DNA of 64,000 bases from Prevotella sp. (lineage in GTDB: Bacteria; Bacteroidota; Bacteroidia; Bacteroidales; Bacteroidaceae): contig JAEEXN010000005.1 of assembly GCA_016291595.1 (NCBI GenBank), forward strand, positions 1 through 64,000, written 5' to 3'. The notes under the pieces were generated by a model. That model saw nothing but the letters and a program-made list of their open reading frames with translations, made no database searches and had not been told where the DNA came from. The first letter of the stretch is position 1; every line of letters begins with the position of its first letter. The translations under genes and the position numbers were made by a program. Positions 1-64,000 of this stretch are shown here, one piece after another.

Positions 1-43
1 AATTTCGAAATTTAAAGTTTTTATTTTATCATTTAATTAAGTA

Positions 44-424
44 ATGGCAATAAGAATTGTTGGAGTAGATTTGCCCCAGAATAAGCGTGGCGAAATCGCA
101 TTGACCTATATCTATGGTATTGGTCGAAGTAGTTCAGCAAAGATATTGGACAAGGCCGGCGTGAGCCGTGAACTTAAGGTCAACGAATGGACGGATGACC
201 AGGCTGCCAAAATCCGCGAAATTATCGGCGCTGAATTCAAAGTTGAAGGTGATCTCCGCAGTGAGATCCAGATGAATATCAAGCGACTGATGGATATTGG
301 TTGCTATCGTGGTGTTAGACATCGTAATGGTCTTCCCGTACGTGGTCAGAGTACCAAGAACAATGCTCGTACCCGCAAGGGTAAGAAGAAGACTGTTGCT
401 AATAAGAAGAAGGCTACTAAGTAA
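44..424 (+). CDS. rpsM: 30S ribosomal protein S13
   Basis: [35 protein letters not shown]...[25 protein letters not shown] is the S13 signature; canonical order before S11. Confidence 0.98.
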
Positions 425-442
425 TTCAGGAGGAAATTAATT

Positions 443-832
443 ATGGCAAAGAAAACAGTCACTTCAAAGAAAAGAAACGTAAAGGTTGACGCTATGGGTC
501 AGCTACACGTTCACAGCTCTTTCAACAACATCATCGTGTCTTTGGCAAACAGCGAGGGTCAGGTAATTTCTTGGTCTTCAGCTGGTAAGATGGGATTCCG
601 TGGTTCTAAGAAGAACACTCCGTACGCTGCCCAGATGGCTGCTGAGGATTGCGCAAAGGTAGCTTATGACCTTGGTCTTCGCAAAGTGAAGGCTTACGTG
701 AAAGGTCCCGGCAACGGCCGTGAGAGTGCTATCCGTGCTATCCACACTGCTGGTATCGAGGTAACCGAGATTATCGACGTTACTCCACTGCCACACAACG
801 GATGTCGTCCCCCGAAGCGTCGTAGAGTGTAA
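443..832 (+). CDS. rpsK: 30S ribosomal protein S11
   Basis: [13 protein letters not shown]...[42 protein letters not shown]. Confidence 0.98.
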
Positions 833-833
833 A

Positions 834-870
834 ACTAGTTTTGCTAGTCTTACTAGTCAGACTAGTATTT
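834..870. repeat. 9-bp tandem repeat (CTAGTnnnn x4) in the rpsK-rpsD gap
   Basis: ctagttttg/ctagtctta/ctagtcaga/ctagtattt; CTAGT at 835, 844, 853, 862. Confidence 0.85.
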
Positions 871-901
871 ATAAAAAGATTTTTTATTTTTTATTTGAAT
901 T

Positions 902-1507
902 ATGGCAAGATATATTGGACCGAAATCAAAAATTGCCCGTCGTTTTGGCGAAGCCATCTACGGCCCGGACAAAGTTTTGTCTAGGAGAAACTTCCCTCCT
1001 GGACAGCATGGCAATAACCGTCGTCGCAAGATGTCGGAGTATGGTGTCATGTTGGCAGAGAAGCAGAAAGCTAAATACACCTATGGTGTGCTTGAGCGTC
1101 AGTTCCGTAATATGTTTGAAAAGGCTGCAAAGGCCGAAGGTATCACTGGTGAGGTACTGCTCCAGAACCTTGAGAGTCGTCTCGACAATGTAGTGTTCCG
1201 CCTTGGTATTGCTCCTACCCGCGCAGCTGCCCGCCAGCTCGTTGGTCACAGACATATCGTAGTTGATGGTAAAGTAGTTAACATCCCCTCATTTGCTGTG
1301 AAGCCAGGTATGGTTGTTGGTGTACGCGAGAAGGCTAAGTCTCTCGAGGTTATCGAGAACGCTCTTGCAGGTTTCAACCACAGCAAATATCCGTGGATCG
1401 AATGGGATGAGCAGACAAAGAGCGGTAAGTTCCTTCACAAGCCGGAGCGTGCCGACATCCCTGAGAACATTAAGGAACAGTTAATCGTTGAGTTGTACTC
1501 TAAATAA
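902..1507 (+). CDS. rpsD: 30S ribosomal protein S4
   Basis: [17 protein letters not shown]...; S4 domain [32 protein letters not shown]. Confidence 0.98.
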
Positions 1508-1519
1508 ATCATTAAATTA

Positions 1520-2512
1520 ATGGCGATATTAGCATTTCAAAAACCTGATAAAGTAGTAATGCTGGAGGCTAACGACCGATTCGGCAAGTTCGAATTCCGT
1601 CCGCTTGAGCCTGGCTTCGGTGTTACCATCGGTAACGCCCTGCGCCGCATTCTCCTTTCATCGCTTGAGGGCTATGCTATCAATACCATCAAGATTGCTG
1701 GTGTTGAGCATGAGTTCTCTTCTGTACCCGGTGTAAAAGAGGATGTTACCAACATTATCTTGAACCTGAAGCAAGTTCGGTTCAAGCAAGTAGTAGAAGA
1801 ATTCGAGAACGAGAAAGTTAGTATTACCGTAGAGAATTCCACCGAATTCAAAGCAGGTGATATCAGTAAGTATCTGACTGGATTTGAAGTGTTAAACCCT
1901 GATTTGGTGATTTGTCATTTAGATGCCAAAGCTTCAATGCAGATTGATCTTACTATCAACAAAGGACGCGGCTATGTGCCCGCAGATGAGAACCGTGAAT
2001 TCTGCACTGATGTCAACGTCATTCCTATCGATTCTATTTACACCCCAATCCGTAACGTCAAATACGCTGTTGAGCCATATCGTGTTGAGCAGAAGACCGA
2101 TTATGACAAACTCGTAGTAGAGGTTTCTACGGATGGTTCCATTCACCCAAAAGACGCACTGAAGGAAGCTGCTAAGATCCTGATCTATCACTTCATGCTG
2201 TTCTCCGACGAGAAGATCACACTCGAGAACAACGACGCAGACAGCAACCAGGAGTTTGATGAGGAAGTACTGCACATGCGCCAGTTGCTGAAGACACGTC
2301 TCGTCGACATGAACCTCTCTGTTCGTGCCCTCAACTGTCTGAAGGCTGCTGATGTGGAGACACTCGGCGACTTGGTACAGTACAACAAGACCGACCTCCT
2401 GAAGTTCCGCAACTTTGGTAAGAAATCGCTTTCAGAGCTTGATGATTTGCTCGAGAGTCTGAATCTGTCGTTTGGAACCGACATTTCAAAGTACAAACTG
2501 GACAAAGAGTAA
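1520..2512 (+). CDS. rpoA: DNA-directed RNA polymerase subunit alpha
   Basis: [29 protein letters not shown]-terminal alpha[25 protein letters not shown]. Confidence 0.98.
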
Positions 2513-2546
2513 TTGAGCATTTGTCCGCTTAAACAAAAAACAAAAA

Positions 2547-3032
2547 ATGAGACACAATAAGAAATTCAACCATCTGGGTCGTACTGCAGATCATCGCAAT
2601 GCCATGCTCGCTAACATGACCATTTCGCTGATTATGCACAAAAGAATCACTACGACCCTCGCAAAGGCCAAGGCACTGAAGAAGTATGCCGAGCCGCTGA
2701 TTACCCGTGCTAAGGACGATAGCACCAACTCTCGCCGCGTAGTGTTCAGCTACCTGCAGAACAAAGAGGCTCTGAAAGAACTCTTCGGTATTGTAGCCGA
2801 GAAGATTGGCGACCGTCCGGGTGGATACACACGTATCATCAAGCTGGGTGCACGTCAGGGTGACGGTGCCGATATGGCATTCATCGAGCTCGTTGACTTC
2901 GACGAGAACATGGCCAAGACTCCGAAGGCTGCTGCCAAGCGTACTCGCCGTGGTGGTGGTAAGAAGAAGGCTGCCGAGGCTGAGGCTCCTGCAGAGCAGG
3001 CTCCTGTTGCTGAGGAAGCAAAGGCTGAATAA
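2547..3032 (+). CDS. rplQ: 50S ribosomal protein L17 with A/E/K-rich C-terminal extension
   Basis: [24 protein letters not shown]...; follows rpoA. Confidence 0.97.
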
Positions 3033-3055
3033 AAAGATTTCATTAATAATGATAG

Positions 3056-3094
3056 AAAAAGGACGATGCAGTGATTTGCATCGTCCTTTTTTTT
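3056..3094 (+). terminator. Rho-independent terminator of the ribosomal operon
   Basis: aaaaaGGACGATGCA-gtgatt-TGCATCGTCCtttttttt. Confidence 0.92.
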
Positions 3095-3174
3095 AATGTG
3101 ATATTTTTTAATAGGATTAAAATATATCATGGTTGTTGTCAGGATATAGATATAGAAAACCCTGATACATTTGC

Positions 3175-4362
3175 TCACTCCCTCACGACGAGTTTATACT
3201 CAGCTCCCTTGCCCGTCCGTCTATGTGCATAGCCCATCGACAACAGGGTGCAGCCCAGCCTTTGGGGAGCCGATTTGGCTGATAGCAGCTCGGGATAGTG
3301 AGGGAGCAGCACAGTCACTGCCTGACTCAGTGGCATCCATGGCGCGTCGGCACACTCTTCAGCGGGCCGTAGCGCACACCTCACCAACTCTTCGTATGTG
3401 CTGATGCGACGGAAAGGCTCGTTGGCCCTCATCAATCGCTGCTCTTCCTTTTTTGTAAACCAATAGCGGTACTGCTTTTCCCGCAGCTCATTCAGCAATT
3501 GGGCATATACTTGAGCGTGGTTCACCTTCAAATGGTTGTTCACCTGGTCGGCTCGCACGCAGATAAAACGACGCGAGCCCGTAGGGTCAGTCAATGGCCG
3601 CTCACAGTTGGTTGTGGCGATGAACGAGGCATAGCGTTTCCGCTGCTCCATGACCTTGCCAAAGGGCGGTCGCATTTTCACGTCGTGCTTTGTCAGCAAG
3701 TATTTCAGCAAAGGTTGCAGAGAGCGGCTGGTCGAGTCAAACTCGTCGATATTGATCAGTGCAAAGCCCGACAAAGCCAGGTTGATGTCGTTCTCGTTGC
3801 GCAGGTTGATACGGTCATTGTAGTAAGTCTGCAGTCTCTCGGGCAACAGCCGTCGGCAAAAAGTGGTCTTGCCCGAGCCTTGGACACCCACTAATACGGG
3901 CACTATGCCGTTGCCGTGCTCGCCGTCCATTTGCAGCCATGCCGCAACCATGGCCAGCATCCATCTGTGAAAGTCAACGGGCCAATGCTTGTTGGCTGTT
4001 CTGATGCGGCGAGCCAGCCGTTCCACACGTTCGCGACCGTCCCAGCGTGGCAGACTCTCCAGATAGTCTCTCAGCGGTTCATAGTCGGCGACGAGTGTGC
4101 TGTTCACGTATCGTCTCACGTCCTTGTCCCATGCTCCTATGCCAGCCCTCAACGCCATGAGCGTCATAGCGTTTTGTTGTCGCTGGCTGAGTGGATAGAA
4201 AGCGTTGTTTTCGCTTCTGTTTTCCCTAAACTCTACCACACCCGTCATCACGTTGTGGCGAAACTGAAAGTGCTTTCTCAGAAACTCTTCCGTTTGACAG
4301 GCAGCCTGAACACTGTTCTGGACCTGTACCTGTTTTGTTTCTACTTGTTTTGTGTTTTCCAT
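3175..4362 (-). CDS. VirE/VapE-family P-loop ATPase (SF3 helicase-like), orphan
   Basis: Walker A GVQGSGKTTFCRRLLP, Walker B-like FALINIDEFDS, sensor FIATTNCERPLTDPTGSRRFICV. Confidence 0.85.
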   Translation of the reverse strand: MENTKQVETKQVQVQNSVQAACQTEEFLRKHFQFRHNVMTGVVEFRENRSENNAFYPLSQRQQNAMTLMALRAGIGAWDKDVRRYVNSTLVADYEPLRDYLESLPRWDGRERVERLARRIRTANKHWPVDFHRWMLAMVAAWLQMDGEHGNGIVPVLVGVQGSGKTTFCRRLLPERLQTYYNDRINLRNENDINLALSGFALINIDEFDSTSRSLQPLLKYLLTKHDVKMRPPFGKVMEQRKRYASFIATTNCERPLTDPTGSRRFICVRADQVNNHLKVNHAQVYAQLLNELREKQYRYWFTKKEEQRLMRANEPFRRISTYEELVRCALRPAEECADAPWMPLSQAVTVLLPHYPELLSAKSAPQRLGCTLLSMGYAHRRTGKGAEYKLVVRE

Positions 4363-4431
4363 GGTTTAATGATTCATTTATCCTTTTTCTATGAGTGCGG
4401 TTCTCCTTGCCAATGCACTCCCATTCGGCAG

Positions 4432-4439
4432 CAAAGATA
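4432..4439 (-). promoter_or_regulatory. Bacteroidetes -7 element upstream of the VirE-like gene
   Basis: Plus strand caaagata = TATCTTTG on minus; CTTG (a -33-like match) about 20 bp upstream. Confidence 0.55.
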
Positions 4440-4764
4440 GCTGGTTTTGCCGTATCTGCCAAGAAATATATGCATAGACTTAGCGATAGATTGTGCTATA
4501 GACCGTCGCCTGCGTTTCATGAATCGCTTTCCTGTTTGTATGCGTACATAACTTGAAGTGTCGAGATGCTAAATGTGTCACCGATGCTTTCAATTTGCTG
4601 ATTACTAATGTATTAGTCCTGGTGACGGCTACGACTTAAGGTGTCATCATTGGACTTATGCATGCTATCATTTTGAAGCATATAAAGAGTCAGCGCCAAC
4701 TTGCAATTGTCTTTGGCACATTTTGTCATCTCACATTATTCGTTTCATGCTATTTCCTGGCAAC

Positions 4765-4940
4765 TGACCTACTAATTATGTAGCAATTGATTGACTAATT
4801 AAAGTGGAATTAGGCATTAACTACACCTCAATCAGGCATGAATTACACTTTAGTTAGGCATCAATCAGTAGTATAATTAATCGGTTGATTAGCGAATGAT
4901 TGATGCCTAATTAGAGTTTAATATATATACTAATTGCAAA
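4765..4940. repeat. AT-rich degenerate tandem array, 22-bp period, with internal inverted symmetry
   Basis: attAGGCATtaa, atcAGGCATgaa, gttAGGCATcaa start at 4809, 4831, 4853 (exact 22-bp steps); perfect 14-bp inverted repeat TTAGGCATCAATCA (4854-4867) / TGATTGATGCCTAA (4897-4910). Confidence 0.75.
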
Positions 4941-5205
4941 CTCGGGTTCGTGGTTTCTACCATGAGTGACACTTCCATGATGAGCCGTCACCAGCCTCAA
5001 GTCCTTTATGTGCCGGTGTTTCCGGTATTTAGTGACGGGGACTACTTTCTTTGGTCTTGGTGTGCGATGACAGGCATATTAGTCTTGAAAAGCGAACCAA
5101 ATCTGGCAGAGATCACGAATGCAGGAGAGCTATAAAAAACTATTAAAAATTAATAAAAACAAGCGTTTGAGCACAATCGTTATTGTTCATGCGGCAATTT
5201 AATGT

Positions 5206-5213
5206 TATATTTG
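5206..5213 (+). promoter_or_regulatory. -7 element (TATATTTG) upstream of the SpoIIE-family phosphatase
   Basis: tatatttg about 50 bp before the start codon; matches TAnnTTTG. Confidence 0.5.
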
Positions 5214-5261
5214 TCATTGGAAATGCTATAACATCTTCGTTGTTCACTTACGAGATAGCCT

Positions 5262-7226
5262 ATGATAGAGGCTCCGAATTTTGAATATAAATATGATTTG
5301 GCGCTGTGGAAATCGTTTTCTGCCCGTCTGAGTGTTGCCATCCTGATCATTGCGGCAGGCGTGTTTTTGGTGGCATTGCTGACGTATTTGTACTTCTCAG
5401 AGGAGCTGGTGAAAGAAGAAACAGCCATCAAGGCGCGCACAGAGTTGCACGATGCCGTGCTGATGATGCGCTTGCGGGCCACCGAAGCCGAAGCGCGTGG
5501 CGACACGATGGGGGTTGCCGACTATGTGGCGCTGCTGCAGGAGGTGCGGCCCTATCGCCATTCGTTCACGCTGATGGCAGACTCTACGGGGCAGATGGTC
5601 TATGCCGGCGATACTATTATCTGGCAGTCTGACGAGAAAGAGTTGCGTATCATAGGGCGGGCGATGAGCAGTGGCGAGAGTGGCATGCGCGAGGTATTTC
5701 AGGGCGCCAGACTCTCATTGCTCATTTATGAGCCAGTTGGCAAACGCGGACTTGCGGCTGCTGTCGTTTGCTCGCGAACGGATATTCTTTCCAGCTATAA
5801 GGTGTTCATCTTCTATGGTGGAATAGCCTTTCTTGCGGCATTGCTGGTGCTCTTCGGATGCAGTGCTATAGCCATCTATCGAATGGTGAAACCGCTCCAT
5901 CTGTTTGCCGACTCGGCCATGAGCATTGCTGAAGGCAATCTCGATACGCCGCTGCCCGACATTCAGTCGGAGGATGAGTTGTTGCAGCTGCGTAACTCGT
6001 TTGCTTATATGCAGACCTCATTGAAACAATATATAGAGGATCTGAAGGTGACTACCGCCACCAAAGAACACATGGAAAGCGAGCTGACCATTGCCCACGA
6101 CATCCAGATGGGCATGATTACGAAAGATTTTCCACACCGTGACGATGTTGATATTTATGCATCGATGTTACCAGCCCGCGAGGTTGGTGGCGACCTGTAT
6201 GATGTCGTTATCGACGGTGATGAACTCTTTTTCATTGTCGGAGATGTGGCAGGAAAAGGTGTGCCAGCATCACTTTATATGGCAGTGACGCGTACGTTGT
6301 TTCGCAATTTAGCCAGCAACTACCAGTCGCCAGCCAATGTGGTGCGTGAGATCAACCGTGCCATCTTAAGCGGCAACGACCAGGATTTGTTTGTGACGCT
6401 CTTTGCGGGCGTGCTCGACCTGAAGACTCATGTGCTGACTTATTGCAATGCAGCCCAGAATGCTCCCGTACTGGTGTCGCCGACGGGTGAATGCAGTCTG
6501 CTCGAAGTTGAGCCGAACTTGCCTATAGGATTGGTAGACCGCTACACCTACGAGGAACAGCAGATGGCATTCGAGCCCGGCTCAGCTTTGCTGCTTTACA
6601 CCGACGGATTGACTGAGGCCGTCAGCCCGCAGCGTGAGCTTTTCGGTGAAGACCGGTTGTTGGCTTGCATGAGGGGATGTCATTTCGTATCGGCCAGACA
6701 GGTGATAGCCCATCTGCAGCAGGAAGTGACCGAATTCGTTGGTGACCGTGAACAGAGCGATGACCTGACGATGCTCTTCATTCGCCATTTGGAGAGTCAG
6801 CCCGATGAGGCTGGCCTGCGAACAATCGTAATGAAGAACGAGGTGACGGAGGTTGAGCGTCTGCGTACTTTCGTCTCGTCTGTGTGCCGGGAATTGAAGA
6901 TCGACAACAGCATGATGAAAACCATCAACCTGGCTCTGGAGGAAGCTGTGGTGAACGTTATCAACTATGCCTATCCGAAAGGTACCCGCGGGCATGTGGA
7001 GGTGACGGCCCGGGGAGAAGGCAACCGTCTGTTGCTGACCATCATTGACAGTGGCAAACCATTCGACCCCACTCAGGCCGATGTTGCTGACACTACCACC
7101 GACTTGGATAAGCGGGCTGTGGGCGGACTGGGCATTTATCTGGTGCGTAACCTGATGGATGATGTGCGTTACGAGCGTACTGCCGACGGGCATAATGTAT
7201 TGACCCTGGTCAAGAAGATTTCGTAG
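5262..7226 (+). CDS. Membrane SpoIIE-family PP2C phosphatase with HAMP and C-terminal RsbW-like HATPase domain
   Basis: N-terminal TM segments; HAMP-like region; PAREVGGDLYDVVIDGDELFFIVGDVAGKGVPASLYM; GSALLLYTDGLTEA; LALEEAVVNVINYAYP...GGLGIYLVRNLMDDVRYER. Confidence 0.93.
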   Translation: MIEAPNFEYKYDLALWKSFSARLSVAILIIAAGVFLVALLTYLYFSEELVKEETAIKARTELHDAVLMMRLRATEAEARGDTMGVADYVALLQEVRPYRHSFTLMADSTGQMVYAGDTIIWQSDEKELRIIGRAMSSGESGMREVFQGARLSLLIYEPVGKRGLAAAVVCSRTDILSSYKVFIFYGGIAFLAALLVLFGCSAIAIYRMVKPLHLFADSAMSIAEGNLDTPLPDIQSEDELLQLRNSFAYMQTSLKQYIEDLKVTTATKEHMESELTIAHDIQMGMITKDFPHRDDVDIYASMLPAREVGGDLYDVVIDGDELFFIVGDVAGKGVPASLYMAVTRTLFRNLASNYQSPANVVREINRAILSGNDQDLFVTLFAGVLDLKTHVLTYCNAAQNAPVLVSPTGECSLLEVEPNLPIGLVDRYTYEEQQMAFEPGSALLLYTDGLTEAVSPQRELFGEDRLLACMRGCHFVSARQVIAHLQQEVTEFVGDREQSDDLTMLFIRHLESQPDEAGLRTIVMKNEVTEVERLRTFVSSVCRELKIDNSMMKTINLALEEAVVNVINYAYPKGTRGHVEVTARGEGNRLLLTIIDSGKPFDPTQADVADTTTDLDKRAVGGLGIYLVRNLMDDVRYERTADGHNVLTLVKKIS

Positions 7227-7334
7227 CCGCCGGAGACAGTCGATGGCTATACGGCAAAAGCCCTCACGAACGCAGCGTGTGGCTAGCAGTTTCAGGTTGC
7301 TGAGAAAATGAAATACTTAATATAATATGTAGAT

Positions 7335-9134
7335 ATGGAATCAATCGTCTTTTGGGGATTTAACCTCTATGCGTGGATAACTATTGCCACGGTGCTCACC
7401 ATGTTCACCGTGCTGTTGTTCACCAAAATCCGTGCCGATGTGGCTTTCTTGGGAGCCATAGGTGTCTTGTTTGTTACGGGCGTACTTGATGCCAAGGAAG
7501 CTTTTTCGGGGTTCAGTTCTACGTCGGTTGTGGTCATAGGAGTGCTGTTTGTGGTGGTAGCCGGTCTGACCTATACGGGTGTGCTGCAATGGATGGTGAA
7601 ACATCTGCTCGGACAACCAAACAGCTATAGCAAGGCCGTGGTGCGGCTGATGCTGCCTGTGGCTGGATTGAGCTCCTTCCTGAGCAATACTACGGTGGTG
7701 GCATTGTTTGTGGGCATCGTGAAGATGTGGTCTAAAAAGCTTAACATCTCCCCATCGAAACTGCTAATCCCGCTGAGCTATGCCTCGGGATTGGGCGGTA
7801 TCTGTACGCTCATCGGAACGCCTCCCAACCTGATTATCTCAGGCCTTTATGTCGACCTAACCGGTGAGGCGATGAATGTGCTGGCCACCACGCTGCCGGG
7901 TTTGTTCTGTCTGTCGGTGGGTGTACTCTCGATTATTGCCATGCGTCGTCTGTTGCCCGACCGTAAGGCGCCGGAGGCAGCCTTCGAGTCGACCTCCGAC
8001 TATACGGTAGAGTTGCTCATCCCGTCGGAAAACGATCATGTGGGAGAGACTGTAGCCGAGTCGGGTCTGCATCAGGTGAGAGGCGGCAGCCTGATAGAAC
8101 TGGTGCACTTCGATCAGGAGGTTATCTCGCCCGTTGCCGACGATGAGGTGCTGATGGGCGGCGACCGGCTGGTGTATGCAGGTCAGATCGACGAGATTCT
8201 GGATTTGAAAAAAAGTCATGGATTGGTGAATGCAGATCATCACGTGTTCAGTATGAGCGAAGTGGACAACAATCGCCAGTTGCGTACTGCTTATGTGGCG
8301 TTTGGTAGCAGTCTTATCAACACTTGTATTGGCGGCAGTAGTTTTGAGAAAGACAACAACATGACGCTGGTGGCTGTAGCACGTCGTGGCAAGCGCATCG
8401 CTCAGTCGCCTCGTGAGGTTATGCTGCAGGCAGGTGATACGCTGTTGTTCGAGTGCCCTCCGAAACTGAAGGTGAATACCGACAAACTATCATCGGCGCT
8501 GCAGTTCTTCGACTCCAGCGAGTTGCCTAACATCGGCAGGAAAACACTTGTTTCGACATTCATTATGTTGGCCATGGTGGTTCTTTCGGCGCTCAACATC
8601 ATTCCGTTGCTGCAGTGTGCTTTTCTGGCAGCCTTTGCTATGGTGCTGACACGTTGTTGCAGTGTCGAGCAGGCCATGAAGAGCATCAACTGGGAGATAC
8701 TGATGGTGTTTGCAGGGTCTGTAGTGCTCGGGCTGGCCATCCAGAAAACCGGTATTGCCGAGCGGTTGGCTTACGGCATTCTCGATGTCTGTGGCACCAA
8801 TCCCATTGTGGTGATGACTGCCGTGTGCCTGGTAGGAACGTTTATCACCGAGTTTATCAGCAATACGGCAGCAGGAGCCATGTTTTTCCCCATTATGTAT
8901 CAGGCTGCCGAGAAGTTAGGATATGAGCCGTACACCTTCCTCATTGCCCTGATGATCAGCGTCAGTTCGAGCTTTGCCACGCCTATAGGCTCGCCCACGC
9001 ATATGCTGGTCTATGGCCCTGGCGGCTATCGCTTCAGCGATTTCATCAGAATAGGATTCTGGATGAACCTCATCATTCTGGCAGCCAATATCTTTATTAC
9101 GAACATTGTTTATCCTTTAACACCATTACAATAA
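7335..9134 (+). CDS. SLC13-family (DASS-type) permease with two TrkA-C/RCK_C-like domains
   Basis: Multi-TM; ASGLGGICTLIGTPPNLIISGLY; FISNTAAGAMFFPI...FATPIGSPTHMLVYGPGGY; central soluble domains. Confidence 0.92.
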   Translation: MESIVFWGFNLYAWITIATVLTMFTVLLFTKIRADVAFLGAIGVLFVTGVLDAKEAFSGFSSTSVVVIGVLFVVVAGLTYTGVLQWMVKHLLGQPNSYSKAVVRLMLPVAGLSSFLSNTTVVALFVGIVKMWSKKLNISPSKLLIPLSYASGLGGICTLIGTPPNLIISGLYVDLTGEAMNVLATTLPGLFCLSVGVLSIIAMRRLLPDRKAPEAAFESTSDYTVELLIPSENDHVGETVAESGLHQVRGGSLIELVHFDQEVISPVADDEVLMGGDRLVYAGQIDEILDLKKSHGLVNADHHVFSMSEVDNNRQLRTAYVAFGSSLINTCIGGSSFEKDNNMTLVAVARRGKRIAQSPREVMLQAGDTLLFECPPKLKVNTDKLSSALQFFDSSELPNIGRKTLVSTFIMLAMVVLSALNIIPLLQCAFLAAFAMVLTRCCSVEQAMKSINWEILMVFAGSVVLGLAIQKTGIAERLAYGILDVCGTNPIVVMTAVCLVGTFITEFISNTAAGAMFFPIMYQAAEKLGYEPYTFLIALMISVSSSFATPIGSPTHMLVYGPGGYRFSDFIRIGFWMNLIILAANIFITNIVYPLTPLQ

Positions 9135-9135
9135 A

Positions 9136-9438
9136 ATGAAAGTAGACATTCAAGAAGCTAACGGCGTATACACCGGCAAACTGGCGGGATGGCTCGACAC
9201 CAATGAGGCCAAACAGTTTATGAACGACATTCAGCCCCTTTTCGATCATGCTGATCAACAGCTTGTGCTCGACTTCGGCGAACTGGAGTATATCAGCAGT
9301 CTGGGACTTCGTGTCCTGCTTCGGCTGAATAAGGAGAGCGCAGCCAAAGGTGGCCATCTGGTGCTGACGAATATGAACGAGGAAGTTCAGAAGATTTTCA
9401 AGATGACGGGCTTCGTAAAGCTTTTTGACATCAAATAG
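9136..9438 (+). CDS. STAS-domain anti-sigma factor antagonist-like protein (RsbV/SpoIIAA type)
   Basis: LVLDFGELEYISSLGLRVLLRLNKESAAKGGHLVLTNMNEEVQKIFKMTGFVKLFDI; 1-bp gap to the permease gene. Confidence 0.92.
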   Translation: MKVDIQEANGVYTGKLAGWLDTNEAKQFMNDIQPLFDHADQQLVLDFGELEYISSLGLRVLLRLNKESAAKGGHLVLTNMNEEVQKIFKMTGFVKLFDIK

Positions 9439-9522
9439 ATTCATGTCGCATTTTGTAGAATAATGGGGTTTCCCCTATTCGTTTTTCGGGATTTCCCCCT
9501 TGGAGATTTTGAAAGAAATTTC

Positions 9523-9530
9523 TATCTTTG
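9523..9530 (+). promoter_or_regulatory. -7 element (TATCTTTG) upstream of the glycine-zipper lipoprotein
   Basis: tctatctttgcaacg about 28 bp before the ATG. Confidence 0.6.
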
Positions 9531-9557
9531 CAACGTGAACATATAATCTGAACGAAA

Positions 9558-10364
9558 ATGAAGAAGGTTTTTGTATACGCAATTGCAGGCGCGCTGCTGG
9601 TTAGCAGCTGCGGCTCCTATACAGCTAGCGGTGCCTACACAGGCTCAACGCTCGGCTCTATCCTTGGCTCCGCTATTGGCGGATTGAGCGACGGCCCTCG
9701 AGGCAGCGACTTGGGAAGCATCATCGGAATGGCCGGCGGTGCAGTGGTAGGTGCGGCGATAGGCAGTGCGGCCGACAAAGCGCAGGAGCGTAGAATTATG
9801 GAGAAGCGCGAGGAAATACAAGACCGCATGGCTCAGCGAGAGTATCAGAGAAACCAGCGAGATTATCAGGACAACCGTTATGATTACCAATATGATGGTG
9901 TGCAGGGCAGTGGATACGATCCCAACAATGGAGGTGACGACCGCATCGATTTGAACATTGGCAACACTCCTGGTGCAACGGTTGCTCCCGCAGCTCCCTC
10001 AAAGCCATATAGTGGGCGGGGACTGGAGGTCGGCAGAATCCATTTCGTTGATGAAAACCACAACCAGGTGCTTGAGCCCGGAGAGATTGGTCGCATTACC
10101 TTCGAGGTAAGAAACCGCTCTGATAAAACACTATACGATGTTCGTCCTGCTGTGGTCGAAGTGACAGGCAACCGTCAGATATATGTTTCGCCCGCAGCAC
10201 GTGTAGAACAAATCGGTCCTGGAAAAGGCATTCGCTATACAGCTATGATTAAAGGCGGTAACCGACTGAAGAATGGTGAGGCTGTCTTCCATATTGAGGC
10301 TCTGCAAGGAAATGGAAGATTCAGCTCTGGCGTTCAGGAAATTGCCGTTCCTACAAGGCGCTGA
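9558..10364 (+). CDS. Glycine-zipper lipoprotein
   Basis: Lipobox LLVSSCG; GSILGSAIGGL...GSIIGMAGGAVVGAAIGSAAD repeats. Confidence 0.8.
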   Translation: MKKVFVYAIAGALLVSSCGSYTASGAYTGSTLGSILGSAIGGLSDGPRGSDLGSIIGMAGGAVVGAAIGSAADKAQERRIMEKREEIQDRMAQREYQRNQRDYQDNRYDYQYDGVQGSGYDPNNGGDDRIDLNIGNTPGATVAPAAPSKPYSGRGLEVGRIHFVDENHNQVLEPGEIGRITFEVRNRSDKTLYDVRPAVVEVTGNRQIYVSPAARVEQIGPGKGIRYTAMIKGGNRLKNGEAVFHIEALQGNGRFSSGVQEIAVPTRR

Positions 10365-10386
10365 CGACAGAGGGGTGTATTGTGAA

Positions 10387-10437
10387 AAAGAAATAGCAAG
10401 GGGTCTGATTGTTGATCACACCCCTTGCTATTTCTTT
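10387..10437. terminator. Bidirectional terminator between convergent genes
   Basis: AAAGAAATAGCAAGGGGT...ACCCCTTGCTATTTCTTT. Confidence 0.9.
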
Positions 10438-10535
10438 GGTGAGCATTGAAGAAACGCTCATTTTCGGATTGTTATTTGATTCTAAGTGGGCTTCGAATAA
10501 AGAAAGACAGCTGGCTAACTCAAACAGAACCCAAT

Positions 10536-11198
10536 CTATTGTTTGTTTAGCTTCTCTTTGCCCCATTGTTTCAGACGCTCCAAGATATTAGGTACAGGTT
10601 GTTCGTTGTCGGTTTTCTTGTCGTCGGCAGTCTTCTCGCCATTCTTTCCGACAACCTCATTCTTTCCGTTGCTCAGAGGGTTGGGCGTCTGTTTCTTTAC
10701 TTTTGTGGGTAGTTCCTTGTTCACCACCATGTTGGAGGAGTCTTTCCATGCGGGAATAAAACTGTATCCTGCATCAGCCATTTCGAAGTCAATCTCAGGT
10801 AGTTCCGTCTTCGTGTCCGGCTTAAACGGGATGCCTTGCGATTCCTTGTAGACTTGTACGTGAACCACGGCAATGCCTGCCGAAATCATTCCCAGCTCTT
10901 TTGCAGCGCGCCATGACAGGTCGATGATACGGCCTCGTACAAATGGCCCGCGGTCGGTTACCCTGACAATAACCTCTTTGTCATTGGCGGGGTTGGTGAC
11001 TTTGAGCAAAGTGCCGAAGGGATAGGAGCGGTGGGCACACGTGAGACTGTCGTGATGCAGGCGTTCGCCGTTGGCTGTGCGTGCACCAGTTGCTCTTTTG
11101 GAATAAAATGAAGCTTTACCCTTCTGCGTTTGTGCCTGCAGAAAGGTAAAGCTTGAAAGGGTTAGAATTGTAATTAATATCTTGTTTTTAATATTCAT
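10536..11198 (-). CDS. RlpA-like double-psi beta-barrel septal ring lytic transglycosylase-family protein
   Basis: [79 protein letters not shown]. Confidence 0.92.
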
Positions 11199-11258
11199 TC
11201 AATTCCAATTCTCTCCCTCAGGAAAGGGGGGGAGAGAACAGTTTGTAACAGGCTGGGC

Positions 11259-12599
11259 TTATACGATACCCTGAGCCATCATGGCGTTAGCAACCTTCAT
11301 GAATCCTGCAACGTTTGCACCCTTCACGTAGTTGATGTAGCCATTCTTCTCAGTTCCGTACTTCACGCACTGCTCGTGGATATTGCTCATAATGCCGTGC
11401 AGCTTCTCGTCAACCTCAGCACCGCTCCAAGAGAGGCGGATAGAGTTCTGAGTCATCTCGAGACCTGAAGTAGCAACGCCACCAGCGTTGACAGCCTTAC
11501 CAGGAGCGAAGAGCTGACCAGCGGCAATGAACTTGTTGACAGCCTCGGCTGTGCAACCCATGTTAGAAACCTCAGCTACGCACAGCGGCTTGTTGGCCAG
11601 GATAGCGTCGGCATCGTTGCCGTTGAGCTCGTTCTGAGTAGCGCAAGGCAGATAGATGTCTGCTTTTGCCTCCCAAGGCTTCTTGCCTGCGAAGAACTTA
11701 GCGCCTGGGAACTCGTCTGCGTAAGGAGCGCAGATGTCGTTGCCGCTTGAGCGGAGCTCCAGCATATAGTCAATCTTCTCAGCGTCCAGACCAGCCTCGT
11801 CGAGGATGTATCCGTCAGGTCCAGAGATGGTGATAACCTTTGCGCCCAGCTCGGTAGCCTTCTTGGCAGCACCCCAAGCCACGTTTCCGAAACCAGAGAG
11901 AGCAACGGTCTTACCCTTGATGTCGAGGCCGTGCTTCTTCATCATGTGGTCAACGAAATAGAGAGCACCGAAACCTGTTGCCTCGGGACGGAGGATAGAG
12001 CCACCCCACTCAAGACCCTTACCGGTCAGAGTAGCACCACGGAACTGGCTGGTGAGCTTCTTGTACATTCCGAAGAGGTAACCAATCTCACGGCCGCCAA
12101 CACCGATATCACCAGCGGGAACGTCCATATCCGGGCCGATTACCTTATAAAGTTCAGTCATGAAGGCCTGGCAGAAACGCATAATTTCAGCGTCGCTCTT
12201 TCCGCGGGGAGCGAAGTCAGAGCCACCCTTACCACCACCCATAGGAAGGGTAGTCAGAGCGTTCTTAAATGTCTGCTCGAATCCGAGGAACTTCAGGATA
12301 GAAAGGTTTACAGAGGGATGGAAACGAAGACCGCCTTTGTACGGGCCAATGGCGCTGTTAAACTGTACGCGGTAGCCGATGTTTACCTGTACCTCGCCCT
12401 TGTCGTCAACCCAGGGCACACGGAAAGTAGTGATACGCTCTGGCTCTACGATGCGCTCCATGATTTTAGCTTTTTCAAACTCAGGATGCTCATTGTAGAC
12501 GTCTTTTACAGTCTCAAGAACTTCGCGAACTGCCTGTAAGTACTCTGATTCTCCCGGATGTTTAGCCTCCAGGTGCTGCATGATTTTTTCAACTTCCAT
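11259..12599 (-). CDS. gdhA: NADP-specific glutamate dehydrogenase
   Basis: GPYKGGLRFHPSVNLSILKFLGFEQTFKNALTTLPMGGGKGGSDF; VPAGDIGVGGREIGYLFG. Confidence 0.97.
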   Translation of the reverse strand: MEVEKIMQHLEAKHPGESEYLQAVREVLETVKDVYNEHPEFEKAKIMERIVEPERITTFRVPWVDDKGEVQVNIGYRVQFNSAIGPYKGGLRFHPSVNLSILKFLGFEQTFKNALTTLPMGGGKGGSDFAPRGKSDAEIMRFCQAFMTELYKVIGPDMDVPAGDIGVGGREIGYLFGMYKKLTSQFRGATLTGKGLEWGGSILRPEATGFGALYFVDHMMKKHGLDIKGKTVALSGFGNVAWGAAKKATELGAKVITISGPDGYILDEAGLDAEKIDYMLELRSSGNDICAPYADEFPGAKFFAGKKPWEAKADIYLPCATQNELNGNDADAILANKPLCVAEVSNMGCTAEAVNKFIAAGQLFAPGKAVNAGGVATSGLEMTQNSIRLSWSGAEVDEKLHGIMSNIHEQCVKYGTEKNGYINYVKGANVAGFMKVANAMMAQGIV

Positions 12600-12817
12600 A
12601 GTTTTGATTTAATAAAGGTTGTTATAATTAATAAAGTTGCAATTTGCTATTCTTGGGCGCAAAATTAAGGAAATTTCCGATACCTTCCAAATAAAACGGA
12701 GGATAATTTTCTTGCGTGAGGTTACAATTTGTTAATTTTGAAAGAAAAGCCATATTTAGGGGGAAATGTGTAGCAGGAAAGAGGGGCGACGGAGAGCCCG
12801 CAAACAAAAAAATGAAA

Positions 12818-12870
12818 CAGGATTTGCTACCTGACCGATATGCTTTTCGGATACGGAGTAACAAATCCTG
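12818..12870 (-). terminator. Large stem-loop, probable terminator of the metY-like gene
   Basis: CAGGATTTGcTAC ... GTAaCAAATCCTG arms with nested ccga...tcgg; on the minus strand followed by TTTCATTTTTTTG. Confidence 0.7.
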
Positions 12871-12898
12871 CTTCTCACTTTCTTATATCAGCGCGATG

Positions 12899-14182
12899 CT
12901 AAATTTTCTCGAGTGCTTGCTTGATATCATCAAGAATGTCCTCAGCATCCTCAATGCCAACAGACAGGCGGATGAGGTCGGGGGCGACACCGGCTTGGCG
13001 CAACTGCTCGTCGGAGAGCTGACGGTGCGTATGGCTGGCAGGATGCAGGACGCAGGTGCGTGCGTCGGCTACATGAGTCACGATGTTGATCATCTGCAGC
13101 GAGTCCATCCACTTAATGGCAGTCTCACGATCGCCTTTCAGTCCAAAGGCAATCACACCGCACGAGCCATTGGGCAGGTACTTTTGTCCGAGGTCATAGT
13201 ATTTGTCACCGGGTAGTCCGCAGTAGTGGACCCATGCTACTTTCTCGTTCGCGTTCAGGAATTCAGCAACTTTCTGGGCATTCTTACAATGCTGGGCCAT
13301 ACGCAGATGGAGTGTTTGCAGTCCCATGTTCAGCAGAAAGCAGTTCTGTGGTGCGGGAATAGACCCAAGGTCGCGCATCAGTTGTGCCACAAGTTTTGTT
13401 GTAAATCCCATTTTTCCGAATGCTTTGACATAAGTCAGTCCATGATACGACTCATCGGGGGTGCAAAGACCAGGGAACTTGTCGGCATGCTCCAGCCAAG
13501 GGAAGTTTCCGCTGTCGATGACAGCACCACCTACTTGTGTGGCTAGTCCGTCCATATACTTTGTGGTAGAGTGCGTAACGATGTCGGCTCCCCACTCAAA
13601 TGGGCGACAGTTTACGGGAGTGGCGAACGTGTTGTCTACAATCAGGGGAACCCCGTTCTTATGGGCAATACGTGCGAATTTCTCGATGTCGAGCACGGCG
13701 CATCCAGGATTAGAGATGGTCTCGCCGAACAAAGCCTTCGTGTTCGGGCGGAAAGCCGACTGGATTTCCTCCTCGCTTGCCTCGGGAGAGACGAAAGTGC
13801 ATTCGATTCCCAGTTTTTTCAGTGTCACGCCGAAGAGGTTGAACGTTCCGCCGTATATCTCGTTAGATGTGACAAAATGGTCACCAGCCTCACAGATGTT
13901 GAAAATGGCGTAGAAATTGGCCGCTTGTCCGCTGCTGGTCAGCACGCAGCCCACACCACCTTCCAAAGCTGCTATTTTGGCCGCAACTGCATCGTTGGTG
14001 GGATTTTGCAGACGGGTGTAGAAATAACCTTCTTTTTTCAGATCGAAGAGTTGTGCCATCTCGTCGGAGTCGTCATACTTGAATGTAGTGCTCTGAATGA
14101 TAGGCACTTCAATAGGTTCGCCGTTTTTAGCTTTGTATCCGGCCTGCACACACAGGGAGGCCATCCGTAGTTTCTTATCCAT
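12899..14182 (-). CDS. metY: O-acetylhomoserine aminocarboxypropyltransferase / cysteine synthase (MetY-like); start set at MDKKLRMASL
   Basis: PLP Cys/Met metabolism family; IVTHSTTKYMDGLATQVGGAVID; LSVGIEDAEDILDDIKQALE. Confidence 0.92.
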   Translation of the reverse strand: MDKKLRMASLCVQAGYKAKNGEPIEVPIIQSTTFKYDDSDEMAQLFDLKKEGYFYTRLQNPTNDAVAAKIAALEGGVGCVLTSSGQAANFYAIFNICEAGDHFVTSNEIYGGTFNLFGVTLKKLGIECTFVSPEASEEEIQSAFRPNTKALFGETISNPGCAVLDIEKFARIAHKNGVPLIVDNTFATPVNCRPFEWGADIVTHSTTKYMDGLATQVGGAVIDSGNFPWLEHADKFPGLCTPDESYHGLTYVKAFGKMGFTTKLVAQLMRDLGSIPAPQNCFLLNMGLQTLHLRMAQHCKNAQKVAEFLNANEKVAWVHYCGLPGDKYYDLGQKYLPNGSCGVIAFGLKGDRETAIKWMDSLQMINIVTHVADARTCVLHPASHTHRQLSDEQLRQAGVAPDLIRLSVGIEDAEDILDDIKQALEKI

Positions 14183-14409
14183 GAATATTGTTGGTATTAT
14201 GATATTGTGTTGCAAAGGTAAATAAAATAATCGAGAAATGGTAAAAAGGCGGATGGTTTTGACTGGATTCGTGAAAAAATAGCAAAAATAGGATAATTAT
14301 CCGAAAGAAGAGGGATTTTCCTATTTGGTTTATCAGAATAATTTGCATCTTTGCAGCCAGATTATAAGTTTTTTATTCATAAAGGTATTATATTAACATT
14401 TTGAGGCTT

Positions 14410-15114
14410 ATGAAAGAGAATCGTGTAATTGCAGCTGCCCTGATAGCGTTGGGCATTGTAATCTTGGGATGGTCGGTAAAGGCAGGTATCGACAACTTTG
14501 CCAACAAAGACCGTAAGGTAAATGTGAAAGGACTCGCCGAACAAGAGGTTGAGGCGGATAAGGTTACGTGGCCGATAGTCTCGAAAGAGATGGGTAACGA
14601 TTTGCCTGAACTTTATGATAAGATAGGTGTTACGCAAGGAAAGATTAAGGCTTTTTTGCTGCGTAACGGGGTGAAGGAGAACGAGTTGACTGTGAATGCA
14701 CCACAGGTGGTGGACCTGAATGCTGAGCAATACAGCGAGAATCGAAAGCCTTACCGCTATATCATCACGTCGGTGATGACTGTTACGTCGCAGAACGTGA
14801 AACAGGTACGTCAGATTATCGCGCGCCAAGGTGACTTGTTGAAAGAAGGTATTGCCATTGTCGACGGCGGTTATGAGAATCCCGTGAAGTACGAGTTTGT
14901 ATCGTTCCGCGAGATGAAGCCCAAGATGATGCAGGAGGCTATTGAGAATGCACAGAAGACCGCCCAGCAGTTTGCTGAGAACTCGCACTCGAAGTTGAAT
15001 AAAATCGTAAGCGCTGATCAGGGGCAGTTCTCAATCGACGACCGCGACTCGAATACTCCTTATATTAAAAAGGTACGCGTAGTGACTACAGTCACTTATT
15101 CGTTGAAGGATTAA
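14410..15114 (+). CDS. SIMPL-domain (DUF541) protein
   Basis: N-terminal [29 protein letters not shown]...[13 protein letters not shown]. Confidence 0.85.
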
Positions 15115-15148
15115 GCCGACGGGAGCCGTAAGTCAAGTAATATATATG

Positions 15149-15180
15149 TCAGGGGGAGCTAATAAGTTGGCTCCCCCTGA
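15149..15180. terminator. Strong stem-loop after the SIMPL gene
   Basis: TCAGGGGGAGC-taataagttg-GCTCCCCCTGA; no long T tract. Confidence 0.65.
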
Positions 15181-15325
15181 TTCGTTCCACAAAACTCGTT
15201 CATCCATCAACTCGTTCGTACTGAGGCTAAAATGCGGATGGCATCAGAAAAACTTATGCCCCGGTAGGTGAATTCTCGAGAGAAATGTGTACCTTTGCAC
15301 TTATTCTTGAAAACAGAAGAGATTT

Positions 15326-18300
15326 ATGAACGAGACAAACAATATTCCGCACGAGTGGAACCAGTTTTATCTGAAAGATGTGTCGTTTCTCAACTTGATG
15401 ACCCACCGCATCTTCAACATTCTGATCGTTGCTAACCCTTACGATGCCTTTATGCTGGAGGACGACGGGCGTATCGATGAGAAAATATTTGATGAATATG
15501 TTGAGTTGGGCTCACGTTATCCGCCTACGTTTACCCAGGTAAGTACCACAGAAGAAGCCAATGAGGTACTGCAGACCACCGATATCGACCTGGTGATTTG
15601 TATGCCGGGTAATGCCGATAACGATGCCTTTGCCGTTGCCCGTGAAGTGAAAGCCTCCAATCCTGACATCCCGTGCGTGGTGCTGACGCCATTCTCACAC
15701 GGAATCACACGCCGTATTTCGAACGAGGATCTCTCAATGTTCGACTATGTGTTCTGCTGGTTGGGCAATACCAATCTCATCCTCTCCATTATTAAGCTTA
15801 TTGAGGACAAAATGAACATCGAGCACGACATCCGTGAGGCCGGCGTCCAGATGATTTTGCTTGTCGAAGACTCCATCCGCTTCTACTCGTCGATACTCCC
15901 AAACCTCTATAACTATATCCTGATTCAGAGCAAGCGGTTCTCTACAGAGGCTTTGAATCCACATGCAGCGACACAGCGTAAGCGTGGACGTCCCAAGGTG
16001 GTTCTGGCCCGTAACTATGAGGAGGCAATGGAGTATTATCAGAAATATGCCGACAATACGCTTGGAGTGATTAGCGATACCCGTTTCCCGATGACTGGCG
16101 GCACTGACGCCTCTAACCCGTCGCTGAAGAAACGGGGTGTGGAAAGTGACCCTGAGGCAGGTCTGAAACTTCTTAAGGCCATTCGCGAACACGATGAGTT
16201 CGTTCCGCTTATCCTGCAAAGCAGTGAGACGGTGAACAAAGAAAAGGCTGAGGCTGCCGGCTTTAAGTTCGTTGATAAGAACTCGAAAAAGATGAATATC
16301 GACCTGCGCCATCTCATGGAAGAGCACATGGGATTCGGTGATTTCATCTTCCGTGATCCTAAGACTCACCGTGAGGTTGCCCGTGTGAGCACCCTGAAGG
16401 AACTTCAAGACAATATCTTCAAGATTCCTAATGACTCCATGCTTTACCATATCTCGCGCAACCATATGAGCCGTTGGCTTTGTGCACGTGCCATCTTCCC
16501 CGTATCTGCATTCTTGAAACACGTTACATGGCATAAACTGAAGGATGTTGACGCGCACCGAAAGATTATCTTCGATGCCATTGTGCAATACCGACGCATG
16601 AAGAATATCGGAGTCGTGGCTGTCTTTGACCGCGGCAAGTTCGACCGTTATGCCCACTTTGCGCGCATCGGTGATGGCTCATTAGGCGGAAAGGGACGTG
16701 GATTAGCGTTTCTCGACAATGTCATCAAGCGTCATCCCGAACTGAACCAGTTCCCGGGCATGTCGGTGAGTATCCCCAAGACGGTGGTGCTTTGCACTGA
16801 TGTGTTCGACGAGTTCATGGACTCAAACAATCTTTATCATATAGCTCTCAGCGATGCCAGCAACGAGGAAATCCTGCAGCATTTCCTGCGCGCCCAGCTG
16901 CCCGACAAGTATATTGCCGACTTCTTTACGTTCTTTGAGGCCACCAACTCGCCGATAGCCATTCGCTCGAGTAGCCTTTTGGAGGACAGTCACTATCAGC
17001 CGTTTGCGGGAATCTATTCCACATATATGATTCCCCACCTCGATGACAAGTATGAGATGCTGCGCATGATGGCGTGTGCCATCAAGGCCGTTTACGCCTC
17101 GGTCTATTACAAGGACTCAAAAGCCTATATGACAGCTACGAGTAATGTGATTGACCAGGAAAAGATGGCTGTTATTCTTCAGGAAGTGGTAGGCCAGCAT
17201 TATGGCGACCGATACTATCCGAACATTAGTGGCGTGCTGCGCTCTTTGAATTACTATCCCATTGGGGATGAGACCGCTGAAGAAGGTATAGCAAGCCTTG
17301 CCCTGGGACTGGGAAAATATATTGTCGATGGCGGACAGACCTTGCGTGTGTCGCCTTATCATCCGCATCAGATTCTTCAGATGAGTGAATTGGACACGGC
17401 TCTTCGCGAGACCCAGACCCGTTTCTATGCGCTCGACATGAAACATGTGGGTGACGATTTCAAGGTAGACGACGGATTTAATATTCTGAACTTGCGGGTC
17501 AGAGAGGCTGAGCGTGACAAGTCGCTCAACTACATTGCTTCTACATACGATCCTTACGATCAGGTGATTCGGGATGGATTGTATGAGGGAGGACGTAAAG
17601 TCATCTCATTTGCCGGTGTGTTACAGCAGGGAGTTCTTCCTTTGCCTGAGGTGATGCAGATGTCAATGAAACTTGGTGCCGAAAGTATGAAACGCCCTGT
17701 GGAGATTGAGTTCGCCTGCAACGTGAATGCCGACCGGACAGGTGACTTCTATCTGCTGCAAGTGCGTCCGATTGTCGACAGTAAACAAGTGCTTGAGGAA
17801 GATCTGAAAAAGATTCCTGACACCAAGTGTCTGCTTCGCTCGCATAATTCTTTGGGCCATGGCATTTCTGAGGATGTGGTGGATGTTGTCTATGTGAAAA
17901 CCGATGAGCATTTCACTGCAGCCAACAATCCCACGATTGCTATGGAGATTGAGCAAATCAATCATCAGTTTCTTGAAAATGGCCAGAACTATATCCTGAT
18001 TGGGCCGGGTCGTTGGGGCTCCAGTGACCCATGGCTGGGTATTCCCGTGAAATGGCCTCATATTTCTGCCGCACGGGTTATCGTCGAGTCAGGTCTGAAG
18101 AACTATCGTGTCGATCCTAGTCAGGGCACCCACTTCTTTCAGAATCTGACCTCGTTTGGTGTGGGCTATTTCACCATCAATACATATAAAGGAGACGGAG
18201 TGTTCCAGAAAGAGACTTTGGATCAGATGCCTGCCGTCAGCGAGACACAATATGTGCGGCATGTGCGCTTCTCCCATCCGCTGAAAGTAATGATGGATGG

Positions 18301-18346
18301 AAAGAAACAGGAAGGCGTGGTGTTGCTTCCGGAAGGAAACGAATGA
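15326..18346 (+). CDS. Receiver-like domain(s) fused to PEP/pyruvate-binding (PPDK N-terminal ATP-grasp) domain
   Basis: ILIVANPYDAFMLEDDG...DLVICMPGN; QMILLVEDSIRFYSSIL; SLGGKGRGLAFLDNVI; NSPIAIRSSSLLEDSHYQPFAGIYSTYM; EIEFACNVNADRTGDFYLLQVRPIVD. Confidence 0.85.
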   Translation: MNETNNIPHEWNQFYLKDVSFLNLMTHRIFNILIVANPYDAFMLEDDGRIDEKIFDEYVELGSRYPPTFTQVSTTEEANEVLQTTDIDLVICMPGNADNDAFAVAREVKASNPDIPCVVLTPFSHGITRRISNEDLSMFDYVFCWLGNTNLILSIIKLIEDKMNIEHDIREAGVQMILLVEDSIRFYSSILPNLYNYILIQSKRFSTEALNPHAATQRKRGRPKVVLARNYEEAMEYYQKYADNTLGVISDTRFPMTGGTDASNPSLKKRGVESDPEAGLKLLKAIREHDEFVPLILQSSETVNKEKAEAAGFKFVDKNSKKMNIDLRHLMEEHMGFGDFIFRDPKTHREVARVSTLKELQDNIFKIPNDSMLYHISRNHMSRWLCARAIFPVSAFLKHVTWHKLKDVDAHRKIIFDAIVQYRRMKNIGVVAVFDRGKFDRYAHFARIGDGSLGGKGRGLAFLDNVIKRHPELNQFPGMSVSIPKTVVLCTDVFDEFMDSNNLYHIALSDASNEEILQHFLRAQLPDKYIADFFTFFEATNSPIAIRSSSLLEDSHYQPFAGIYSTYMIPHLDDKYEMLRMMACAIKAVYASVYYKDSKAYMTATSNVIDQEKMAVILQEVVGQHYGDRYYPNISGVLRSLNYYPIGDETAEEGIASLALGLGKYIVDGGQTLRVSPYHPHQILQMSELDTALRETQTRFYALDMKHVGDDFKVDDGFNILNLRVREAERDKSLNYIASTYDPYDQVIRDGLYEGGRKVISFAGVLQQGVLPLPEVMQMSMKLGAESMKRPVEIEFACNVNADRTGDFYLLQVRPIVDSKQVLEEDLKKIPDTKCLLRSHNSLGHGISEDVVDVVYVKTDEHFTAANNPTIAMEIEQINHQFLENGQNYILIGPGRWGSSDPWLGIPVKWPHISAARVIVESGLKNYRVDPSQGTHFFQNLTSFGVGYFTINTYKGDGVFQKETLDQMPAVSETQYVRHVRFSHPLKVMMDGKKQEGVVLLPEGNE

Positions 18347-18382
18347 GGTTGCGGGCGACACTCAAACCGATATAATTGAGGC

Positions 18383-18420
18383 AAAAAGCTCTGGAGAGGA
18401 AACTTTTTCAGAGCTTTTTT
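18383..18420 (+). terminator. Rho-independent terminator
   Basis: AAAAAGCTCTG...CAGAGCTTTTTT. Confidence 0.88.
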
Positions 18421-18484
18421 CGCATCGTTGCAACTTTATGGCTTTATGATACGTCTATCAAATAAACAATTAATGAATTTTGTT

Positions 18485-19225
18485 ATGAAAAAAGTATTAT
18501 CTTTAGTGGCCCTTGCCGTTTGTAGCGTATTTGTCTTGAACTCATGTGTTGAAGTAAACATGAGCAGTATGGGAAAGAAGATCAAACCAAGTAGCAACAT
18601 CATCACTGTTCAGCATCAGCAAAAAGCATTTGAAGAAATTGATTTGAGTGTTGTTGCCAGCGTAGAGTTTGTTCAGAGCGAAGAATCGAAAGTGGTGCTC
18701 ACGGCTCCCGACAACTATATTGAGTTGTTTAAGTTTGAGAATAGGGATAACGAACTGGATGTCTCTTTTATCAGGAGAAATATTAATATTGAGGGCAAAA
18801 ACGTCCACATTACTATCTATTCTCCACGTCTGACCCGTTTTGAAAATAGCGGAGTGTCTAACGTTCATATAAAGAAACTCAACACGGAGAGCCTGAAAAT
18901 TGACAATTCCGGCGTTGGTAATATGCGTATCGAGGGCTTGCAAGCTCAGGCTGTCGATGTAGACTGCAGTGGTGTGGGCAACGTGACGCTGGCAGGAAGC
19001 GCAGTCTCGGCAGAACTCGACTGCAGCGGTGTAGGCAGCATTCATGCAGCCGACTTGGAGACTCAGACCGTAGATGCTGATGTGAGTGGTGTAGGAGGCA
19101 TTCAGTGCTGGCCCACCGAGAGCATCAAGGGCGACGTGAGTGGCGTGGGCTCACTCAAATACAAAGGTGAACCGAAAGCGAAAGATCTCCATCGCAGTGG
19201 AATCGGCAAAATCTCTCAATTATAA
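18485..19225 (+). CDS. GIN-domain (DUF2807) putative auto-transporter adhesin-head lipoprotein
   Basis: Lipobox VLNSCVE; repeated NSGVSNV / NSGVGNM / CSGVGNV / CSGVGSI / VSGVGGI / VSGVGSL beta-helix motifs. Confidence 0.88.
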   Translation: MKKVLSLVALAVCSVFVLNSCVEVNMSSMGKKIKPSSNIITVQHQQKAFEEIDLSVVASVEFVQSEESKVVLTAPDNYIELFKFENRDNELDVSFIRRNINIEGKNVHITIYSPRLTRFENSGVSNVHIKKLNTESLKIDNSGVGNMRIEGLQAQAVDVDCSGVGNVTLAGSAVSAELDCSGVGSIHAADLETQTVDADVSGVGGIQCWPTESIKGDVSGVGSLKYKGEPKAKDLHRSGIGKISQL

Positions 19226-19588
19226 TCATTAATCATAAGAATGCAGTCTTTCTTAGTGATATAATTAAACCTGTAGAGGGCTGTCTGCTTTCATTTAGAA
19301 ACTTTTTGCTCTGGATAGTTCAAAGAATAAAGAAAAAGGCAAGAAAAAATAGCAGTTTATTACATTTTTACTTGATTTAAATCAAGAAATTGTCGATTAT
19401 ACACTATTTTCTTGCAGAAATGTTTGGAGGTTTCGAAAAATGTAGTACCTTTGCAATGTGTTTTTCATAGTATTAGATTTAAGGTTAACAAGGTTGGTGT
19501 ACGGCGGTACACCATTTTTTTTGCCCTTTTCTTTGATGTTCATGATAATTTTGCTACTTTTGTTACCGGATTGTAACAAATTGAAACC

Positions 19589-21166
19589 ATGAGAAAATTA
19601 TTTCTATTCATAGTTATTATTTTTGCGGCTACAGGCTTTGCTATGACTGCGAATGACAGGCATATGGCCAGCGCCCAGTCTCTTTCACCCATTATTCGGT
19701 CAACTGTGCCCAATCCCATTATAGCCGGATTCCATCCCGACCCTAGTATTTGCAGGGTGGGAGAGGATTACTATCTGGTGAATTCTTCATTTCAGTATTT
19801 CCCGGGTGTTCCTATTTTCCATAGTAAAGATCTCGTAAATTGGGAACAGATAGGCAACGTGCTCGATCGGGAAAGCCAGTTGCCGTTGAAAGGAGCCGGC
19901 TCGTGGCAAGGTATCTATGCGCCTACAATACGTTATCATGAGGGAACCTATTATATGATTACCACCAATGTAGGTAATGGCGGCAATTTCATGGTGACAG
20001 CCCAAGATCCTCGTGGGCCTTGGTCGGAGCCTATTTGGCTTGAGCAACAAGGTATTGACCCATCGCTCTTTTTTGAGAATGGAAAGTGTTATATGGTGAG
20101 TAACCCCGATAATACCATTATGCTCTGCGAAATTGACCCACATACTGGCAAGCAACTCACTGCCAGCAAGGCTTTGTGGCAGGGAACAGGAGGACGCTAT
20201 CCCGAAGGACCTCACATTTATAAGAAAGATGGTTATTACTATCTGCTCATCTCTGAGGGCGGCACAGAGCTGGCCCATAAACTCACGATAGCCCGAAGTC
20301 GCAAAATTGATGGCCCCTATGTGGCAAATCCCGACAACCCTATTCTGACACATTGCTCAGTGACTGGCCAGAGCAGCCAGATTCAGGGCACCGGACACGG
20401 TGACTTTGTGCAGACTGCCGACGGAGAGTGGTGGATCGTGTTTTTGGCTTACCGCCATTTTGGAGGCTCTTACCATCATCTGGGTCGTGAGACTTTCATT
20501 GCTCCAGTAGAGTGGAAAAAAGGGCAATGGCCTATTGTGAACGGTGGAAAACCTGTGGAAGTGAATCCATGTAAGCCACGTTCCAGTTTCATTTCTTTCG
20601 CCAGTCCTTTCACACTCGGTCCGGAATGGGTGTTTATTCAGAATCCTGACTCTACTAAATACGACCGGCATGCTGTATACGATGAGGCTGCGAAGATGAT
20701 TGTTGGTGGTTCTTTACGTTTGACTGGTGGCAAACGACTCAACGATAACGACCATCCTACGTTTATCGGAAGACGGCAGGAAAGCCCGAATATCACAGTC
20801 GAGACAATGGTCAATAGCAGAGAGTCTGAGGCTGGCCTTTCTGTTTATCAGATACAGGATGGACATATCGATCTTTGTGTCAACAATGGCTATGTGGGAG
20901 TGAAATGCAAACTGAAGAATATCTACTATGTCGTAAATGAAGTGCCTGTCAGTTCGGCAGCAATCAGACTGCGCATCCATAGTGATGGCGAATTGTATCG
21001 TTTTGAGTATCAAGATGGTAATGGACCTTTCCGCAAATTGTGTGAGTTGAATTGCAGTTTGGTGAGCACAGAGGTGGCGGGTGGCTTCACGGGTGTGATT
21101 ATCGGAATGTTTGCCGAGGGCAGCGGATATGCTGACTTTGGTTATTTCAGCTATCAGGAAAAATAG
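19589..21166 (+). CDS. Glycoside hydrolase family 43 (beta-xylosidase/arabinofuranosidase-type)
   Basis: NPIIAGFHPDPSICRVGEDYYLVNSSFQYFPGVPIFHSKDLVNWEQIG; GRYPEGPHIYKKDGYYYLLISEGG; IQGTGHGDFVQTADGEWWIVFLAYR. Confidence 0.92.
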   Translation: MRKLFLFIVIIFAATGFAMTANDRHMASAQSLSPIIRSTVPNPIIAGFHPDPSICRVGEDYYLVNSSFQYFPGVPIFHSKDLVNWEQIGNVLDRESQLPLKGAGSWQGIYAPTIRYHEGTYYMITTNVGNGGNFMVTAQDPRGPWSEPIWLEQQGIDPSLFFENGKCYMVSNPDNTIMLCEIDPHTGKQLTASKALWQGTGGRYPEGPHIYKKDGYYYLLISEGGTELAHKLTIARSRKIDGPYVANPDNPILTHCSVTGQSSQIQGTGHGDFVQTADGEWWIVFLAYRHFGGSYHHLGRETFIAPVEWKKGQWPIVNGGKPVEVNPCKPRSSFISFASPFTLGPEWVFIQNPDSTKYDRHAVYDEAAKMIVGGSLRLTGGKRLNDNDHPTFIGRRQESPNITVETMVNSRESEAGLSVYQIQDGHIDLCVNNGYVGVKCKLKNIYYVVNEVPVSSAAIRLRIHSDGELYRFEYQDGNGPFRKLCELNCSLVSTEVAGGFTGVIIGMFAEGSGYADFGYFSYQEK

Positions 21167-21289
21167 GGAAGAAAACACAGAAAAAACAAAAATCAACATT
21201 TTTGTCAAAAAGTGTTGCATCATATCAGAATTTTTCTTATTTTTGCATGCAGTAGTATATACAATTAATTATCTTAAAACTTGAAGGAT

Positions 21290-21964
21290 ATGAAAAAGTA
21301 TTTAGCTGAAATGGTAGGTACATTTGTACTTACACTTCTCGGTTGCGGTGCAGCCGTGAGTTTGAATTGTGGCGTTGATGCAGCGTCAGTAGTAGGCACT
21401 GCCGTAGCTTTCGGTCTTGCAGTTGTTGCAATGGCTTACACCATTGGTGGCATCAGTGGCTGCCACATCAATCCTGCCATCACCCTGGGATGCTATCTCA
21501 GTGGCCGTATGAACAGCAAAGATTGCGGTATGTACATGCTATTCCAGGTAATCGGAGCAATCATCGCAGCTGCCGTTCTTTATCTTCTTGTTACCACATC
21601 ACCAGGTTTGGCCGAGGGTACAACAACAGGTGCCAACGCATGTGCTGCCGGACAGACGAATGGTCTGATTGCTGAGATTGTGCTCACCTGCATCTTTGTG
21701 CTGGTAGTTCTTGGCGCAACAGCAAAGACTAATGGTGCTACCAATAATTTCGCTGGATTGGCAATCGGTCTCTCACTGATTCTTATCCATCTCGTAGGTA
21801 TTCACTACACCGGAACATCAGTTAACCCAGCCCGCTCTATCGGTCCTGCTCTCTTTGAGGGTGGCCAGGCTTTGACCGACCTGTGGGTATTCATTGTAGG
21901 TCCGTTTATCGGAGCTGCCTGCGCAGCCGGTATCTGGAAGATGATAGAGCCTGAAGAGAAGTAA
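21290..21964 (+). CDS. aqpZ: MIP-family aquaporin
   Basis: Two NPA boxes: GCHINPAITLGCYLSGR and TSVNPARSIGPALFEGG. Confidence 0.93.
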   Translation: MKKYLAEMVGTFVLTLLGCGAAVSLNCGVDAASVVGTAVAFGLAVVAMAYTIGGISGCHINPAITLGCYLSGRMNSKDCGMYMLFQVIGAIIAAAVLYLLVTTSPGLAEGTTTGANACAAGQTNGLIAEIVLTCIFVLVVLGATAKTNGATNNFAGLAIGLSLILIHLVGIHYTGTSVNPARSIGPALFEGGQALTDLWVFIVGPFIGAACAAGIWKMIEPEEK

Positions 21965-23194
21965 ATGAGTAATAAAAATACTAAATTGACGAGCAAAGAG
22001 TACCTGGTACCCTTTGCTCTTATTACGTCCTTATTTTTCCTGTGGGGATTTGCACGCGCTATTCTGGATGTGCTGAATAAGCATTTCCAAAACGAGTTGC
22101 ATATTTCCATCACCCAATCGTCGCTCATTCAGGTAACCACTTATCTTGGCTATTTCCTGATGGCCATACCTGCCGGACTGTTTATCAACCGCTTCGGTTA
22201 TCGTCGTGGTGTGGTATTCGGACTGTTATTGTTCGGTATGGGTGCCTTGTTGTTCATTCCTGGAGCCGAGGCAGGCACATTTTATGCCTTCCTGGGAGCG
22301 TTGTTCATCATCGGTTGTGGTCTGACTTTTCTTGAGACAGCTGCCAATCCTTATGTAACAGAGCTTGGACCGAAGGATACTTCCACTAGTCGCCTGAACT
22401 TCTCGCAGTCGTTCAACGGATTAGGCTGCCTTTTTGCCACATTTGTCGTTGGTCAATTCCTTTTCAGGAATAGTGGTGAGAGTAGCAATGTTGCCGTTCC
22501 GTACACAGTATTGGGCTTATTGGTGCTGGTCATTGCGATGGTGTTTGCCCGTGTTAACCTTCCGGAAATCAAGCATAATGACGGCTTGGAGGAGAAGGCA
22601 AAGTATGGGCGAGAGCCGTTGTTGAAGATTTGGAAGCACAAGAAATTTGTCTATGGACTCATCGCTTTGTTGGCGTATGAGGTTGCCGAGATTTCCATTA
22701 ACAGCTATTTCATCAATTTTGTTACCGGACAAGGCTGGATGACCGACCGCACCGCCTCAATGGTTCTCACGGGAGCGTTGGCCTTCTTTATGGTGGGCAG
22801 ATTCTGTGGCAGTTGGATTATGCGGCGTGTCGTTGCCGAGCAGATGCTGCTGATTTGCGGTATTGGCTGTGTGGTGTGTACCATGATTGTGCTGATGAAT
22901 GTGGGGAAAATCTCGTTGGTAGCCCTTTTGGGTATCTATCTCTTTGAGGCTATCATGTTCCCAACCATCTTCTCTTTGGCCGTTCGTGGAATGGGAAGTC
23001 TCACCAAGAGCGCATCTTCTATTCTGATGATGACTCCTGTTGGCGGTTGTGGATTTTTGCTGATGGGTATTATTGCCGATGCCACAAATCTTGTTATCCC
23101 GTTCATCATTCCTTTGTTTGGCTATATCGCCGTCGCAATGTATGGTTTCGGTATGGTAACTCACAGATTGGAAAAAGAGCGTGAGCAAAAGTAA
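21965..23194 (+). CDS. Sugar MFS transporter (FucP/GluP type)
   Basis: LITSLFFLWGFARAILDVLNKHFQ; QSSLIQVTTYLGYFLMAIPAGLFINRFGYRRGVVFGL; LETAANPYVTELGPKDTSTSRLNFSQSFNGLG. Confidence 0.93.
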   Translation: MSNKNTKLTSKEYLVPFALITSLFFLWGFARAILDVLNKHFQNELHISITQSSLIQVTTYLGYFLMAIPAGLFINRFGYRRGVVFGLLLFGMGALLFIPGAEAGTFYAFLGALFIIGCGLTFLETAANPYVTELGPKDTSTSRLNFSQSFNGLGCLFATFVVGQFLFRNSGESSNVAVPYTVLGLLVLVIAMVFARVNLPEIKHNDGLEEKAKYGREPLLKIWKHKKFVYGLIALLAYEVAEISINSYFINFVTGQGWMTDRTASMVLTGALAFFMVGRFCGSWIMRRVVAEQMLLICGIGCVVCTMIVLMNVGKISLVALLGIYLFEAIMFPTIFSLAVRGMGSLTKSASSILMMTPVGGCGFLLMGIIADATNLVIPFIIPLFGYIAVAMYGFGMVTHRLEKEREQK

Positions 23195-23220
23195 AGCTGT
23201 ATGCTATCAGCGTCATGCTG

Positions 23221-23374
23221 GTAATTAATGCCTTATGATGTTGCAATAGATGGCTAATTATCATGCAATTGGTCATTAGTTATGTTCTAATCAATCATTA
23301 GTTAGAGCATAATTAATGACCAATTACAGTTTATTTAATAGACTAATTAGACTTGATTTTGTAAGTTATGTTGT
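23221..23374. repeat. AT-rich degenerate tandem array with 22-bp period and imperfect inverted repeat
   Basis: Units from 23221, 23243, 23265, 23287, 23309, 23331, 23353; TCATTAGTTA at 23273 and 23295; inverted arms AATTGGTCATTAGTTATGTTCTAA (23267-23290) and the complement of the segment ending at 23325 (22/24). Confidence 0.7.
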
Positions 23375-23380
23375 CTCATG

Positions 23381-23412
23381 ATTAACGTGAGTTCGATTGA
23401 AGTCACGTTAAT
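23381..23412. repeat. Perfect 10-bp inverted repeat ATTAACGTGA / TCACGTTAAT
   Basis: Arms 23381-23390 and 23403-23412; arm starts 22 bp apart. Confidence 0.8.
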
Positions 23413-23650
23413 TACAATAAGGCATAAGTGTAGTATATGTTTACAGGCTTCATACCTATAATTCATTAAAATTCAACGGATTATACCGAATCTATGACGT
23501 GTGACGCTTGCTTTTAAAAAAATTCTTGTGCGTTGGCAATTCTGTTCAATTCAGATATTGAGAATCAACACGCTTATACCATAACATCCTCACAGTTTGT
23601 TGGTTAACATTCTACACACCACCATTCGTCTCCCTGAATGTTTCGCTTTC

Positions 23651-23734
23651 TGGAGGACATCATTAGTTTCATGGAAGGCAACATTGGCCTCATAGAGGGC
23701 ATCTCTTTCTTCCTAAAGGGCATCACTATTTGAT
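23651..23734. repeat. 21-bp tandem repeat, four degenerate units
   Basis: TGGAGGACATCA, TGGAAGGCAACA, TAGAGGGCATCT, TAAAGGGCATCA start at 23651, 23672, 23693, 23714. Confidence 0.75.
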
Positions 23735-24120
23735 TTGCGAACGATTGTGGGTCTCTTCGCAGGTAGAGCGCTCCAGGCACCGATGCTTTGACAACGTCGT
23801 CGTTAGCATGCTGGGGCACTGGCCGCATACTGTTGTTTCCCCAAAAGCCGTGTATTAAAGTTCAAGAACATTCGACACACAGATTTCATTATTTAGAATT
23901 CGTCGGACTCAAGTTAATTGGTGTTTTCCTTACACATTTTTTTATTGAAAAATAGCAGGGAAAATCATTAAATGTACGTTTTACACCTTTATATTTCGTC
24001 CACTCTTTTAACTATTCGGTATTCTTCTATCTGCTTGATTATGAATTGATTAATGAATTATTGATATTCAAAAAATCCACTTTTTCGATATTTGTGTTAA
24101 TTTTGCGTTTCTTTTTCTTC

Positions 24121-24128
24121 TATCTTTG
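24121..24128 (+). promoter_or_regulatory. -7 element (TATCTTTG) upstream of the PUL susC gene
   Basis: ttcttctatctttgcatccg, about 58 bp before the start codon. Confidence 0.6.
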
Positions 24129-24185
24129 CATCCGAAACCATTACTCGCATATAATAATTATAAATTAATAACTAAAAACCAAAGT

Positions 24186-27100
24186 ATGAAAAAAGTAAGG
24201 TTACTTATCTTGATGCTGACATTGCTATTGTCAGCTACTGTCTACGCCCAGAAAGAAACATTCTCGGGAGTAGTGTTAGACGACCTTGGCGAACCAGTCA
24301 TCGGTGCCTCAGTCGTACAGAAAGGTGTAGCCTCCAATGGTGCCATTACTGATTACGACGGACGTTTCCGCATCAGTGTTGAGCCAGGAGCTACGCTTGT
24401 TGTCTCATATGTTGGCTTTGTAAGCCAGGAAATCAAGGCAGCACCTAACATGCGTGTCGTTTTGGTAGAAGATTCTAAACTGCTTAACGACGTTGTGGTT
24501 ATCGGTTATGGTGTTCAGAAAAAGAGTGTCGTTACAGCCTCCATTGCAAAAGTGAGTGCTGACGATCTTGAAGGTACTGCTCCTGTCCGTATGGATAATG
24601 CCCTGAAGGGCCTCGCAGCAGGTGTGAACGTCACCTCATCATCTGGTCAGCCAGGTGCTGCTGCGCGCATCCGCGTACGTGGTATAGGTACGATCAACAA
24701 CTCGAATCCTCTTTATATTGTAGACGGTATGCCTATCGAGGGTGGTCTTGACTATATCAACCCGAGCGATATCGAGTCTATTGAGGTGTTGAAAGACGCC
24801 GCCTCTGGAGCCATCTATGGAGCACGTGCTGCCAATGGTGTTATTCTCGTAACCACCAAGAAAGGTAAAATTGGCAAAGTCTCTGTCAACTACAACTTCT
24901 CACAGGGCTGGCAGAGTGCGTGGAGACACCGTGACGTGCTGAATGCTACTGAGTATGCCATCATGCGCAACGAGGCTCTTGTCAATGCCGGACAGACTCC
25001 CATTTATGCTGATCCTTATCAGTATGGTGAGGGTACAGACTGGCAAGATGTTCTGTTCAACGATAATGCCCCCGTTCAGAATCATGAGTTGACCGTCAGT
25101 GGTGCTAACGAAAAGCTAAACTATTTCCTATCAGCTGGTTACTATACTCAGGAAGGTATCGTCGGTGGTAACTTCGACCGTTCGAATTATACCCGTATGA
25201 CTCTCCGCGGCAACTTCAACCTGAACATTTTCGATGAGTCGAAAAACCGCAACTGGCTGAACAAACTCGACGTGGATGTCAACCTCTCTTATGCACGCGT
25301 AAAAAGCACAGGAATTGGTGTTAACGACCAGTATGGTGGTCTTGTCACTACAGCCGTGGCACTCTCACCAATCCTGAAGCCCTATCTGGAGACAGCTGAA
25401 GAGCAGAAAGCCCAGGATGAATACTATTCTAAGATGTATCCAGGTGTCTACGCTCCTATGTTTTATAATGGCAAGCAGCTGGCCCTGCCGGGTGTAGACT
25501 ACAACGAGTTTGGTAACCCCATCGCCGAACTGCTTGCTCCCGCCCTTCCAGGTTGGAGTCACAAGTTCGTATCCAATTTCGCCGCTACGCTGCAGCTCTG
25601 GGACGGACTGAAATTCCGCACAAGCTATAGTGCCGACCTCTCTTTCTGGGGCAGCAACTGGTACAGCAAGATTGCTTATTATAAGCCAACAAACATCGTT
25701 AAGCGCTCATCTGCCGGTTCTGAGGCAAGCCGCGGTTTGGTTTGGCAGATTGAGAATGTGTTGATGTACGACAAGACCTTTGGTGCCCACACTATCAATG
25801 TGGTGCTCGGTCAGTCGGCCTTCGAAAACTCTGGTTTTAATGTTGGTGCATCACGTTACATTATCAATGACTACAGCAAGCCTTGGGTGAACGCTTCACT
25901 CGGACTGGCAGCCGATGGTGACCGCGACGGTTGGGCTGGCCCTTCCACAAAGCACACCATGTCGTCTCTCTTCGGACGTCTCTCTTACAACTACGATGAG
26001 CGTTACATGGTTCAGGCTACCATACGTCGTGACGGTTCAAGCCGTTTCGGTACTAATAATAAATATGGTGTATTCCCCTCTGTCTCTCTCGGATGGAACG
26101 TTATGAACGAAAGCTTCCTCAAGCAGACCAGCGAGTGGCTGAACAACCTGAAGGTTCGCTTCAGCTGGGGTAAGAACGGTAACGATAATATCGGTGACTT
26201 CCGTTACACAGTGCTGACACAGGGCGGTAACAACTACGGTTTCGGCCGCGGTGGTGCTGAGCAGGAAATTGTCAGCACGAAAGCTGCAGGTCTCGGTAAT
26301 CCCGACATCAAATGGGAGGAGTCTGAGCAGTTGGACTTTGGTGTTGACTTCGGTTTCCTGAACAATCAGGTGACCTTCTCGGTTGACTGGTTCAAGAAGA
26401 AGACCAACGGTATGCTGATGACGATGGCCATCCCAAGCTATGTGGGTGAGTCGAAGCCTATTGGTAACGTAGGCGACATGGAAAACTCGGGTCTTGAGTT
26501 CGAGGCTGCCTATAAGTTCAATATTTCTGACGCCAAGTTCCAGATTAAAGGTAATGCTTCTTACTTGAAGAACAAACTCATCAAACTGGGTAACGACACC
26601 GGTACAGCCACATACGACTGGGTACAGGGTGGTGTAGGTAACATCTCACGCGCTGAGAACGGTCAGCCTTGGCCTTTCTTCTGGGGCTACAAGACCGATG
26701 GTATCTTCCAGAACTACAACGAGGTGAATAGCTATATCAATGCCGACGGCGGACTGATTCAGCCGAACGCACGTCCAGGTTATGTACGTTATGTCGATGT
26801 AAACGGTGACGGCAAAATCAGCGACGACGACAAGACCAATATCGGTAACGGTACTCCTGACTGGACCTTCGGACTGACGCTCAATGCAGCATGGAAAGGT
26901 TTCGACTTCATGATGTTCTGGCAGGGAACAGCCGGTAACGAGGTGTTCGACGCTACCCGCCGTGTGGATATTGCCTCCAGCAACCTGGCCTCTTGGTACT
27001 TTGGCCGTTGGACGGGCGATGGCACCAGCAACAAGTATCCTATCTGGGTAAACAACGATACAGAAAACTGGAAGTCGTCAGACCTCTATGTTCACGATGG

Positions 27101-27335
27101 CAGCTATTTCCGCCTGAAGAACATCGAACTGGGCTATACTATTCCCCAGACTCTGACAAAGAAAATCTTCATCAGCCGTCTGCGCCTCTATGTGGCAGCT
27201 GAGAACCTGCTCACCTTCACCAAGTACTGGGGCTTTGATCCTGAAATCTCATCAGGTGGCACGTCGCTCGGTATCGACTATGGTGTATACCCCCAGCCAC
27301 GTACCTACAGAGTGGGTGTTAACGTCTCTTTCTAA
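24186..27335 (+). CDS. SusC-family TonB-linked outer membrane receptor
   Basis: Carboxypeptidase-like N-domain FSGVVLDDLGEPVIGASVVQKG; plug DVVVIGYGVQKKSVVTASIAKV; RIRVRGIGTINNSNPLYIVDGMP; start at MKKVRLL. Confidence 0.97.
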   Translation: MKKVRLLILMLTLLLSATVYAQKETFSGVVLDDLGEPVIGASVVQKGVASNGAITDYDGRFRISVEPGATLVVSYVGFVSQEIKAAPNMRVVLVEDSKLLNDVVVIGYGVQKKSVVTASIAKVSADDLEGTAPVRMDNALKGLAAGVNVTSSSGQPGAAARIRVRGIGTINNSNPLYIVDGMPIEGGLDYINPSDIESIEVLKDAASGAIYGARAANGVILVTTKKGKIGKVSVNYNFSQGWQSAWRHRDVLNATEYAIMRNEALVNAGQTPIYADPYQYGEGTDWQDVLFNDNAPVQNHELTVSGANEKLNYFLSAGYYTQEGIVGGNFDRSNYTRMTLRGNFNLNIFDESKNRNWLNKLDVDVNLSYARVKSTGIGVNDQYGGLVTTAVALSPILKPYLETAEEQKAQDEYYSKMYPGVYAPMFYNGKQLALPGVDYNEFGNPIAELLAPALPGWSHKFVSNFAATLQLWDGLKFRTSYSADLSFWGSNWYSKIAYYKPTNIVKRSSAGSEASRGLVWQIENVLMYDKTFGAHTINVVLGQSAFENSGFNVGASRYIINDYSKPWVNASLGLAADGDRDGWAGPSTKHTMSSLFGRLSYNYDERYMVQATIRRDGSSRFGTNNKYGVFPSVSLGWNVMNESFLKQTSEWLNNLKVRFSWGKNGNDNIGDFRYTVLTQGGNNYGFGRGGAEQEIVSTKAAGLGNPDIKWEESEQLDFGVDFGFLNNQVTFSVDWFKKKTNGMLMTMAIPSYVGESKPIGNVGDMENSGLEFEAAYKFNISDAKFQIKGNASYLKNKLIKLGNDTGTATYDWVQGGVGNISRAENGQPWPFFWGYKTDGIFQNYNEVNSYINADGGLIQPNARPGYVRYVDVNGDGKISDDDKTNIGNGTPDWTFGLTLNAAWKGFDFMMFWQGTAGNEVFDATRRVDIASSNLASWYFGRWTGDGTSNKYPIWVNNDTENWKSSDLYVHDGSYFRLKNIELGYTIPQTLTKKIFISRLRLYVAAENLLTFTKYWGFDPEISSGGTSLGIDYGVYPQPRTYRVGVNVSF

Positions 27336-27388
27336 TAAGGGCAAATCAAACAGGTTAATTCTAGAGTCAACAGTAAAAATACAAGAAT

Positions 27389-28960
27389 ATGAAAAGATAT
27401 AAGATATATACAATAGGTCTGTTAGCACTGGCTGCCTTGTCGACAACCAGTTGCAGCGACGACTTCCTGGAGGTGACAAGTCCGAGTGACTTCCCTGTTG
27501 AGGACTACTACACCAAGCAGGAGAAAATCGAAGAGGCCTTGGTCGCTGCCTATGCACCATTGCACTGGTATGACTATGGTACAACAAGTAACTATAATGC
27601 ACTGAACTTGTCGTCTGACGTTATGAGTGATGACATGTATCCCAACGGTGGAAACGATGCAGACTGCCCCTATCTGCAGTTGGCGTTCAATTTCTCGGTG
27701 ACACCGCTTACCGATATTACCGGAGTCTGGCTTGACAGCTATTCAGGCGTGAAGCGCTCCAACGATGTTATTAAGTATGTTGACTGGGCTACTGATATGT
27801 CGGATGCCGACAAAGCCAGCGTGATGAGTCAGGCCCGTTTGCTCCGTGCCTTCTACTACAATCTATTGTGGAAATACTACGGCAACGTTCCTTTCTTCTT
27901 CGAGAACTTGGAAGCTCCTTATACAGCACCGCAGCTCACGGCTGATGAGGTTTATGCCAATGTCATTGAGGACTTGGAGGACATTATCGACCACGGCAAC
28001 CTGAAGGATGAGTGGGATGATGCTAATGTCGGCCGTGTAACGAAGCCAATGGCCTATATGCTCTATACCGAGATGGTAATGTATCAGAACGATCAGAGCC
28101 GCTATGCAAAGGCGCTGGGCTACCTGCAGAGCATTATCAACAGTGGTAAGTTTGGCCTGCTCGATAATTTTGCCGATGTCTGGACTGAGGCTGGCGAGTG
28201 GAGCAAAGAGTCAATTTTCGAAATTAACTACTATTCTGTGAATGGTGGTCGTGCTTGGGACAACGGTCTCGCTGCTGGAGGCTCGGTGAACATCCGCCTG
28301 TGTGGTCCCCGTGGATTCATTGCCAAGAAAGGTGACCGCTATGAAGGCACCGTTGAGGCAGGATGGGGCTTCGGCTATATTCCTCCAAAGTCTATCCGCA
28401 GTTTTGAGGACGGCGATACCCGTAAGGATGTAACTGGATTTGACATTTGGGAGCATGGTGATGCTGAGGCTATGCAGGATGTAGGATGGATGTACCGCGA
28501 TAAGAATCCTGGTAGTTACTACAGCAATGGTAAATATCTGCCTCTTGCTGGCGGAAATGCTGATTGCACCGGCAACGGTGATATGAACTTCAACAACAAC
28601 TTCCGCGTCTACCGTTATTCTGAGGCCCTGCTTTATGCCGCAGAGCTCCTGTTGAAGACCGGAGGCAGTGCTTCTCAGGCTGCTGATTATGTGAATCAGG
28701 TTCGCAAGCGTGCCGGTCTGGCCGCTCTGAACAGCGTCGACCAAGATGACATCCTCGACGAGCGCCGCCATGAGTTCATGGGTGAGGGCAAGCGCTATTG
28801 GGATCTCGTACGCACTGGTAAAGCTGCCAGCGTGCTTAAGGCTGCCAACGACGAACTCGGCTTCCGTACCAAGGACTGGGATTCTCACAACAAATATCTG
28901 CCCATTCCGCAGGACAACATTGAGGCCGACCCGAATCTCAAACAGAATCCTGGCTATTAA
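27389..28960 (+). CDS. SusD-family starch-binding-like lipoprotein (RagB/SusD)
   Basis: Lipobox STTSCSDDFLEV; AYAPLHWYDYG; C-terminal YAAELLLKTG...VNQVRKRAGLAAL...LDERRHEFMGEGKRYWDLVRTG. Confidence 0.97.
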   Translation: MKRYKIYTIGLLALAALSTTSCSDDFLEVTSPSDFPVEDYYTKQEKIEEALVAAYAPLHWYDYGTTSNYNALNLSSDVMSDDMYPNGGNDADCPYLQLAFNFSVTPLTDITGVWLDSYSGVKRSNDVIKYVDWATDMSDADKASVMSQARLLRAFYYNLLWKYYGNVPFFFENLEAPYTAPQLTADEVYANVIEDLEDIIDHGNLKDEWDDANVGRVTKPMAYMLYTEMVMYQNDQSRYAKALGYLQSIINSGKFGLLDNFADVWTEAGEWSKESIFEINYYSVNGGRAWDNGLAAGGSVNIRLCGPRGFIAKKGDRYEGTVEAGWGFGYIPPKSIRSFEDGDTRKDVTGFDIWEHGDAEAMQDVGWMYRDKNPGSYYSNGKYLPLAGGNADCTGNGDMNFNNNFRVYRYSEALLYAAELLLKTGGSASQAADYVNQVRKRAGLAALNSVDQDDILDERRHEFMGEGKRYWDLVRTGKAASVLKAANDELGFRTKDWDSHNKYLPIPQDNIEADPNLKQNPGY

Positions 28961-28994
28961 TTCATCAACTTCAACATTTTAAAGACTATAGAAT

Positions 28995-30881
28995 ATGAAT
29001 AATATATTTAAATATATGGCTGGCGCTCTGTTCGCAGGGCTGACAATGACCGCCTGCTCTCCAGAGTCATTCGACGGTCCTGATCAGGCGGGATTGCCCA
29101 CAGTCAGTGGCGTGGACTTTGACATGTCGGTTGACCAGAGTATCAACCAGGTCACTGTAAGCTATAACCAGAAGGGCACATACCCCATTTGGTCGTTTGA
29201 CGGCGGTAAGACTTATTCTACACAGCCGATCCTTTCAAAAATCTTCGCCCTCAGAGGCGACTACCAAGTGTCGTTGAAAGTAGGTAACCGTAATGGTATC
29301 AGTCAGGGTGAGATTACCAAGACCTTCACGATGGAACAGACTCAGGTGGATTTCGATTCCTACAAGAGCAAGATGGCTGGCAAGCAATGGCGCATCAAGT
29401 ATGACGAGGCTGGTCATATGGGCTGCGGTCCTTCGGGAACCGACGGTCTGAGCTGGTGGAGTGCTGCTCCTAACGACAAGGCTGCCTGGGGTGTCTATGA
29501 CGACCGCATCACCTTCAGCGATGACGGAACCTATACTTACAATCCGGGTGCTGGTGGAACCGTGTACGTCAACTGGGGATGTTCTATCTATCCAGAGTAT
29601 AACATTAACAAGGCTACTGAGACAGACTTCATGGCTCCCGTTGATCCTCAGACCTCTTCCTACACGTTGGATGCTGATGCTGATGGTAATGTCACCATTA
29701 AGCTGGCTCCCAAGACACTCTTCCCGTATATTGCCAACGACGATCAGTATAATGCCGGTGAGTACCGTATCGAGAACATCAGCAATAAGAAGATGACGCT
29801 CATCATCGACAATGGTAACATTGCATGGCACTTTATTCTGACCAGTGAGGAAGACACTTCTGCTCCTGCAGTAGAGTGGGTACCCGTTGATTCTCCCGAT
29901 AACCTCGGTGCAGGCTTCAATACTGTAGGCCTGATGGAATTCTGGTGGGCTGACGGTGGCTGGAACCAGATTGGCAATCCTGGCTTCTCTTATAATGACG
30001 GTGTATATACTATCATTACCTCTGAGAATGGTGGTAGTGAATGGCAGGCTCAGAGTTCTATTCACCATGTGGCTACCAACATTGTAAAAGATGAGTATTA
30101 TAACATCCGTTTCAAGATTAATGCTAGTGAGGCTGTCAACCGTTTCACATTCAAGATTTGTGACGAAGCCAGTGACGACAATACGCTCGTATATAAGAAT
30201 GATTTGGATCTTGCTGCTGGTGATAATGTGATTGAACTTTTGGGCATCAAGAGTGGCGGCTCGTTCTCTGAGGCAAAACTCTTCATCGACCTTGGCGGTG
30301 TTGCTCCCGGCATCACTATCAAACTGAGTGATATCATCGTTCAGAAGGGCGAAGAACCAAGCATTGACGAAAGTGATCCAAAGCTGATTGACTGGGCAGG
30401 AGTTAGCTCTGCCGAGAACCTTGGTGCAGGTTTTAACTCTGTCGGCTCTATGAATTTCTGGTGGGCTGATGGTGGCTGGAACCAGATTGGCGACCCTGGC
30501 TTCTCTTTCGCTGACGGTGTTTATACGATTACTGCTAAGAATGCAACTGAAGCAGAGTGGCAGGCTCAGAACTCCATTCAGAACGTTCCCCTTGAGATAA
30601 ATGAAGGAGAGGTATATGACATCAGTGTAAAGATCGTCTCTAACATGGATTTGGGCCGTTATACCTTTAAGGTATGCCAGCAGGAAAACGATGACAACAC
30701 GCTGATTTACAAAAACGACCTTGAGCTGGCCTCAGGTGAGAACTTGATGCAATTGGCAAATATCAAGAAGAATGGTGGCTCGTTCACCACTGCAAAGATG
30801 TTCTTTGACTTGGGTGGCTGTCCTGAAGGATTGGAAATTAAGATTAGCGATATCATCGTTCAGAAGCACAAACTAAAGTAA
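28995..30881 (+). CDS. Surface glycan-binding lipoprotein (SusE/SGBP-B position) with two tandem C-terminal domains
   Basis: Lipobox TMTACSPE; PKD-like N-terminus; duplicated ENLGAGFNxVGxMxFWWADGGWNQIGxPGFS domains; located between susD and GH16. Confidence 0.85.
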   Translation: MNNIFKYMAGALFAGLTMTACSPESFDGPDQAGLPTVSGVDFDMSVDQSINQVTVSYNQKGTYPIWSFDGGKTYSTQPILSKIFALRGDYQVSLKVGNRNGISQGEITKTFTMEQTQVDFDSYKSKMAGKQWRIKYDEAGHMGCGPSGTDGLSWWSAAPNDKAAWGVYDDRITFSDDGTYTYNPGAGGTVYVNWGCSIYPEYNINKATETDFMAPVDPQTSSYTLDADADGNVTIKLAPKTLFPYIANDDQYNAGEYRIENISNKKMTLIIDNGNIAWHFILTSEEDTSAPAVEWVPVDSPDNLGAGFNTVGLMEFWWADGGWNQIGNPGFSYNDGVYTIITSENGGSEWQAQSSIHHVATNIVKDEYYNIRFKINASEAVNRFTFKICDEASDDNTLVYKNDLDLAAGDNVIELLGIKSGGSFSEAKLFIDLGGVAPGITIKLSDIIVQKGEEPSIDESDPKLIDWAGVSSAENLGAGFNSVGSMNFWWADGGWNQIGDPGFSFADGVYTITAKNATEAEWQAQNSIQNVPLEINEGEVYDISVKIVSNMDLGRYTFKVCQQENDDNTLIYKNDLELASGENLMQLANIKKNGGSFTTAKMFFDLGGCPEGLEIKISDIIVQKHKLK

Positions 30882-30948
30882 TCACTAAACTCTTTTTATG
30901 ACCTTACGGGGCTGTTCACAGCCCTGTAAGGATTCTAAAAATACAGCA

Positions 30949-32301
30949 ATGAAACAAATAATGAATCTATTAGCAATCCTTTGGTCGTTGTTTGCTATAA
31001 CAGCATGTGGCGGCAGTGACGATGGTGGAAGCGGCTCATCATCACCTTCTACTATCACCATTACTGTTTCACCAGAAAGCATCAGTAGTCCTGCAACGGG
31101 TGGGAGTTACACAGTCAATGTAAACACTACAGGTGTGGAGTGGGGAGCTTATCCGGATTCAGAGTGGATCAAGACAACCGTCACCGGCTCGAATACGTCT
31201 AAAGGTAGCGTGTCAGTAACTATCAGTGCGAATACGAGTACTACTCAACGCACTGGTACTATTATGATACAGTCGGGCACTGGCCGGAAAACAATCAATA
31301 TTACCCAGGATGCACCACTGCAAGTGTCGGAGGAAAAAGTATATACGTCTTCAAAAGGTGAGACAATAGATGTGGAAGTTACCAGCTCGTCAGAATGGAC
31401 GGCAACAGCCAGCGATTCCTGGATAACAACGAAGAAGAATGGTTCTACCTTGTCTATCACCACGTCGGCCAATGATGCTCAAAAGGAGCGCACAGGCAAA
31501 GTAACGGTACAGACTGCTGTGGAGAGCAAAGAAATCTCTGTTGTCCAGGCATCAGCAGAAGATCGTGAAATCGTTGCTCCTGATGGCTATCGTCTGGTAT
31601 GGCACGACGAGTTCAGCGAAGGCACCACACTTAATAGCGACTGGACCCATGAGGTTCAGAACTCAGGCTGGGTGAATCACGAGCTGCAGAACTATCGCAA
31701 TGGAACAGCAGACGGGAAACGGGTGACAGAACTCGTAGACGGTCGTTTGCATATCAACTGCTTCAAGGGCAGCGACGGCAAGATATACTCTGGCCGTGTC
31801 TATGCCAAGGTGAAGCAAGGATGGACCTACGGATATATCGAGGCATCTATCAAGTTACCGAAAGGCAAGGGCACATGGCCCGCATTCTGGATGATGCCTG
31901 TTAATTTCCGTTCTTGGCCTGCCGACGGTGAAATCGACATCATGGAAGAGGTGGGCTATCATCCCGATTATGTATCGTCAAGTCTGCATGCCAATGCCCA
32001 TGTACACTCTAACGGCACTCAGGTGACCCACGAGATGTACTGTAAGGGAGCTGAGGGCGAGTTCCACAAGTATGCTATTGAGTGGACTCACGAGAAAATC
32101 ACGACCTTTGTCGATGGTAAGGTGCAACTCACATATGCTAATCGCAACCTTGGTCGCGACGACTGGCCCTACGATGATCCGTTCTATGTCATACTCAACC
32201 TCGCCTGGGGTGGTGATTGGGGTGGTGCCCAGGGTGTCGATGAGTCGAAGCTGCCCGTGACAATGGAGGTGGACTACGTCAGAGTCTTCCAAAAGAAGTA
32301 A
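30949..32301 (+). CDS. GH16 endo-beta-glucanase with two N-terminal BACON domains
   Basis: Two BACON repeats (WIKTTVTGSNTSKGSVSVTISANTSTTQRTGTIMI; SDSWITTKKNGSTLSITTSANDAQKERTGKVTV); catalytic DGEIDIMEEVGYHPD. Confidence 0.95.
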   Translation: MKQIMNLLAILWSLFAITACGGSDDGGSGSSSPSTITITVSPESISSPATGGSYTVNVNTTGVEWGAYPDSEWIKTTVTGSNTSKGSVSVTISANTSTTQRTGTIMIQSGTGRKTINITQDAPLQVSEEKVYTSSKGETIDVEVTSSSEWTATASDSWITTKKNGSTLSITTSANDAQKERTGKVTVQTAVESKEISVVQASAEDREIVAPDGYRLVWHDEFSEGTTLNSDWTHEVQNSGWVNHELQNYRNGTADGKRVTELVDGRLHINCFKGSDGKIYSGRVYAKVKQGWTYGYIEASIKLPKGKGTWPAFWMMPVNFRSWPADGEIDIMEEVGYHPDYVSSSLHANAHVHSNGTQVTHEMYCKGAEGEFHKYAIEWTHEKITTFVDGKVQLTYANRNLGRDDWPYDDPFYVILNLAWGGDWGGAQGVDESKLPVTMEVDYVRVFQKK

Positions 32302-32349
32302 ACGTATTGTTTGTTCTAAATACAGTGAGTCTCTAAATACAAAAAAAGA

Positions 32350-33594
32350 ATGATGAAGAGGCAGATGATTGTTCTCGCAGCTTTGCTTTTGGCTGTCTTT
32401 ACCATGCCAGTAGAGGCACGCAACTCGAAGTTCGTTACGGTTCAGGGAACCAATCTTATTCAGCCCAATGGCGAGAAACTGTTCATTGTGGGCACTAATC
32501 TCGGCAACTGGCTGAATCCAGAAGGTTATATGTTCGGCTTCAGTCGTACCAACTCTGCATGGATGATCGACCTGATGTTCCGCGAAATGGTTGGACCCGA
32601 CGAAACTGCTGCTTTCTGGAAGGAGTTCAAGGACAACTATATTACGCGTAGTGATATTGACTTTATTGCCAGTACAGGTGCGAATACCATTCGTCTGCCT
32701 TTCAATTACAAGTTATTCACTAATGAGGACTATATGGGGCTCACCTCAGACCACGACGGATTTAAGCGTATTGACGACGTGGTGGCGTGGTGCCGTGCCA
32801 ACAGGCTCTATCTGATACTCGACATGCACGACTGTCCTGGTAGCCAGACGGGCGACAATATCGACGACGGATATGGCTATCCGTGGCTTTTCGAAAGCGA
32901 GAAGAGCCAGCAACTGTTCTGTGAAATCTGGCAGCGGATAGCTAAACGCTATAAGAACGAGACGGTGATTCTGGGCTATGAGCTGATGAATGAGCCGATA
33001 GCTCACTATTTTGAGAATAAGGATTTGTTGAATCAGAAACTGGAACCTCTCTACAAGTGTGCAGTGAAAGCTATCCGCGAGGTGGATAAAAACCACGTTA
33101 TTCTTCTGGGTGGTGCCCGTTGGAACAGTGATTTCTTCATGTTCTCTGACTGGAAGTTCGACAAAAACATCATGTACACCTGCCATCGCTATGGCGGAGA
33201 AGCCACAAAGGAGGCCATCAGAGACTATATAGACTTCCGCGACAAGACAGGACTGCCTATGTACATGGGCGAGATAGGCCACAATAGCAACAAATGGCAT
33301 GCCGATTTCGTGCGAGTGATGAAAGAGAATAATATCGGCTATACGTTTTGGCCTTATAAGAAACTTGACAACTCGTGCATGATGGGTATTCAGCGGCCTG
33401 CAGAATGGGACAGCGTTATTGTGAAATATTCCGAGACCGACCGCAGTACCTATAAAGACTTCCGCGAAAAACGCCCCGACCAGCAAAAAGCCCTGAAACT
33501 GATGAAGGAATTCCTCAACAACTGTCGTTTTGAGAACTGTAAGCCTCAGACTGATTATATCAAGTCGATGGGACTAAATTGCGATAATAGATAA
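32350..33594 (+). CDS. GH5 (cellulase-fold) glycoside hydrolase
   Basis: FIVGTNLGNWLNPEG; ASTGANTIRLPFNYKLF; VILGYELMNEPIAHYF; GLPMYMGEIGHNS; IGYTFWPYKKLD. Confidence 0.92.
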   Translation: MMKRQMIVLAALLLAVFTMPVEARNSKFVTVQGTNLIQPNGEKLFIVGTNLGNWLNPEGYMFGFSRTNSAWMIDLMFREMVGPDETAAFWKEFKDNYITRSDIDFIASTGANTIRLPFNYKLFTNEDYMGLTSDHDGFKRIDDVVAWCRANRLYLILDMHDCPGSQTGDNIDDGYGYPWLFESEKSQQLFCEIWQRIAKRYKNETVILGYELMNEPIAHYFENKDLLNQKLEPLYKCAVKAIREVDKNHVILLGGARWNSDFFMFSDWKFDKNIMYTCHRYGGEATKEAIRDYIDFRDKTGLPMYMGEIGHNSNKWHADFVRVMKENNIGYTFWPYKKLDNSCMMGIQRPAEWDSVIVKYSETDRSTYKDFREKRPDQQKALKLMKEFLNNCRFENCKPQTDYIKSMGLNCDNR

Positions 33595-33610
33595 TTAATT
33601 AGATATATTA

Positions 33611-35884
33611 ATGATGAAACAAAAAATATTCACTTTCTGTTTGTCCTTGGCAGTTGTCGTTGCTGCTCATGCCCAGTCGAAGCCTGTTTATCTTGACAAC
33701 AGTAAACCCGTAGAGCAGCGCATCGAGGATGCCCTCAAGCGAATGACGCTTGACGAGAAGATTGCTGTTATTCACGCACAAAGTAAGTTTTCCTCAGCAG
33801 GAGTAAAAAGATTAGGTTTCAAGGATTTCTGGACTGATGACGGCCCTCATGGTGTGCGTCCCGATGTCTTATGGGATGAGTGGGAACAGGCTGGACAGAC
33901 CAACGACTCGTGTGTGGCCTTTCCTGCACTCACCTGTCTTGCTGCCACATGGAATCCTCAGATGGCACGGCTCTATGGAGTGAGCCTTGGCGAGGAAGCG
34001 CTCTATCGTGGGAAAAACATGATTCTCGGCCCCGGTGTCAATATATATCGTACTCCGCTCGGAGGCCGCAATTTCGAGTACATGGGTGAGGACCCGTGGC
34101 TGGCTTCCAGGATGGTAGTTCCATATATTCAGGGACTTCAGTCGAATGGTGTGGCCGCCTGCGTGAAGCATTATGCCCTGAACAACGATGAGAACTATCG
34201 TCATCAGGTGAATGTCATCGTTGATGACCGTACGCTTTACGAGATTTATCTGCCTGCCTTTAAGGCCGCTATTGAGGAGGGAAAGGCATGGGGAATCATG
34301 GGCGCCTACAACCTTTATCAGAATCAACACAACTGCCATAATGCCACAATGTTGAACCGAATACTTAAGGGCGAATGGGCCTTCGACGGTGTCGTAGTGA
34401 GCGACTGGGGAGGTGCTCACAATACCGATGAGGCTGTACGCAACGGACTCGATATGGAGTTCGGTACTTGGACGGATGGACTGACCATGGGTGCCACCAA
34501 TGCCTACGACAATTACTATTTGGCCAATGCCTATAAAAAGGGAATCATTGAAGGCAAATATACCACTAAGGAATTGGATGACAAAGTGCGTCGTGTGCTA
34601 CGCTTGTTCTATCGCACCACGATGAATGGCCAGAGCCGTGTGGGTTTCCTCTGTTCTGAAAGCCATTACGAGACCGCCCGTCGCATCGCACAAGAAGGTA
34701 TTGTACTCCTGAAAAATGATGTGCCTGGCGTATCGAAGAAGAAAGGTGGAACGAAGTTGCTGCCCATTGATGCAACGAAGGCCAAACGGGTGCTCGTGGT
34801 CGGCGAGAATGCCATGAAGATGATGACTGTTGGAGGTGGCTCCTCGTCGCTGAAAGTACAGCGTGAGATTCTTCCGTTCGACGGACTGCGCGAGAAGCTT
34901 ATCAGTGTTAATCCGCAGATTACAGTCGACTACGCCCGCGGCTATGTCGGAGATACCGTCCAAAGCTACAACGGTGTGACCGTAGGTCGCAGTCTTTATG
35001 ACATTCGCCCTGCTGAGGAGTTGACCAGAGAGACCGTTGAGAAAGCAAAGAACGCCGATTATGTTGTATTCTTTGGAGGTTTGAACAAAAGCAATTTCCA
35101 GGATTGTGAGGGCCATGATCGTAAGGAATACGGACTTCCCTACCACCAGAACGAACTCATTGAGGCATTGGTGAAGGTTAATCCGAGACTGATTTACGTG
35201 AATATCTCTGGTAATGCAGTGGAAATGCCTTGGAAGGATAAGGTTGCCGCCATCGTTCAAGGCTGGTTCATCGGCTCTGAGGCCGGCCACGCATTGGCAG
35301 ATATCCTCACGGGAGAAGCCAACCCCAGTGGTAAGTTGCCGTTCACTTGGTGGACTACATTGAACGATGTCCCTGCCCATCGTCTGAATGCTTTCCCCGG
35401 TGAGTGGCGGGCAGATAAGAAGATTATAGACGAGGAATACAAGGAAGGACTGTTTGTTGGCTATCGTGGCGTTGACAAGTACAAGACGAAACCAGCCTTT
35501 GCTTTTGGCCATGGGCTGAGCTACACCACATTCAAGTTGGGTAAGGCCATAGCAGATAAGAAAACCATGACCGCAGACGAGCAGATATCCTTTACCGTCA
35601 GTGTGACCAACACCGGCACTTGTGCAGGCGCAGAGGTCGTACAGCTTTATGTCAGTGATCTTAAGTCTTCTCTGCCGCGTCCGCTGAAAGAACTGAAGGG
35701 ATTCCAAAAAGTGATGCTGCAACCCGGCGAGACTCGAAATGTAACCATCACCATCGGCAAGGACGCTCTAAGTTTCTTTGATGATACCAAGCATGCGTGG
35801 ACAGCAGAGCCGGGCGATTTCGAGGCACTCATCGGAACAGCTTCCGACTGTATTAGCTCGAAAGTGAAGTTCACCCTTCAATAA
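33611..35884 (+). CDS. GH3 beta-glucosidase with fibronectin III-like C-terminus
   Basis: RIEDALKRMTLDEKIAVIH; KHYALNNDENYRHQVNVIVDDRTLYEIYLPAFKAAIEEGKAWGIMGAYNLYQ; GVVVSDWGGAH; SGKLPFTWW; FAFGHGLSYTTF. Confidence 0.96.
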   Translation: MMKQKIFTFCLSLAVVVAAHAQSKPVYLDNSKPVEQRIEDALKRMTLDEKIAVIHAQSKFSSAGVKRLGFKDFWTDDGPHGVRPDVLWDEWEQAGQTNDSCVAFPALTCLAATWNPQMARLYGVSLGEEALYRGKNMILGPGVNIYRTPLGGRNFEYMGEDPWLASRMVVPYIQGLQSNGVAACVKHYALNNDENYRHQVNVIVDDRTLYEIYLPAFKAAIEEGKAWGIMGAYNLYQNQHNCHNATMLNRILKGEWAFDGVVVSDWGGAHNTDEAVRNGLDMEFGTWTDGLTMGATNAYDNYYLANAYKKGIIEGKYTTKELDDKVRRVLRLFYRTTMNGQSRVGFLCSESHYETARRIAQEGIVLLKNDVPGVSKKKGGTKLLPIDATKAKRVLVVGENAMKMMTVGGGSSSLKVQREILPFDGLREKLISVNPQITVDYARGYVGDTVQSYNGVTVGRSLYDIRPAEELTRETVEKAKNADYVVFFGGLNKSNFQDCEGHDRKEYGLPYHQNELIEALVKVNPRLIYVNISGNAVEMPWKDKVAAIVQGWFIGSEAGHALADILTGEANPSGKLPFTWWTTLNDVPAHRLNAFPGEWRADKKIIDEEYKEGLFVGYRGVDKYKTKPAFAFGHGLSYTTFKLGKAIADKKTMTADEQISFTVSVTNTGTCAGAEVVQLYVSDLKSSLPRPLKELKGFQKVMLQPGETRNVTITIGKDALSFFDDTKHAWTAEPGDFEALIGTASDCISSKVKFTLQ

Positions 35885-35984
35885 ATAGAAGGTTTTGTTA
35901 ATAGATTAATACATAGTTAGCATTCTCTCTTATAGTTATTTATTAAGTTTTAGAAAACGCTTGAATAGTTTTAGTAAAGAGTGG

Positions 35985-36019
35985 AACGGGTTCGTCGTGA
36001 GACAAACCCGTTTTTTTAT
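35985..36019 (+). terminator. Terminator at the end of the PUL operon
   Basis: AACGGGTT-cgtcgtgagaca-AACCCGTTttttt. Confidence 0.88.
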
Positions 36020-36098
36020 ATAAAAACGCTTGTGTTTGCTTTTTTTTTATTATCTTTGTTTCGGATTTTGAATAACTAGCTAAGAGAAAGACGATACT

Positions 36099-37775
36099 AT
36101 GCTAAATAAGTTGTGCACATTATTATATTTCCTGTTATTATGCACGTCCGTTGCGTCGGCAGACAACTTGTCGTTTGACAAGCATTTGTCGATGTTGGAC
36201 AGTATGGTGGCTGCCTCGCCGGAGATAGTGGCTGCCTACGAAAAGAACATCAAGGATTTGAAAGGACTATTGGCGAATGCCGCCGATGACAAGTCGAAAT
36301 ATGTTTATTGTTACCAGCTCTATGAGCGATATAAAGCATTCGTCAATGATTCGGCTATCTATTATCTTCAACAGTGTATTGGTATATTGGAGCAGATGGG
36401 TGACAGGCAGCAGGCTGACCTGTGTCGTGCGCGGTTGGCTTTCCAGTGTTCGTCGACAGGTATGTTTTATGAGGCAATCGACATTCTGCAACAGATTGAC
36501 AAGTCACACCTCAGCAAGGAGGGACTGATAGCCTACTATAAGGCGTACCGCCATGTGTATGGGGAACTCGGGTTTTATACACGATTGCCCAATCTGCAAC
36601 AACATTATTATGCGAAGAGCGGCGAGTATGAGAAGTTGCTGTTTGCTACGGCTCCTGCCGACAATGATGTGGTGTTGCAGTATCAAGAAGTGGATGCGCT
36701 GAATGAAGAGCGTCTGGATGAGGCTCTCCACTATAACGACCAGCGCATGAAAGCAGCCCCGAAAGGCTCGCATCAGTATGCAATAGTGTCATTTTACCGG
36801 TATTTGGATTTCAGGCGTGCCAATCGTAATGATAGTGCAGCCTACTGGCTGCTGGAGTCAGCTATAAGTGATGTGAAGAATGCGGTAATGGACCAAGGCT
36901 CAATGTGGGAACTGGCCAATTTTTTGCAGAGCGAGGGGAATATTAAGCAGTCGTATCGTTACATTAGTTTTGCAAGCGACTGCGCCAACCGCTTCGGAAC
37001 TCGGGTCAGAAACTGGCAGATTGCGCCAATTCTATCCACTATCGATAAGAACTATCAGGCACAATCGCGCCAGAGCAACCGGCAGTTGCGGTGGCTGTTA
37101 GGGGGTATCAGTGCGCTTACCTTATTGGTGCTTGCCTCGTTGTTGTTTGTCACTCGTCAGCGGAAGCAGCTGGCTGTAGCTCACAACCAACTGAATCAGA
37201 GCAACCAGGAACTGTCGAAGGTGAACATGCAATTGTTTGATTCCAACGAGCAGTTATCGGAACTGAACAAACAGTTGTCTACGCTGAACGTACATCTCAC
37301 CGAAAGCAACCGTGTGAAAGAAGAGTATGTCGGCCGATTCCTACAGTTGTGCTCGCTCTACATTGACAAGATGGACACGATGCGCAAGACCGTGAATAAG
37401 AAGATCAAGAGCCACGACTACGAAGAACTGTATAACATGACGAGGTCGCAAGAGCTGAAAGACAAGGAGTTGGAGGAACTCTACGAGAGTTTCGACTCGG
37501 CCTTTCTGCATTTGTTTCCCAACTTTGTTGACGATTTTAACGCACTGCTGCGTCCTGAGGAGCGTATTGTACAGACTGGGAAAGAGCGTCTGAACACAGG
37601 CATCCGCATTTTTGCCCTCATCCGTCTGGGCATTGACGACAGTTCGAAGATTGCTGAGTTCCTGCACTATTCGGTGAATACCATCTATAATTATCGTGCT
37701 CGCATTAAAAACGGAGCCATCAGCGATCGTGAGAATTTCGAGCGGCACGTAAAAGAGATAGGAATGCCCAAATGA
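36099..37775 (+). CDS. DUF6377-type membrane regulator (TPR-like region, one TM, coiled coil, C-terminal HTH)
   Basis: Signal peptide; TPR-like repeats; TM LLGGISALTLLVLASLLFV; coiled coil NQLNQSNQELSKVNMQLFDSNEQLSELNKQL; C-terminal IFALIRLGIDDSSKIAEFLHYSVNTIYNYRARIKN. Confidence 0.85.
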   Translation: MLNKLCTLLYFLLLCTSVASADNLSFDKHLSMLDSMVAASPEIVAAYEKNIKDLKGLLANAADDKSKYVYCYQLYERYKAFVNDSAIYYLQQCIGILEQMGDRQQADLCRARLAFQCSSTGMFYEAIDILQQIDKSHLSKEGLIAYYKAYRHVYGELGFYTRLPNLQQHYYAKSGEYEKLLFATAPADNDVVLQYQEVDALNEERLDEALHYNDQRMKAAPKGSHQYAIVSFYRYLDFRRANRNDSAAYWLLESAISDVKNAVMDQGSMWELANFLQSEGNIKQSYRYISFASDCANRFGTRVRNWQIAPILSTIDKNYQAQSRQSNRQLRWLLGGISALTLLVLASLLFVTRQRKQLAVAHNQLNQSNQELSKVNMQLFDSNEQLSELNKQLSTLNVHLTESNRVKEEYVGRFLQLCSLYIDKMDTMRKTVNKKIKSHDYEELYNMTRSQELKDKELEELYESFDSAFLHLFPNFVDDFNALLRPEERIVQTGKERLNTGIRIFALIRLGIDDSSKIAEFLHYSVNTIYNYRARIKNGAISDRENFERHVKEIGMPK

Positions 37776-37998
37776 CATTAGGGTTTTGTCAAGTGCATTT
37801 TGCAATTTCTATTGTCATATTATACCAACCTGCTATGAAACAGAAAAAACTTCTGTCTGCAGCATTAAAAAATGTTGTCGGGTTTTGATATGCCAAATAA
37901 TTTCGCTAATTTTGCAGTCGTTACGGTTTTCGTACGGTGGCTTCCGGCCATCGGCAAAGAGATGAGATTATCATTAACACAATAAAAGAATAAGAATT

Positions 37999-39009
37999 AT
38001 GGTAAGTTACAAGAATTTAGGCCTCGTGAACACGAAGGAGATGTTTGCCCGTGCTATCAACGGCGGTTACGCTATTCCTGCATTTAACTTCAACAACATG
38101 GAGCAGCTGCAGGCTATCATCAAGGCTTCTTCTGATTTGAAGAGCCCCGTTATTCTGCAAGTATCGAAAGGTGCCCGCAATTATGCCAACCAGACCTTGC
38201 TGCAGTTTATGGCTCAGGGTGCCGTTGAGTATGCTAAGGAGTTGGGTTGCAAGCATCCCGAGATTGTGCTTCACCTTGACCACGGTGATTCTTTCGAGAC
38301 CTGCAAGAGCTGTGTAGACTTTGGTTTCTCTTCTGTGATGATCGACGGAAGCTCATTGCCCTATGAGGAGAATGTGGCTCTGACAAAGAAGGTTGTTGAG
38401 TATGCTCATCAGTTCGATGTTACCGTAGAGGGCGAGCTGGGCGTACTGGCAGGTGTAGAGGATGAGGTTCAGGCTGCTGAGTCTCACTATACAAAACCCG
38501 AGGAGGTGATTGATTTCGTAAGTCGTACGGGTGTTGACTCTCTGGCAATCTCTATTGGTACAAGTCATGGCGCTTACAAGTTCACACCAGAGCAGTGCAC
38601 ACGCGACCCGAAGACTGGTAAGTTGATTCCACCGCCATTGGCATTCGATGTGCTCGATGCTATCATGGTGAAACTTCCTGGCTTCCCCATCGTGCTCCAT
38701 GGTTCTTCTTCAGTTCCACAGGAGTATGTTGACATCATTAACCAATATGGTGGCAAACTGCCCGATGCAGTAGGTATTCCTGAGGAGCAGCTCCGCAAGG
38801 CTTCTAAGAGCGCTGTCTGCAAGATCAATATCGACTCTGACTCTCGTCTGGCCTTCACCGCTGCTGTTCGTAAGACTTTGGCTGAGAAGCCCGGTGAGTT
38901 CGACCCACGTAAGTACTGCGGTCCTGCACGCGACGAGATGGAGAAGATGTACAAGCACAAGATCATCGATGTGCTTGGCTCTGACAACAAGCTGGCTCAG
39001 CTCGACTAA
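37999..39009 (+). CDS. fba: Class II fructose-bisphosphate aldolase
   Basis: NGGYAIPAFNFNNMEQLQAI; HLDHGDSFETCKSCVDFGFSSVMIDGS; VEGELGVLAGVED; PIVLHGSSSVPQ. Confidence 0.96.
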   Translation: MVSYKNLGLVNTKEMFARAINGGYAIPAFNFNNMEQLQAIIKASSDLKSPVILQVSKGARNYANQTLLQFMAQGAVEYAKELGCKHPEIVLHLDHGDSFETCKSCVDFGFSSVMIDGSSLPYEENVALTKKVVEYAHQFDVTVEGELGVLAGVEDEVQAAESHYTKPEEVIDFVSRTGVDSLAISIGTSHGAYKFTPEQCTRDPKTGKLIPPPLAFDVLDAIMVKLPGFPIVLHGSSSVPQEYVDIINQYGGKLPDAVGIPEEQLRKASKSAVCKINIDSDSRLAFTAAVRKTLAEKPGEFDPRKYCGPARDEMEKMYKHKIIDVLGSDNKLAQLD

Positions 39010-39050
39010 TCAGCATTTATACGTTAAGTCATATCTTTGAAATGGAGGAA

Positions 39051-39085
39051 ACGGGAACCCGCACATGTGGGTTCTCGTTTTTTTG
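39051..39085 (+). terminator. Terminator downstream of fba
   Basis: AACGGGAACCC-gcacatgt-GGGTTCTCGTTttttt. Confidence 0.85.
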
Positions 39086-39424
39086 TTTCTCTGCTATGCA
39101 TTTAGCGAGCCTGTTAGCTAATGGGGAGGCATGCTTTAAACACGCTCGGTTTTGCCTCAATGCTCTCTGCAAAGAACAGGCGTGCTTTATTTCTTCTTCA
39201 GATTCTTGTTCAATCTGCATACCGCTTAGAACAAGCGGAGAGACACCAATCATAAAGACAGACCATACTTTTTTTAATCTAATCAGAAAAAGACCGCACG
39301 AAAAAGCGGTATAAGCGGCTGCTGAAATCACGATGTGCTCTACCTTCATTGAAATTAACTAGCCGTGCAAAGCAACGTGTTCTCCAGAACGTTTTTCTCC
39401 TCTGTGATATTTCTTTTGAATACA

Positions 39425-39456
39425 AAAAATGAAGAGTATCGCGATACTCTTCATTT
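39425..39456. terminator. Palindromic terminator downstream of the DUF4831 gene
   Basis: AAATGAAGAGTATCGCGATACTCTTCATTT. Confidence 0.85.
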
Positions 39457-39481
39457 CATTATCCTTTGAACTTGAATGTCG

Positions 39482-40516
39482 TTATTTCAATACATCTGTC
39501 TTGATGCTTTCCAGATTTCCTGTGGCAGGATTCAGCACGATGCTGGTCTGTAGTTTCTTGCTGAAAAGGTTACCATCCAACATCTCTATGTGGCCGAATT
39601 GGGCAGCATATATCTCATCGCTCAGTAGCGTCTGACCAGAATTCTGAATAGTCAGACGGATTTTTCCTGGCAGGTTCACGTAGATAGCCTCACCGTTCTT
39701 GTCCTTTTTTCCTGGCTCGGCTGCCACCTGAATGGTAGGAGTGGTCTTTAAATCCTCTACAGTCAAGTAGTAAGGCTCGCCCGAAAGGTCGTCTAAATCA
39801 GTCATACCGAAATGCTTTGAGAAGCGAAACAGCAGTTGCCGTTCTATAGCTTCCCGAGGAATCAGGGTGATTTCGTGCTCCAGCGTGTCACAGATTGTCG
39901 TACCCTCAAACAACTGCAGCAGAGCGGCTTCCTGTGTGTTCAGCTGCTTGAGCATGATGCGCAGTTGCTCACCGTCTTTCGGCATATAGTCGGCTTGTCC
40001 CTTTGCGAGCATGATTTTGCTCTCTCGGATATCGTAAATCTCCTGTGCAGTCAGCTCAGCCATCTTGGCTTTGCTTCCGGCTGAGAGAATTTCCTGATTC
40101 ATAAAGTCGCGGGAATTCAGCGTGGCAGGTTTCGGCGCAGCCACAAAATGAGTTGGCTTCTCTGTCTTGCGTGGTTCTGTGTTGATGGAGAGCAACACGC
40201 CGTCATCTGCCAGATTGACTGCCTGAATGTTACGTTTCGGGTCGGTTTTTGCGATATATTCCTTGTCGGGATCAGCCATGCCTTCAGTGCGCATCTGGGT
40301 GCTCAGAATGCGATAGGAGTTTACCGGCTCGCTACCTTGCGACATTTTGAGAAAGCGCTCGGAATACTGGTTGAACTCGCCGGGCGTATAAGTAGTTTTC
40401 TCGATGAGCAAAGTAAGTTTTACTACTGTGCGAGGCAGGTAGTATTTGGTCTCTTCCTGAGCCTGGGTAAGCATGGAGAAGCCCAGCAACAAGTATAATA
40501 AAATGATTTTTCGCAT
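39482..40516 (-). CDS. DUF4831-family secreted protein
   Basis: Signal peptide; YYLPRTVVKLTLLIEKTTYTPGEFNQYSERFL; typical Bacteroidetes DUF4831 layout. Confidence 0.7.
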   Translation of the reverse strand: MRKIILLYLLLGFSMLTQAQEETKYYLPRTVVKLTLLIEKTTYTPGEFNQYSERFLKMSQGSEPVNSYRILSTQMRTEGMADPDKEYIAKTDPKRNIQAVNLADDGVLLSINTEPRKTEKPTHFVAAPKPATLNSRDFMNQEILSAGSKAKMAELTAQEIYDIRESKIMLAKGQADYMPKDGEQLRIMLKQLNTQEAALLQLFEGTTICDTLEHEITLIPREAIERQLLFRFSKHFGMTDLDDLSGEPYYLTVEDLKTTPTIQVAAEPGKKDKNGEAIYVNLPGKIRLTIQNSGQTLLSDEIYAAQFGHIEMLDGNLFSKKLQTSIVLNPATGNLESIKTDVLK

Positions 40517-40579
40517 ATGATATGATCTTAACTCTAAACTCTAACTGTGAATAATGAACACTTATCTCTCCGTCATTCG

Positions 40580-42097
40580 CTAATCGGCTATACGCTTGAA
40601 AGCTTTAGGCAGCCATTCAATGATGTCGCCGGCAGTGAGGCTCTCCTCTCCCAACTCGCGTGCGGCAAGGTCGCCAGCCAGTCCGTGCAGGTACATTCCT
40701 AAGATACAGGCATCCTCGCGTTCGTAGCCTCGGCCAAGCAATGCTGTGATGATTCCTGTCAGCACGTCACCGCTGCCGGCTGTAGCCATACCTGCATTTC
40801 CCGTAGGATTAAATACAACTTGTCCGTTAGGCATGCACAAGGCGGAATAATGCCCCTTAATGATGATATATGCCTGCAGGTGCTCGGCCAGGTCGCGTGC
40901 CTTGCTCAGACGCTCATAGCTGTCGTTGCAGGGGGCTCCGTTCAAACGGTCAAACTCTCTCGGGTGTGGTGTCATGATGATACCTTTAGGCAATTGTTGC
41001 ATCCATGCGCGATGGCGCGACAGAATATTCAACGCGTCAGCATCCATAACAACGGGACATTGGGAGCGCCTCACCTGCGAAATCATGGCGATGGCCGTAT
41101 TCTCCATCTGTCCGATACCCGGTCCGATGCCAATGGCATCGTAGTCTTCCGACGCTACTGCCTCGGAGAAATAGGTCTCCTCATGGTCTATCTGCGCAAT
41201 AGCCTCAGGCACAGCTATCTGCATGATGTCATAGTTGCGCTTTGGAATATGCACGGTTACTTTGCCAGCTCCACTTCTCAGACATGCTTTTGCGGCAAGA
41301 ATTGCAGCTCCGGCCATGCCAAAACAACCGGCAATTAGCAGGTCGTTGCCCATATTTCCCTTATGAGCAAAGGCATTTCTTGCGCGCAATTTCCGGCGCA
41401 AGTCGGTCTCTTCTGTAATGATATACTGCGCCTGCTTCTTACGGATAAATTCCTGACTGAGGCGTATGTCGATGATTTTCAGTTCTCCGATAAACTGCTG
41501 GTTCTCGGGAAACATGAACGATAATTTCTTTTGTTGCAGTGTCAGCGTGAGGTCTGCACGGATGATATTGGCCAGAACATTGAATGTGTTGTCCTCTGTC
41601 ATCAGACCCGATGGTATATCAATACTTACAATCTGGGAAGGTGACTGGTTGATATACTTCACCAATGAGGCGAATCCTCCGGCAAGAGGCTTGTTCAGTC
41701 CGCTGCCAAACAGTCCGTCGACGACCAGCGTGTCGACATCAAGCTGTGGGGGATCGAATTGCTGAGTAACCTCAGTGAACTGTCTGATGCGCTTACAATC
41801 GATGATACGTTGCTTGTTGATGGCACAGTCTTCCGACAGTCTGCCGTTGATGTTAAACAAGAATACCGATACTTTGTATTCTTTTTCAGCCAGCATACGT
41901 GCCACAGCGAGCGCGTCACCACCATTGTTTCCGGGGCCGGCAAACACAACAACGGATGTACCGTTGTTCCATCTGTCGGTAATCGCATGTGTCAATGCAC
42001 GCGCGGCACGCTCCATCAAATCTACCGATCTGATGGGCTCGTGTTCTATGGTATAATGGTCAAGCTCGCGTATCTGAGCGCTTGTAAATATCTTCAT
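40580..42097 (-). CDS. nnr: Bifunctional NAD(P)H-hydrate epimerase / ADP-dependent dehydratase
   Basis: VVVFAGPGNNGGDALAVARMLAEK; IGIGPGIGQMENT; VMDADALNIL; MTPHPREFDRL; GNAGMATAGSGDVLTGIITALLGRG. Confidence 0.95.
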   Translation of the reverse strand: MKIFTSAQIRELDHYTIEHEPIRSVDLMERAARALTHAITDRWNNGTSVVVFAGPGNNGGDALAVARMLAEKEYKVSVFLFNINGRLSEDCAINKQRIIDCKRIRQFTEVTQQFDPPQLDVDTLVVDGLFGSGLNKPLAGGFASLVKYINQSPSQIVSIDIPSGLMTEDNTFNVLANIIRADLTLTLQQKKLSFMFPENQQFIGELKIIDIRLSQEFIRKKQAQYIITEETDLRRKLRARNAFAHKGNMGNDLLIAGCFGMAGAAILAAKACLRSGAGKVTVHIPKRNYDIMQIAVPEAIAQIDHEETYFSEAVASEDYDAIGIGPGIGQMENTAIAMISQVRRSQCPVVMDADALNILSRHRAWMQQLPKGIIMTPHPREFDRLNGAPCNDSYERLSKARDLAEHLQAYIIIKGHYSALCMPNGQVVFNPTGNAGMATAGSGDVLTGIITALLGRGYEREDACILGMYLHGLAGDLAARELGEESLTAGDIIEWLPKAFKRIAD

Positions 42098-42186
42098 CGA
42101 TGCAAAAATACGAAATTAATACTAATTGATGACCATATTTTGCCCTTTTTTTCGTATTTTTGCAGCAAATTAGTAAAAAAGGCGTT

Positions 42187-42723
42187 ATGAGTATTATCAA
42201 AATCAAGGACAAATCATTCAAGTCTTTCATTCCGGAGGCCGTGATTTTAGAAAAAGTGAAGGCCGTAGCCGACCGTTTGAACAAAGATTTCGCGGGAAAG
42301 AATCCTCTTTTCCTGGCTGTATTGAATGGCTCGTTTATCTATGCAGCAGACTTGATGCGCATGTTAACCATTCCATGTGAGATTTCGTTTGTAAAGCTGG
42401 CTTCGTATCAAGGAACAACCTCTACAGGAAAAGTTATCGAGGTGATTGGCATTAATGAGAGTCTGAAGGGCCGCACTATCGTTATTGTTGAGGATATTGT
42501 AGACACCGGACTGACTATGAAGCGCATGATTGAAACACTCGGAACACGCAATCCGGAGTCTGTGCACATCTGTACGCTGTTGGTGAAACCTGACAGATTG
42601 CAGGTGGATTTGAACATCGAATATGCGGCCATGGAAATTCCCAACGACTTTATTGTAGGCTACGGACTCGACTACGATCAAGGCGGACGCAATCTCAGGG
42701 ACATCTACACGGTGGTGGATTGA
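42187..42723 (+). CDS. hpt: Hypoxanthine phosphoribosyltransferase
   Basis: FLAVLNGSFIYAADLMR; IVIVEDIVDTGLTM; DFIVGYGLDYDQGGRNLRDIYTV. Confidence 0.95.
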   Translation: MSIIKIKDKSFKSFIPEAVILEKVKAVADRLNKDFAGKNPLFLAVLNGSFIYAADLMRMLTIPCEISFVKLASYQGTTSTGKVIEVIGINESLKGRTIVIVEDIVDTGLTMKRMIETLGTRNPESVHICTLLVKPDRLQVDLNIEYAAMEIPNDFIVGYGLDYDQGGRNLRDIYTVVD

Positions 42724-42786
42724 CCAAGTATGACCATTTTGTGTTGGTAAGCAGAAATTAAAATAGATAACTTTAAATTTGAGAAC

Positions 42787-43362
42787 ATGATGAAGAATAT
42801 TGTAATTTTCGGGGCTCCTGGATCAGGAAAAGGTACCCAAAGTGATTTGATGATTGAGAAATACGGCTTTGAGCACATCTCAACAGGTGATGTTCTTCGC
42901 AGCGAAATCAAAAAAGGCACAGAGTTAGGCAAGACAGCTCAGGGAATGATTGAGAACGGACAACTGATTCCTGATGATTTGATGATCAGCATCCTGGCTT
43001 CTGTCTACGACAGTTTCGGCACCGATCACAAAGGTGTTATATTTGACGGATTCCCCCGCACGATCCCTCAGGCTGAGGCTTTGAAGGCAATGCTCAATGA
43101 GCGTGGCCATAAGGTGGCAGCCATGATTGAGCTCGACGTGCCCGAGGACGAGCTGATGACGCGTCTGATCAAGCGTGGACAAGAGAGTGGCAGGGCTGAC
43201 GATAACGAGGAGACTATCAAGAAGCGCCTTTTGGTTTATCATTCGCAGACACAGCCCCTCATCGAATGGTATGAGAAAGAGGGCCTTCACAATCATATCA
43301 ACGGATTAGGAAGTCTCGACAGAATCTTCGCGGATATCTGTCAGGTAATTGATAATCTCTAG
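42787..43362 (+). CDS. adk: Adenylate kinase
   Basis: IVIFGAPGSGKGTQSDLMIEKYGFEHISTGDVLRSEIKKGTELG; GVIFDGFPRTIPQAE. Confidence 0.97.
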   Translation: MMKNIVIFGAPGSGKGTQSDLMIEKYGFEHISTGDVLRSEIKKGTELGKTAQGMIENGQLIPDDLMISILASVYDSFGTDHKGVIFDGFPRTIPQAEALKAMLNERGHKVAAMIELDVPEDELMTRLIKRGQESGRADDNEETIKKRLLVYHSQTQPLIEWYEKEGLHNHINGLGSLDRIFADICQVIDNL

Positions 43363-43370
43363 ATGTTCTG

Positions 43371-43416
43371 GTCATTCGGGTATTTCAGGATAGTCCGGAA
43401 TGCCCGAATGAAAAAA
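43371..43416 (+). terminator. Stem-loop between adk and obgE
   Basis: TCATTCGGG...CCCGAATGA followed by aaaaactc. Confidence 0.55.
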
Positions 43417-43432
43417 CTCTAATGAACGATAT

Positions 43433-44599
43433 ATGGCTGAGAGCAACTTTGTAGACTATGTGAAGATTTACTGCCGTTCGGGTAAGGGCGGGCGAGGGTC
43501 GATGCACCTTCGCCACGTGAAGTATAACCCTAATGGTGGTCCTGACGGCGGAGACGGCGGTAAGGGCGGCAGCATCTATCTGCGTGGCAATCATAATTAT
43601 TGGACACTGCTGCACCTGAAATATCAGCGGCATGTGTTTGCCGAGCACGGTGGAAATGGCGGTAAGGACAAGTGTCATGGTACTGACGGCAAGGATATGT
43701 ATATTGATGTGCCATGCGGAACGGTAGTCTACAATGCTGAGACGGGCAAATATGTGTGTGATGTGACCTATGACGGTCAGACTGTCCTGCTGCTGAAAGG
43801 CGGTCGTGGCGGCTTGGGCAATTTCCAGTTCCGTTCGGCAACAAACCAGGCTCCGCGTTATGCACAGCCCGGAGAGCCCATGCAGGAGATGACCATCATA
43901 CTGGAGTTGAAGCTATTGGCTGATGTCGGACTGGTCGGTTTCCCCAATGCAGGCAAGTCGACGTTGGTGTCTTCGCTCTCGAATGCCCGTCCGAAGATAG
44001 CCAATTATCCCTTTACCACGATGGAGCCTAGCCTGGGAATTGTGGGCTATCGCGACAATAAGTCGTTTGTAATGGCAGACATCCCGGGTATCATAGAGGG
44101 CGCAAGCGAGGGAAAGGGTCTCGGACTGCGTTTTCTGCGCCACATTGAGCGCAATTCGCTGCTGCTTTTCATGGTACCGGGCGATACTGACGACATCAAG
44201 CGGGAGTATGAGATTCTGCTCAACGAGCTGCGCCAGTTCAATCCCGACATGTTGGACAAACACCGTGTACTGGCCGTCACGAAGTGCGACCTGCTGGACG
44301 ACGAGTTGATGGACATGCTCAAGGAGACTCTGCCCCAGGATTTGCCAGTGGTGTTTATCTCTGCCGTAACGGGCTTCGGACTGAATGAACTGAAGGACGT
44401 TTTATGGGAGGAGCTGAACAGCGAGAGCAACAAACTTCAGGTTATTACGAGCGAGGATGTCATCGTCCACCGCGACAAGGATATGAGCAAGTTCGCTGCT
44501 GAGATGCAGGAAGAGGGCGAAGACGATATTGTCTTCCTTGATGAGGACGAGATAGAAGATATTGATGATTTCGAGTATGAGGAGGAACTGGATGACTGA
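43433..44599 (+). CDS. obgE: GTPase Obg/CgtA
   Basis: [87 protein letters not shown]. Confidence 0.97.
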
Positions 44600-45446
44600 T
44601 CCGGTGCTCTCATACTACAATCTTTCACCTTATGTAGTAGCTTTTAGCAGTACCCGAAAGGGCGGATGTAGCGAAGGCAACTACAAAGAGTTCAATGTGA
44701 ACATGTTTTGTGGCGACGAAGTCGCCCATATTGATGCGAACAGGCGTGCATTATGCCGTCTGTTGCAGATTGATGAGAACTCGTTGGTGATGCCCCATCA
44801 GGTGCACGGCACCGTGGTGAGACGCATTGATGAGGCTTTTCTTGCCTTGGACAAGGCAGAGAGGATGACTCAATTGGACGGAGTTGATGCGGTAATGACA
44901 GATGTCAGACAGGTTTGTGTCGGTGTTTCTACGGCTGATTGTATACCCGTCTTGCTCTACGATGAGGCTCATCATGCCGTTTGTGCTGTTCATGCCGGCT
45001 GGCGTGGCACCGTGGCGCGCATCGTCGGCAAGGCAATCACTGCCATGCAACAGTCTTATGGTACAGCACCAGAACAGCTGAAAGCTGTTATCGGACCGGG
45101 CATCTCGCTCGAGAGTTTTGAGGTTGGCGATGAGGTGTATAATGAGTTTGCGTCATCTGGTTTCGACATGCAGCTTATTGCCCGTCGTTTTCCTGTTATG
45201 ACGTCTGTCGCCCAATGCCCATCCGAATACAAAGATGACACGACACCTGCATCATGGCATATCCAGGAAAAATGGCACATCGACCTTTGGGCGTGCAATC
45301 AGCAGCAACTTGAGGCTGCTGGTGTTGACAAAAAGAATATCCAGGTAGCAGGCATCTGCACCTACAAACATAGTGATGAGTTTTTCTCTGCCCGCAAACT
45401 GGGCATAGACTCAGGCCGAATACTAACAGCAATCCAATTAAAATAG
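44592..45446 (+). CDS. pgeF: Peptidoglycan editing factor PgeF / multicopper polyphenol oxidase-fold protein
   Basis: [65 protein letters not shown]; overlaps the obgE stop by 8 bp. Confidence 0.93.
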
Positions 45447-45447
45447 C

Positions 45448-46566
45448 ATGAGAGTAAAGTTCTTTATCATATCCGCATGCCTATTCGTATGCGGCAAGGC
45501 TACGGCGCAACAGGAGTTTACAGCACTGGAGCAGCAACAAATCAGTATTGAGACAAAGGATTTGTTCGAGCGGTCGAACATGTTCAGTGTCGACTTCGAC
45601 TGTCTGCCCGAGGAAGAGTACTCATTCCCTTTGCCAGTGGGTAAGGCCGTGTTGGTGAATAATGGAAATGATGTTGAGATTACAACCACCAAGGGAGATG
45701 CCGTAAAAGCCATGTTTGGTGGTGTGGTACGCATCTCGCGCAATCATCCCCAGTTTGGCCATGTTATCGTAGTCAGGCACGATAATGGCTTTGAAACCGT
45801 TTATGGACATAATGCCCAGAATCTGGTGAAGGTTGGTGAGAAAGTGCATGCCGGACAGACCATTGCCATTGTCGGCGGCAAGGACGACCGTATATTCTGC
45901 CTCTTTTCCATCATGGTGGACGGCCGTCGTGTCAATCCCGAAACACTTATCGATGTCCGTTCGCATAATCTTCGGGCTCAGCGTGTGATTGTCGAGAAGA
46001 AAGGATTCAATATCGACGTGCGTACTGAGCGCAAGAATTTGTCTGATGACGGTGATGTGAAGAATGCTGATGCTAATCCGTTCGAGAAAAGTGATGTCAT
46101 CAGACTTGATCTCTCAACACTTAAAGCCGGCGAATGGGCCTATCCGTTACCTGGATGTAAAGTCATCAGTCCCTATGGCGGACGCCGTCGTCACTCGGGT
46201 GTGGACCTGAAGACCAAACCCAACGATAATATCCGTGCCGCCTTTGCGGGTGTTGTCACGCGCAGCGGCCCCTTTAGTGGATACGGCAATTGCATCGTTA
46301 TCCGTCATCCTAACGGACTGACCACGCTCTATAGTCATCAGAGTAAGAATCTGGTGAAGGCCGGGCAAAAGGTAAAGGCCGGACAGATTATCGGTTTGAC
46401 GGGCCGCACAGGCCGTGCCACCACTGAACACCTGCATTTTGAGCTGCACAGTCCGAGCGGGCAGAAAGTCAATCCCGGCATTTTGTTTAATCACGAAACC
46501 AAGCGTCTGCAGAACGCTATTCTGACCATTCGGAAGGGAGGGGGCATTACGAGCCGTCGCAACTGA
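45448..46566 (+). CDS. M23-family metallopeptidase, two peptidase-like domains (first lacks the canonical HxxxD entry)
   Basis: C-terminal ISPYGGRRRHSGVDLKTKPNDNIRAAFAGVVTRSGPFSGYGNCIVIRHPNGLTTLYSHQSKNLVKAGQKVKAGQIIGLTGRTGRATTEHLHFEL. Confidence 0.93.
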   Translation: MRVKFFIISACLFVCGKATAQQEFTALEQQQISIETKDLFERSNMFSVDFDCLPEEEYSFPLPVGKAVLVNNGNDVEITTTKGDAVKAMFGGVVRISRNHPQFGHVIVVRHDNGFETVYGHNAQNLVKVGEKVHAGQTIAIVGGKDDRIFCLFSIMVDGRRVNPETLIDVRSHNLRAQRVIVEKKGFNIDVRTERKNLSDDGDVKNADANPFEKSDVIRLDLSTLKAGEWAYPLPGCKVISPYGGRRRHSGVDLKTKPNDNIRAAFAGVVTRSGPFSGYGNCIVIRHPNGLTTLYSHQSKNLVKAGQKVKAGQIIGLTGRTGRATTEHLHFELHSPSGQKVNPGILFNHETKRLQNAILTIRKGGGITSRRN

Positions 46567-46610
46567 CATGACTGCATGCCTGTCATTTCGGTTTCTTTTT
46601 CTAAGAACCT

Positions 46611-46642
46611 CTTGCATATCAGAGAAAAAATTCGTATATTTG
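46611..46642 (+). promoter_or_regulatory. Bacteroidetes promoter-like sequence upstream of the 22-bp array
   Basis: CTTG (46611) N20 TATATTTG (46635-46642) matches the -33 TTTG / -7 TAnnTTTG architecture. Confidence 0.5.
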
Positions 46643-46680
46643 CATGTCGGAAGCATGGTGGATGTTTCCGACATGTTGTT
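46643..46680 (+). terminator. Hairpin directly after the promoter-like sequence (terminator or attenuator-like)
   Basis: CATGTCGGAA-gcatggtggatgt-TTCCGACATGttgttttaaaa, 10-bp perfect stem. Confidence 0.6.
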
Positions 46681-46704
46681 TTAAAATCCTTACACTTTAA
46701 ATCT

Positions 46705-46793
46705 ATCACTCCAGTGATAGCTTTCTCTCACTCCAGTGATAGGATCCTCTCACTACAGTGATAGCCTTCTCTCACTCCAGTGATAGTTTCTTA
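46705..46793. repeat. Palindromic 22-bp tandem array, block A (TCACTnnAGTGA x4), locus 1
   Basis: TCACT at 46706, 46728, 46750, 46772; units tcactccagtgatagctttctc / tcactccagtgataggatcctc / tcactacagtgatagccttctc / tcactccagtgatagtttctta. Confidence 0.95.
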
Positions 46794-46859
46794 TGGATGC
46801 CTGTTTGTACCCGAATTGATGGTGTTCTGTACCCTTTCCGATGATGAATTGTACCCTCA
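46794..46859. repeat. 22-bp tandem array, block B (nnGATGnnnnnnTGTACCC x3), locus 1, contiguous with block A
   Basis: tgGATGcctgttTGTACCCgaa / ttGATGgtgttcTGTACCCttt / ccGATGatgaatTGTACCCtca; GTACCC at 46807, 46829, 46851. Confidence 0.92.
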
Positions 46860-47001
46860 TTAGGCATTCTCGTTAGTGCCATTTGCGATGATAATATCAT
46901 AGAGCCTTTATGTATGCTGTTTGGAATGGCTGGTTATGCGATGGCAAGGCTTGCTGTTTCTGTTGGTGAAACTGATGAATGCCGGGATTGACAGGAAAGA
47001 A

Positions 47002-47030
47002 AAAGGGAAGAAGTGTTACTTCTTCCCTTT
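47002..47030. terminator. Terminator hairpin at the end of the minus-strand small ORF
   Basis: AAAGGGAAGAAGT-gtt-ACTTCTTCCCTTT; overlaps the stop codon of 47016..47234. Confidence 0.75.
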
Positions 47031-47234
47031 ATGCCGGTTAGCCCTTTGCTCGCGGTATTTGGCTTTCTGCATGGCAGAGCCGCTTCCGTGGGCGCCAGTG
47101 ATGTATTTCTTTTTCTTGGCCTTGGTCTTCACCTTCTCGTCTGTTTTGCGCGGACCGCCACCTCGGCCGAAGCTAATACCGTTCTCTAGGATGCTCTGGA
47201 AATCGTCGTTTTTGTTCTCTTCCTTCGTATTCAT
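47016..47234 (-). CDS. Small lysine-rich hypothetical protein (72 aa)
   Basis: Intact ORF with strongly basic C-terminus, followed by a terminator; downstream of the purH-like gene on the same strand. Confidence 0.6.
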   Translation of the reverse strand: MNTKEENKNDDFQSILENGISFGRGGGPRKTDEKVKTKAKKKKYITGAHGSGSAMQKAKYREQRANRHKGKK

Positions 47235-47279
47235 TGTCCTGATCCGTTAAGTAGGGGTATTTGGGTGTCGGGCATCATA

Positions 47280-48464
47280 TTAATGATGGAACAGGCGAAC
47301 GCCCGTGAAAGCCATGGCAATGCCGTATTTGTCGCACGTCATGATGACATGGTCGTCGCGTACAGAGCCTCCTGCCTGTGCAATATACTCAACACCGCTC
47401 TTATGGGCGCGCTCGATGTTGTCGCCAAAGGGGAAGAAAGCGTCGCTGCCCAGAGACACACGGGTGTTCTTGGCAATCCATTCACGCTTCTCCTCGCGTG
47501 TGAGCACTTCGGGCTTCTCAGTGAAGAACAGTTGCCATGTGCCGTCGTTGAGCACGTCGTCGTGGTCGTCGGAGATGTAAACGTCGATGGTGTTGTCGCG
47601 GTCGGCACGGCGAATGCCGGGCTTGAATGGCAGTGACATCACCTTCGGATGCTGGCGCAGCCACCAAATATCAGCTTTGTTGCCGGCAAGACGGGTGCAG
47701 TGGATACGGCTCTGTTGGCCTGCTCCGATGCCGATGGCTTGTCCGTCCTTGACGTAGCAGACGCTGTTTGACTGGGTGTACTTCAGCGTTATCAGCGCAA
47801 TCATCAGGTCGCGGCGTGCCTCGTCGGTAAATGTCTTGTTCTGAGTGGGAATATTCTCGAAGAGTGCCGGATCGTCCAATCGGATTTCATTGCGGCCTTG
47901 CTCGAAGGTGACACCGAACACCTGTTTGCGTTCTACAGGCTCCGGCACGTAGTCAGGATCAATCTGAATCACGTTGTAAGTGCCTTTGCGCTTGTCTTTC
48001 AGAATCTCTATAGCCTCGGGAGTAAAGCCGGGAGCAATCACACCGTCGCTGACCTCACGTTTCAGCAGCAGGGCTGTGGTGGCGTCGCAGGTGTCGGAAA
48101 GAGCAACAAAATCACCGTAGCTTGACATGCGGTCGGCACCGCGGGCGCGGGCATAGGCACAAGCGATGGGCGAATCGTCGAGTCCCTGAATGTCGTCAAC
48201 GAAGTAGATCTTCTTCAATGTGTCGCTAAGTGGCAGTCCTACAGCGGCACCGGCAGGGCTTACATGCTTGAAAGAGGCTGCGGAAGGAAGTCCTGTGGCC
48301 TGCTTTAACTCCTTCACCAACTGCCATGCGTTGAGTGCATCGAGGAAATTGATGTAGCCGGGACGGCCGTTGATGACTTCAATGGGAAGCTCGCCCTCAG
48401 TCATAAAAATGCGCGAGGGTTTCTGATTCGGATTGCATCCGTACTTTAATGCTAATTCTTTCAT
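47280..48464 (-). CDS. Phosphoribosylaminoimidazolecarboxamide formyltransferase-type protein (PurH AICARFT domain only)
   Basis: ALKYGCNPNQKPSRIF; SAASFKHVSPAGAAVG; IGIGAGQQSRIHCTRLAGNKADIWWLRQHP; SDAFFPFGDNIERAHKSGVEYIAQAGGSVRDD; no MGS/IMPCH domain. Confidence 0.92.
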   Translation of the reverse strand: MKELALKYGCNPNQKPSRIFMTEGELPIEVINGRPGYINFLDALNAWQLVKELKQATGLPSAASFKHVSPAGAAVGLPLSDTLKKIYFVDDIQGLDDSPIACAYARARGADRMSSYGDFVALSDTCDATTALLLKREVSDGVIAPGFTPEAIEILKDKRKGTYNVIQIDPDYVPEPVERKQVFGVTFEQGRNEIRLDDPALFENIPTQNKTFTDEARRDLMIALITLKYTQSNSVCYVKDGQAIGIGAGQQSRIHCTRLAGNKADIWWLRQHPKVMSLPFKPGIRRADRDNTIDVYISDDHDDVLNDGTWQLFFTEKPEVLTREEKREWIAKNTRVSLGSDAFFPFGDNIERAHKSGVEYIAQAGGSVRDDHVIMTCDKYGIAMAFTGVRLFHH

Positions 48465-48558
48465 AAAAATGTAGATGGATTTTTTCTGCTGCAAAATTAC
48501 GAATTTATGCTGAGGTTTGCAAATATTTTGCTACTTTTGCAGTGCAATAGTAACTGTT

Positions 48559-48738
48559 ATGGAAAAGAAACGCAAGGCATTGAAGAAACTGCTTGAGGCG
48601 GTAGAGAAGGAGATTCTGAAGAAACCAAACAGGAAAACACTCGACAGACTGTCGCTGTTTGTTGGTTATCAGGACTGGGAGAGCTTCCAAGAGGCTGTTC
48701 ATGGGGAGGCTGACGGACTCTCAAACTATGAGGACTAA
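48559..48738 (+). CDS. Small hypothetical protein (59 aa)
   Basis: MEKKRKALKKLLEAVEKEILKKPNRKTLDRLSLFVGYQDWESFQEAVHGEADGLSNYED; preceded by -7-like ctacttttgcag and followed by a terminator. Confidence 0.65.
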   Translation: MEKKRKALKKLLEAVEKEILKKPNRKTLDRLSLFVGYQDWESFQEAVHGEADGLSNYED

Positions 48739-48777
48739 TGTCTGACAGAGACATGTGGAGTTCTCTGAAGAAACACT

Positions 48778-48816
48778 AAAAAGCCCTGCACTCGGTTGAG
48801 TACAGGGCTTTTTATT
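48778..48816. terminator. Bidirectional terminator between the small ORF and rplS
   Basis: AAAAAGCCCTG...CAGGGCTTTTTat. Confidence 0.9.
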
Positions 48817-48835
48817 TTGCTTCTCGAAGATTTGT

Positions 48836-49204
48836 TTACTCTTGATCCTTCTTGATAGGAGTTCTCTTCTCAGCGATGCGGGCTGCCTTACCAGTAAGAT
48901 TGCGCAGATAGTAAAGCTTGGTACGACGTACCTTACCACGCTTGTTGACCTCGATGCTCTCAATGTTCGGGCTCTCGATAGGGAAGATACGCTCTACACC
49001 TACGGTACCAGACATCTTACGAACAGTGAAACGCTTCTTGTCGCCATGACCGCTGATGCGGATAACAACACCACGGTAGAGCTGAATACGCTCTTTTGAA
49101 CCCTCGATAATTTTGTAAGCGACAGTGATGGTATCACCAGACTTGAACTCTGGGAACTTCTTGCCGGTTGCAAATGCTTCTTCAGCAACTTTAATTAAAT
49201 CCAT
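48836..49204 (-). CDS. rplS: 50S ribosomal protein L19
   Basis: [91 protein letters not shown]. Confidence 0.97.
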
Positions 49205-49444
49205 TGTAAATATATAATTAAATTTGTTTATCGTTCCAACGCAACATGGCCAACGACTCTTCCATTGCCAGCGGTTACGCCGAAAAGCGGTGCAAAGGTA
49301 CTATAAAAAGTTTAAAGTATAAAGTTTCAGGTTTAAAGATTATGTTTTAAAGGCGAAAGTTTTGTATTTTTAACATATTTTCGGCTTTTATCTGTTTGAT
49401 TTTTAGTCGATTTACCGTATTTTTGCAAAAATAACTGTACCAAT

Positions 49445-50209
49445 ATGAAAAAACAACTGCTTATAATTTCTTGTGCCGTTGGTGCCTTGTTTGCCATTTC
49501 GTGCCGGTCGCATTATCAGGTGGCTTCTATTCAAGGCTCAAGGATTGTGATTGATAAAACCTATGATGCTATGCCTGACGCTCAGGCAGCGGCTTTCATC
49601 AAGCCTTATCAGCATCAAGTTGACAGTATCATGAGTCCGGTTGTGGGTTCTTGTGCCCGTTATATGGCGGCTAAAAGGCCGGAAAGTACGCTTTCTAACC
49701 TTCTGGCAGACATTCTTGTTTGGGGAGCGAAGAAGTATAATGAGTCGCCGAACTTGGCTGTTTATAATATGGGTGGCATCAGGGCTGCTTTTGCTGAAGG
49801 CAAAGTGAATTATGGTCAAGTAATTGATGTTGCGCCTTTTGAGAATAAAATATGCTTCCTTTCGATGACGGGCGAGAATTTATTAAAGTTGTTTGATCAG
49901 GTTGCGGCCCGTCATGGTGAGGGTCTCAGCCATGGAGCCGAGTTGGTGATCTCAAAGGACGGAAAACTGATCAGTGCCCGTTTGCATGGTAAGGAGATTG
50001 ATCCGAAAGAGTCGTACAGAATCGCAACGCTTGACTATCTGGCGCAAGGTAATGATGGACTCAGCGCATTCAAGTTAGCTACGAATTTGGTGTCGCCGAA
50101 AGAAGAGCGGAATAATGTGAGGTTTATTATTATAGATTACTTCCGTGAGCAGATGAAACAGGGTAAAGCTGTGGATGCACAAGTGGAAGGCCGGATTGTG
50201 GAAAAGTAA
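49445..50209 (+). CDS. 5'-nucleotidase C-terminal-domain lipoprotein
   Basis: Lipobox LFAISCRS; RPESTLSNLLADILVWGAKKYNESPNLAVYNMGGIRAAFAEGKVNYGQVIDVAPFENKICFLSMTGENLLKLFDQ; TLDYLAQGNDGLSAF. Confidence 0.92.
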   Translation: MKKQLLIISCAVGALFAISCRSHYQVASIQGSRIVIDKTYDAMPDAQAAAFIKPYQHQVDSIMSPVVGSCARYMAAKRPESTLSNLLADILVWGAKKYNESPNLAVYNMGGIRAAFAEGKVNYGQVIDVAPFENKICFLSMTGENLLKLFDQVAARHGEGLSHGAELVISKDGKLISARLHGKEIDPKESYRIATLDYLAQGNDGLSAFKLATNLVSPKEERNNVRFIIIDYFREQMKQGKAVDAQVEGRIVEK

Positions 50210-50229
50210 TCATTTAAAATGAAGAAACT

Positions 50230-51072
50230 ATGAAAAGGGTACTCATTATTATATCGTTGCTGCTGACGATCACAATGTGCGTCTCGGCAAAGCAGAAAAA
50301 ACAGTTAGTCATACTCCATACAAATGACACTCATAGCTGTATTATGCCGTTGAATCCAAACCTGGCCGATACGATGCTGGCGGGCAAAGGAGGCTATTTG
50401 CGCCGTATTGCCATGCTTAAAGAGGAGCGGAAAAAGAATCCTGACTTGTTGTATTTTGATAGTGGTGACTTCAGCCAGGGCTCACCGTATTACTCTATGT
50501 ATAAAGGTGACGTGGAAATTGGACTGATGAATCAGATGGGTGTTGACGCAGCTACCATTGGCAACCATGAGTTTGATTTTGGAATGGACAATATGGCACG
50601 TATTTTCCGCATGGCCAATTTCCCGATTCTCTGCTCTAACTATGATCTGAGGGGGACAGCATGCGAGGGCGTGGTGAAGCCTTATACCATTATTAAGCGC
50701 AAAGGCGTGAAGATTGGTGTGTTCGCATTGGCACCAAAACTGGAAGGCTTAGTTTCGAAATCTAACTACGGTAAGGCTGTATTCCTCGATCCGGTGAAGG
50801 TTGCCAACGAGATGGCTGACATGCTGAAGAATAAGAAAAAGTGCGACATGGTCATCCTTATCTCTCATCTTGGCTGGACGGATGATGCCATCAGCGACCA
50901 GAACTTGATTGCCAATAGCCGTGGTATTGACTTGGTGTTGGGCGGTCATAGCCACACTTACTTCACAGAACTGCAATATGTTAAGAACTTGGATGGTAAG
51001 TATATTCCTGTAGACCAAAACGGAAAACATGCCATCTTCGTTGGTAAGATGACTGTTACATTCGACAAATAG
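50230..51072 (+). CDS. Metallophosphatase (5'-nucleotidase N-terminal domain) secreted protein
   Basis: LVILHTNDTHSCIMPLNP; DSGDFSQGSPYYSMYKGDVEIGLMNQMGVDAATIGNHEFDFG; GIDLVLGGHSHTYF. Confidence 0.94.
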   Translation: MKRVLIIISLLLTITMCVSAKQKKQLVILHTNDTHSCIMPLNPNLADTMLAGKGGYLRRIAMLKEERKKNPDLLYFDSGDFSQGSPYYSMYKGDVEIGLMNQMGVDAATIGNHEFDFGMDNMARIFRMANFPILCSNYDLRGTACEGVVKPYTIIKRKGVKIGVFALAPKLEGLVSKSNYGKAVFLDPVKVANEMADMLKNKKKCDMVILISHLGWTDDAISDQNLIANSRGIDLVLGGHSHTYFTELQYVKNLDGKYIPVDQNGKHAIFVGKMTVTFDK

Positions 51073-51100
51073 CGAGTTCCCAGAGTCCTGGAAACTCGCT
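51071..51100 (+). terminator. Stem-loop downstream of the metallophosphatase
   Basis: AGCGAGTTcCcagagtcctGgAAACTCGCT. Confidence 0.6.
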
Positions 51101-51236
51101 ATACAGTATTTCTATTACATTTCATTCGGAAATATCCTGATAATATAAGTTTTATCTAATATTCTAAGTATAATCTGTTGATTGAAGCTTAACCTTTGAA
51201 TCCAAGTTATACTTGAGCGGTCATTATTTCTATTCT

Positions 51237-51983
51237 CTATTCAAAATAGAACGTCAGAGAAACAAACTTGCTCTTTGACTGTTTGATAACGGAGTTTGTG
51301 TAGACAATCAGATTTTTGTCTTTGATTGCTTCCACATGATTCTTGTCCATATTATCAATCAATCCGAATCCAAACTTTAACTCAGGACGCAGTTTGAAGA
51401 ATGGAAGATATAAGTCGCATCCAACTCCTATCTCTAACAATACATCGTAGGGCTTCAGTTTGATGATATCGCTTTGCTTACCCGACAAGTTGATCATCGG
51501 ATTGATGCCAGCCATCAGATAAGGGCGATGGTTATTGAAACGCTTTGCACTGTAAATCAAGTTGACGGCTGATGAGACATAAACCGACTTCAAGTCTTGA
51601 TGCATTGTGATGGGTTCGCCGCTTTCCAACTTGTCGGTATGGTTTAGGAAAGTAAGGTGCTTGTTGCCGAACAACATAGCTGGTGCAACGCGCAAGGCAA
51701 AGTAGGTGCCCAGTCGCATTTCGCCTAACACTCCTACTGTGAATCCCATATCGGTGCGGTCTTGGTCGGTGGTAACCAGTTTCTCGGTTGTTGTGCCATC
51801 TTCATTTGTGATGGTTTGAGGACCAATATTTTGAAATTCAATATCCTGAAAATGAGTACCCACAAGAACGCCAAAGTGGAAAGGGCGCAAATCGATATAT
51901 GGCTTGTTCTCCACTTGTCGGTCCTGGGCATGTAGTGACAGTACACCCAGTATGGTTGTAATGATTAGCACTATTTGTCTCAT
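51237..51983 (-). CDS. Porin-family outer membrane beta-barrel protein
   Basis: Signal peptide MRQIVLIITTILGVLSLHAQ; PYIDLRPFHFGVLVGTHFQDIEF; beta-barrel-like alternation ending in LTFYFE. Confidence 0.8.
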   Translation of the reverse strand: MRQIVLIITTILGVLSLHAQDRQVENKPYIDLRPFHFGVLVGTHFQDIEFQNIGPQTITNEDGTTTEKLVTTDQDRTDMGFTVGVLGEMRLGTYFALRVAPAMLFGNKHLTFLNHTDKLESGEPITMHQDLKSVYVSSAVNLIYSAKRFNNHRPYLMAGINPMINLSGKQSDIIKLKPYDVLLEIGVGCDLYLPFFKLRPELKFGFGLIDNMDKNHVEAIKDKNLIVYTNSVIKQSKSKFVSLTFYFE

Positions 51984-52139
51984 CTTTTTTAATAACGTAA
52001 TATTGCCTGCTTTATTGTATTTGGGCAAGTTCTCATTATTTATGGTTAGTTGTTTGTCAGCTGCATGATTCCCTTACGGATTTATTGTTAAATTAGGTAA
52101 AATCTAATACCTAAGTGTAGGTATTTCAAAATAAATATC

Positions 52140-52147
52140 TATCTTTG
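52140..52147 (+). promoter_or_regulatory. -7 element (TATCTTTG) upstream of the ferredoxin gene
   Basis: aaatatctatctttgcagcg. Confidence 0.6.
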
Positions 52148-52200
52148 CAGCGTATTATTTTAGGTACAAGAATATTATTAATTTTTAAACTGAAAGAAAT

Positions 52201-52368
52201 ATGGCTTACGTAATTGGTGACGACTGCATCGCATGCGGTACCTGTATTGATGAGTGTCCTGCAGGAGCAATCTCTGAGGGCGACAAGTATTCAATTGATC
52301 CTGATGTTTGCACTGAGTGTGGTACTTGTGCAGATGTTTGTCCATCTGAGGCAATCAGTCTTCCATAA
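52201..52368 (+). CDS. 2[4Fe-4S] ferredoxin, 55 aa (missing from the supplied ORF track because it is short)
   Basis: Translated directly: MAYVIGDDCIACGTCIDECPAGAISEGDKYSIDPDVCTECGTCADVCPSEAISLP*; two CxxCxxCxxxCP motifs. Confidence 0.96.
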   Translation: MAYVIGDDCIACGTCIDECPAGAISEGDKYSIDPDVCTECGTCADVCPSEAISLP

Positions 52369-52390
52369 GACGATTTCGCAAAGAAATAAT

Positions 52391-52429
52391 AACGGGCAGC
52401 TTTCTCTAAGAGGGTTGCCTGTTTTTTTT
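52391..52429 (+). terminator. Terminator downstream of ferredoxin
   Basis: aacGGGCAGC...GTTGCCTGtttttttt. Confidence 0.8.
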
Positions 52430-52510
52430 GTCCCTTTATGTGTTCTGTTTCGATGATTCCTGTTGAGAGTGAGGATTCATTCTCTTATATATATGATTAT
52501 AAACAATAAT

Positions 52511-52536
52511 GAGGGATAGGCAGACGCCTATCCCTC
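52511..52536 (-). terminator. Stem-loop downstream of the TPR gene
   Basis: GAGGGATAGGC-agac-GCCTATCCCTC. Confidence 0.75.
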
Positions 52537-52560
52537 ATCGTTTATAACCTTAATACAATG

Positions 52561-53991
52561 TTACTTTCCAAGAGCCTCCAATGCAGGAGCATAAGTAGGA
52601 TCGATAGCCAGAATCTTATTCCAGTACTCATCGGCAGTAGCCTTGTTGTTGTTAGCCAAATTGTAGTGGGCAAGATAGTGGTAAGCAGTTACCAGACGGT
52701 TAAGATCGGTCTTGCTCTTTTCGCTTAGTCCCTCGATAATCTCAATCATCTTAGTGTAGTCGGGCAGGGCAGTGAACTTCTCAACTGTCGGGTCGAGCAT
52801 GTTGTCAATCTGAGTCTTCTTGTTATAAGCGAAAATCAGAGTGGCAGGATCGTCAGCAAACTTGGCAATCATCTCATCGTAAACCTTGTTAGCCTCCTCA
52901 AACTTACTAGCCTGCTCGGCACCGGTAAGATCAGATCCCCAGTCCATGTAGATCTGAGCCAGTGAAGCGAAGTCAGTGTTCTTAACCTTCTCCACCTTCT
53001 CCATGTACTTGCGATACTCGGTGATAGCATTGTTGTAGTCACCCTTTGCCTGGAAAGCGCTGGCGATATTCGACTGAGCGTCGAGCACGTCGCCCTTAGC
53101 ATCGGGAGCCTCTTCAATACACTTACGGAACATCTCAATGGCCTTGTCGTAGTCCTTGTTTCCATTGTGAGCGTAGCCGTAGTACAGATAGTCGCTCGAA
53201 GAAATCTTTGCGCTATCAGACTTTGTGAACAGACGATCGGCATAGGTCAGAGCCTTCTGATAATCCTTCAAGTTTGTGCTGTTGAAGAACACCAGACGGT
53301 TGAGTGCCGGATGGCGTGGGAACTTGTTGGCACCAAACTCGGCAACGCTAAGGCTCTTGTCGAACTGTCCTTTCAGGAAGCCACAGAGTGCATAGTTTAC
53401 CAAGTCGCCGCTCTCCATGCTGTTCTTGTCTACCTTGTCGTAGTACTCAAGGGCCTTGTTCAAGTTGTTGGCACGCATGTAGATGGTGGCATTGATAACA
53501 TCAACAGGATAATCTGGGCGTACGGCACGCAGTTCCTCGAGTTTCTGTGCAGATGCACCAGGATTCACCTTACTGTTGATCTGAGCATACTTGCGGTATG
53601 GCTCGGGATTCATCTTGTCGAAGTAGATTGCCTGCTCATACTCCATAGATGCGTTACCTCCGTCATCGTTGAGCACGTAGATATCGCCGAGGAGAATATG
53701 TGGAAGAGAACTCTGAGCACCGCCCTTTACCTTCATGGCCATGTCGGCATAGAGCTTTGCTGTCTGTGTGTCCTTCACATCCAGATATGCACGTCCGATA
53801 CCACAGAGAACTTCAATGTTCTTCTTGTACTTTTTCAATACTTCCTTCACTTGCGCTGCGGCAGTTGTAGGATTGTCCTTAATCGCGATGGAAATGGCGT
53901 CAATCACCTGCTTGGTGTCTTCCTGTGCCATTACCGGGGAGCTGATGCCCAGCATCATGGCTCCGATTACTAAATATTTGATCGTTTTCAT
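52561..53991 (-). CDS. Tetratricopeptide repeat secreted protein
   Basis: Signal peptide; repeated TPR motifs (NKDYDKAIEMFRKCIEEAPDA; KGDYNNAITEYRKYMEKV). Confidence 0.9.
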   Translation of the reverse strand: MKTIKYLVIGAMMLGISSPVMAQEDTKQVIDAISIAIKDNPTTAAAQVKEVLKKYKKNIEVLCGIGRAYLDVKDTQTAKLYADMAMKVKGGAQSSLPHILLGDIYVLNDDGGNASMEYEQAIYFDKMNPEPYRKYAQINSKVNPGASAQKLEELRAVRPDYPVDVINATIYMRANNLNKALEYYDKVDKNSMESGDLVNYALCGFLKGQFDKSLSVAEFGANKFPRHPALNRLVFFNSTNLKDYQKALTYADRLFTKSDSAKISSSDYLYYGYAHNGNKDYDKAIEMFRKCIEEAPDAKGDVLDAQSNIASAFQAKGDYNNAITEYRKYMEKVEKVKNTDFASLAQIYMDWGSDLTGAEQASKFEEANKVYDEMIAKFADDPATLIFAYNKKTQIDNMLDPTVEKFTALPDYTKMIEIIEGLSEKSKTDLNRLVTAYHYLAHYNLANNNKATADEYWNKILAIDPTYAPALEALGK

Positions 53992-54078
53992 AATTCTCTT
54001 TTTTTTAAGTTAGACATGTTATCTGTTTTCACTTATGTGACTTTTTCTTTTTCGGAAAGTTTAATGAAGGCTTCCGAA

Positions 54079-55050
54079 TTATCTATCTTTAACGTTTACG
54101 TTCCTTACCGTCATATTGCCATAAGCGGGCAACAGCGAAGAGTGGAAAATAATGAGCTGGCCCTTAGGTGACGTGATGAAGTTCGCGAATCCTGTGGGTA
54201 GTCCGCGATAGGAGTCGTTGAGCAGTAAGTAGATAGTACGTATGAGCGGATAGCTATCATTATATATATAATACTGATAGGGCTTCCAACTATTGAGTGG
54301 CGTTGCTTTGTCCATTCTGCTGACGGACATAACGCGGATATTCTTTTTGAAGGTGACGTTCGTCGTGTCTCTCTTGTCGTTGAGCCAGTTTGATCCAATA
54401 ATGCCAATAGCATTGGGTGTCTTCTCAACATAATCGACTACTTGTGCTGACTTATCTACAGCCTGAATGTTCGGACTGTTGATAGGTTTGCCGCCAAGGA
54501 TTGAATCCTGGGCGTAGCGGACGGTGCTTGATTTTGGATTATCGAAAACAACCTCGATATCTCCTCGCTTTGAGTTAGGATAGATGTCGCTCCACTTCTT
54601 GGCGTCTCCGCTGAGGATGCGTGCAATGTCTTTGACGGTTATGCATGAATCCTGATTCTGTTTGTGGATGATCAGAGCCAGACCATCATATGCAATGGGG
54701 GCTGCTCTCATCGATTTGTAGCCTTTGTTTACGAGCGTGTTATACTCGTTCTTCGTAAAGTTTCTGGCTGTAACGGCGAGAAAAATCTTCTCGTCGATAA
54801 GTTGTTTTACTGCATCTGTCTCATCGGTGTATATAGGTGTGACAGTTGCTTTCGGGTGGGAAACGTTGAACATCTCCACCTCTTCATCGATGATGGGTGA
54901 AAAACTATCATCAGAGGCGAACTGAATCGCCCCTGATGTAGTTGTGTCAGTTCTATTAGCGTCCTTACGTGGTTTTTTCTCCTCACAGGAACTGAATACG
55001 CTGGTTGCTAATAGCAATCCTACTGTTACGTAGAATGTTGGTTTTCTCAT
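54079..55050 (-). CDS. PstS-like substrate-binding lipoprotein
   Basis: Lipobox VFSSCEEK; GAIQFASDDSFSPIIDEEVEMFNVSHPKATVTPIY; TPNAIGIIGSNWL; YPLIRTIYLLLNDSYRGLPTGFANFITSPKGQLIIFHSSLLPA. Confidence 0.88.
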   Translation of the reverse strand: MRKPTFYVTVGLLLATSVFSSCEEKKPRKDANRTDTTTSGAIQFASDDSFSPIIDEEVEMFNVSHPKATVTPIYTDETDAVKQLIDEKIFLAVTARNFTKNEYNTLVNKGYKSMRAAPIAYDGLALIIHKQNQDSCITVKDIARILSGDAKKWSDIYPNSKRGDIEVVFDNPKSSTVRYAQDSILGGKPINSPNIQAVDKSAQVVDYVEKTPNAIGIIGSNWLNDKRDTTNVTFKKNIRVMSVSRMDKATPLNSWKPYQYYIYNDSYPLIRTIYLLLNDSYRGLPTGFANFITSPKGQLIIFHSSLLPAYGNMTVRNVNVKDR

Positions 55051-55053
55051 AAA

Positions 55054-55881
55054 TTACTGAAGTCTGAATGTAACAGGCAGAGTGAACTTAACACGTACGG
55101 CTGAACCATTCTGCTTACCAGGAATCCACTTCGGCATGCTCTTCACCACGCGAGAAGCTTCCTTGTCGAGCGATGGGTCTACTGAGCGAACAACCTTGAT
55201 GTCGGTGATTGAACCATCCTTTTCAACGACGAATGTCAATACAACACGACCCTGTACGCCGTTCTCCTCAGCTACAACCGGATACTTGATGTTCTTGGCC
55301 AGATAAGACTGCAGGGCAGCGTCACCGCCGGGGAATGAAGGCATGACCTCAACAACGTCGAAGACCTTTGTCTCTTCTTCCTTTGGTGGCTCTGGCTGTG
55401 CAATTACTTCCTTAGCCTTAAGCACCTCACCGCCTGCATCGTCGTTACCCTTTACATCGAAAGAACCGATGGCGGTCTTAGTCTGGTTGAGGTCATCCTG
55501 TGACTTCAATTCTTCCTCAGGCTTCACCTCTGAGTCTTTCTTAATAACGGGAGGCACGAACTTCACAGAGCTCTTCACTTTCTCAACTGGCTTGGCTTCC
55601 TCAATCTTCACAGGCGCCTTCTTCTCAACCTTCACCTCTTTCTTGGTGATGTTTGAGAGCTCAACGTCTGCAGAGATCTCTTCCTGAGCACGGCTGGCCT
55701 CAATGATGGCGTTCACACCGATGATTGCACCCAGCAGACCAGCAATGGCAAGCATAATAATGATGGACCATATGTTACGCTTACCGGTGTTCTTACGCAG
55801 TTTGTAAGCTCCATACTCCTTATTCTTTCCTTCAAAGACAAGGTCAACCCAGTTACTGTCTATCAAATCAATTTTTGACAT
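55054..55881 (-). CDS. tonB: TonB-family energy transducer
   Basis: One N-terminal TM, Pro/Glu/Lys-rich linker, C-terminal VQGRVVLTFVVEKDGSITDIKVVRSVDPSLDKEASRVVKSMPKWIPGKQNGSAVRVKFTLPVTF. Confidence 0.95.
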   Translation of the reverse strand: MSKIDLIDSNWVDLVFEGKNKEYGAYKLRKNTGKRNIWSIIIMLAIAGLLGAIIGVNAIIEASRAQEEISADVELSNITKKEVKVEKKAPVKIEEAKPVEKVKSSVKFVPPVIKKDSEVKPEEELKSQDDLNQTKTAIGSFDVKGNDDAGGEVLKAKEVIAQPEPPKEEETKVFDVVEVMPSFPGGDAALQSYLAKNIKYPVVAEENGVQGRVVLTFVVEKDGSITDIKVVRSVDPSLDKEASRVVKSMPKWIPGKQNGSAVRVKFTLPVTFRLQ

Positions 55882-55914
55882 AGTTCAAGTTGTTTTTTTA
55901 AGTTAAACATTGTC

Positions 55915-56562
55915 TCATTCCAAGGGGATGTTCTTCGACTTGAGAAGCTTCTCGTCGTCTTTAGAAATCTTGTCAAGGACGTACTTACTAATACTGCAAA
56001 TCTGCATCTCGTCGAGTGCTGTCACCATGTTATCATAAGAAGCTGTATCGAGCGGTTTGATAATGATGGTCAGAGTAGGAATCTTCTCACCATTGATTTC
56101 ACCGTTACGAATCTTTGTCAGCTCTTTCTGATAAATACTGTCTTCCATATTGGTCTCAGCTTTCTTCGCATCAAGGTCGAGCTTTGCCTTACGGATACGG
56201 GCAACAGGAATGATACCCTCCTCAGTCTGGTGCTCGGTGAGAACCTTGCGGATTCCCTGCTTACCCCATGTTGTCTCCTGCATGCAGGTGGGATCATCGT
56301 ACTTGGGGATACCCTTGATGTAATAGATCTTATCGTTACCAGCCAGATAAACCGTAATGGTATGTGACTCTTTGGCTGCGTTACGATCTTCATCCTGGAT
56401 GTTCTTATCGTTACTTGGCATGGTTAACTGCATCGCCTGAGGCTTGCTCAGAGAGGTACAGAGCATGAAGAATGTGATAAGAAGCATCATCATATCAACC
56501 ATCGGCGTAAAGTCTACGCGTACGGTCTGCTTCTTCTGTCTACTTCCTTTTTGTTTTGCCAT
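55915..56562 (-). CDS. exbD: ExbD/TolR-family biopolymer transporter
   Basis: VRVDFTPMVDMMMLLITFFMLCTSLSKPQ. Confidence 0.94.
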   Translation of the reverse strand: MAKQKGSRQKKQTVRVDFTPMVDMMMLLITFFMLCTSLSKPQAMQLTMPSNDKNIQDEDRNAAKESHTITVYLAGNDKIYYIKGIPKYDDPTCMQETTWGKQGIRKVLTEHQTEEGIIPVARIRKAKLDLDAKKAETNMEDSIYQKELTKIRNGEINGEKIPTLTIIIKPLDTASYDNMVTALDEMQICSISKYVLDKISKDDEKLLKSKNIPLE

Positions 56563-56565
56563 TCT

Positions 56566-57192
56566 TTAATCCTCCGCTTCTTTAAACGATGTAATTAACT
56601 GGTAACGGTTCTGGTCCATATCCTGCAACTCAGACATCACGCTCTTGACTATCTTATAAGGAGTCTTCGAGTCAGCTTTGATACAAAGCTTCATGTCTTC
56701 GCCAGAAGCCATGGCCTCTGTTACCCACTGCTGGAACTCGCTCTTACCCTTTGTGCCATCACCGTTGTCGATGCTGTCTGTGGGTATTCCGAGCTCTTTG
56801 AGGGCCTCAGCGCGCTTGCTCTGACTGATGTTGAGGAAGTCAGCCAACTTATCCATAGGAACTCCAAACTGAGGATCCTCCAGGAATGCCTCCTGCTGAA
56901 CAGGAGTCAGTTGCACGCCGAACTTGTCAACCATGCCCATCAGAGTGGTCTTCAGATAGTTCACATTGTCCATGCTCATGAACACCTTTCCCTGAGGATT
57001 GATGGTGATGTTCACGACATCGTTCTCTGGAACCTTGACCTTTGATGCCGACTGTGGTGTGTTTACCTTCACGGCCTCGTTCTTGACGAACGTAGAGGTC
57101 ATCATGAAGAAGGTAAGCAGCAGCACCATCACGTCAGACATAGGGGTCATGTCTATCCAGACGTCCGCTTTCTTAATTTTTACTTTACCCAT
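56566..57192 (-). CDS. exbD: ExbD/TolR-family biopolymer transporter (second copy)
   Basis: ADVWIDMTPMSDVMVLLLTFFMMTSTFVKNEAVKV. Confidence 0.94.
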   Translation of the reverse strand: MGKVKIKKADVWIDMTPMSDVMVLLLTFFMMTSTFVKNEAVKVNTPQSASKVKVPENDVVNITINPQGKVFMSMDNVNYLKTTLMGMVDKFGVQLTPVQQEAFLEDPQFGVPMDKLADFLNISQSKRAEALKELGIPTDSIDNGDGTKGKSEFQQWVTEAMASGEDMKLCIKADSKTPYKIVKSVMSELQDMDQNRYQLITSFKEAED

Positions 57193-57222
57193 AGTGATAA
57201 ATTTTTAAAGGGTTAGCAAAAA

Positions 57223-58050
57223 TTAAGCCTCTTCTGCGTGGTTAGCTTCGTAAGTCTGAGCGATTGAATAACCAACCTCGTCGAGGGCGTATGTCAACTT
57301 ATCGATCTTGTTTGAATAGTAGTTGTAAGCAACAACGGCCACCCAAGAAGTCAAAATACCAGATGCTGTGTTAACCAAGGCCTCAGAAATACCAAGTGAC
57401 AGAGCCTGAGAGTCAGCACCACCACCAGCTGCCAGAGCTGCGAATGAACGAATCATACCTACAACGGTTCCGAACAGAGCGGTGAGGGTACCCAGTGTAA
57501 CGATAGTAGCGATGATAGGCATGTTCATCTGCAGGGTAGGCATCTCGAGCTGAGTAGCCTCCTCGTGAGCCTGCTGGATGCGGGCGATCTTCTGCTCTTT
57601 CTTCATGCCAGCTGTAGCCTCCATCTCCTTGTAAGCACGCAGAGAAGCGCCAACAACGTTAGCAACAGTACCACGCTGCTTGTCGCAGAGCTCCTGAGCC
57701 TTAGCGAAGTCGTTTGCATTCAGAGCAGCCTTGATGTTAGCTACGAACTGTGGGAGTTTGCCCTTACCGAAAGCGGTGCGCAGAGCGAGCCAGCGCTCAA
57801 TAGAAAGAGCGATAACTGTGAACAACAGAGTGAGGATCACAGGCACCACGATACCACCTTTGTAAATTGTACCCCAAATGTTACCATCGATTACTTCTCC
57901 GTTAGGGCCGATGTGGGCGCTGCTGCCGAGGAAGAATTTGAAGAAACATACTGCGAGGATGAAGCATACAACGATAATCCAAAACGCTGCTTTAACTCCC
58001 TGGAAGCCCTGAGATTTCTTAGGGCTGGCTGTCTTTTGTGTAGTTGCCAT
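57223..58050 (-). CDS. exbB: MotA/TolQ/ExbB proton channel family protein
   Basis: TIYKGGIVVPVILTLLFTVIALSIERWLALRTAFG; MPIIATIVTLGTLTALFGTVVGMIRSFAAL. Confidence 0.94.
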   Translation of the reverse strand: MATTQKTASPKKSQGFQGVKAAFWIIVVCFILAVCFFKFFLGSSAHIGPNGEVIDGNIWGTIYKGGIVVPVILTLLFTVIALSIERWLALRTAFGKGKLPQFVANIKAALNANDFAKAQELCDKQRGTVANVVGASLRAYKEMEATAGMKKEQKIARIQQAHEEATQLEMPTLQMNMPIIATIVTLGTLTALFGTVVGMIRSFAALAAGGGADSQALSLGISEALVNTASGILTSWVAVVAYNYYSNKIDKLTYALDEVGYSIAQTYEANHAEEA

Positions 58051-58236
58051 AATTTTTAGTTTTTAAATTTTTAGTTATTAATGAATTAAGTTATAAAAAA
58101 TTTCTTTGTTTTAACGTTAGCTTTTGACAGATCTTTTAGTCAGAATCCGAAGATTTGACATATAATCTTGGCAAAGATAACAAATTAAAGAGAACTAACC
58201 GCGAATTTAAGAAGTTTTAACGGTTCTTTTTTTGAA

Positions 58237-59430
58237 TTATTTCAATTTCGCCAGTGTCTCTTTAATACGTCGCATAGCCTCGCGAATATTATCGTCGCTG
58301 GTTGCGTAACTCATGCGGAAGCAGTTAGGATCGCCGAAAGCGTCACCTCCAACGGTTGCCACATGACCCACCTCAAGCAAGTACATTGCCAGATCGGTAG
58401 AACTGTTAATCGTGCGCTCACCGTCGCTTTTACCATAGAAACTGCTACATTTTGGGAAAAGGTAGAAGGCGCCTTCTGGCACATTCACCTCAAGGCCCGG
58501 GATTTCCTTAGCCAACTCGACAATCAAATCGCGGCGGCGTTCGAATGCCTGGCGCATTTCCTCAACACAATCCTGCGAGGCGATATAAGCTTCAAGCGCT
58601 GCTTTTTGGCTGACAGAGCAAGGTCCGCTGGTGTATTGTCCCTGCAGTTTGTTGCAGCCTTTCACAATCCATTCCGGAGCGGCAATATATCCGATGCGCC
58701 AGCCTGTCATTGCATAGGCTTTCGAAACACCATTGACAATGATGCTGCGCTCTTTCATTCCCTCGCATTTGGCAATGCTGGCATGCTTTCCGATATAGTT
58801 AATATGCTCATATATTTCATCGGCCAGAACAAACATACCGTCGTGCTTCTTAATCACCTCAGCCAATGCGTTCAACTCATCTTGAGAGTAAACGCTGCCG
58901 GTGGGGTTGCTTGGTGAGCAAAGGATCAGCATTTTGGTTTTCGGGGTAATGGCGGCTTCCAGTTGCTCTGGAGTAATCTTGAAGTTTTGCTCGAAACTGG
59001 CTTCAATGAAGACGGGCTCACCACCGGCTAGTTTGGCCATTTGCGGATAGCTGACCCAGTATGGAGTGGGAATGATAACCTCGTCACCGTCGTTGACCAG
59101 TGCCATAATAGTGTTGCATACACTCTGCTTGGCACCATTGCTGACGAGCACTTCATTGATGGTATAATCGAGCCCGTTCTCATTTTTCAGCTTGGCAACG
59201 ATAGCCTGACGCAAATCCGCATATCCTGGAACAGGGGAATAACGTGACCAGTTCTCGTCGATAGCTTTCTTTGCGGCTTCCTTAATGTGGTCGGGCGTAT
59301 TGAAGTCTGGTTCGCCGACGCTCATATTGATAACATCGATTCCTTGTGCTTTCATCTCACCGCTTTTTTGCGACATAGCGAGTGTGGCTGAAGGCGCCAG
59401 GCGGTTGAGTCGATTAGATAATTGTGTCAT
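58237..59430 (-). CDS. Pyridoxal phosphate aminotransferase (aspartate aminotransferase type)
   Basis: INMSVGEPDFNTPDHIKEAAKKAIDENWSRYSPVPGYADLRQAI; LCSPSNPTGSVYSQDEL; IIVNGVSKAYAMTGWRIGYIAAP. Confidence 0.96.
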   Translation of the reverse strand: MTQLSNRLNRLAPSATLAMSQKSGEMKAQGIDVINMSVGEPDFNTPDHIKEAAKKAIDENWSRYSPVPGYADLRQAIVAKLKNENGLDYTINEVLVSNGAKQSVCNTIMALVNDGDEVIIPTPYWVSYPQMAKLAGGEPVFIEASFEQNFKITPEQLEAAITPKTKMLILCSPSNPTGSVYSQDELNALAEVIKKHDGMFVLADEIYEHINYIGKHASIAKCEGMKERSIIVNGVSKAYAMTGWRIGYIAAPEWIVKGCNKLQGQYTSGPCSVSQKAALEAYIASQDCVEEMRQAFERRRDLIVELAKEIPGLEVNVPEGAFYLFPKCSSFYGKSDGERTINSSTDLAMYLLEVGHVATVGGDAFGDPNCFRMSYATSDDNIREAMRRIKETLAKLK

Positions 59431-59540
59431 AGTAATTATGTACTTTTGGTTATGAATTTCTGCAAAATTACTCATTTTATTCTTATAAACGAAATAAAAT
59501 AGGCATTATTTCACCAGCGAGGGTAAAATAATGCCAAATA

Positions 59541-60749
59541 TTAGATGTGCAGGGTGTGTCCCATCCGTTCTTTTTTTGTTTTGAGATAACGGTAGTCGTA
59601 TTCATTAGGTGACACCTCAATGGGGACGTTCTCCACAATCTCGAGTCCGTATGCCTCAAGTCCTACTCTTTTCACGGGGTTGTTTGTCAACAAACGCATC
59701 TTGTGGACTCCCAGGTGGCGAAGCATCTGGGCACCGCATCCGTATTCGCGTTCATCAGGTTTGAATCCCAGGTGCACGTTTGCCTCAACGGTATCTAATC
59801 CTTCTTCTTGCAGTTTGTAGGCAGCAATCTTGTTCATCAGTCCTATGCCACGGCCTTCCTGCTGCATATAGATGATCACTCCTTTTCCTTCTTTCTCAAT
59901 CATCTGCATCGCTTTGTGCAACTGCTCACCGCAATCACACCGCTTACTGCCCAGGATGTCGCCTGTCGCACATGAAGAGTGTACACGCACAAGGATAGGT
60001 TCGTCTTTTCCCCACTCACCCTTGATCAGCGCCATGTGCTCCAGTCCGTTGCTCTTCTGGCGGAAAGGAATCAGATGGAAGTGTCCGTAGATGGTAGGAA
60101 GGTCGGCCTCGGTACCCACTTCAATGAGCGACTCTTTCTTCAGCCGGTAGGCAATCATGTCCTTAATGGTGATGATCTTCAGTCCCCATTGCTCTGCAAA
60201 TTTCAGCAGGTCAGGCATTCTTGCCATAGTGCCGTCTTCGTTCATAATCTCCATCAGTGCGCCGGCAGGATAGAGTCCGGCCATGCGACATAGGTCGATG
60301 GCAGCCTCGGTGTGTCCGCTTCTGCGCAAAACACCATTCTCTTGGGCATATAGGGGATTGATATGTCCCGGCCGTCCGAAAGTCTGTGGAGTGGAGTTGG
60401 GGTCAGCCAGCGCCTTGATGGTCTCGGCACGATCGTGAGCAGAAACACCAGTTGAGCATCCTTCCAGTTTGTCAACGGTTACGGTAAAAGGAGTACCCAA
60501 TACCGATGTGTTGTCTATGACCTGATGCGGCAAGTCAAGTTCCTCGCAGCGGCTAAGGGTAATGGGGGCACAAAGTACACCTCTCGCATGTTTCAGCATG
60601 AAGTTTACCTTTTCGGCAGTTATTTTCTCTGCCGCGATAATCAGGTCTCCCTCATTCTCTCGGTCCTCGTCGTCGACAACAACCAGGAATTTTCCTTCCT
60701 TGAAATCTTTCACGGCATCTTCGATGCTACTGAGTTTGATGTTTTCCAT
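59541..60749 (-). CDS. ribBA: Bifunctional DHBP synthase / GTP cyclohydrolase II
   Basis: [115 protein letters not shown]. Confidence 0.97.
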
Positions 60750-60773
60750 ATATTAATATATACCTTATTATAT

Positions 60774-62681
60774 TTATACTGATGCTGTCATCTGGCCAAT
60801 GCGATCGATAATGACTTTATTGGTGTTGATGATGGTACGCAGGTCGTGCGCAAGTCGCAGGCGGAAGTGCCACATGCGGAAGTAGCAGAACAGTCCTATT
60901 GGGACAATGATAAAGGCTGCCATATTCATCCATCTGCGCTCGAACGGCCGCGTGTGGGCTTTCACCGAAACAACAGGATACTTGTTCAACTCGGTCAGAA
61001 TTACCTTGTCGCGGGTGTTTGAAAGATCTTCGATGACTTCTTCTATCTCCTCGTTGATAACCTCGATATGGTGGTCGGGATGGTATTTGAAGAACACTTT
61101 TATAATGTTTGGTGCCCTCTTCAGCTTGTGTTTGTGGGCATAGTCGGCCACACTGGCGCTGATAGCCTCAAGCCGTTGTGCATCAGTGGGGTAGTCGGGA
61201 TCGTTGATGATGACCTCCTTGCCGAATACATGCCGTTTGAGTCGCAGACCCAGCACTTTCATGAAGAAGTTGCGGTATGCATCTATATTGAATACCACAG
61301 AATCTTTGTTGGCTTTATAGGTAAAGAACACGGCTACAGGGGTGAGCACAGCCATAGCGATACCTTTTCCGAACCATATAGCCCACATGCCCCCTCGTGA
61401 CATTCGATAGCCAGTGTTATCAAGGATATAATAGATGATGAACACGAATACCGAGATGATGACAGGAATTCCTAAACCTCCCTTGCGAATGATGGCCCCA
61501 AGAGGTGCCCCGATGAAAAAGAAGACGATACATAGCAGGGCTGTGGTAAACTTGTTGATAGCCTCAATCTTATGCTGGCGGATGACCCTGTCGGCATCAC
61601 CCGTAATCATGCCCTTAAACTCACAGTCGCTCCTGGCGTTCTGCACCTTCGATAGGGCTGAGTTCACGGCCGTCTGCTTATCCTCTGGCTTCAATTTAGC
61701 ATAAATTGAGTCAAAGTCAGTCGTCTTGGCCATGGCTTTCTTTAGTGCTTTTATCGAGTCATTCTTCTCTAGTTTCGCCATTCTGAGGAATGTCTGTTGT
61801 GCATCCCTAAAATATGCTCTGCCAATGCTGTCGTAGGTCTGGTTAAGTGAGTCAATATCGTGATGAATCTGGGCCAGTCCCTTGGCTCTTGCGTCACCTG
61901 AGAAGAAAGAGCCGTCGGTCATGTTAAACCCGCCATCAAAGTCAAGAATGATTTTTTTTGATGAGAATGTTTCCCTGCGGTAAGGCACGGCTGCGCTTCC
62001 TGCCAGTTCCTGCGACCGCATATTCTCAAACCACTCGCCGCTCCACAAACTCATCACCAGGTGTTTTTTCTCTTCTGTCGATTGCAGCATACCTGAGTCG
62101 GCAAGTATGATAGCTGCATCCTCGTAACTGTCGGTCATGCGATAAATCATGATTCCATACAGTTTTCCGGTCTTCATGTCCTTTTTCTGAACATAAAGGT
62201 TGGTGTTGGGAATACCGTCGTAGAATATACCTTCAGGAATCTCCAGCTCAGGGCTCTTCTGCTTCATCGACAGTAGCAACTGAGCCATTTTCTGGTTGGC
62301 ATTAGGACCGATGACGTTTTGGAAATAAAACGAGCCGAGTGCTATCAGGCACGAGATGATGATCAGTGAGCGGAAAGCTTGCATCAATGAGATTCCTGCA
62401 GCCTTGATAGCTGTCAGTTCCGAACTCTCACCCAAGTTTCCGAATGTAATCAGAGAAGATAGCAGAATAGCGAGCGGTAATGCCTGTGGAACGAGCGATA
62501 AGCCCATGTACCAGAAGAATTGGGCCATCACTTCCATAGAGATTCCTTTACCAATCAGTTCGTCGATATAACGCCAAAGAAACTGCATCATCAGCACGAA
62601 CTGGCAGATGAAGAAAGTACCCACAAACAGCAGTCCGAACTGCTTGGTGATGAATATATCTAGTTTTTTGATTCTTGGCAT
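60774..62681 (-). CDS. LptF/LptG-family (YjgP/YjgQ) LPS export permease
   Basis: KLDIFITKQFGLLFVGTFFICQFVLMMQFLWRYIDELIGKGISM...ALPLAILLSSLITFGNLGESSELTAIKAAGISL; FFFIGAPLGAIIRKGGLGIPVIIS. Confidence 0.93.
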   Translation of the reverse strand: MPRIKKLDIFITKQFGLLFVGTFFICQFVLMMQFLWRYIDELIGKGISMEVMAQFFWYMGLSLVPQALPLAILLSSLITFGNLGESSELTAIKAAGISLMQAFRSLIIISCLIALGSFYFQNVIGPNANQKMAQLLLSMKQKSPELEIPEGIFYDGIPNTNLYVQKKDMKTGKLYGIMIYRMTDSYEDAAIILADSGMLQSTEEKKHLVMSLWSGEWFENMRSQELAGSAAVPYRRETFSSKKIILDFDGGFNMTDGSFFSGDARAKGLAQIHHDIDSLNQTYDSIGRAYFRDAQQTFLRMAKLEKNDSIKALKKAMAKTTDFDSIYAKLKPEDKQTAVNSALSKVQNARSDCEFKGMITGDADRVIRQHKIEAINKFTTALLCIVFFFIGAPLGAIIRKGGLGIPVIISVFVFIIYYILDNTGYRMSRGGMWAIWFGKGIAMAVLTPVAVFFTYKANKDSVVFNIDAYRNFFMKVLGLRLKRHVFGKEVIINDPDYPTDAQRLEAISASVADYAHKHKLKRAPNIIKVFFKYHPDHHIEVINEEIEEVIEDLSNTRDKVILTELNKYPVVSVKAHTRPFERRWMNMAAFIIVPIGLFCYFRMWHFRLRLAHDLRTIINTNKVIIDRIGQMTASV

Positions 62682-62903
62682 TTACGTTCCCAATGGCGGC
62701 TTATATTGCTACCAATTTGCAAAATTACTATAAAAAAGTCAGAGAACGGCAGTTTTTTCAGTTTTTTATGGTTACCAGCGTTGTTTTTTAAGGTTTTTGT
62801 ATGGATAGCTATTTGCTACTATAGTCGCTGATACTATAGTTTCCAGAATGTTAGTGTTTTTTTTGGCTCAGAAGGCGTGCCTCCTTTTCGGGGCGTCGCA
62901 TGT

Positions 62904-63305
62904 TTACAGTCCAGTCGACTGGTGCAGCCGGTAAAGGTTGTCGTCCCAGATGTCGTGCAACCATTCTAAATCCTCGGGAACGGCATGGTCAATTACGCTC
63001 AGGATGTAGTCGTTCGTAATGTCGCTTTTAATCATTTCCATCTGCCAGAAGTTTCCTTCCTCGCCCGGTTCGTCATCCCATTCCAGCCTGATGAGCTTCA
63101 TTTTTTTCTCCTCTACGATGGTTGCCGTGCGCTTTTCGTGGTGGCTCCATTCTTCACCCCATGTGAAAGTGAGCTTGTCACCGTCTCTTGTCACCGTGTT
63201 GGCAATCCATTTTTGAAGTCCTGACTCGTTGCTGATTAAGGGCCAGATAATGTTTGGAGAACTAGAATGCAGTTCATATTCCAAATGAATTCTTTGCTTT
63301 TTCAT
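62904..63305 (-). CDS. START-like domain protein; start set at MKKQRIHLEYELHSSS
   Basis: SPNIIWPLISNESGLQKWIANTVTRDGDKLTFTWGEEWSHHEKRTATIVEEKKMKLIRLEWDDEP; upstream extension runs through the promoter region. Confidence 0.82.
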   Translation of the reverse strand: MKKQRIHLEYELHSSSPNIIWPLISNESGLQKWIANTVTRDGDKLTFTWGEEWSHHEKRTATIVEEKKMKLIRLEWDDEPGEEGNFWQMEMIKSDITNDYILSVIDHAVPEDLEWLHDIWDDNLYRLHQSTGL

Positions 63306-63380
63306 AGGGCTAGTCAGTTTTGATTTTCGTATGCAAATATACAAAAAAAAGATGAAGGAGAAAAAATATCCGCGAAATAT

Positions 63381-63411
63381 TTTGCGTATTCCGAAAAATA
63401 TTATACCTTTG
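63381..63411 (+). promoter_or_regulatory. Promoter of tRNA-Met
   Basis: TTTG (63381-63384) N19 TACCTTTG (63404-63411), a full match to the Bacteroidetes -33/-7 consensus. Confidence 0.8.
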
Positions 63412-63433
63412 CACCCGCATTCAAGCAAATGAT

Positions 63434-63510
63434 GGCGGGATAGCTCAGCTGGTTAGAGCGCATGATTCATAATCATGAGGTCGCCGGTTCAATCCCGGCT
63501 CCCGCTACCA
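63434..63510 (+). tRNA. tRNA-Met (anticodon CAT), CCA encoded
   Basis: GGCGGGA acceptor, TAGCTCAGCTGGTTAGAGC D arm, CATGA-TTCATAA-TCATG anticodon arm, GCCGGTTCAATCCCGGC T arm, TCCCGCT-A-CCA. Confidence 0.96.
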
Positions 63511-63512
63511 GG

Positions 63513-63552
63513 AAGAGGACATACTGAATAAACAGTGTGTCCTCTTATCTTT
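63513..63552 (+). terminator. Terminator downstream of tRNA-Met
   Basis: AAGAGGACAtACTGaataaaCAGTgTGTCCTCTTatcttttt. Confidence 0.85.
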
Positions 63553-63775
63553 TTGTTCGTTTGTATGATGAAAGATTCTCAGAATGAAAACTTACTGGTT
63601 TGTTGCTGATTACAGCCTGATTTTAGCGTGTTAGAATTTAATTGTCAGTCAGTAATTTCAGCTTTTGCATGGTTTAATTGAGACAATTATAGATCTTTAT
63701 CCTTTTCAGTCGTTATCTGCCTCTGAGTCAATATGCCTTTAGACCACGGCAGCCTCCTGCGTAATTATAACTTGA

Positions 63776-63842
63776 GGTACAATCAGCCATGTGTTGAGGT
63801 ACATTCGGTCATCGTTCAGGGTACCAACAGGCACATATTGGA
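63776..63842. repeat. 22-bp tandem array, block B (GTACC units, inverted relative to locus 1), locus 2
   Basis: GGTAC at 63776, 63798, 63820; the reverse complement reads GTGCCTGTTGGTACCC, cf. locus 1 GATGCCTGTTTGTACCC. Confidence 0.88.
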
Positions 63843-63847
63843 AGGCT

Positions 63848-63935
63848 ATCACTGTAGTGAAAGGATCCTCTCACTCCAGTGATAGCCTTCTCTCACTCCA
63901 GTGATAGGACTCTCTCACTGCAGTGATAGTTTCTA
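63848..63935. repeat. Palindromic 22-bp tandem array, block A (TCACTnnAGTGA x4), locus 2
   Basis: TCACT at 63849, 63871, 63893, 63915; 45/46 identity of 63862-63907 with 46741-46786. Confidence 0.95.
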
Positions 63936-64000
63936 AAAAATGTTAATTGACGTTTACTTGAACCCTTCCGCCGAAACAGAGATCGTAAAGGGTTTTACTC

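What the first reader, a model, noticed from the sequence alone, without database searches (positions are those of the whole stretch)
46705..46860. Composite array: seven contiguous 22-bp units in two sequence classes (4 palindromic TCACTnnAGTGA + 3 GATG-N6-TGTACCC)
The units run in strict 22-bp register. TCACT starts at 46706/46728/46750/46772 and GTACCC at 46807/46829/46851. The unit boundary stays in phase from block A into block B, so unrelated core sequences share one period. 22 bp is about two helical turns, so bound protein copies would sit on the same DNA face. Cores are constant palindromes while spacers vary (ctttctc, ggatcctc, ccttctc). It lies in a convergent, gene-free gap. Possible roles: cooperative protein-binding array, end-like binding sites of a transposase or recombinase supplied in trans (Tn7-type ends also use 22-bp TnsB sites, analogy only), a nucleoid or segregation site, or a MITE-like element built from short tandem repeats as described for Porphyromonas gingivalis.
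Basis: seen in the sequence. Interest (0 to 1): 0.85.

Follow-up and report, generated by a model that had tools for sequence, protein, structure and literature searches.

The report
Docking arrays for HU–winged-helix DNA-binding proteins
The odd seven-unit repeat is one of 37 copies scattered through this Prevotella-type genome, and its palindromic half matches the four-unit docking sites found in front of the genes for a little-studied family of bacterial DNA-packaging-like proteins (HU fused to a winged helix), which suggests these proteins bind matching 22-bp arrays across the chromosome.

Summary
In detail: four TCACTNNAGTGA palindromes plus three GATG-N6-TGTACC units at 22-bp steps. It is 1 of 37 dispersed intergenic copies in this 3.2-Mb genome. 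Nearly all share one layout: Bacteroidetes promoter, leader hairpin, block A, block B. A scan of ~85,000 species finds block A (same core, same step) mostly in Bacteroidales. There, several copies lie directly upstream of genes for HU-HIG proteins (PF18291) carrying a C-terminal winged helix. I tested this as a rule. HU-HIG genes have 21–23-bp tandem arrays upstream in 30/40 cases, against 37/202 control genes (p≈7e-12). In 13 further HU-wHTH genes found by protein similarity alone, the best lag was exactly 22 in 13/13. Helices with TAxR go with CAC-N4-GTG cores (25/28), helices without do not (0/10; p≈6e-7). In this genome the only HU-HIG gene with such an extension lies just downstream of an A+B array. 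Best reading: block A is the binding array of an autoregulated, sequence-specific HU–winged-helix protein, dispersed genome-wide. It works like an operator/nucleoid site and looks like BrickBuilt, but is not shown to be a transposon. No binding data exist; the pairing in this genome and the role of dispersed copies are inferred.

The parts
46612..46643 (+). Promoter-like sequence reading into the array: -33 TTG (46612-46614) and Bacteroidetes -7 box TATATTTGC (46635-46643)
   Evidence: Seen in sequence; a TTTGTATCTTTGC-like box is found in nearly all dispersed copies with a full leader, 62-130 bp before the first exact A core, mostly about 75. Transcription itself untested.
46642..46676 (+). 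Leader hairpin, 15-bp stem, 5-nt loop
   Evidence: Fold (-23.1 kcal/mol for the leader). Leaders of 31 copies fold more stably than dinucleotide shuffles (mean z -1.55, 21 below -1); sequence differs widely between copies.
46703..46786 (+). Block A: four tandem 22-bp units, core TCACTNNAGTGA (cores 46706-46717, 46728-46739, 46750-46761, 46772-46783); proposed binding array of an HU-wHTH protein
   Evidence: same core and period in other Bacteroidales and directly upstream of HU-wHTH genes.
46796..46856 (+). Block B: three 22-bp direct repeats GATG-N6-TGTACCC (GATG at 46796, 46818, 46840)
   Evidence: accompanies block A in the dispersed copies of this genome. Binding partner unknown.
63849..63926 (-). 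Second block A in the window (four units); the element reads on the - strand, block B to its left at about 63772-63836, promoter just beyond the window end
45448..46566 (+). Upstream neighbour: M23-type peptidase gene by sequence reading; flank only, not part of the element
   Evidence: homologues in 112 of 398 congeners at E<=1e-80.
47280..48494 (-). Convergent downstream gene, purH-like by sequence reading; flank only
   Evidence: ORF; name from sequence reading, not from a database search.

Best explanation
Block A is a specific DNA-binding array for a Bacteroidales HU-family protein with a C-terminal winged helix (HU-HIG, PF18291). The winged helices would read the palindromic cores (CAC-N4-GTG; here TCACTNNAGTGA). 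The 22-bp step (two helical turns) would stack four bound units on one face, and the HU part would bend or wrap the DNA into one compact complex. Each such protein gene carries its own array directly upstream, often between promoter and start codon, so binding would repress or tune its own transcription. In this genome the array, together with its promoter, leader hairpin and block B, is present at 37 intergenic sites, where it would act as dispersed anchoring or titration sites. SHOWN (by computation): dispersed copies, conserved core and period across genera, arrays upstream of HU-wHTH genes, core-helix correlation. INFERRED: binding, autoregulation, the HU-wHTH protein of contig C51 as the ligand in this genome, and the role of dispersed copies.
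For: Conserved beyond the species: the core-pair pattern hits 44 stretches, nearly all Bacteroidales; outside G000, 30 of 33 arrays counted have exactly four units. Most core bases carry 1.5-2 bits while the central NN does not. Arrays lie 69-127 bp upstream of HU-wHTH genes in several genera (Pfam HU-HIG E 8e-15 to 4e-33). Upstream regions of 40 HU-HIG genes: best lag 21-23 in 30/40 versus 37/202 controls, p=7e-12. Out-of-sample: 13/13 new HU-wHTH genes have best lag 22, 12/13 above all 200 shuffles. Recognition-helix motif versus core: 25/28 versus 0/10, p=6e-7, random background 1.5%. The predicted C-terminal domain has HHH-bb winged-helix topology at pLDDT about 80-91 and Foldseek returns eS25-type winged helices. 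In G000 the one HU-HIG gene with a winged-helix-like C-terminal extension (C51:307-924) lies about 185 bp downstream of an A array that is followed by B, and its helix reads STGRR.
Against: No binding or expression data. The G000 protein is a divergent HU-HIG member (E 8e-15), and a protein that looks similar in another array-bearing genome (L249) has no array upstream. In G000 the adjacency is one locus among 37. Prevotella UBA2850 has the arrays, but no HU-wHTH gene was found in its incomplete assembly. The closest SW299 homologue has a MITE, not an array, upstream. The core-helix motif was chosen after looking, and the proteins are related, so that p-value is optimistic. Block B is unexplained.
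Confidence: 0.8

Rival explanations
1. A BrickBuilt-like MITE: a non-autonomous mobile element carrying a minisatellite, spread by a transposase in trans. The arrays are passengers with no binding function.
For: Dispersed, intergenic, leader plus tandem repeats as in P. gingivalis BrickBuilt (PMC4596501); 37 copies.
Against: No terminal inverted repeats or sharp common ends in pairwise alignments; homology fades at differing points around promoter and B. Leaders have diverged widely while cores stay fixed. The same core and period occur in other genera upstream of HU-wHTH genes, without the G000 leader or B.
Confidence: 0.2
2. A family of small RNAs: the promoter drives an RNA with a 5' hairpin, four short hairpins (A) and repeated B motifs that sequesters a protein or pairs with targets.
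For: Consistent promoter-like box and structured leader in the dispersed copies; in G000 A can form short stems.
Against: The core alone would be a 4-bp stem with a UNNA loop, and stem extension is not conserved across species; the central NN is mostly CC/GG, not pairing. The array is found both upstream and downstream of promoter-like boxes of HU-wHTH genes. No Rfam match. Block A is inverted in some copies.
Confidence: 0.1
3. The arrays are read by another factor (a conventional regulator or a transposase), and neighbourhood with HU-wHTH genes reflects that factor regulating them.
For: Adjacency alone does not identify the ligand; array cores look like ordinary dimer operators.
Against: Core sequence changes from paralogue to paralogue in step with the adjacent protein's recognition helix, which a shared third factor would not predict.
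Confidence: 0.1

Closest known systems
BrickBuilt MITE of Porphyromonas gingivalis (PMC4596501)
   Same: Dispersed intergenic copies (19 there, 37 here), leader and tail around a 22/23-bp tandem repeat, promoter elements, species-restricted sequence. Its element 14 lies next to an HU-type (PF00216) gene (Table 1).
   Different: BrickBuilt has IS-like terminal repeats in several copies and up to 22.8 repeats. Here there are two repeat classes, mostly four A units, no terminal repeats found, and palindromic cores.
HU-HIG proteins (Pfam PF18291, 'HU domain fused to wHTH, Ig, or Glycine-rich motif'; NCBIfam TIGR01201 HU_rel)
   Same: The genes next to the arrays belong to PF18291.
   Different: No DNA target for them was found in the literature searched here. 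Burroughs et al. 2017 (from memory; not held) proposed roles in conflict with mobile elements.
IHF/HU nucleoid proteins
   Same: HU-fold DNA bending; IHF recognises specific sites (own knowledge).
   Different: IHF sites are single and not palindromic tandem arrays; here a second, winged-helix domain is proposed to give specificity.
REP/BIME elements with RAYT (Y1_Tnp)
   Same: Many short palindromic intergenic repeats linked to one protein family.
   Different: Only one weak Y1_Tnp match in the genome, with no array near it; array anatomy differs.

Membership tests
Operator array of an HU-HIG-wHTH protein | Tandem 22-bp array upstream of the family's genes | tested here: met
   30/40 vs 37/202 controls; 13/13 out-of-sample.
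Operator array of an HU-HIG-wHTH protein | Same core present in the window element and upstream of such genes | tested here: met
   TCACTNNAGTGA in the window and upstream of the L184, L186, L190, L191 and L197 genes, among others.
Operator array of an HU-HIG-wHTH protein | Cognate gene in the same genome | tested here: inconclusive
   One HU-HIG gene with a winged-helix-like C-terminal extension, beside an A+B array on C51; a single adjacency, divergent member.
Operator array of an HU-HIG-wHTH protein | Physical binding and autoregulation | not testable with these tools
   Needs EMSA, footprinting, ChIP-seq.
BrickBuilt / MITE | Terminal inverted repeats and common sharp ends | tested here: not met
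   Pairwise alignment of the 37 copies shows no common sharp ends.
BrickBuilt / MITE | Tandem 22-23-bp minisatellite with leader, dispersed and intergenic | tested here: met
BrickBuilt / MITE | Occupied versus empty sites in close relatives | not tested
   No close relative with a complete genome at hand; best M23 peptidase homologue among congeners searched is about 64% identical.
REP/BIME with RAYT | Y1 transposase gene flanked by the repeats | tested here: not met
Known Rfam RNA family | Match to a covariance model | tested here: not met
   only tRNAs reach a gathering score.
Tn7-type transposon ends | Pair of ends bounding a cargo with transposase nearby | tested here: not met
   37 single intergenic arrays with ordinary flanking genes.

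The most novel reading that the evidence does not exclude
Bacteroidales carry a set of parallel, mutually orthogonal sequence-specific 'chromatin' systems: each HU-winged-helix protein has its own four-unit 22-bp array code, regulates itself through it, and in some lineages has seeded tens of copies across the chromosome as nucleoid anchors; these complexes are also used by insertion sequences as fixed-distance landing sites (SW299: element inserted 23-24 bp from the outermost core in 7 of 16 arrays, five with 9-10-bp target duplications).
Probability: 0.35. Interest if true: 0.9.

Novelty: new variant of a known kind. Interest (0 to 1): 0.77.

Why it matters
HU-HIG proteins are expanded in Bacteroidales, and the literature searched here gave no known DNA target for them. 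A simple rule (read the four-unit array in front of the gene) would give each protein its binding site, make its regulon or chromosomal sites searchable, and could explain species-specific 22/23-bp minisatellites, including possibly BrickBuilt. It also offers orthogonal, modular DNA-binding parts for gut Bacteroides.

Tried and rejected
Transposon ends or Tn7-type sites: no paired ends, no transposase nearby. RAYT/REP: single weak Y1_Tnp hit without arrays. Known RNA: no Rfam match. Phage origin: core-pair pattern absent from 2.9 million viral contigs, though HU-wHTH homologues occur in a few unverified faecal 'phage' scaffolds. Promoter-proximal operators for the neighbouring genes in G000: strand of flanking genes shows no preference (8 ++, 8 --, 4 -+, 3 +-). 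Burroughs et al. 2017 could not be read. A first version of the helix motif gave a weaker association (p=7e-5) than the final one; both are exploratory.

Full report
OBSERVATION. The reported array is in the sequence as described: four TCACTNNAGTGA cores at 46706, 46728, 46750 and 46772, then three GATG-N6-TGTACCC units at 46796, 46818 and 46840. The 22-bp phase of A and B is only approximate across copies: the first TGTAC lies 22 bp from the last A core in about half of them and 23 bp in the others.

THE ELEMENT IS LARGER AND DISPERSED. A whole-genome search finds 111 core pairs (reversed control 0) in 37 arrays, several at contig ends, as expected of repeats that break assemblies. Where the leader is present, the layout is nearly always the same: a Bacteroidetes promoter box (TTTGTATCTTTGC-like), a leader hairpin of variable sequence, block A (3-6 units, usually 4), block B. 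Leaders are more stable than shuffles (mean z -1.55 over 31 copies). Block A occurs in either orientation relative to the promoter. Copies are intergenic with no preferred orientation to genes. Pairwise alignments give no sharp common ends. No Rfam family matches.

CONSERVATION. In 398 congeners only this genome has a three-core match; among 150 congeners one other (G075) has a core pair with different spacers. But a scan of about 85,000 species for two cores 22 bp apart returns 44 stretches, nearly all Bacteroidales: Phocaeicola vulgatus, P. sartorii, Bacteroides cutis, SW299, several Bacteroidaceae and Prevotella MAGs. Outside this genome 30 of 33 arrays counted have exactly four units. Information content is 1.5-2.0 bits at nearly every core base, and 0-0.5 bits at the central NN outside G000. 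Spacers are species-specific. Conserved half-sites around a free dinucleotide look like sites for a dimeric protein; the core alone would be a poor RNA hairpin.

THE PROTEIN. Five arrays lie beside a gene of the same kind: about 200-226 aa, PF18291 HU-HIG, with a C-terminal extension predicted as a winged helix (residues 137-196, helix-helix-helix-strand-strand, pLDDT about 80-91; Foldseek hits are eS25-type winged helices; the HU part of this four-sequence model is poorly resolved). Searching array-bearing genomes with one of these proteins showed that eight homologues have a four-unit TCACT-type array directly upstream, and that paralogues carry arrays with other cores: CCACNNNNGTGG, TTCCACANNTGTGGAA, TCACNNNNGTGA, GACCNNGGTC and others, one at 23 bp (L192).

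TESTS. (i) Upstream 320 bp of 40 HU-HIG genes: best self-match lag 21-23 in 30/40, controls 37/202, p=7e-12; strong arrays (>=44/66) 21/40 versus 7/202. (ii) Out of sample: 13 HU-wHTH genes found by protein similarity in the plasmid and phage collections: best lag exactly 22 in 13/13, 12 above all 200 shuffles. Caveat: several come from the same strains, and at least two (L252, L259) look like orthologues of genes already seen. (iii) Recognition helix with [TM][AG]xR versus an array with at least three CAC-N4/5-GTG units: 25/28 versus 0/10, p=6e-7; random background 1.5%. The motif was chosen after inspection and sequences share ancestry.

THIS GENOME. It has two HU-HIG genes plus ordinary HU genes; only one has a winged-helix-like C-terminal extension: C51:307-924 (P0005), about 185 bp downstream of block A of an A+B array at the contig start. 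Its putative recognition helix reads STGRR, fitting the CAC-N4-GTG rule. Having one of 37 arrays beside the only such gene is suggestive, not proof; the protein is divergent and a similar-looking protein elsewhere (L249) lacks an array. The second HU-HIG gene (C138) has its own, different 22-bp direct repeats upstream.

MECHANISM. Proposed: winged-helix dimers read the palindromes, two-turn spacing puts four units on one DNA face, HU domains bend the DNA, giving a compact complex. Upstream of the protein's own gene the array often lies between a promoter-like box and the start codon (L186, L189, L191, L199, L218), so roadblock autorepression is the simplest scheme. In many loci the divergent neighbour is a VapE-like/DUF3874 or BT4734-like protein, so the array could control both. 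The dispersed copies in this genome do not sit preferentially upstream of genes, which favours anchoring or titration over a regulon; this step is inference.

INDEPENDENT HINT. In SW299 7 of 16 arrays carry an insertion element (158-159-bp MITE, once the 1297-bp IS with a DDE transposase) exactly 23 or 24 bp outside the first core; five have 9-10-bp target duplications that differ between loci. No other copies were found in the fetched flanks of these 16 arrays. The same element also sits beside a HU-HIG array with another core (L202) and in front of the SW299 HU-wHTH gene that lacks an array (L188). Fixed-distance insertion suggests the arrays are occupied or recognised as a unit, but I looked only around arrays and HU genes.

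COMPARISON AND VERDICT. It resembles BrickBuilt (PMC4596501) in layout, and BrickBuilt_14 lies next to a PF00216 gene, so the same explanation may apply there; that was not tested. Membership in MITEs is not supported by the features tested. I file block A as a member of a newly recognised class, HU-wHTH operator arrays, at 0.8 confidence for the class; lower (about 0.6) for the C51 protein as ligand here, and about 0.4 for an architectural role of the dispersed copies.

Noticed in passing
L142, L146, L152, L161, L166, L177, L182 (SW299 arrays): A 158-159-bp MITE or its 1297-bp parent IS is inserted exactly 23-24 bp outside the array core in 7 of 16 arrays, with locus-specific 9-10-bp target duplications in five: possible targeting of the array.
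   Followed up: partly
window 4808-4865, 23273-23359, 23647-23703: Other 21-23-bp tandem arrays in the window; the first resembles block B (AGGCATNAATTACACC). They may be binding arrays of other HU-HIG proteins.
   Followed up: no
L233, L238, L224, L230 upstream regions: HU-HIG genes without a clear winged helix (some Gly-rich) also have 22-bp arrays upstream, mostly direct repeats rather than palindromes, reminiscent of block B.
   Followed up: partly
PMC4596501 Table 1, BrickBuilt_14: One P. gingivalis BrickBuilt element lies beside an HU-type gene (PGN_0872, PF00216), so its 23-nt repeats may be an HU-type array too.
   Followed up: no
L184, L186, L211, L218, L254, L260 and others: HU-wHTH genes are often divergent from VapE-like/DUF3874 or BT4734-like genes with the array between them, like a conserved two-gene module.
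   Followed up: partly
L206 (Bacteroides cutis): The divergent ORF next to this HU-HIG gene reads like the start of a Cas9 (MKKVLGLDLGSSSIGWAL); no Pfam match for the 98-aa fragment.
   Followed up: no
L163 (Anaerolineae MAG), L162 (Calothrix): Similar 22-bp palindromic arrays outside Bacteroidales; may be independent or mis-binned.
   Followed up: no
L171 (Anaerotruncus MAG contig): Array and IS identical in kind to SW299's; the contig is probably mis-binned.
   Followed up: no
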